Part shown: piece after piece, positions 1 to 35,163 of the stretch
Layout: each line of letters opens with the position of its first letter
Numbering within the stretch: the first letter of the stretch is position 1
Assembly (NCBI GenBank): GCA_913048215.1
Contig: CAJWXC010000006.1
Location: 1 to 35,163, forward strand
DNA: 35,163 nt
Direction: 5' to 3'
Origin: an uncultured Flavobacteriaceae bacterium
Lineage (GTDB): Bacteria; Bacteroidota; Bacteroidia; Flavobacteriales; Flavobacteriaceae
The notes under the pieces: generated by a model
Seen by the model: only the letters and a program-made list of their open reading frames with translations
Databases searched by the model: none
What the model was told of the DNA's origin: nothing
Program-made: the position numbers and the translations under genes

Positions 1-390
1 TTTGACACCTACGGAGATGGACTTACTGTTGGAGGAAATGGAGGTATCGAACTTAAAGATGCTAACGGTGTAGTGGTGTATCCATTTAATGGTGATTATG
101 GTTCTGGATTTTCTGTAGAATTTAATTCAAATGGTGTACTTGGCGTTGGAGACAACGATTTTGCAACTGTAGAATTATATCCTAACCCTACAACTTCGGT
201 ATTAAATATTTCTAATGTAAAAAATGCAACTGTAGAAATTTATAATATTCTAGGACAAGTAATGACCATTAAAACAAATGTTAGTAACCTAGAAACAATT
301 GATGTTTCTGGATATGCAGCAGGTCCTTACATGGCTAAAATATCTAATGCTGGGATAACAACTACAAAGAAATTTGTAGTGATAAAATAA
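1..390 (+). CDS. 3' end of a T9SS-secreted protein with C-terminal sorting domain (5' truncated by window edge)
   Basis: Frame +1 is open from base 1. C-terminus has YPNPTTSVLNI...VEIYNILGQ...GPYMAKISN...KKFVVIK, the type A T9SS C-terminal domain pattern. Confidence 0.85.
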   Translation, partial: FDTYGDGLTVGGNGGIELKDANGVVVYPFNGDYGSGFSVEFNSNGVLGVGDNDFATVELYPNPTTSVLNISNVKNATVEIYNILGQVMTIKTNVSNLETIDVSGYAAGPYMAKISNAGITTTKKFVVIK

Positions 391-405
391 GCACAGAATC
401 AAAAT

Positions 406-439
406 GCAAAAAGCCCCAACAGTTTGTTGGGGCTTTTTT
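406..439. terminator. Bidirectional intrinsic terminator between convergent CDS
   Basis: GCCCCAAC-agttt-GTTGGGGC stem (8 bp) flanked by A-tract and T-tract. Confidence 0.85.
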
Positions 440-460
440 ATGTATTTATTTTATAAAGGG

Positions 461-1093
461 CTATTTCCCTTTAAATTTTAGCGGCAAATGAACTACGCTT
501 TTTGTGTCAAAAAATACTTCTTTATAATAGGAGGATAATAGATATATTTTAGCTTTTGGAAACAATGCTAACTCTTGAGTTAAGTCTCCACCCTTGAGAT
601 AAAGAATTCCATTTTTTAAATCATGGTTTGATTTTTTAGCAACTCTGTCTTTAACCCATCTTACAAAAGTTTCCATCTGGGCTACTGCTCTGCTTACAAT
701 AAAATCGTACTGTCCTGTGATTGTCTCTACTCTAGCATTTGTAACTTTTATATTTTTAAGCCCTAAGCCATCTGCTACCTGCTGCACCACTTTTATTTTT
801 TTACCAATACTATCTACCAAGTGGAACTGAACCTCTGGAAACAAAATAGCCAATGGAATGCCTGGAAAGCCACCACCGGTTCCAACATCTAGCACAGAGC
901 TGCCAGGTAAAAAAGGTTGTACTTTTGCAATAGCTAGTGAGTGTAGTACATGACGCAGGTATATTTCGTCAATATCTTTTCTAGACACAACATTGATTTT
1001 TAAATTCCAGTCTTTATAAAGAGTAGAAAGCAACTCAAATTGAGAAATTTGATGCGCTGTTACATTAGGGAAATAATGAAGTAGTTCTTCCAT
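461..1093 (-). CDS. rsmG: 16S rRNA (guanine-527-N7)-methyltransferase RsmG
   Basis: LDVGTGGGFPGIPLAILFPEVQFHLVDSIGKKIKVV SAM-binding motif and overall GidB/RsmG pattern; about 210 aa. Confidence 0.93.
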   Translation of the reverse strand: MEELLHYFPNVTAHQISQFELLSTLYKDWNLKINVVSRKDIDEIYLRHVLHSLAIAKVQPFLPGSSVLDVGTGGGFPGIPLAILFPEVQFHLVDSIGKKIKVVQQVADGLGLKNIKVTNARVETITGQYDFIVSRAVAQMETFVRWVKDRVAKKSNHDLKNGILYLKGGDLTQELALFPKAKIYLLSSYYKEVFFDTKSVVHLPLKFKGK

Positions 1094-1109
1094 TGTCTTA
1101 ATTAGGAGG

Positions 1110-1117
1110 CAAAAATA
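1110..1117 (-). promoter_or_regulatory. Candidate -7 element (TATTTTTG) upstream of rsmG
   Basis: Plus-strand CAAAAATA = TATTTTTG on minus, matching Bacteroidota TAnnTTTG; no clear -33 seen. Confidence 0.3.
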
Positions 1118-1200
1118 AACTTTCTTTTATAACTTTATGATTTTCGATAGACCTTTTAGGTTATAGATGTTTATTTTTGTTATAAATTAATATGTAAAAT

Positions 1201-2304
1201 ATGTTGACAAATAACCAATTAAAGTTTTCAAGACTTGACTCTGGAAAATTTTTCAAAACACTAAACAAGCGTGTAAACTCCTATTTTAAAGACAACAATA
1301 TTCAAAGAACTGGAAACTGGAAACTACACTTAAAGACTGTTGTCATGTTCTGCATATATTTAGTCCCATATTTTTTATTTCTTACCATGGAGATCCCAAC
1401 TTGGATTCAAGTATTACTAACAATCGTGATGGGAGTTGGTATGGCTGGAATAGGCATGAATGTGATGCATGACGCAAATCATGGCGCTTACTCCTCAAAA
1501 AAATGGATCAATAAAATACTAGGAAGTAGTATTTATATACTGGCTGGAAATGTATACAACTGGCAAGTTCAACATAATGTACTTCACCACACCTACACCA
1601 ACATTCATGGTCATGATGAAGATTTAGAGGCCGGAAGAGTTCTTAGGTTCTCCAAACACTCCAAGTGGCATAAACTGCATAAATTCCAGCATTATTACAG
1701 TATTTTCTTGTACGGCTTATTAACTTTTAATTGGGCAATAACCTCAGATTTTTTACAAACAAAAAGATACTTAAAACGTAAACTCTCGTTTGGTAAATTC
1801 CCAAAACCATCTGCGCAATGGGGTACATTAATACTAACCAAAATAATTTATTTTTCTATTTGGCTGGTAATACCCATACTGTTTTTTGATATTGCTTGGT
1901 ATAAAATCCTAATTGGATTTTTTATAATGCATTATGTAGCTGGAGTGATATTGAGTATTGTATTTCAACTAGCCCATGTAATTGAAGCAGCAGATATGCC
2001 GCTCCCTGAACCATCTGGAACTATGAAAAATACTTGGGCAATACATCAATTATTTACTACAGTGAATTTCTCTACCAAAAATAGAATTATGAACTGGTTT
2101 ACAGGTGGGCTAAATCATCAAGTAGAACATCACATCTTTCCAAACATTAGTCATGTACATTATACTAAAATTTCAAAAATAGTAAGAGAAACGGCGCAGG
2201 AGTTTAACCTACCTTACAACGAATATAAAACTACTAGAAAAGCAATCATAGCTCATTTCAGGCATCTTAAACACATGGGGCAACAACCTGCCTTGCATGC
2301 ATAA
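1201..2304 (+). CDS. Acyl-CoA / fatty acid desaturase
   Basis: Membrane desaturase with His boxes HDANHG, HNVLHH and HQVEHH. Confidence 0.92.
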   Translation: MLTNNQLKFSRLDSGKFFKTLNKRVNSYFKDNNIQRTGNWKLHLKTVVMFCIYLVPYFLFLTMEIPTWIQVLLTIVMGVGMAGIGMNVMHDANHGAYSSKKWINKILGSSIYILAGNVYNWQVQHNVLHHTYTNIHGHDEDLEAGRVLRFSKHSKWHKLHKFQHYYSIFLYGLLTFNWAITSDFLQTKRYLKRKLSFGKFPKPSAQWGTLILTKIIYFSIWLVIPILFFDIAWYKILIGFFIMHYVAGVILSIVFQLAHVIEAADMPLPEPSGTMKNTWAIHQLFTTVNFSTKNRIMNWFTGGLNHQVEHHIFPNISHVHYTKISKIVRETAQEFNLPYNEYKTTRKAIIAHFRHLKHMGQQPALHA

Positions 2305-2308
2305 TATC

Positions 2309-3499
2309 ATGAATCAGAAACTTTCTACCAGAATAAACAACATGGCTACTTCTGCAACATTAGCCATGGCAGCAAAAGCAAGAGAATTAAGACAAGCAGG
2401 TGAAAGCATTATAGGGTTAAGCCTTGGAGAGCCAGACTTTACAGTGCCAGATTTCGTGAAAGATGCTGCCATTAAAGCTGTAGAAGATAATTACCATTCC
2501 TACACCCCTGTAGATGGGTATGCAGATCTCAAACAGGCCATTATAACCAAGTTTGAAAGAGATAATAGTTTAAGGTACACCGCATCTCAAATAGTAGTAT
2601 CTACTGGGGCCAAGCAATCACTCTATAACCTTGCACAAGTATTACTAAATCCTGGAGATGAAGTTTTGTTACCAGCCCCGTACTGGGTAAGCTACAGTGA
2701 TATTTCTAAGGTAGCTGGTGGTGTACCCGTGGAGATAAAAACATCCATAGACACAGATTTTAAAGTAACTGCCCAGGAGCTTGAAAAGGCTATTACTCCC
2801 AAAACAAAAATGATGATATACAGTAGCCCATGTAACCCAAGTGGCTCTGTGTATAGTAAACAAGAGCTTAGAGCCCTGGCAGATGTTTTGGTGAAACACC
2901 CAAATATTATTGTAATTAGTGACGAGATTTATGAGCATATAAATTTTACCCAACAGCATGCATCAATGGCCCAATTTCAAGACATGTATGACCGCACTGT
3001 GACCGTTAATGGCCTTTCAAAGGCGTTTTCTATGACAGGGTGGAGAATTGGTTATATTGGAGCACCTGAGTATATAGCAAGAGCTTGTAATAAAATGCAA
3101 GGTCAAGTTACAAGTGGCGCCAATTGTATTGGTCAAAAAGCTGCCGTTACTGCCCTTGAGCATTCTCCAGCTAAAATTAAATACATGATAGATGCATTTA
3201 AAGAAAGGCGCAGCTTGATTTTAGGTTTACTTGCAGATATAGATGGTTTTAAAATTAACGTGCCTCAGGGGGCCTTTTATGTATTCCCAGACATTTCTTA
3301 TTACTTCGGAAAAATTCTCAAAGGGACCCTTATTAATAATGCAACAGATTTCTCCCTCTTTTTGTTGGAAAACGCAAAAGTGGCTACCGTAACGGGTGAG
3401 GCCTTCGGAGATCCAAATTGCATACGTATTTCTTATGCAGCATCTGATGAGGATATCACAAATGCTATGGGTCAAATAAAAGAGGCATTGCTTGAGTAA
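2309..3499 (+). CDS. Pyridoxal-phosphate aminotransferase, aspartate aminotransferase type
   Basis: Class I aminotransferase: SLGEPDFTVPDFV, STGAKQSLYN, YSSPCNPSGSVYS, NGLSKAFSMTGWRIGY (PLP Lys). Start refined from ORF start 2297 to MNQKLS. Confidence 0.92.
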   Translation: MNQKLSTRINNMATSATLAMAAKARELRQAGESIIGLSLGEPDFTVPDFVKDAAIKAVEDNYHSYTPVDGYADLKQAIITKFERDNSLRYTASQIVVSTGAKQSLYNLAQVLLNPGDEVLLPAPYWVSYSDISKVAGGVPVEIKTSIDTDFKVTAQELEKAITPKTKMMIYSSPCNPSGSVYSKQELRALADVLVKHPNIIVISDEIYEHINFTQQHASMAQFQDMYDRTVTVNGLSKAFSMTGWRIGYIGAPEYIARACNKMQGQVTSGANCIGQKAAVTALEHSPAKIKYMIDAFKERRSLILGLLADIDGFKINVPQGAFYVFPDISYYFGKILKGTLINNATDFSLFLLENAKVATVTGEAFGDPNCIRISYAASDEDITNAMGQIKEALLE

Positions 3500-3517
3500 T
3501 ACTTTCATCCTTGAAAC

Positions 3518-3550
3518 TAAAAAAAGCACTGATATCTCAGTGCTTTTTTT
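3518..3550. terminator. Bidirectional intrinsic terminator
   Basis: AGCACTGA-tatc-TCAGTGCT with flanking A and T tracts, between convergent genes. Confidence 0.85.
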
Positions 3551-3568
3551 AATTAACAATAGGTAATC

Positions 3569-4366
3569 TTACTGTACTATCAAGCTTTTGTTTACAGTAC
3601 CATTTGGTGTTGTAATACTCACTATATAACTTCCACTGGTTGTTATAGGATCTATAGTAAAGGTGTTTTGTGAAACTGTTTTTGTGTACACAGTACTACC
3701 TAAGATATTATAAACAACAACAGTAGCAAAGGGAGTATCCAACCCTAAGGTTATGTGAATATCAGATCCTGAGCTAGGGTTTGGATAGATAGTAAAATCT
3801 ACACCTGTAGTCTCACCAACTGTTAATGAACATTCCATTACCTCAGCATTTGCAGCGGCAGGAATAGTATTTGAAAATGTTGAGAGGTTTGAAATTGGCC
3901 AGATATCATTAATAAGTAGAGTGTTATCTGCACCAATTAAACAATAGGTTGGATAGGCAGTAATGCCCAAATTAGTATCAACCGCTCCAGCACCACCCTC
4001 AGCACTAACTGCTGGTGCGTGGTTAAAATCTCCACCAAAAGCGTTTTCAAATGCAATTACTTCTGCATCGCTGTCTGTGCCATTGTTAATAGAAATCATA
4101 AATAAGTTTCCTTGATTACAGCCATAGGTGTCATGAAATTCGTTGAAAATGGGAGTGGTAGCTTGACAAGGTCCACAGGTGTCGAAGAAAAAGTCTAGGT
4201 AGACATATTTTCCTTGTGATGTTAAATCATAAAGATTCCATGTATTGCCATCTGTGTCTGTTACGGTAAAATCATCTACAACATCTCCAACATTGTAGTT
4301 TTGAACTTGAGCAGAAATAACTGAGGTAAAAAGCACTAAAAAAGCGCTGAGCATAATTTTTTTCAT
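3569..4366 (-). CDS. Secreted thioredoxin-fold (TlpA/redoxin-like) protein with T9SS C-terminal sorting domain
   Basis: Signal peptide MKKIMLSAFLVLFTSVISAQ; CGPC active site in FFFDTCGPCQATTPIF; C-terminal YPNPSSGSDIHI...VVVYNILGSTVY...GSYIVSITTPNGTVNKSLIVQ. Start refined from ORF start 4450. Confidence 0.85.
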   Translation of the reverse strand: MKKIMLSAFLVLFTSVISAQVQNYNVGDVVDDFTVTDTDGNTWNLYDLTSQGKYVYLDFFFDTCGPCQATTPIFNEFHDTYGCNQGNLFMISINNGTDSDAEVIAFENAFGGDFNHAPAVSAEGGAGAVDTNLGITAYPTYCLIGADNTLLINDIWPISNLSTFSNTIPAAANAEVMECSLTVGETTGVDFTIYPNPSSGSDIHITLGLDTPFATVVVYNILGSTVYTKTVSQNTFTIDPITTSGSYIVSITTPNGTVNKSLIVQ

Positions 4367-4535
4367 AGTTTTTTTTGCTAAGCTACCCATAATTAAATGT
4401 CTGTTTAAAAAAAATGAGGTTAAAGTGAGAAATTTAACACCAACATACACTCAAAAAAACGGTCTAAATAGGAGCTTAGAAATTTGATTTATTAGTAGTA
4501 ACTTTGTTGTGTTAATAATTAAAACTAACAATAAT

Positions 4536-5702
4536 ATGGCAAAAATTCTACTATTAGGAGCCGGAGAATTAGGAAAAGAATTTGTAATTGCAGCCCAAAG
4601 ATTGGGGCAATATGTAATTGCAGTAGACAGCTATAAAAATGCCCCTGCAATGCAAGTCTCTGATGAGTTTGAAGTCATAAATATGCTTGATGGAGCCGCT
4701 CTTGATGCGATAGTTTTAAAACATAAACCAGATTATATTGTTCCGGAGATAGAGGCCATTAGAACAGAGCGCCTATACACCTACCAAAAGCAAGGGTATA
4801 GTGTGGTTCCCTCTGCAAAAGCAACAAATTACACCATGAACAGGAAAGCCATCAGAGATTTGGCTGCAAAAGAGCTTTCACTTCAAACTGCTGCCTACAC
4901 CTATGCTAGTTCTGCTCAAATGCTCAGAGATGCCGTTGCTCAAGTAGGTATGCCATGTGTAGTGAAACCTTTAATGTCTTCAAGCGGGAAAGGACAAAGC
5001 ACAATTAAAACCCAGGAAGATATAGAAAAAGCTTGGTTGTATTCTCAAGCGGGTTCTAGAGGAGATGTAGCAGAAGTAATTGTGGAAGCCTTTATTGATT
5101 TTGATTATGAAATTACCTTACTTACAGTCACCCAAAATAATGGTCATACCCTATTTTGTCCACCAATAGGCCATAGACAGGAAAGAGGAGATTATCAAGA
5201 GAGTTGGCAACCTGCCTTGATGCAAGACCATCACTTAAAAACAGCCCAAGAAATGGCAGCTAAAGTTACTGCAGCTTTAACTGGAAGTGGCCTGTGGGGT
5301 GTAGAGTTTTTTATCTCCAATAAACATGGAGTGTATTTTTCTGAACTCTCTCCAAGACCTCATGATACAGGAATGGTAACCCTAGCAAACACACAAAACT
5401 TTAATGAGTTTGAGTTGCATTTAAGAGCTATTTTGGGGTTACCTATTACAGAAATAACCCTTGAGAGAAATGGTGCCAGCGCGGTACTTTTAGCAAGTAA
5501 TGATTCAGAAAATCCATATTTTGAAAACCTAGATGTTTTGGCACTCAGCCCTAAAACAGACTTTAGACTTTTTGGAAAACCCACTTCAAGACCTTACAGA
5601 AGAATGGGGGTTGTAGTATGTTATGACACCATAGATAGTGATGTTACAGCAATTACCCAAAAGGCAAAAGAGTTGGCTCAAAAGGTAAAGGTCCTGCCTT
5701 AA
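4536..5702 (+). CDS. purT: Formate-dependent phosphoribosylglycinamide formyltransferase
   Basis: ATP-grasp; [59 protein letters not shown]. Confidence 0.95.
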
Positions 5703-6301
5703 TTTTTTTCTTTTTTTAGTTCAGACAACGTTTTATAAAAATCTTCTTGCTGGGGTCTATCTTCAGGGATTTCTCTCAAAGGAGATACCTCTCTAAGAGT
5801 TTCAATGCAATCTTTAGGGAGGCTTTGGTATAATTTTGTGCCAGCTGTTTTCCAGGCAAGCATTTGTGAAGAAACCTCTTTAATAGCTTTAGCAGGATTT
5901 CCAACTATAAGTTGTCTTGGAGCAAATACACTTTCGGCTTTTACAAAAGCCATAGCACCTACAATACACTCATCGGCAATAACCGCACCATCCATTATCA
6001 CGCTATTCATCCCTACCATAGTGTTACGGCCTAAATTAGCACCATGTATGATTGCTCCATGCCCCACATGAGCTCCTTGTTGTAGCACTATAGATTTACC
6101 AGGAAACATGTGCACGGTGCAGTTTTCTTGGACATTCACTCCATTTTCAAGTATAATTTCACCCCAATCTCCCCTGATGGCAGCTCCAGGACCTATGTAA
6201 CAGTTTTCTCCAATAATAACATTTCCAGTAACTGCTGCTAATGGGTGTACAAAACTAGATGCATGCACAACAGGAATATGGCCTTTAAAAGAATAAATCA
6301 T
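5699..6301 (-). CDS. paaY: PaaY-like gamma-carbonic-anhydrase-type hexapeptide repeat protein
   Basis: Left-handed beta-helix hexapeptide repeats ([43 protein letters not shown]); last gene of the paa operon. Confidence 0.82.
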
Positions 6302-7050
6302 CTATATGTTTTTAAGGTCTTTTTGGTAAAATCACTAAGTACTAATCTTCCGGAGATAACAGCACGGTCTTTCAACAGGGTGTCCCAGTGCTCTGTCCCT
6401 GCCCACATTACTTTTTTCATTTCAGCCATAGCCTCAGGGTTATAGGTACATAAGTTTTCTGCAAATAATTGTACGGCAGTATCTAAGGCCTGGGTAGATT
6501 CATGCACACTAGCATACAGCCCTTTTTGCATCGCCCACTGAGCATCATAGAAGGAATTGGCATCTATGGCAATTTGTGACATTCCTGCAAGGCCTAATTT
6601 ACGCGCTACCGCAGGGCCTACCACAAAAGGTCCAATACCAACATTTAATTCACTGAGTTTTATAGAGGCAAACTTACTGGCCATACAATAATCAGTGGCG
6701 CTTGCAAGACCTACTCCACCCCCTACGGTTTTACCTTGTATGCGGCCAATAATAAACTTAGGGCATTTACGCATAGCATTAATAACATTGGCAAAACCAC
6801 TAAAGAAAATACGTCCCGTTTCTGCATCATTGATACTAACAAGTTCTTTAAAACTGGCTCCTGCACAAAAGGTTCTATCTCCACCACTTTTCAATATAAG
6901 TACTTTTACAGCGTCATTTTCTCCAGCTTGAGTGATGGTGTCTGCTAGTTTGGCGAGCAAATCTCCAGGCAAACTATTGTGCGCTGGGTGAAAAAACTCA
7001 ATGGTTGATATGCCGTCTTTTATAGTATGATTTACGTATGGTGCTGTCAT
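6298..7050 (-). CDS. Enoyl-CoA hydratase/isomerase family protein (atypical; candidate paa-pathway enzyme)
   Basis: Crotonase fold: DRTFCAGASFKEL, GKTVGGGVGLASATDY, KLSELNVGIGPFVVGPAV. ATGA overlap with paaY. Confidence 0.85.
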   Translation of the reverse strand: MTAPYVNHTIKDGISTIEFFHPAHNSLPGDLLAKLADTITQAGENDAVKVLILKSGGDRTFCAGASFKELVSINDAETGRIFFSGFANVINAMRKCPKFIIGRIQGKTVGGGVGLASATDYCMASKFASIKLSELNVGIGPFVVGPAVARKLGLAGMSQIAIDANSFYDAQWAMQKGLYASVHESTQALDTAVQLFAENLCTYNPEAMAEMKKVMWAGTEHWDTLLKDRAVISGRLVLSDFTKKTLKTYR

Positions 7051-7082
7051 AATTTTAGTTCAAAAAAATGTTATAATACCTA

Positions 7083-9629
7083 CTAATCTAGTAGGTTAAA
7101 CTGCTCGAAATGATGATTTAAATGTTTGCGCTCCAATAAATACCATTGGTATTTGTTAAGGGACCCAAAAACAAGGTTTTTTAGTATCCCATCTGGATTT
7201 TGTGTAAAGAAATCTAAATACCGATCTCTTTGCTGTAAAAGCTTGGCTATGGCAGTATCTAAATCTGGATGAGCTAAGGGTTGTAGGCTGTCTTTTTCTA
7301 AATGTGGAAAACTAGAATTTTCTGGAAATTTTTCATAGTTATATAAACTATCTTGGGTTTTCTCCAAGTACTTTTCTGGTGTTTTAATATCAAAATCTTG
7401 CAGCTCACCAGCCGCTATTTTATAGGTGTATTCTAGGTGCTCCACCATGTGCTGGGGTGTCATTATTCCCCAGTTTGGTTTACTTTTTTGGGTGAGTTTA
7501 GCCAAACAAGATTCGATTTTAGGAGTGGTTAACTCAACAAATACCTCTTGTTTCTTTTCTACCATGGTCAAAATGGTTGCAATACAGACAAGTGGATCTT
7601 CCTTTTGGGCTGTTTTTGGCAGTAAAGCATTGGCCTTATCTATATTGGTGTCAAACACCTCAACATACCATTTTACAATACCACTTGGATGTTCTTTACC
7701 TCTAGAATCTCTATCTACTTTTTGTTTGCAAGTCAATCTAACATACAGTGTGTCGTTGTTATAGATAGGACGTAAGAAACGAATTTCCTCAAGCCCGTAG
7801 TTTGCAGCTACAGGGCCTTTATTTGGGTATACAAATAATCCTGCTGCCATAGAAATAATAAAATATCCATGTGCGGTTCTCTTTTCAAAAATACTGCCAT
7901 CAAGACTGGTGATGTCTGTGTGAGCGTAGAAATGATCCCAGGTTATGTTTCCGAAGTTTACAATATCTGTGTCTGTGATTGTCCTGCTATGTGTTTTTAA
8001 AGACATCCCTGGCTGGATATCTTCCCAATGGTAGGTGAAGGGATGCGCTGGGGCCTCTATATAAGCTGCCTTAGGCTGATACATACCAGTTACCTTTGTA
8101 AGGCTTGTTGGGCTTCCTTGGATGGCACATCGCTGCAAGTAGTGCTTTATACCACGCATACCACCCATTTCTTCTCCACCACCTGCACGACCTGGGCCTC
8201 CATGAATTAGACTGGGCAGAGGAGAACCGTGACCCGTACTTTGGGCTGCGCTTTCACGATTTAGTATTAAAATACGCCCGTGATGGCTAGCGGCGCCCAC
8301 AGCGTATTCTCTCGCTGTAGTATCATCATTGGTTATTATAGAGCTCACCAAAGAACCTTTTCCCATTTTAGCCAATGTAATGGCATCCTGTAGGGTATCG
8401 TAAGGCATCAAGGTGCTTACAGGCCCAAAAGCCTCAACAATATGTGCATTATGATGTTGTAAAGGAGTGTCTTCACGCATTAGTATTGGCTTTAAGAATG
8501 CTCCTTTTTTTGAATCTGCACCCAATACCTTAAATTCATTAAAATCTCCATAAACCATTTGAGCGGTCTGGGCTAATTTCGCAACTTGTTGTTTTACGGC
8601 ATCTCTTTGGCTTGTACTAACCAAAGAACCCATACGTACCTCTTTTAATCTAGGATCACCAATGGTTACTTTATCTAGTTGTTTGGATAAAGCGGTTTGC
8701 ACATCATCTATTACATCTTGCGGCACAATAATACGTCGAATAGCAGTACATTTCTGACCGCATTTTGTGGTCATTTCATTGCGTACTTCTTTTATAAAAA
8801 GGTCAAATTCTGGAGTGCCTGGAACTGCATCTGGCCCCAAAATAGCTGCATTAAGGCTATCTGCCTCCATGGTAAAGGGGACAGATTCTTTGGTTAATTG
8901 TGGATGGGCTTTAAGCTGTCTACCAATGTGTGCAGAACCCGTGAAGGTAACCACGTCTTGAGACCCCACGGTATCTAAGATATTCTTGGCGGTACCGCTT
9001 ATTAGCTGCAAAGACCCTTCAGGAAGTATCCCTGAGGCAATAATTTCTCTTACCACAGCCTGGGTTAAATAAGCTGTTTGGGGAGCTGGCAGCACAACAG
9101 CTGGCATTCCTGCCATCCAATTTACAGCACATTTTTCTAGCATTCCCCAAACTGGAAAATTAAATGCGTTGATATGAACGGCAATCCCCTCTCGAGGCAC
9201 CATAATGTGGTGTGCCATAAAGCGACCACCACGAGATAAATCTATAGGATCTCCCTCAACATGATAAGATTGGTTAGGAAATAACTTTCTAAGAGAAGCA
9301 TTGGCAAATAAGTTTCCAAAACCTCCCTCTATATCAACCCAACTATCTCTTTTTGTAGCCCCTGTACGGTAGCTAATTTCATAGAAAGCTTGTTTTCTTT
9401 TGGTAAGATACATCGCCAGGCTCTTAAGCATGTTTCCTCGCTGCTGGAAGGTCATTTTACGTAACGTATCTCCCTTATCACGGCCGTACTGTAGTATAGA
9501 GGCAACATCTAATCCTCCTACGGTAGTACTAGTAAAATGCTCTCCGGTAATAGAATCAAAAACAGGAATTCCTTCTCCGCTACCAGATTGCCATTGGCCT
9601 TGTACATAATGTTGTGTTTTTTGTCCCAT
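7083..9629 (-). CDS. paaZ: Phenylacetate degradation bifunctional protein PaaZ (ALDH + MaoC hydratase) with extra C-terminal DinB/DUF1569-like domain
   Basis: ALDH Cys motif TTKCGQKCTAIRR; MaoC motif GNITWDHFYAHTD; about 150 aa C-terminal extension with MTPQHMVEHLEYTY and LLERKHLNHHFEQF. Confidence 0.93.
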   Translation of the reverse strand: MGQKTQHYVQGQWQSGSGEGIPVFDSITGEHFTSTTVGGLDVASILQYGRDKGDTLRKMTFQQRGNMLKSLAMYLTKRKQAFYEISYRTGATKRDSWVDIEGGFGNLFANASLRKLFPNQSYHVEGDPIDLSRGGRFMAHHIMVPREGIAVHINAFNFPVWGMLEKCAVNWMAGMPAVVLPAPQTAYLTQAVVREIIASGILPEGSLQLISGTAKNILDTVGSQDVVTFTGSAHIGRQLKAHPQLTKESVPFTMEADSLNAAILGPDAVPGTPEFDLFIKEVRNEMTTKCGQKCTAIRRIIVPQDVIDDVQTALSKQLDKVTIGDPRLKEVRMGSLVSTSQRDAVKQQVAKLAQTAQMVYGDFNEFKVLGADSKKGAFLKPILMREDTPLQHHNAHIVEAFGPVSTLMPYDTLQDAITLAKMGKGSLVSSIITNDDTTAREYAVGAASHHGRILILNRESAAQSTGHGSPLPSLIHGGPGRAGGGEEMGGMRGIKHYLQRCAIQGSPTSLTKVTGMYQPKAAYIEAPAHPFTYHWEDIQPGMSLKTHSRTITDTDIVNFGNITWDHFYAHTDITSLDGSIFEKRTAHGYFIISMAAGLFVYPNKGPVAANYGLEEIRFLRPIYNNDTLYVRLTCKQKVDRDSRGKEHPSGIVKWYVEVFDTNIDKANALLPKTAQKEDPLVCIATILTMVEKKQEVFVELTTPKIESCLAKLTQKSKPNWGIMTPQHMVEHLEYTYKIAAGELQDFDIKTPEKYLEKTQDSLYNYEKFPENSSFPHLEKDSLQPLAHPDLDTAIAKLLQQRDRYLDFFTQNPDGILKNLVFGSLNKYQWYLLERKHLNHHFEQFNLLD

Positions 9630-9680
9630 GATGCTTTTGTTGTGATTACTTCTTATATTTCAATCCATTAAATGGGACTG

Positions 9681-10907
9681 CTACCCCATTGATGATACAT
9701 TTACATTCTCTATTATAGCAGCATAGCCCTGCCCAACTCCTATACACATTGTGATAAGAGCATATTTCTTTTTTGTTTGTTGTAACTCAAGGGCTGCACT
9801 GTAGGCAATTCTTGCTCCTGTGACGCCGAGTGGATGACCGATGGCAATAGCACCCCCATTAGGATTTATTCTCGGGTCATCGTCCTGCAAGCCCCATGCA
9901 CGAATACATGCCAAAGCTTGAGATGCAAAAGCTTCATTAAGCTCAATTATATCCATATCTTGCATCGCAAGTCCTGCTTTTTCTAGGGCTTTATTTGAGG
10001 CCTTTACTGGACCAATACCCATAATTCTTGGTTCAACACCAACTACCGCAGAACTTACAATTCTGGCCATGGGTTTTAAATTGTATTTTTTCACAGCATC
10101 CTCAGAGGCAATAAGAGTTACAGCTGCACCATCGTTTAATCCTGACGAATTCCCAGCCGTGACACTTCCGCCCTCTTTTTTAAAAGCTGGCCGTAATTTT
10201 GCAAGTATTTCTTTTGAAGAATTTGGTTTTATAAATTCATCGTCTTTAAATACAATTGAATCTTTTTTTCTTTGTGGAATTTCTACTGGAACAATTTCTT
10301 TGGCCAACCTTCCACTTTGTTGAGCGGCCGCAGCTTTCATTTGGCTATTGTAGGCAAATGCATCTTGATCTTCTCGAGAAATAGCATATTTGGCTACTAG
10401 ATTCTCTGCAGTAACCCCCATACCGTCAACACCATACAGTGATGCCATTTTTGGGTTTACAAAACGCCAGCCAAAGGTGGAATCATACATTTTACTGTCT
10501 CCTCCATAGGCGCTTGAGGACTTAGCCATTACATAAGGGCCTCTTGTCATGTTCTCAACACCCCCTGCAATAAACAAATCACCATCGCCAGCTTTAATGG
10601 CCCTATTAGCATGTATAATGGCAGACAAGCCACTGCTACATAATCTATTGACAGTTTCTCCAGGTACACTGAAGGGAAGGCCAGCCAATAGTAAGCTCAT
10701 ACGAGCCACATTGCGGTTGTCTTCTCCTGCTTGATTGGCGCAGCCCATAATCACATCGTCAAAGGCTTCTGAAGGGATTTGTGGGTTGTTGGATACCAAA
10801 GCTTTGATTACATGTGCTCCCAAATCATCGGTGCGAACCGAACTTAGTGTTCCTTTGTAATTTCCGATTGGCGTTCTCACACCATCAATAATATATGCTT
10901 GTTTCAT
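9681..10907 (-). CDS. paaJ: 3-oxoadipyl-CoA / 3-oxo-5,6-dehydrosuberyl-CoA thiolase
   Basis: Thiolase motifs ETVNRLCSSGLSAI, VTAGNSSGLNDGAAV, NPNGGAIAIGHPLGVTGAR, ALITMCIGVGQGYA. Confidence 0.9.
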   Translation of the reverse strand: MKQAYIIDGVRTPIGNYKGTLSSVRTDDLGAHVIKALVSNNPQIPSEAFDDVIMGCANQAGEDNRNVARMSLLLAGLPFSVPGETVNRLCSSGLSAIIHANRAIKAGDGDLFIAGGVENMTRGPYVMAKSSSAYGGDSKMYDSTFGWRFVNPKMASLYGVDGMGVTAENLVAKYAISREDQDAFAYNSQMKAAAAQQSGRLAKEIVPVEIPQRKKDSIVFKDDEFIKPNSSKEILAKLRPAFKKEGGSVTAGNSSGLNDGAAVTLIASEDAVKKYNLKPMARIVSSAVVGVEPRIMGIGPVKASNKALEKAGLAMQDMDIIELNEAFASQALACIRAWGLQDDDPRINPNGGAIAIGHPLGVTGARIAYSAALELQQTKKKYALITMCIGVGQGYAAIIENVNVSSMG

Positions 10908-10957
10908 AATTTTATTTTAAAAGCTAAAATAATAAACCCGTCAAAGGGTTTGTGTTT

Positions 10958-11365
10958 TTAAACTTCCCAATCCTTATTAGTTCTGTAAACAACTCCTTTA
11001 AAAAGTGCTACAAGTGTATCCCCTTTTTTTACCTCAACTACATTAAAACCAATGTTTGTTTTCTGTAGGTCTAAAGTCGCTTCAGCAGTAATATAATCTC
11101 CCTTATCAAGGGCTTCTATGTGGTTGATACTTGTCTCTATAGACACTGCATATTTGCCATGTGTGTTTGCAGTAAAACCAAAAGCAGTATCTGCCAATGA
11201 ATAACTAATACCCCCGTGAGCCTTATCCATGCTATTGAGCATTTCTTCACGTATGGTCATGCCTACTTTTACGCGGCCTACCTCACAGCTAATAATCTCT
11301 ATACCTAGCCAACTACTGTAGGGGTCTTGAGAAAGCATTTTATAAGGTATTTTGGCTCCTTCCAT
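10958..11365 (-). CDS. paaI: Hydroxyphenylacetyl-CoA thioesterase PaaI
   Basis: Hotdog thioesterase AHGGISYSLADTAFGFTANTHG. Start refined from ORF start 11416 to ATG at 11365, TAATG-overlapping the upstream stop. Confidence 0.87.
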   Translation of the reverse strand: MEGAKIPYKMLSQDPYSSWLGIEIISCEVGRVKVGMTIREEMLNSMDKAHGGISYSLADTAFGFTANTHGKYAVSIETSINHIEALDKGDYITAEATLDLQKTNIGFNVVEVKKGDTLVALFKGVVYRTNKDWEV

Positions 11366-12525
11366 TAAAAAAAAGTTTGATTTTTTGCATTCATTCGTCT
11401 GAGTAATGGAGAACAACGATATCTGTCTTCATGGTATTCATCATACAACCTGTCAAGGGCATCAACACACCAATCTATTGATTTTTCATCTGCCCAAGCT
11501 AAGAGTCCTTTTGGGTAATTAACTCCTTTGGTCATGGCAGCATCTATGTCTTTGGCACTTGCTATGTTTAAAAATAATGCGTCAGCTGCTTCATTTATTA
11601 ACATCACTAAAATTCTATCTAATATAGTGTTTAAAAGTGTTGGATTATCTTCTGGCACTGGCTTAATAGCTCCTGGAGCGTAATCGTAAAATCCTTTCCC
11701 AGATTTTCTACCCAGATATCCTGCTTCTGCAAAACGTTTTTGAGTAAATGACGGCTTATACCTTGGGTCATTATAAAAGGCCTCAAATACCGTGTGTGTT
11801 ACGGTGTAATTTACATCATTGCCTATAAAATCCATGAGTTCAAAGGGACCCATTTTAAAACCTCCCACACTTTTTAGGGCATGATCAATGGTCGCAAAAT
11901 CTGCCAAACCTTCTTCATACATTTTAAGCGCCTCTCCATAAAATGGTCTGGCTACTCTATTTACAATAAAACCAGGGGTATCCTTAGCTACAGCAACTAC
12001 TTTTTTCCAATTTTCTATGGTTATCTGGGAGGTAGCAAGCACTTGATCACTAGTTTGTACGGCAGGAATTACCTCCACTAGTTTCATAAGGGGGGCAGGA
12101 TTAAAAAAATGAATCCCTATGCATCTCTCTGGATTTTTTAAAGAAGAGGCTATTGATGCTATAGACAAAGAAGAGGTGTTGGATGCTATGATACAAGTAT
12201 CACTCACGTAGCTCTCTAACTCTTGAAACACCTTCTTTTTAACCTCTAAATTTTCAACAATGGCCTCAATGGTTAAATCACTATTGGCCAATTGTTTTAA
12301 TGTATTGACATACCGTATGTTGTTTTGGATAGCCTCTTTCTCTTGAGGGGTAATGCGCCTTTTTTCAACCAGGCGGTTTGTGATTTTTTCCAAAGTAGCT
12401 TTTGCCGTATCAAGCGCCCCTTGATGAACATCAAAAAGTGTAACCATGCAGCCTGCAGTCGCTGCTACTTGAGCAATACCAGAACCCATGGTTCCGCCAC
12501 CAATAATACCAACATTTTTAATCAT
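11365..12525 (-). CDS. paaH: 3-hydroxyacyl-CoA dehydrogenase (PaaH-type)
   Basis: NAD-binding VGIIGGGTMGSGIAQVAATAG; HFFNPAPLMKLVEVI; GFIVNRVARPFYGEAL. Confidence 0.92.
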   Translation of the reverse strand: MIKNVGIIGGGTMGSGIAQVAATAGCMVTLFDVHQGALDTAKATLEKITNRLVEKRRITPQEKEAIQNNIRYVNTLKQLANSDLTIEAIVENLEVKKKVFQELESYVSDTCIIASNTSSLSIASIASSLKNPERCIGIHFFNPAPLMKLVEVIPAVQTSDQVLATSQITIENWKKVVAVAKDTPGFIVNRVARPFYGEALKMYEEGLADFATIDHALKSVGGFKMGPFELMDFIGNDVNYTVTHTVFEAFYNDPRYKPSFTQKRFAEAGYLGRKSGKGFYDYAPGAIKPVPEDNPTLLNTILDRILVMLINEAADALFLNIASAKDIDAAMTKGVNYPKGLLAWADEKSIDWCVDALDRLYDEYHEDRYRCSPLLRRMNAKNQTFF

Positions 12526-13305
12526 CTAGTTTCCTTTAAAGTTTGGTTTCCTTTTCTCTACAAAAGCAGTGACTCCCTCTTTATAATCATTACTGTTTGC
12601 AGCTTGTATTTGCAAGTTGCTCTCCAGGGCTAATTGCTGCTCTAAGGTATTATTAAAAGATGCATTTAACAATTGTTTTGTGAGCCCTAATGCTTTGGTT
12701 GGCATTTGAGCCATATCATGAGCTAGAGAGAATACCTGCTGCTGAAACGTTTCTGGGTCAAACACTTTATATACCATGCCTAACTCTTGGGCTTGTACTG
12801 CTCCTACTTTATCCCCCAATAGCATTAGCGCAGATGCTTTTTGAAAGCCTATGAGTCTTGGTAAAAAAAAGCTCCCTGCACTATCTGGCACCAAACCTAT
12901 TTTACTAAAGGCTTGAATAAAACTCGCCTTTTCACTTGCCACAACTATATCACAGGCTAGGGCTATATTTGCGCCAGCGCCAGCTGCTACTCCGTTAACT
13001 GCAGCAATAATTGGTTTGTTGATGGCTCTAATTCTTTCAATGATAGGATTGTAATGTTCTTCCAATATTTTTTTAAATCCTGGATGTAATTCTGGGGTTG
13101 TCACTTCTTTCAAATCCTGGCCAGCGCAAAAAGCTTTTCCCTCTCCAGTAAGCACTATGGCACGTATGCTTAGATCTGCAGCACAGGCATCTAACTGGCT
13201 TTGTAAAAGCAGGGCCATCTCACGATTAAAACTATTAAACACCTTTGGGCGGTTAAATGTTAAGGTTGCTACGCCATCTTTTATGCTCGTTGTTATACTT
13301 TTCAT
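12526..13305 (-). CDS. paaG: 1,2-epoxyphenylacetyl-CoA isomerase-type crotonase (PaaG)
   Basis: GKAFCAGQDLKEV; GAGANIALACDI; IGLVPDSAGSFFLPRLIG (Asp in place of the hydratase Glu pair). Confidence 0.87.
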   Translation of the reverse strand: MKSITTSIKDGVATLTFNRPKVFNSFNREMALLLQSQLDACAADLSIRAIVLTGEGKAFCAGQDLKEVTTPELHPGFKKILEEHYNPIIERIRAINKPIIAAVNGVAAGAGANIALACDIVVASEKASFIQAFSKIGLVPDSAGSFFLPRLIGFQKASALMLLGDKVGAVQAQELGMVYKVFDPETFQQQVFSLAHDMAQMPTKALGLTKQLLNASFNNTLEQQLALESNLQIQAANSNDYKEGVTAFVEKRKPNFKGN

Positions 13306-13359
13306 AGCTTTCTATAGGTAAGGATATGCTCCTTGGATCCCACAGGGGGAATTAATTTA

Positions 13360-13860
13360 TCATTTCAAACATTTAAAGTAGTCAAAAGGCTCCAGACATG
13401 CTTCGCATTTAAATAATGCTTTACAAGCAGTAGATCCAAATTGGCTTACTAAGTGTGTATTTGTACTTTTACATTGAGGGCAAATTACTTTTTTTTTACC
13501 TGCCAACAACACATCTTTATCTGCACTTTCAGATAAAGGTCTAGCAATACCGTAAGCCTCCATTTTTTGTAGACCAGATTCACTAATCCAGTCTGTACTC
13601 CATGCTGGCGCCAAAACCAGCTCTACGGTCACTTTTTTACCAAGTGGGGCAAAGGCTAATTTTAAATCATCACCAATAACATCCATTGCTGGGCACCCAG
13701 AATAAGTGGGCGTGAGTTTGACATGCACAGTCCCGTCTATATCTATAGCTTCTCTTATAACCCCCAAATCCAAAACAGTTAATACCGGGATTTCTGGATC
13801 ACTTACCTGTTCCAAAATTGGAAGAAGATGTGTGTCTATATTGATATTGGTTTGTATCAT
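13360..13860 (-). CDS. paaD: Phenylacetyl-CoA epoxidase subunit PaaD
   Basis: DUF59-type DPEIPVLTVLDLGVIR, TPTYSGCPAMDVI; C-terminal CPQCKSTNTHLVSQFGSTACKALFKCEACLEPFDYFKC. Confidence 0.93.
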   Translation of the reverse strand: MIQTNINIDTHLLPILEQVSDPEIPVLTVLDLGVIREAIDIDGTVHVKLTPTYSGCPAMDVIGDDLKLAFAPLGKKVTVELVLAPAWSTDWISESGLQKMEAYGIARPLSESADKDVLLAGKKKVICPQCKSTNTHLVSQFGSTACKALFKCEACLEPFDYFKCLK

Positions 13861-13866
13861 TTTTCT

Positions 13867-14622
13867 TTACCACTCCATATTGGGATAGGTGCGTTGCATG
13901 TATTGCAAATCTGCCAACAAATACCCCATATGCTCACTGTGTACTCCATTTTTACCTCCCCGAGAAAAATATGTGCTCTGAGGAACCTCAAGAGTTGCCT
14001 GTGTTAATAGTGTTTTTACCTGCTTGTAATAAGATTCTTTTAATTTTGAAACATCTACCCCAATACCCTCTTGGGCCATTGCCGTATCTGCGTCTGTCAT
14101 GTCAAAAAGCTCCTGAGTGTAGGGCCATAAATCATCAATAGCCTCTTGCATTTTGGCGGTACTCTCTGGGGTTCCATCCCCCAAGCGTTTTATCCAATCT
14201 CCAGAAAATCGTTTGTGATAACTCACCTCTTTAATCCCTTTTTTTGCAATTGCAGCTAAGGTTTGATCTTTGCTAAATTGTAATTCTTGTAGCAGTAGCA
14301 AATGAAATACATCAAAAAGATATTGACGCCCCATAACATACCCAAAATGGGTGTTAGGCTGTTCTACCAGCAATACATTTTTATAGCCTCTCTCAAGACG
14401 TAAAAATGCAATATCATCTTCCGTTTTGTTTTCTCCTGAAATTTTAGCAGCATATTGATAATAACTTCTGGTTTGGCCAATAAGATCCAAAGAAATATTT
14501 GTTCCTGCAATATCTGTCTCTAAACTAGGACCATGACCGCACAACTCACCTAGACGTTGTCCAAGAATGAGGCTGTTATCTGCAATGCCTAGAATGTAAT
14601 TGTATAAATGTTCACTTTTCAT
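13867..14622 (-). CDS. paaC: Phenylacetyl-CoA epoxidase subunit PaaC
   Basis: ADNSLILGQRLGELCGHGP, EVSYHKRFSGDWIKRLGDGT; position between paaB and paaD. Confidence 0.93.
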   Translation of the reverse strand: MKSEHLYNYILGIADNSLILGQRLGELCGHGPSLETDIAGTNISLDLIGQTRSYYQYAAKISGENKTEDDIAFLRLERGYKNVLLVEQPNTHFGYVMGRQYLFDVFHLLLLQELQFSKDQTLAAIAKKGIKEVSYHKRFSGDWIKRLGDGTPESTAKMQEAIDDLWPYTQELFDMTDADTAMAQEGIGVDVSKLKESYYKQVKTLLTQATLEVPQSTYFSRGGKNGVHSEHMGYLLADLQYMQRTYPNMEW

Positions 14623-14623
14623 A

Positions 14624-14908
14624 TTACATGTGCTTTATCTCATCAGGCAACTTATAAAATGTTGGATGACGGTATACTTTGTCTTGTGCTGGCTCGAAGA
14701 GTTCTCCATTATTTTCTGGGTTACTTGCCGTAATGTCACTACTTTTAACTACCCAAATACTCACACCTTCGTTGCGTCTTGTATAGACATCTCTAGCGTT
14801 TTCAAGAGCCATATCCTCATCTGCAGCATGCAAACTACCAAAATGACGATGTTCTAATCCGTTTTTACTTCTAACGAAGATTTCCCATAAGGGCCAATTG
14901 TTATCCAT
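14624..14908 (-). CDS. paaB: Phenylacetyl-CoA epoxidase subunit PaaB
   Basis: WPLWEIFVRSKNGLEHRHFGSLHAADEDMALENARDVYTRRNEGVSIWVV. Confidence 0.94.
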   Translation of the reverse strand: MDNNWPLWEIFVRSKNGLEHRHFGSLHAADEDMALENARDVYTRRNEGVSIWVVKSSDITASNPENNGELFEPAQDKVYRHPTFYKLPDEIKHM

Positions 14909-14925
14909 GCCTATTATATTAAATA

Positions 14926-15882
14926 CTAGATTGCTATTTTAACTTTTAATTCTTCTTTTTTAGCAGCATGAGCCATGGCAGCATCTCTTACCCAAGCTCC
15001 GTTATCCCAGGCTGCAACTCTTGCACTTATACGTTGTTTGTTACAAGGGCCGTGGCCTTTTACTACCTGCCAAAACTCATCCCAGTTTATAGCACCAAAA
15101 TCATAGCTTCCTGTTTGTTTATTAAACTTTAAATCTGGGTCTGGAATTGTTAAACCTAGTATATCTGCTTGCGGTACTGTTTGATCAATAAACTGTTGGC
15201 GCAAATCATCATTAGACTTTCGTTTTAATTTCCACTTCATGGACTGCTCTGTGTGTACACTCTCTGCATCTGTTGGGCCTAACATCATTAAACTTGGCCA
15301 CCACCATCTATTAAGGGCGTCTTGTGCCATGTCTTTTTGCTCCTTGGAGCCGTTACAAAGCTTGAGCATAATCTCAAACCCTTGCCTTTGATGAAAACTC
15401 TCTTCTTTACAAACTCGCACCATGGCTCTTGCATAAGGACCAAAAGAGGTATTACACAAAGGCACTTGATTTATAATGGCTGCGCCATCTACGAGCCAAC
15501 CTATAGCGCCCATGTCTGCCCAGGTTAATGTAGGGTAATTAAATATTGAAGAGTATTTTGCCTTACCGCTATGCAGCTGCTGGTATAATTCTTCCCGAGA
15601 GATTCCCAAGGTTTCACAAGCAGAATACAGATAAAGGCCATGTCCTGCCTCATCTTGTACTTTTGCAAGTAGTGCTGCCTTTCTTCTTAACGAAGGGGCT
15701 CTACTAATCCAGTTTCCCTCTGGTAGCATCCCTACAATTTCTGAATGTGCATGCTGAGAGATTTGACGAATGTGTGTCTTTCTATATTTCTCTGGCATCC
15801 AATCTTTGGCCTCAATTTTCTCATCACGTGCAATACGGGCTTCAAAAATTTCTTCTAAGTTTTTTATTTGTTCGTTGCTCAT
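14926..15882 (-). CDS. paaA: Phenylacetyl-CoA epoxidase catalytic subunit PaaA
   Basis: Ferritin-like oxygenase: [36 protein letters not shown]. Confidence 0.95.
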
Positions 15883-15894
15883 AGTTTTTAAGAT

Positions 15895-16965
15895 TTATAC
15901 ATCAAAATCAACTTTTACTTTATCTGTGGTTGGCACTGCTTGACAACTCAAAACAAGGTTTTGTGACACTTCTTTATCATTGAGTGCATAATTTATTTTC
16001 ATCTCTAAGGTACCGTCTAACACCTCGCATTTACAAGTAGAGCAAACTCCGCCTTTACAAGCATATGGTAGGTCTGCACCAGCATCAAGGGCTGCATCCA
16101 AAATGTTATCAAACTGGTCTGTCATGGTAAAGTGAAACTCCTTACCACCATCAACAATAGTTACCTCAACACCAGAAATACTTTGCTTTTGTAATCTTGA
16201 GGCACGTTTTTTATCCTGCTTGCTTAATCCAGATACAAATAACTCATAGTGGATATTCTCTTGTGGCATTCCTGCTGTTATTAATGCTTTTTGAACCAAA
16301 AATATCATTTCCTCTGGGCCGCACACAAATGCTTCATCTAATGCGGGAACATGTACTAATTTCTGGAAAATTTCTTTTAGTTTTTCATCGGTAAAGCGCC
16401 CATTAAACAGCGCTGCATCTCTATGCTCTTTGGTTAAGAAATAAAAAATCTCTAACCTTCCAAAATACTGATTTCTAAGCTGTTCTATTTGTTCCTTAAA
16501 GATAATAGATTTTACAGTACGATTCAAATAGAATAATTTAAACCTAGCCTTTGGCTCTTTTGCTAAATGTGTTTTTATCATGGATAACACCGGTGTGATG
16601 CCACTTCCAGCCACAAAGGCAATGTATGTTTTTTCTTGGGTTGAGATAGGAACACCAAACTTACCGCTTGGAGGCATCACCTGCAGGGTATCTCCTGTTT
16701 GCAGGACATCATTAACATAGCTGGAAAATACTCCCCCTGGAATTTTTTTTACAGCTACCTGCCACTGCTTATCTACCATACTAGAGCAAAGACTATAAGA
16801 GCGTCTTGTATCTTGGCCATCAATGATTGCCTTTAGGGTAAGATGTTGGCCTTGGGTGTAATCAAACACTTGAGATAAATCTTCGGGCATGTCAAAGGTA
16901 ATAACAGAGCAATCTGGTGTTTGCTTTGAAATATCCTTGATTTTTAAGCTATGAAAAGTTGCCAT
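15895..16965 (-). CDS. paaE: Phenylacetyl-CoA epoxidase reductase PaaE (FAD/NAD + 2Fe-2S)
   Basis: RRSYSLCSS, GSGITPVLSMI, C-terminal ferredoxin CKGGVCSTCKCEV...LSCQ. Confidence 0.94.
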   Translation of the reverse strand: MATFHSLKIKDISKQTPDCSVITFDMPEDLSQVFDYTQGQHLTLKAIIDGQDTRRSYSLCSSMVDKQWQVAVKKIPGGVFSSYVNDVLQTGDTLQVMPPSGKFGVPISTQEKTYIAFVAGSGITPVLSMIKTHLAKEPKARFKLFYLNRTVKSIIFKEQIEQLRNQYFGRLEIFYFLTKEHRDAALFNGRFTDEKLKEIFQKLVHVPALDEAFVCGPEEMIFLVQKALITAGMPQENIHYELFVSGLSKQDKKRASRLQKQSISGVEVTIVDGGKEFHFTMTDQFDNILDAALDAGADLPYACKGGVCSTCKCEVLDGTLEMKINYALNDKEVSQNLVLSCQAVPTTDKVKVDFDV

Positions 16966-16982
16966 ATCATTATATTATTTTA

Positions 16983-17014
16983 CAAAACTAACGATTGTTA
17001 GTTACACTAGCAAA
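16983..17014 (-). promoter_or_regulatory. Predicted paa operon promoter: TTTG - 20 nt - TAGTTTTG
   Basis: Minus strand reads TTTG-CTAGTGTAACTAACAATCGT-TAGTTTTG; fits the Bacteroidota -33/-7 pattern (TTG-N17-23-TAnnTTTG). Confidence 0.65.
16986..17003. promoter_or_regulatory. Candidate TetR-family operator AACTAAC-gatt-GTTAGTT
   Basis: Perfect 7-bp inverted repeat, 4-nt spacer, between the TetR gene and paaE, overlapping the predicted -7. Confidence 0.7.
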
Positions 17015-17027
17015 TATCTTAAATTAA

Positions 17028-17594
17028 TTAAACAATACCAGCTATAAGAACCGACACCAGTTCCTTTTTTAAAACGTTTACCTCCAACTTACCCCGTTTT
17101 TCGTTCCACAGGTATAAGGTTCTTAAAGAAGATAAAATAGAGAACAACATTACCTCAGGATGTTGATCTTTAAATTGATTTGCAATGATCCCTTGCTTTA
17201 TAACACCTCTAAAACAATCCTCATAGCGATCTCTCATGGAGATAAAATCTAACAAATCTTGGCCATCTAGATGCATCCAATCGTTATTTAAAGCGGCTAT
17301 GGCATCTGCATGATGTAGGGTTATATCTATATGAACTTCAATGAGTTTTGTAAGGCGTTGTAAGGGGGTGCCTTCTTGAGAGGTGATGGTTTGTGTGCTA
17401 TTTGTAAACTCTCTAGCAACATGGAGTACCAAGGAAGATAGGATTTCCTGTTTGCTTTTAATGTGGTTGTATAAACTTGCCGCCTTAATATCCATTTGCT
17501 GGGCAATGTCTCTCATAGAAACGGCACTGTATCCTTTTTCTTTAAATAGTTTTGCTGCCACAATAACTATTTCTTCTTTGCGGGTTAGTTTCAT
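17028..17594 (-). CDS. TetR/AcrR family transcriptional regulator (probable paa operon regulator)
   Basis: N-terminal HTH: EEIVIVAAKLFKEKGYSAVSMRDIAQQMDIKAASLYNHIKSKQEIL. Start refined to MKLTRKEE (ORF starts at 17627). Confidence 0.88.
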   Translation of the reverse strand: MKLTRKEEIVIVAAKLFKEKGYSAVSMRDIAQQMDIKAASLYNHIKSKQEILSSLVLHVAREFTNSTQTITSQEGTPLQRLTKLIEVHIDITLHHADAIAALNNDWMHLDGQDLLDFISMRDRYEDCFRGVIKQGIIANQFKDQHPEVMLFSILSSLRTLYLWNEKRGKLEVNVLKKELVSVLIAGIV

Positions 17595-17683
17595 TGTAGT
17601 AAATATAACAAAACAATTCTGGCCCACAGTAACTGCCCCTAAAACCTTGTATAATTAAGAGTATTTGTGGGATGGAAAGACAT

Positions 17684-17715
17684 AAAAAAAACCCTACAAG
17701 TGTAGGGCTTTTTTT
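17684..17715. terminator. Terminator downstream of gldN
   Basis: CCCTAC-aagt-GTAGGG stem (sequence ccctacaagtgtaggg) flanked by A8 and T7. Confidence 0.82.
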
Positions 17716-17731
17716 AATATAAAATTTGGTA

Positions 17732-18637
17732 TTAATAGTTCCAAAGATCTATTTCAATATTTCTAATTTGGTCTTTTATTCTGTCAGACTCCAAAAGTTG
17801 CATAAAGGCATTTTCACTTATATACTCTTTAACCTCTCTATCTCCTTGAACATTCTCTTCTTTGTAAATAAGACTATTAAATCTTCTTGAGTTTAATAAA
17901 TGATCAAAAGAAATAGGTCTTGAGGTGTTTTTTCTATTAAAAGCCTTAGCCTGGTGTAATACCTCTCTTGCTGCTGGAAAATACACCCAAAATAGTTCAA
18001 CTAAATTATCTCCACCACCATCATCTGCAAAAGCTTTTGAACGGGCCTCTGGAGCTACAGGGCAAATTCCTAAAACTCGATATCTAAGTTCGCCAAGGCG
18101 AGAGTCTAAATACCATAAGCCGCGTATTCTCCACTGTTCGATATCTGCAGCATCAAGAGTAAATTCTCTGATATACTCATCATCTACTATACCTTCTGCA
18201 TTGAATTGGTCAATACCATAATCTGTAGTATCTCTGTAGACTAAAGATGCATCTAAATCTTTTAGGGTTCTTTTTTGAGTGAAATAAGAGTCTGAGTATA
18301 CATCTTGTATAGTACCATTTTTCATGTTGGTGACAAGAACATCATACAAAGGACGTCTATCTGAGCCAATATTATTGGTATCTATAGGATAATACAAGGG
18401 GAAATTTACACGCTCATCAAGATCAATAATTTCCCAAGTGGCTTTTGACCAAAGCAAATCACGCTCATCTATATAGCCATATGGCAATGGCTCATCATTA
18501 TCGTAGGCGAGTTGATCTAAGGTTTTTACTCCAATATCCTCTGGTGTTGTAGAGTTTAATATATTTAATTGTGCATTTGCACTAGATATACCTAGAACAA
18601 CAACAAAAGCAGCTAAAACTATGTTCCTAAATTTCAT
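17732..18637 (-). CDS. gldN: Gliding motility / T9SS protein GldN
   Basis: MKFRNIVLAAFVVVLGISSANAQ signal peptide; PLPYGYIDERDLLWSKATWEIIDLDERVNFPLYYP; follows gldM. Confidence 0.93.
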   Translation of the reverse strand: MKFRNIVLAAFVVVLGISSANAQLNILNSTTPEDIGVKTLDQLAYDNDEPLPYGYIDERDLLWSKATWEIIDLDERVNFPLYYPIDTNNIGSDRRPLYDVLVTNMKNGTIQDVYSDSYFTQKRTLKDLDASLVYRDTTDYGIDQFNAEGIVDDEYIREFTLDAADIEQWRIRGLWYLDSRLGELRYRVLGICPVAPEARSKAFADDGGGDNLVELFWVYFPAAREVLHQAKAFNRKNTSRPISFDHLLNSRRFNSLIYKEENVQGDREVKEYISENAFMQLLESDRIKDQIRNIEIDLWNY

Positions 18638-18663
18638 TTGTTCTCTTATTAAAAAAGTAATCG

Positions 18664-18713
18664 TAATAATCACCCTTGACATTAAAAATAACGCATGTAA
18701 AGCGTGATTATTA
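18664..18713. repeat. Long-loop inverted repeat in gldM-gldN intercistronic region
   Basis: TAATAATCAC (18664-18673) and GTGATTATTA (18704-18713), 10-bp perfect complement, 30-nt loop. Confidence 0.7.
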
Positions 18714-18719
18714 TATTTC

Positions 18720-20279
18720 TTAGTTTGTTAACTCAATACAAATTGGAGAAATCTTCTTCAATTTGTACCCGCTGTTTCCAGCAATATTTGCAGTGATGTC
18801 AAAAATTTGTAACGTCTCACCACGTTTTGCTCTCTTTAAAGCATTAGAGGCTTGAGTATTTAATTTTCTACCATTTACTTTGATAGTTGGTTGCCCACTA
18901 ACTTTAAAACTAAATCCAGTTACATTCAACTTCAAATCAAAATCAAAATCTTGTAGTGCTGCACCTATACTTGATTTTACAAGTCCTTGGCGTTGCATTC
19001 TAACACAACCACCGTCTCCATCTTCACCACGAATAGTACCCGTTGGACGTGGAATATCTTTAATACGGAAAGTTGCGCTATCTCTTACAGGATCACCATC
19101 AGGAAGAGTACCAGATACATTAATAGTTACTTCTCTACCCGTTCCAGGGTTCATCATATATGAACTTCCTTTCACTTTACTTAACCCTGAAGCATTAGCT
19201 CTAATCTTGTTATCTTGAATACCCGCAAATGTAATAGTCATTGGGTTAGACACCCCACGATACACCACATTCATCTTATCTGCAGCAATAGTAGCGTTGT
19301 TTGGCTTATTGATGGTTGTAAATTTTTTATCCACAAGTACCTCCACCTCATTACCGTCTTGCAGGTAAACAAGTTTTCCGGTAATTGTATGATCACCAAC
19401 CGAGCCAGTTCCTACTTTAAGAACTACTCTACCGCCATCATACTCATACTGTGTGTCTTTGATATCTTTACCGTCTACTTTTAGTTCAACTCTTGCAGGT
19501 TTTGTAGAAGCATCTACACGTCCCAAAGATAACATCCCATCAAAAGTAGAACCTGTGTAATAAGCTCCTTTTGAGGTGGTCATCACCGTCTCGTAGTTAT
19601 CCATCTTAGCAAGAGCCTTTAGATTTCCAGAGAGTAAGGTTGATAACAACTCATTTTCTAAAGTGTTTATGTCGTTTTGGATTTGCGTCATTTTAGTTAA
19701 TGAAGAAACTAAAGGAAAAGTTATGTAGTTTTTCACTAAATAATTTACTTCTATTCCATCACGATTTGGAATATCAGCAGTACTAAAATCACTATTTATT
19801 TGGGCTGTCAGCGTTGGGTTGGAATCTCCCAGTAGTGCTAACATACCATTTCTATAGGTATCCATTTGAGTTAAAAACTCTTGTCCTGCCTCTGTTATCT
19901 TACCACCTTCATAGTAAAGTGCATCTAGAAAAGCAGACTGATCCATAGTTTCATAGTCTGTCTTATCTTCAAATTCAGATAATAACAATTCTTTTTGACG
20001 TGCTAAGTAATCGTTGTAGGCTTTTGTTAAGTCATTTGCAGCTTGTGCTGTTTCTGATGCTGCTTTAAACTCGTCATTTTCTCCAGCCTTGTCTTTTAAT
20101 ACTTGCAAAGCAGCGCTGTTTTTAGAAACATAGCTAATATTAGCTCGATCTAGTTTTTCATTTATTGAACCAAATGCAGACAATACTTCTTTGGTCATGT
20201 TTAATGCCAACATCGCGATGAAAACCAAGTACATTAGGTTAATCATCTTCTGTCTAGGGGTTTGTTTTCCTCCTGCCAT
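18720..20279 (-). CDS. gldM: Gliding motility / T9SS protein GldM
   Basis: MAGGKQTPRQKMINLMYLVFIAMLALNMTKEVLSAF; single TM followed by long periplasmic domain. Confidence 0.95.
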   Translation of the reverse strand: MAGGKQTPRQKMINLMYLVFIAMLALNMTKEVLSAFGSINEKLDRANISYVSKNSAALQVLKDKAGENDEFKAASETAQAANDLTKAYNDYLARQKELLLSEFEDKTDYETMDQSAFLDALYYEGGKITEAGQEFLTQMDTYRNGMLALLGDSNPTLTAQINSDFSTADIPNRDGIEVNYLVKNYITFPLVSSLTKMTQIQNDINTLENELLSTLLSGNLKALAKMDNYETVMTTSKGAYYTGSTFDGMLSLGRVDASTKPARVELKVDGKDIKDTQYEYDGGRVVLKVGTGSVGDHTITGKLVYLQDGNEVEVLVDKKFTTINKPNNATIAADKMNVVYRGVSNPMTITFAGIQDNKIRANASGLSKVKGSSYMMNPGTGREVTINVSGTLPDGDPVRDSATFRIKDIPRPTGTIRGEDGDGGCVRMQRQGLVKSSIGAALQDFDFDLKLNVTGFSFKVSGQPTIKVNGRKLNTQASNALKRAKRGETLQIFDITANIAGNSGYKLKKISPICIELTN

Positions 20280-20317
20280 AATTTTATTTTAAATATTTTT
20301 ATTTAGTGAAATTATGA

Positions 20318-20953
20318 TTAGCTTCTGCTCATTGCTGATAACATACCACCGTATACTCCGTTTAATGAAGAAAGACTTGTTGTTAAATGCTCCATTTGTG
20401 CTTTTAATTGCTCTGCATTCTCTGCAACACGCTCGTTAACTTCTGCTTGGCGAGATGTAGACTCTACCTGTACTTTGTAAAGGCTATTTAATGATTCCAT
20501 CTGTGCCGCAGCCATTGCCATTTCTTCACTGTATTTTTTTGTTGCATTCATACCATCTGCAGTTGGAGCCATTCCTTTTGCAGCAGCCTCAAAAGAAGAA
20601 ATACTTGTAGAGAGACTCGTGATTAACTCACCATCAATACGAGCATCTTTTAACATTTGGTCTAATTTTTTAGACAAAAGACCTTCTGGAGATTCTACTT
20701 TACCGCCAGAGGCAGCACCTCCAGCTAATTCTGGATATACTAAAGACCAGTCTAGATCATCATCAATTGGCTCAAAAGCAGAGATAGCGAAAATAAGCGC
20801 TTCAACTATCAAACCAATTCCTAACATTAAATTTCCGGTTAAAGGTCCATATTCTAAATGCAAAATTTTAAATAATGCACCAATAATTACAATCGATGCA
20901 CCAAGGCCATAGGCCATATTAAATATTTTTTTTGTAGACTTTGACTGTGCCAT
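20318..20953 (-). CDS. gldL: Gliding motility / T9SS protein GldL
   Basis: Two N-terminal TM helices (KIFNMAYGLGASIVIIGALFKILHLEYGPLTGNLMLGIGLIVEALIFAISAFEP). Confidence 0.94.
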   Translation of the reverse strand: MAQSKSTKKIFNMAYGLGASIVIIGALFKILHLEYGPLTGNLMLGIGLIVEALIFAISAFEPIDDDLDWSLVYPELAGGAASGGKVESPEGLLSKKLDQMLKDARIDGELITSLSTSISSFEAAAKGMAPTADGMNATKKYSEEMAMAAAQMESLNSLYKVQVESTSRQAEVNERVAENAEQLKAQMEHLTTSLSSLNGVYGGMLSAMSRS

Positions 20954-21010
20954 AATAATTTTTTTTTAGTTTAAGTTTAGTTAAGTTTTTGAGTGTAAGT
21001 TTTTAACGTT

Positions 21011-22390
21011 TTATCTCGCGTCACCGAAGTTTTGATTTAAAGTGATATCTGTTCCCATGTAATCTTGTACGGTTCTAAAACCAATGTAGCTTCTTGCAGA
21101 ATCTGCATATTCATAGTTTCTTGAACTTACTTCTAAAAAGTAAGCAACATCTTTCCATGAGCCGCCGCGGGTTACTTTACGCATGTTGGTTGGATCATTT
21201 ACAAGAGGATTCATTGTTGAGTTATAATCATAAGAGGCAGCCTCATAAGAGCTATCTACCCACTCAGCTACATTTCCTGCCATGTTAAACAAGTTGTAAT
21301 CGTTAGGCTCATATGAATTGGCCTCTACTGTATAAAGCGCTTGATCTGCCGCATAATCTCCCCGCAGGGGTTTGAAATTTGCCAAGAAACAACCTCTATC
21401 ATTTTTGGTGTAAGGTCCTCCCCAAGGAAAATCTCCTCCTTGGATTCCTCCACGAGCAGCATACTCCCACTCTGCTTCACTAGGAAGGCGGAATGAATTT
21501 ACGAATTCACGATCTCTTTTTTTCTGGTTTGCGTTTTTGTACAGAGTTCTCCATGCCGCAAATGCTTTGGCTTGTTTCCAGGTTACACCAACAACAGGAT
21601 ATTCTCCATAGGCCTCATGCCAGAAATAATCATTATGCATAGGCTCGTTGTAGGAGTAATTGAAATCTCTAATCCAAACAGTAGTGTCTGGATATATGTT
21701 AAGACTTTCTTTTTTGATAAAATCTTTTCTTTTACTTGTCTTGTCTTGTGCAGCGGCACCAATATCCATGTAAGAATATTGGAAATTAAGTTTAGATACA
21801 TCTAAGGTGCGCTGCCCATTGTAAGACTCTTCCATAGGCAGGTACATACTATCCATCACCTCTACGTAATACTCATCAGGATACTCAGCGGTGTCCCAGA
21901 TTAAATCTATGTTGTTATTGATTTTTCTACCTTCGTAAAAATCCTCTCCCATGCCATAGTAATTATCTTCCATGTATTGGTCATAGGGTGTTTTTTCTTC
22001 ATCTTCGTTGTCAAGAAAAGCAAAATCTCCAATACCCGCTTCACCATCTCCAGGAGTTTCTCCTAATTCATCTGCTAGAATAGCTAACCTTAAACGTACT
22101 GTTGAGTCTCTAACCCACTCTACAAATTGACGGTATTCTGAATTGGTAATCTCAGTTTCGTCCATATAAAAGGAGCGAACAGTAACCGTTTTTGTAGGGG
22201 CGTCATTCACAGACACAAAATCGTCTCCAGATTTACCCATAACAAAGGCACCACCTGGGATAAGAGTCATTCCATAGGGCTTCTCTGGAAGCCATTTTTT
22301 ACCTTTTACTCCAACTAGTTCTCCTCTGTCTCCGGAGTTACAACTGTACATTAAGGCAACAAGTGCAGCCAATGCAATAAACTTTTTCAT
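21011..22390 (-). CDS. gldK: Gliding motility / T9SS lipoprotein GldK (formylglycine-generating-enzyme-like)
   Basis: Lipoprotein signal ALVALMYSC; FGE-sulfatase fold GMTLIPGGAFVMG, PVVGVTWKQAKAFAAWR, RLPSEAEWEYAARGG, NLFNMAGNVAEWVDSSY. Start refined from 22456. Confidence 0.93.
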   Translation of the reverse strand: MKKFIALAALVALMYSCNSGDRGELVGVKGKKWLPEKPYGMTLIPGGAFVMGKSGDDFVSVNDAPTKTVTVRSFYMDETEITNSEYRQFVEWVRDSTVRLRLAILADELGETPGDGEAGIGDFAFLDNEDEEKTPYDQYMEDNYYGMGEDFYEGRKINNNIDLIWDTAEYPDEYYVEVMDSMYLPMEESYNGQRTLDVSKLNFQYSYMDIGAAAQDKTSKRKDFIKKESLNIYPDTTVWIRDFNYSYNEPMHNDYFWHEAYGEYPVVGVTWKQAKAFAAWRTLYKNANQKKRDREFVNSFRLPSEAEWEYAARGGIQGGDFPWGGPYTKNDRGCFLANFKPLRGDYAADQALYTVEANSYEPNDYNLFNMAGNVAEWVDSSYEAASYDYNSTMNPLVNDPTNMRKVTRGGSWKDVAYFLEVSSRNYEYADSARSYIGFRTVQDYMGTDITLNQNFGDAR

Positions 22391-22501
22391 AGGTACTGGG
22401 TTAAATTCTAGTTTCAAGTGTGTAAACCTATCGATATATTTTAAAAAAAACAACAATTTTCCTAAAAAACACTTGACACTAAATAATTCAATTTTAATTG
22501 A

Positions 22502-23665
22502 TCAAACTTCATTCTTTCGGCGGGCTTTAAGCCACCTTTCAGGTATTTCCTGATTTGTTGCACCCAAATATTCGCCATAGGTGCATGGTAATAACGTTGA
22601 TGATTTCAATTTATTATTAATATTTGAAATAAAAGGCAATTCAATCCACCATCTTCCGGTCTTGTTACTTTTTTTAAATATTAAAATATCGTCATCTATT
22701 GGCACTTTATATGTTGTGTAGCTTTTTTGATCTTTAAAATCATCATCAGAAACCCTAAAATTGACACCCTCAATAAAATACCAAAGTACTTGAGCCAATA
22801 ACATAGCTCCAGATTTAGAGTTGGTGAAGTCTGAAATTTCAAATAACGAAAAAGAACTTACCCTACCACTTATTCCTGCATATCTGGAAATAGCACAAAT
22901 CTCTCTACCGTCAAACCCATTTGGATTCTCGTGACTGTAGATGCCAAGTTCTGAGCTTTTTATAGCAGAGACATCAAGAGTCACCAAATCTGCATTTCTA
23001 AAGATAGGCTCCACGTCTTTAATATCTGCGGTAACAACCCCTAATCTGTGGGCATCAAAATAGAGCGCCTCCATAAGTGCTATTTCTTGTGGAGGATTAA
23101 AAAATGATTGATAACCAACCACACTGTAATTAAATAGGTTGTAGGGTTTGTCTACAATAATTTTTCCAACATATGATTTGTTGTTAATGGCCGCCTCTGC
23201 ATCTCCTAAATCAAAGCGGGTATCAACATTCACCATATTAATCATCGATACAATAGAATCGTAGGCGCGGTACTGCCCGTACAATACATCTTGACTACCT
23301 CCAAGTATAATTGGAATTATATTTTTTTTAAGTAATGCGGCTGTAACGGTAGTAACTGCAAAATAAGAATCATCTACACTGGCTCCTTTTTCTATATCTC
23401 CAAGATCTGCCATGGTATGTTTCCAGTTTCCAGGAAACAGCCCGTAAAGAGCCATTCTAATAGCATCCAAATGTATGTCAATACCCATGTAATTGACATC
23501 TCGCCTGTTTTCTTTACAACCAAAAATCGCAAACTTAACATTTGTTAAATCTGGCAACTCGCCCTGCCTGGAGTGTATTGCTAAACTCTTCCCGATAGTG
23601 CCTGCAGGGAGTACCTCACTGTGCGCAACAATAGACTTTGAGACTGGGGTAAGAAATTCTATCAA
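22502..23665 (-). CDS. Arginase/agmatinase/formiminoglutamase-fold protein with degenerate metal-binding motifs
   Basis: IPIILGGSQDVLYGQY, MVNVDTRFDLGD and LVTLDVSAIKSSELG occupy the places of the three arginase-family signatures. Confidence 0.78.
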   Translation of the reverse strand: MIEFLTPVSKSIVAHSEVLPAGTIGKSLAIHSRQGELPDLTNVKFAIFGCKENRRDVNYMGIDIHLDAIRMALYGLFPGNWKHTMADLGDIEKGASVDDSYFAVTTVTAALLKKNIIPIILGGSQDVLYGQYRAYDSIVSMINMVNVDTRFDLGDAEAAINNKSYVGKIIVDKPYNLFNYSVVGYQSFFNPPQEIALMEALYFDAHRLGVVTADIKDVEPIFRNADLVTLDVSAIKSSELGIYSHENPNGFDGREICAISRYAGISGRVSSFSLFEISDFTNSKSGAMLLAQVLWYFIEGVNFRVSDDDFKDQKSYTTYKVPIDDDILIFKKSNKTGRWWIELPFISNINNKLKSSTLLPCTYGEYLGATNQEIPERWLKARRKNEV

Positions 23666-23690
23666 AAGATGAAATTATTATCGTATTTGG

Positions 23691-26216
23691 TTATTTTTTC
23701 TTTGCAGTTGCCTTCTTTTTTGCTGGGGCTTTTTTCTTTGCAGTTGCTTTTTTCTTCTTTTTCTTGGGAGCATTTTTCTCCAAGATAGCCTGGGCATCTT
23801 CTAGGGTCATTTTCTCGGCTTTTGTTGTTTTTGGCAACTCAATTTTGGTTTTACCTTTTAAAAGATGAAAGCGTCCCCACCTTGCTTTTTCTAAACGAAT
23901 CCCCTCTTGTTCCCAATTGTGGATAAGCTTGTCAATCTCTTTTTGTTTTTTAGTTTCTATCAATTCAATAATATCTGCATCGCTTAAAGAATCAAAGTCA
24001 TACTTTTTATTGACATTAATAAACATATTGTTCCATTTAATAAAAGGACCAAAGCGACCTGTTCCTTTTTGTACAGGGAGGTCTTCATACATATATATAG
24101 GAGCATCTGCTTTTTTCTTTTCTTCTATAAGAGTAGTTGCATAGGCCATATCTACATCTAGAGGGTCCATACCCTTTGGCAATGAAACAAACATTTTTCC
24201 AAACCTTACATAGGGTCCAAAACGACCGTTATTGACATCTACCTGCTCACCTTCATAGACACCTAAGTCTTTTGGGAGCTTAAATAAATCCATTACCTGG
24301 TCAAAGGTTACCAAATGTAATTGCTGGTCTGGACGCAAGCTTGCAAATTTTTTCTCCTCATCGTCTGGAGCGCCAATTTGTGCCATTGGTCCAAATTTTC
24401 CTAGACGCACCAAAACCGTTCTGCCGCTTTCTGGATCTTTCCCTAAAATACGCTCACCGCTTTCTCTTTCTGCATTTTCTTTTACATCCTCAACAGTGGG
24501 GTGAAATTTTCCGTAAAATTCTTTGAGCATTTGCTTCCAATTCTCTTTACCATCTGCAATGTCATCAAAATCTTGCTCAACTTTGGCTGTAAAATTAAAA
24601 TCTAATACAGAGGAGAAGTGCTCCACTAGAAAGTCATTCACAATCATTCCTATATCTGTTGGTACTAGTTTTCCTTTATCACTTCCAATGGTTTCTAGAA
24701 GGGTACTGTCTTTTAATACCTGTTTTGCTAATGTGAGCTGTAGATACTTTCTTTCTACCCCATCTATGGTTCCTTTTTCAACATATTTTCTACTAATTAT
24801 TGTTGAAATTGTTGGTGCATAAGTAGAAGGTCTTCCAATACCCAACTCCTCTAATTGTTTTACTAAAGAAGCTTCTGTAAAACGGTATGGAGGTCTTGTA
24901 AAACGCTCTGTGGCAGTGATATAATTAGCCTCCAAAACATCTGATTTTGCAAGTTTTGGGAGCATCCCCTCTTGTTCCTGCTCATCGTTATCTACTCCTT
25001 CAAGGTATACTTTCAAAAACCCGTCAAATTTAATCATCTGACCGTTTGCAGTAAACTGCTCTTTCACCCCTTGAGATGAAGTAACAGCAATTTTAACATT
25101 GGTGCGCTCTAATTGTGCATCACTCATCTGGGAGGCCAAAGTACGTTTCCAAATTAAATCATACAATCTTGATTGATCATAATCTCCCTCAATACTATGA
25201 CGAGACATATTTGTAGGTCTTATTGCCTCATGCGCTTCTTGTGCTCCCTTAGACTTGCCTTTGTATTTTCTTGGGTGGCTGTAAGCCTCTCCAAAACTTT
25301 TTGTAATTTCTTTTGCCGCAGCCTGCTGCGCATCGTTTGATAGATTCACACTATCTGTTCTCATATATGTAATTAAACCCGCCTCATACAATCTTTGTGC
25401 GATTGTCATTGTTTTTCCAACAGAGAAATACAACTTTCTTGCAGCTTCTTGTTGCATGGTAGATGTTGTAAAAGGAGCTGCAGGTGATTTTTTCGCAGGT
25501 TTTTTAGTTAAATCTGCTACACTGTAACTGGCATCGATATTTTTTTCTAAAAACAATCTAGCTGCTGCTTGTGTTTGAAAATTCTTTGGCAACTTGGCCT
25601 TAAATTTATTTCCTTGAGCAGTTACAAACTCAGCATCTATCCTATAGCTTGCTACTGGGCTAAACGCTTCTATTTCACGCTCCCGCTCCACAATAAGACG
25701 CACTGCAACACTTTGTACACGCCCGGCAGAAAGCCCCCCTTTTACCTTACGCCATAAAACAGGAGAAAGCTCGTAACCAACGAGTCTATCTAAAATTCTT
25801 CTCGCCTGTTGGGCATTCACCAGGTTATAATCTATTTGTCTTGGGTTTTCTATTGCCTTTAAAATTGCTGTTTTAGTAATTTCGTGAAAAACAATACGTT
25901 TGGTATTTTCTTCTTTTAGGTCTAACTCCTCGGCAAGATGCCATGCAATAGCTTCTCCCTCACGATCCTCATCACTAGCAAGCCACACCATCTCAGCTTT
26001 TTTAGCGGCTTTCTTTAAATCTGCAACCAATTTTTTCTTGTCTGTAGAGACTGTATATTTTGGCGTAAAATCTCCATCAACATCAACTCCCAGTTCCTTA
26101 GAGGGAAGATCAGCTATGTGTCCAAAACTTGATTGTACTTTAAAGTCTTTCCCTAAAAACTTTTCTATAGTTTTTGCCTTTGCTGGGGACTCTACAATTA
26201 CTAAATTTTTTGCCAT
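23691..26216 (-). CDS. topA: DNA topoisomerase I with Lys/Ala-rich C-terminal tail
   Basis: MAKNLVIVESPAKAKTIEKFLG, LASDEDREGEAIAWHLAEEL, active-site LITYMRTDSVNLS; tail KKKKKKATAKKKAPAKKKATAKKK. Confidence 0.96.
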   Translation of the reverse strand: MAKNLVIVESPAKAKTIEKFLGKDFKVQSSFGHIADLPSKELGVDVDGDFTPKYTVSTDKKKLVADLKKAAKKAEMVWLASDEDREGEAIAWHLAEELDLKEENTKRIVFHEITKTAILKAIENPRQIDYNLVNAQQARRILDRLVGYELSPVLWRKVKGGLSAGRVQSVAVRLIVEREREIEAFSPVASYRIDAEFVTAQGNKFKAKLPKNFQTQAAARLFLEKNIDASYSVADLTKKPAKKSPAAPFTTSTMQQEAARKLYFSVGKTMTIAQRLYEAGLITYMRTDSVNLSNDAQQAAAKEITKSFGEAYSHPRKYKGKSKGAQEAHEAIRPTNMSRHSIEGDYDQSRLYDLIWKRTLASQMSDAQLERTNVKIAVTSSQGVKEQFTANGQMIKFDGFLKVYLEGVDNDEQEQEGMLPKLAKSDVLEANYITATERFTRPPYRFTEASLVKQLEELGIGRPSTYAPTISTIISRKYVEKGTIDGVERKYLQLTLAKQVLKDSTLLETIGSDKGKLVPTDIGMIVNDFLVEHFSSVLDFNFTAKVEQDFDDIADGKENWKQMLKEFYGKFHPTVEDVKENAERESGERILGKDPESGRTVLVRLGKFGPMAQIGAPDDEEKKFASLRPDQQLHLVTFDQVMDLFKLPKDLGVYEGEQVDVNNGRFGPYVRFGKMFVSLPKGMDPLDVDMAYATTLIEEKKKADAPIYMYEDLPVQKGTGRFGPFIKWNNMFINVNKKYDFDSLSDADIIELIETKKQKEIDKLIHNWEQEGIRLEKARWGRFHLLKGKTKIELPKTTKAEKMTLEDAQAILEKNAPKKKKKKATAKKKAPAKKKATAKKK

Positions 26217-26470
26217 TGTGTATTATTATGTGGGGTACAAAAGTATGTGAATTTTTTTTAAAGAAAATTTTCAACTCATATTTTTAAGTTAATTTTTAGA
26301 GTAACACCTATTTATATAGTTATAAAATAAGCAAATTTAAATGTACGTTAAAGCCTAAAAAGCAACAGATTAAACAGTTTAAAAATAAAACAGTAAATAA
26401 TACTTTAATTATCTATTTATGGTCAAAAAGCATGTGTATCAATTTTTAAAAAGATCAAAAGAAATCTGCC

Positions 26471-26483
26471 AAAATGTCATAAA
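26471..26483 (+). promoter_or_regulatory. 13-mer AAAATGTCATAAA upstream of miaB (also upstream of groES)
   Basis: Exact match to 31193-31205; here inside TGCCA-AAA-TGTCA. Confidence 0.45.
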
Positions 26484-26497
26484 CGATCCCTTTTCTT

Positions 26498-26505
26498 TAT
26501 CTTTG
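26498..26505 (+). promoter_or_regulatory. Candidate -7 element TATCTTTG of the miaB operon promoter
   Basis: Exact TAnnTTTG match 43 nt upstream of miaB ATG. Confidence 0.5.
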
Positions 26506-26547
26506 CATACTAATTGAAATAAAATTTCAAACCAGCCTAGCTAGTAT

Positions 26548-27993
26548 ATGGAAAAAACGATTGATGAAAAAGCACAAGGAAATGCCCTTGAAACCACTCC
26601 CAAAAACAACAATACCAAGAAACTGTTTATTGAGAGTTATGGCTGTGCTATGAATTTTAGTGATAGTGAAGTTGTAGCCTCTATTTTAAGTAAGCAAGGA
26701 TATAATACCACCCAAATACTTGAAGAAGCAGATTTAGTACTGGTAAATACATGCTCAATTAGAGACAAGGCAGAACAAACTGTCCGTAAACGTCTTGAGA
26801 AATACAATGCTGTTAAGAGAGACCATAACCCAAAAATGAAAGTAGGTGTTTTGGGCTGCATGGCAGAACGCCTAAAAGAAAAGTTTTTAGACCAAGAAAA
26901 AATAGTAGACATGGTCGTTGGCCCTGATGCTTACAAAGACATTCCTAACCTTTTAGAAGAAGTAGAAGAAGGAAAAGATGCTGTAAATGTAATACTATCT
27001 AAAGATGAAACCTACGCAGATATTTCTCCAGTAAGATTAAACACCAATGGTATCAATGCCCTAGTGAGTATCACAAGGGGATGTGATAATATGTGTACCT
27101 TTTGTGTGGTTCCTTTTACCCGAGGGCGCGAGCGAAGCCGTGACCCTAGAAGTATTTTAGAAGAAATTAATGATTTGTCTGTAAAAGGGTATAAAGAAAT
27201 CACCTTACTAGGGCAAAATGTGGACAGCTACCTTTGGTATGGTGGTGGGCTAAAAAAAGAGTTTAAAAACGCCACAGAAATGCAAAAGGCCACGGCTGTT
27301 TCTTTCTCCCAGCTTCTGGACCAAGTAGCCACCTCGCAGCCGCACATGAGAGTTCGTTTCTCAACTTCAAACCCACAAGACATGACCCATGATGTGTTTC
27401 ATGTGATGGCAAAACACAACAATATTTGCAATCATGTGCACCTGCCAGTGCAAAGTGGTAGTGATCGTATATTAAAACAAATGAACCGTCAGCACACAGT
27501 GGCGCAGTATATCACACTGGTAAATAAACTCAAAGAAATACTACCAGATTGTAGTATTTCTCAAGATTTAATTACTGGCTTCCCCTCAGAAACAGAAGCA
27601 GACCATCAAGACACCTTGGCTTTAATGCAACAGGTGAAATTTGCTTTTGGATACATGTACAAATACTCTGAAAGACCCGGAACGATGGCCGCTAGAAAGT
27701 TTGAAGATGACATTCCAGAGGCCACAAAAAAAAGAAGACTAACAGAAATAGTGGAAGCCCAGCGTGCTCATGGGGCGGAGAGAACACAAGAGTTTGTTGG
27801 TAAAACTACTCAGGTGCTCATTGAGCGTTCTTCAAAGAAGAACCAAGACCAATGGAGTGGTAGAAACCAGCAAAGTATTGTCGTGGTATTTCCAAAAGAA
27901 AACTACCAACCTGGAGATTTTGTAGATGTAAAAATTTTACGCTGCACAAGTGCCACTCTAATTGGCCAGGCAGTTGGTTTGAGTAACATATAA
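26548..27993 (+). CDS. miaB: tRNA-2-methylthio-N6-dimethylallyladenosine synthase
   Basis: Radical SAM CDNMCTFCVVPFTRGRERSR; N-terminal ESYGCAMNFSDSEVVASIL; C-terminal TRAM region. Confidence 0.96.
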   Translation: MEKTIDEKAQGNALETTPKNNNTKKLFIESYGCAMNFSDSEVVASILSKQGYNTTQILEEADLVLVNTCSIRDKAEQTVRKRLEKYNAVKRDHNPKMKVGVLGCMAERLKEKFLDQEKIVDMVVGPDAYKDIPNLLEEVEEGKDAVNVILSKDETYADISPVRLNTNGINALVSITRGCDNMCTFCVVPFTRGRERSRDPRSILEEINDLSVKGYKEITLLGQNVDSYLWYGGGLKKEFKNATEMQKATAVSFSQLLDQVATSQPHMRVRFSTSNPQDMTHDVFHVMAKHNNICNHVHLPVQSGSDRILKQMNRQHTVAQYITLVNKLKEILPDCSISQDLITGFPSETEADHQDTLALMQQVKFAFGYMYKYSERPGTMAARKFEDDIPEATKKRRLTEIVEAQRAHGAERTQEFVGKTTQVLIERSSKKNQDQWSGRNQQSIVVVFPKENYQPGDFVDVKILRCTSATLIGQAVGLSNI

Positions 27994-28013
27994 GGATAGA
28001 AAAATTAAAAACT

Positions 28014-29297
28014 ATGGAAAGTGTACAAGCAACAAAGCAACGATTTGGAATTATAGGAAATGATCCTAAACTTAATCGCGCCATAGAAAAAGCAATTCAA
28101 GTTGCCCCCACAGACATTTCAGTACTGGTTACCGGAGAAAGTGGTGTTGGAAAAGAAAGTGTGCCTAAAATAATTCATGCACTATCTCACAGAAAACACG
28201 GAAAATACATTGCCGTAAACTGTGGTGCTATTCCAGAGGGGACCATTGATAGTGAACTTTTTGGCCATGAAAAAGGAGCCTTTACAGGAGCTACTGCTAC
28301 CCGTAGCGGTTATTTTGAGGTGGCAGATGGCGGTACTATTTTTTTAGACGAAGTTGGAGAATTGCCCCTACCCACTCAAGTAAGACTATTGCGAGTGCTT
28401 GAAAATGGTGAGTTTTTAAAAGTTGGATCTTCCAAAATACAAAAAACAGATGTGCGTATTGTAGCGGCTACTAATGTGAAAATAGTTGAAGCTATTGAAA
28501 AAGGAAACTTTAGAGAAGATCTGTTTTACCGTCTCAGCACAGTAGATATTAACCTGCCACCCCTTAGAGAGCGGTCTGAAGATATTCATTTATTGTTCCG
28601 CAAATTTGCGAGTGATTTTGCTCAAAAATATAAAATGCCCACCGTGCGCCTTGATCAAAGTGCTATAGATTTATTATTAAAATATCGTTGGAGCGGTAAC
28701 ATTAGACAGTTAAGAAATGTAGCCGAACAAATATCTGTTCTAGAACAAAGGCGAGAGATAAACGCGGCTACTTTGAGCCAGTATTTGCCCAATATGTCTA
28801 GTAATTTACCTGCCGTTATTAATTCTAAAAAAGCAGCCGGAGATTTCTCTAATGAGAGAGAAATACTCTACAAAGTATTATTTGATATGCAAAAAGATGT
28901 AAACGATCTTAAAAAACTTACCATGGAACTCATGAAAACTGGTAATGCAAATAAAGTAAAAGAAGAAAACCCCACTCTTATAGAAAAGATATACAACCAA
29001 GAGCAAAACAATGAAGCTACTCTTGCTGCTATTGTTGAGCAGGAGCCAAATCATCACCCCATATCTAATGAGGTAGAGGTACTTGATATGCCAAGTAATG
29101 ATGCAGAGCTTAAAAAAGGGAATTATGATTTTGTAGAAGATGTTAAAGAAGAAGAAAGTTTGTCTTTGCAAGAAAAGGAACTAGAACTGATAAAAAAATC
29201 ACTAGAAAAATACGACGGTAAACGCAAAGATGCCGCAGATGAACTTGGCATCTCCGAGCGCACTCTATATCGTAAAATCAAACAATATGATTTGTAA
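28014..29297 (+). CDS. Sigma-54-dependent transcriptional activator (AAA+ and Fis HTH, no recognisable N-terminal sensor)
   Basis: Walker A GESGVGKE, sigma-54 loop GAFTGA, Walker [15 protein letters not shown]-terminal Fis [27 protein letters not shown]. Confidence 0.93.
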
Positions 29298-29358
29298 TGT
29301 AAAATAGTATCTTTGATTACCCATAACACATTAATGCTTTTGTAGTAACAAACCTTGT

Positions 29359-29874
29359 ATGTTAATAAAACGAGTTTATTTTATTATTTTTTTAATGCTT
29401 AGCGGCGCTATAACAGGATGTGGTATCTACTCTTTTACAGGAGCAGATATTGATTACAGTAAGACCAAATCATTTCAAGTAAACTATTTTCAAAACAACG
29501 CGGCTATAGTAGAGCCTGGTATGGCAAGAGACTTTACCCAGCAGCTTCAGGATCTTTTACTAAACCAAACCAGCCTTGATTTAGTGAACAGTGGTGGAGA
29601 TTTAATCTATGAAGGCGAAATCACAGAATATTACATAGCCCCCATTACAGCTACCTCACAAAATACAGCCGCAGAAAACAGATTAACCATTAGTATCAAT
29701 GTGCGTTTTTTTAATAAAAACAGTGAAGAAAAGAGCTTTGAACAACGTTTCTCATTTTATAAAGATTACACCGGTCAAAGCCTATTAACAGGGTCTAAAT
29801 TGGAAGATGCTTTAAACGAAATTTTTGAGCGTATCACACAAGATATATTTAATAAATCACTCGCAAACTGGTAG
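29359..29874 (+). CDS. LptE-like LPS-assembly lipoprotein
   Basis: Lipobox LSGAITGCGIYSFTGADIDYSKTKSFQVNYFQN; GEITEYYIAPIT pattern typical of the Bacteroidota LptE family. Confidence 0.82.
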   Translation: MLIKRVYFIIFLMLSGAITGCGIYSFTGADIDYSKTKSFQVNYFQNNAAIVEPGMARDFTQQLQDLLLNQTSLDLVNSGGDLIYEGEITEYYIAPITATSQNTAAENRLTISINVRFFNKNSEEKSFEQRFSFYKDYTGQSLLTGSKLEDALNEIFERITQDIFNKSLANW

Positions 29875-29878
29875 TATT

Positions 29879-30802
29879 TTGAACACACAAAACTATAGCT
29901 TATTACTGGCAGACCCGCAACAAATTACAAAACAGACGCTCTCTGATTTGGTAGAAATTATTGACGTATATCCTTATTTTCAGAGCGCACAAGCGTTGTG
30001 GCTAAAGGGATTAAAAAACCAAGAGAGTTTTAGATACAATGATGCTCTTAAAGTTACAGCAGCACACACCACCAATAGAGATATATTGTTTGAATTTATT
30101 ACCTCTGATAGCTTTGAGCAGGATCAAATTTCATTGCAAATTTTAAGCAACGACCAGGCCATAGGCCAGTATGAAATTGAAATTGGAGAGGATCTTTCTA
30201 AAACCATTGATACAGAGCAAAAACAAGAACACAAGCAGGCCATAGAAAATGCAGAAGCTGTCTTAAATCCAAACCTGTTTGAAAAGAAAATAGCAGATGT
30301 AGAGCAAATGATAGCTGTGTCCCAAGAATTTTCTGGCAAAGAAGACAGCTCCAACAAAGAGCAACAAATAGCTGCCTCAAGTGAGCTTGGCATTGACACC
30401 CCTCTTGCCTTTTCAAAAAAAGACAGGCATTCTTTTTCTCAGTGGCTTCAATTAACCTCTGCCACCCCTATTGTGCGAGAAGAAACACCAGAGCAAAAAA
30501 AGCAGAAAGAAACTACACAAAAACAATACAAGAATGATTTGATTGAAAAATTCATCAATGAAAAGCCAAAAATTAAAACATTAAAAAATAGCACCCAGCA
30601 ACAAACCCTACCACAAGAAGAATCAAAGCCCTCAAACTCTCTGATGACAGAGACTTTGGCTAAAGTATATCTTCAGCAAAAAAATTACAAAAAGGCAATT
30701 CAGGCTTATAAAATATTAATTTTGAAAAATCCCGAAAAAAGTGGTTTCTTTGCAGACCAAATTAGAGCAGTAGAAAAACTGATAAACACAGAAGCATCAT
30801 GA
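29879..30802 (+). CDS. Hypothetical protein with C-terminal TPR-like repeat
   Basis: TETLAKVYLQQKNYKKAIQAYKILILKNPEKSGFFADQI; likely TTG start at 29879 just after the lptE-like stop, rather than ATG 29825. Confidence 0.7.
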   Translation: MNTQNYSLLLADPQQITKQTLSDLVEIIDVYPYFQSAQALWLKGLKNQESFRYNDALKVTAAHTTNRDILFEFITSDSFEQDQISLQILSNDQAIGQYEIEIGEDLSKTIDTEQKQEHKQAIENAEAVLNPNLFEKKIADVEQMIAVSQEFSGKEDSSNKEQQIAASSELGIDTPLAFSKKDRHSFSQWLQLTSATPIVREETPEQKKQKETTQKQYKNDLIEKFINEKPKIKTLKNSTQQQTLPQEESKPSNSLMTETLAKVYLQQKNYKKAIQAYKILILKNPEKSGFFADQIRAVEKLINTEAS

Positions 30803-31125
30803 GTACCTTTACAATATTTTTAGTTTTAATAATTTTCGTAGCATTCTTGCTAATAGTAGTAATAATGGTTCAAAACCCAAAAGGTGGAGGATTATCTTCT
30901 TCTTTTGGAGGTGGAGGATCCACACAAATGGGGGGCGTCCAAAAAACCACAGATTTTCTAGACAAGTCTACATGGACACTAGGAGGCTTATTACTTGTGT
31001 TAATTTTACTATCAAGTATCCCTTTGGTGGGAAGTATTCAAACCCAGCAGTCAAGTATTCAAGATACAGAGGTTATCCAAACCGCATTGCCAACACAAGA
31101 AACAACTCCTGTAGAGACTCCATAA
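30799..31125 (+). CDS. secG: Preprotein translocase subunit SecG
   Basis: Two TM helices with VQNPKGGGLSSSFGGGGSTQMGGVQKTTDFLDKSTW; ATGA overlap with upstream ORF. Confidence 0.93.
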   Translation: MSTFTIFLVLIIFVAFLLIVVIMVQNPKGGGLSSSFGGGGSTQMGGVQKTTDFLDKSTWTLGGLLLVLILLSSIPLVGSIQTQQSSIQDTEVIQTALPTQETTPVETP

Positions 31126-31139
31126 CAAAACAGTACACT

Positions 31140-31183
31140 AAAAAAAATGCCAGCTTGTCACTAAGCTGGCATTTTTTATTTTT
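31140..31183 (+). terminator. Strong intrinsic terminator between secG and groES
   Basis: AAATGCCAGCTT-gtcact-AAGCTGGCATTT (12-bp stem) followed by T-rich tract. Confidence 0.88.
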
Positions 31184-31192
31184 ATAGCCCTA

Positions 31193-31205
31193 AAAATGTC
31201 ATAAA
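31193..31205 (+). promoter_or_regulatory. 13-mer AAAATGTCATAAA flanked by CCCTA/TAGGG inverted repeat upstream of groES
   Basis: CCCTA (31188-31192)-AAAATGTCATAAA-TAGGG (31206-31210); the 13-mer matches 26471-26483. Confidence 0.5.
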
Positions 31206-31210
31206 TAGGG

Positions 31211-31233
31211 TATTGGCACACTTTCTGCCAATA
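31211..31233 (+). promoter_or_regulatory. Putative sigma-54 (-24/-12) promoter of groESL within an 8-7-8 palindrome
   Basis: TTGGCACACTTTCTGC: GG-N10-GC spacing and TGGCAC-N5-CTGC (consensus TGGCAC-N5-TTGC); also TATTGGCA-cactttc-TGCCAATA. Confidence 0.65.
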
Positions 31234-31298
31234 GTATTTAAAATAAATAATGTATAACATGGTTTTTGGAATTTCAAAAACTAATAACAAATATAATA

Positions 31299-31574
31299 AT
31301 GGGATTAAAAATTCAACCTCTTTCAGACAGAGTCGTGGTAACACCACAAGCGGCAGAAACAAAAACAGCCTCAGGTTTGTACATACCAGACAGCGCTAAA
31401 GAAAAACCACAACAAGGTACCATAGCGGCTGTTGGAAATGGAAAAAAAGACCACAAGATGACAGTAAAAGTTGGTGACACTGTACTGTATGGCAAATATG
31501 CTGGTACAGAGTTAAAGCTAGATGGCAAAGACTATTTAATTATGCGCGAGGAAGATATACTTGCAATAATATAA
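31299..31574 (+). CDS. groES: Co-chaperonin GroES
   Basis: [46 protein letters not shown]. Start refined from 31266. Confidence 0.96.
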
Positions 31575-31634
31575 ATCCAAAAAACAACAATTATTAACTA
31601 CAATACACCCCACAAATAGGGGTTATAAAATTAA

Positions 31635-33272
<1,638 letters not shown>

Positions 33273-33290
33273 TAAACGGCTTTTTCATAT

Positions 33291-33325
33291 AAAAAAACTC
33301 CTTACAATTGTAAGGAGTTTTTTTT
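33291..33325. terminator. Bidirectional intrinsic terminator downstream of groEL
   Basis: ACTCCTTACAATTGTAAGGAGT inverted repeat with flanking A7 and T8. Confidence 0.87.
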
Positions 33326-33402
33326 ATGTGCTTTTTTAAAAGCTGTTTAATTGAAGTCTTAAAGTATTTCCGAGGAAAATAAAGGCTAATGGAAAATGTC
33401 AA

Positions 33403-35085
33403 TTAGGCATTTTTTTGGTGAAGGCTTCCTACTTTTTGAGCAAAAAATGCTAGATAGGCAAAACACAACACGCATATTATATAAGACTCATGTATCCCAA
33501 TAATATCGGCCAATTTTCCTTGAATAGGCGGGATAATAGCGCCACCTAAAATCATCATTACCAAAAATGCAGAACCTTGAGATGTATATTTCCCTAGTCC
33601 TTTTATACTTAAAGAAAAGATAGAGGGCCACATAATAGAGCAAAACAAACCGCCACTTAAAAAGGCGTAAATTGCTATATTACCAGAGGTAAATAGCCCT
33701 ACAAGCATAGCTGCCATACCTAATATTCCAAATATTTTAAGGGTCCTTGCCGGGGTATCTTTCCCTAGAAAAAAGCCTAGTATTTGCAATGCAACACACC
33801 CAGAAAATCCAAACAAGTGAACAACTTCAAAATCTGCTAAATAAATAGCCAATAAAATTACCCCAAATGCAACATAAGGAACCACTATATAAAGTATCTT
33901 TTTTAATCCCTCTGCTGGATTAAAAACTGTGATGGCACCTGCCCATCTTCCTATCATTAAACCTCCCCAATAAAGAGAAATAAATGGTGCCACTTCTGAC
34001 TCCCCTAAACTCCCAAAAGCTTCAGTCATTAATAGTTCTCCTAGATTACTCCCTATAGAGACCTCTACCCCTACGTAGGTAAAAATAGCCAACATACCAA
34101 GCACTAGCTGAGGATACTGCATAGCACCCCATCCCTTAGGATTTGACCTGGCCATTTTATTGGCTGCTAACAAACCTCCTACAATAACTAGCAGGCCAAT
34201 AGCCGAAAGAATTAAAATTAAATGATCTGCCGCAGCATCTAACTTGGCCCCGGGGGCTAGCCCTGAATATTGTCTAAACACAAAAAAGAAAACAACAATG
34301 AGTAGTGCTGTAATTGTAAGTAGGGTGTTTAATGCTTTTTTAGCACCTAAAAAATTGGCTTCTGCTTTGGCATCTGGCAACTTATTAGAAAATTTAAATA
34401 AAGCCGCAGACAAAAGAAATAAAAGCCCCACCCCTACATAAAGAAATTGAACAGAGGATAAGGTAATACTTCCATTTGAAATAGAGGCTGCGATATCTGC
34501 CTTAGCAGCGGTTCCAAACAACACTGCGCCCACTATTAAAGGCCCAACAGTTGTCCCTAAAGAGTTGATTCCTCCTGCTAGGTTTAATCTATGAGAGCCT
34601 GTCTCTGGATCTCCTAGGGCAACCGCAAAAGGATTTGCAGCTGTTTGCTGCAAAGAAAAACCTAAAGCTACAATAAATAACGCCCCCAAAATAAAGGCAA
34701 AAGCAGATGAATCTCCTGCCTCTGCACCATTTACTGCCAATATCATGGCACCAGCCCCTAGGGCCGAAAGGATAAGGCCTTTAACGATTCCGCTTTTGAA
34801 TCCCCATTTATTCATGATGTCAGTCTTTTTAAGACTAGATACTACAAATAGCATAAGAGCCCCCATATAGTAGGCACCATAAAAAGCAAAATCTATTAAT
34901 TGGCTTTGAAATTGATCTAAATTAAAATACGACTTACAAAAAGGAATCAATACCCCATTCCCAGCAGCTATAAATCCCCAAAAGAAAAACACGGTTACTA
35001 ACGTTGCCAGGGCGGCATTATAATTAGTGGCCTTTTCTGAGGATTGGGCGGCAGATGGATTTTCTATATTTTTAGAGTCTTTCAT
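33403..35085 (-). CDS. FucP-type sugar MFS transporter
   Basis: [84 protein letters not shown]; about 12 TM segments. Confidence 0.88.
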
Positions 35086-35119
35086 ATTTTTTTAATCTTT
35101 AGAGATTCAAATTTAAACA

Positions 35120-35152
35120 AAAAAGGCAGCATTTTTTAAATGCTGCCTTTTT
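35120..35152. terminator. Intrinsic terminator near window end
   Basis: AAAAAGGCAGCATTT-ttt-AAATGCTGCCTTTTT inverted repeat. Confidence 0.82.
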
Positions 35153-35163
35153 AAACTTTTTAC

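Follow-up and report, generated by a model that had tools for sequence, protein, structure and literature searches.

A sigma-54 promoter of groESL in Flavobacteriales, its probable activator and a candidate enhancer in the preceding terminator, with signs of their retention in reduced symbionts

We find that groESL in a 35,163-nucleotide stretch of DNA from an uncultured Flavobacteriaceae bacterium (the window) lies behind a conserved -24/-12 promoter of the sigma-54 class, and we propose, with a probability of roughly 0.8, that RpoN, the bEBP-type activator encoded upstream and a set of TGNCA sites drive groESL, dnaK and grpE-dnaJ, and that reduced symbionts keep this circuit. From the observed locus anatomy, conservation, co-occurrence, co-loss and whole-genome site ranking, we infer the following course of events. 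RpoN holoenzyme would transcribe groESL from TGGCAC-N5-CTGC (31214-31228); the orphan bEBP (28014-29297) would bind an upstream TGNCA-N3-TGNCA site in the secG terminator (31148-31160) and a proximal TGTCA (31197-31201), contact the closed complex and remodel it with ATP. The operons of dnaK and grpE-dnaJ would fall under the same circuit, which would therefore amount to a sigma-54 heat-shock (protein-quality) regulon, and those reduced insect symbionts that keep rpoN would retain exactly one activator, the groES-linked bEBP, for their chaperone genes. The inducing signal may perhaps be chaperone occupancy, sensed through a conserved linker of the bEBP. A more sweeping statement, that in Flavobacteriales RpoN and this single bEBP, which has no sensor domain, make up a switch dedicated to heat shock with its enhancer in the preceding terminator, and that rpoN persists in symbionts of 263-624 kb because sigma-54 there serves chaperone genes only (groESL, grpE-dnaJ and dnaK), we regard as more probable than not.

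The genes of the locus run in the order miaB, bEBP, lptE, a gene for an unknown protein, secG (30799-31125; PF03840), which is the final gene of the upstream operon, groES (31299-31574; PF00166) and groEL (31641-33272; PF00118), with bEBP, secG, groES and groEL on the forward strand. The promoter, TGGCAC-ACTTT-CTGC at 31214-31228, lies within TATTGGCACACTTTCTGCCAATA, found exactly at 31211-31233, with the -24 GG at 31215-31216 and the -12 GC at 31227-31228 separated by the 10 nt characteristic of sigma-54 promoters. The initial annotation placed this site about 66 nt upstream of the groES start codon, and the distance from 31233 to the ATG at 31299 bears this out; measured from TGGCAC-N7-G (GG-N10-GC), it is 85 nt in the window. 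Transcription would be predicted to start near 31240. Between the end of secG (31125) and the promoter lies the intrinsic terminator of the secG operon (31142-31177), 16 pairs followed by a T-run; the hairpin described earlier is thus present, with a stem longer than the 12 bp then noted. In a relative of the same genus as the window (L075, G011:C5:328755-329028), groES is broken into two frames that overlap, behind an intact promoter, which suggests a frameshift and probably an assembly error.

Conservation of this promoter, which had been put forward as a check on its assignment, is far beyond chance at its position. Among groES upstream regions drawn from 87 relatives at the level of genus, family and order, 83 carry TGGCAY-N7-G at the groES position, compared to a mean of 0.58 and a maximum of 3 in dinucleotide shuffles, as do 78/80 loci of a separately fetched set with record titles, which possibly overlaps the first in species. 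Selection for TGGCA only, 35-140 nt before the ATG, yields 84 sites, in every one of which (84/84) the base 13 nt beyond the initial T is the -12 box G, with TTT at +8 to +10 nearly fixed and the second base of the -12 GC variable across relatives (C 44, A 23, T 15). Three of the 87 relatives lack TGGCA at groES, one of them having TGGTAT, and rpoN is present in 98/98 relatives and in the window genome. These findings uphold the proposal that groESL in this lineage is driven from a sigma-54 promoter. Taken by itself, the motif TGGCAYN5YTGC is weak evidence: the 1.8-Mb window genome holds 12 matches versus 5 for the reversed pattern, a signal too low for the motif alone to serve as a genome-wide regulon finder, and it was rejected for that use.

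Outlying loci extend these observations. TGGCAC-N7-G is kept in three loci with Cytophagia titles (L229, L230 and L249), and a contig titled as a Bacteroidales MAG, possibly outside the order (L257), has, upstream of groES, a terminator-like stem containing TGTCATAATGTCA, together with TGGCATAAAATATGC and an adjacent bEBP. From these four loci, the origin of the system may predate the order.

Upstream of the -24 box, TGNCA occurs 283 times in the groES regions of relatives against 45 expected, and pairs exactly 8 nt apart occur 48 times against 0.2 in shuffles. TGWCA starts 17 nt upstream of the -24 T in 52/84 relatives and in 55 of the 80 separately fetched loci, and further half-sites cluster ~47 and ~57 nt upstream in an ~10.5-bp phase (R 0.60, n=90, a value from related genomes that carries no formal test). 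The window has the same arrangement, overlooked in the initial annotation: a proximal TGTCA at 31197-31201, whose start is exactly 17 nt upstream of the T of TGGCAC, and a distal TGCCA-GCT-TGTCA at 31148-31160 (half-sites at -66 and -58 relative to TGGCAC), a candidate activator site within the terminator stem-loop, with a third half-site, TGGCA, in the 3' arm of the stem at 31167-31171. TGTCA-N12-TGGCAY occurs once in the window, with 0.03 expected; a search of the genus recovers groES and dnaK along with within-gene matches, and a shifted background pattern, TGGCAYNNTTTNNGG, whose displaced final base cannot match the groES site, gives 12 matches in 68 genomes. The strongly enriched TGNCA-N3-TGNCA dyad upstream of the promoter is a candidate enhancer, and TGTCATAATGACAT is a candidate binding sequence for the bEBP.

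The overlap of this candidate enhancer with a terminator can be judged against a second terminator of the same loci. Of 74 loci in which a terminator hairpin precedes groES, stem-loops on the secG side contain TGYCA..TGRCA in 62 and TGNCA-N3-TGNCA in 47, compared to 0/75 for each in the groEL terminators; by this difference, the sequence of the stem is constrained beyond termination, and the element at 31142-31177 would have a dual use, serving in RNA as a terminator and in DNA as an enhancer. That TGYCA in the stem instead reflects a mere preference in terminator sequence, with no enhancer there at all, is unlikely but by no means negligible, and would leave the promoter and activator claims unaffected. 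Many Flavobacterium-type stems do contain TGCCA..TGGCA without the 8-nt pair, as such a preference would predict, but it does not account for groEL terminators that lack the pair, nor for the pair being present where there is no terminator, in symbionts and ahead of grpE and dnaK.

The bEBP encoded at 28014-29297 (PF00158, PF25601, PF02954) is a 427-aa protein with an AAA+ domain (PF00158, E 1.7e-66), GAFTGA, lid, a conserved linker, an acidic region and a Fis-type HTH (HTH_8), and it has no N-terminal sensor domain. The Walker motifs, GAFTGA and the DNA-binding HTH that define such activators are all found in its sequence and in an alignment of 94 orthologues, in which the HTH block is nearly invariant, and a PDB search with the protein returns the AAA+ domains of PspF and NtrC. 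Also conserved in the 94 orthologues is a block of the linker between the AAA+ lid and the HTH (residues 280-303, window 28851-28922), a candidate site for a stress signal or an inhibitor. The gene ends 2.0 kb upstream, and a bEBP adjoins groES in 68/75 loci with sufficient flank. Clearly flavobacterial loci (L180 and L220), with groES 88% and 81% identical and the bEBP adjacent, also occur on two contigs whose records name Candidatus Rokubacteria (OMJU01000080.1) and Bifidobacterium breve (CALPUN020000006.1); these contigs are mislabelled or misbinned.

Reduced symbionts reveal how closely these components travel together. The set is the family of G074, 68 genomes that are nearly all strongly reduced, with bEBPs counted at E < 1e-20. 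The rpoN gene is present in 55/68, and exactly one bEBP, near groES, accompanies it in 55/55, counts that are not independent because one genus supplies most of the genomes. The symbiont bEBPs are orthologous to the window protein at every locus read; seven compared end-to-end share 49-62% identity with it and are far more distant from the second bEBP encoded in the window genome. Of the 13 genomes without rpoN, from three genera, 12 are devoid of any bEBP, and the exception (G147) has a 281-aa frame that lacks an HTH and lies away from groES. A locus of G147, on a 19.6-kb contig of this genome without rpoN (L159, G147:C1:18200-19636), encodes a PF00158-like AAA+ protein with no Fis HTH, either contamination or an unrelated ATPase.

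The DNA sites follow the same pattern, being lost along with rpoN. Neither promoter nor enhancer is found upstream of groES in 11/11 rpoN-minus genomes examined, compared to a promoter in 28/31 and an enhancer in 25/31 rpoN-plus symbiont groES loci; counted by genus, 4/6 with rpoN and 0/3 without it have the groES promoter. In some rpoN-minus genomes the C-terminus of MiaB directly precedes groES, and the activator stretch has therefore been lost from between them. In symbiont genomes of ~600 kb, most groES sites are a perfect dyad, ATGTCATAATGACAT, which precedes TGGCAT by 45-59 nt; the pattern TGTCA-N3-TGACA-N(25-55)-TGGCAY occurs once per genome in 26 such genomes, always just before groES, and its reversal gives zero matches in the same 26.

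Four symbiont genomes (263-624 kb) were scanned whole with a PWM built from the groES promoters of free-living relatives. The groES promoter ranks first genome-wide in the two complete genomes of 345 kb and 624 kb; when an enhancer pair and a promoter are both required, the top sites in these two are groES and grpE, and in the 309-kb (309,299 bp) and 263-kb (263,431 bp) genomes, which have a degraded groES site, grpE comes out on top. A Markov control gives 1 joint enhancer and promoter site of at least 7 bits in 40 genomes. TGTCA-N3-TGACA lies upstream of grpE (PF01025), which is followed by dnaJ, in 4/4 of the scanned genomes, and dnaK has TGGCAY-N7-G in 3/4. Degradation of the groES site with retention of the grpE site marks two of the six rpoN-plus symbiont genera (G161 and G162), the grpE promoter of G161 scoring poorly at -0.3 bits. 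In the window genome, dnaK (L286, C45:6274-6296) is preceded by TGCCA-N3-TGTCA-N12-TGGCAC, a layout like that of the groES half-sites in which the enhancer therefore nearly abuts the promoter.

Synteny, together with the status of this protein as the sole bEBP left in reduced genomes, indicates that the activator 2 kb upstream very probably acts on groESL, as first suggested, and that the window's own bEBP is very probably the activator required by the promoter. It is improbable that a sigma-54 promoter here answers to some other bEBP while the upstream protein acts elsewhere. The window genome, 83% complete, does encode one other strong bEBP, a receiver-domain protein on contig C46; F. psychrophilum has three, left unassigned in its 5'-end mapping study (PMC9723704); and synteny need not imply regulation. 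Against this, the sole bEBP of the reduced symbionts is the syntenic one, and those same symbionts still have enhancer and promoter at groES or grpE. The C46 protein is a possible additional activator.

It is less probable still that the housekeeping sigma factor transcribes groESL, or that CIRCE/HrcA controls it, with the conserved block serving as something else, e.g., an RNA element. Weak sigma-70-like matches do occur nearby, but CIRCE (TTAGCACTC-N9-GAGTGCTAA) is not found near groESL at up to 3 mismatches, the interval upstream of groES has no Bacteroidota -33/-7 promoter, the element vanishes along with rpoN, and a sigma-54-type start is mapped in F. psychrophilum (PMC9723704). The idea that the 8-7-8 palindrome over the promoter (31211-31233), TATTGGCA-N7-TGCCAATA, is an operator where a repressor or dimeric activator competes with RNA polymerase can be set aside as very improbable, since the match, perfect in the window, reaches all 8 arm positions there only (1/84), arm complementarity in the 84 relatives averages 3.98/8 versus 3.94 with 3' arms re-dealt among genomes, 4 such perfect palindromes occur in the window where the Markov mean is 1.1, and TTGGCA-N7-TGCCAA occurs in few places genome-wide (4 exact). 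With outer arms neither conserved nor covarying, the palindrome was rejected as a functional unit and judged a chance extension of the sigma-54 promoter.

The sigma-54 core of this finding is already known, since 5'-end mapping in F. psychrophilum assigns a sigma-54 (SM4) motif to groESL, dnaK, grpE-dnaJ, htpG, clpB and lon (PMC9723704); a 2025 survey likewise predicts chaperones in Bacteroidota sigma-54 regulons (PMC12316311). Retention of RpoN in flavobacterial symbionts has been called unusual and tentatively tied to nitrogen (PMC3971599), and is in our view better explained by chaperone expression. Our search, which covered main texts and few subscription journals, found no literature that links symbiont rpoN retention to chaperones or names the activator or enhancer. 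What looks new is the assigned activator, the conserved candidate enhancer TGNCA-N3-TGNCA with a TGWCA fixed 17 nt upstream of the -24 box, the placement of the distal enhancer within the stem of the secG terminator, seen in the window and in many relatives, and the explanation of rpoN retention. Little is understood of how Bacteroidota control their heat-shock response, and an activator and its DNA site are now proposed in testable form. The proposal accounts concretely for the persistence of a second sigma factor in very small endosymbiont genomes, and points to one stretch of DNA on which selection apparently acts in two roles, RNA terminator and protein-binding enhancer.

The SM4 promoters of F. 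psychrophilum share the order, the genes and the -24/-12 promoter class with the system described here, whereas the available part of that account contains no activator assignment, enhancer sequence, terminator overlap or symbiont retention (PMC9723704). CIRCE/HrcA and sigma-32 heat-shock control likewise target the groESL and dnaK operons; here, in contrast, there is no CIRCE, and the control proposed is positive, by sigma-54 and a bEBP. With bEBPs of the PspF type, which activate stress operons directly, the window protein shares an AAA+ domain plus Fis HTH without an N-terminal sensor, and GAFTGA; it differs in a long linker with a conserved block, an acidic region and predicted targets that are cytosolic chaperones. 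The NifA enhancer is TGT-N10-ACA, and enhancers of the NtrC/NifA class resemble the candidate site in being dyads upstream of a -24/-12 promoter with helical phasing, whereas the candidate here is TGTCA-N3-TGACA, often lies in a terminator stem and is near the -24 box at grpE and dnaK.
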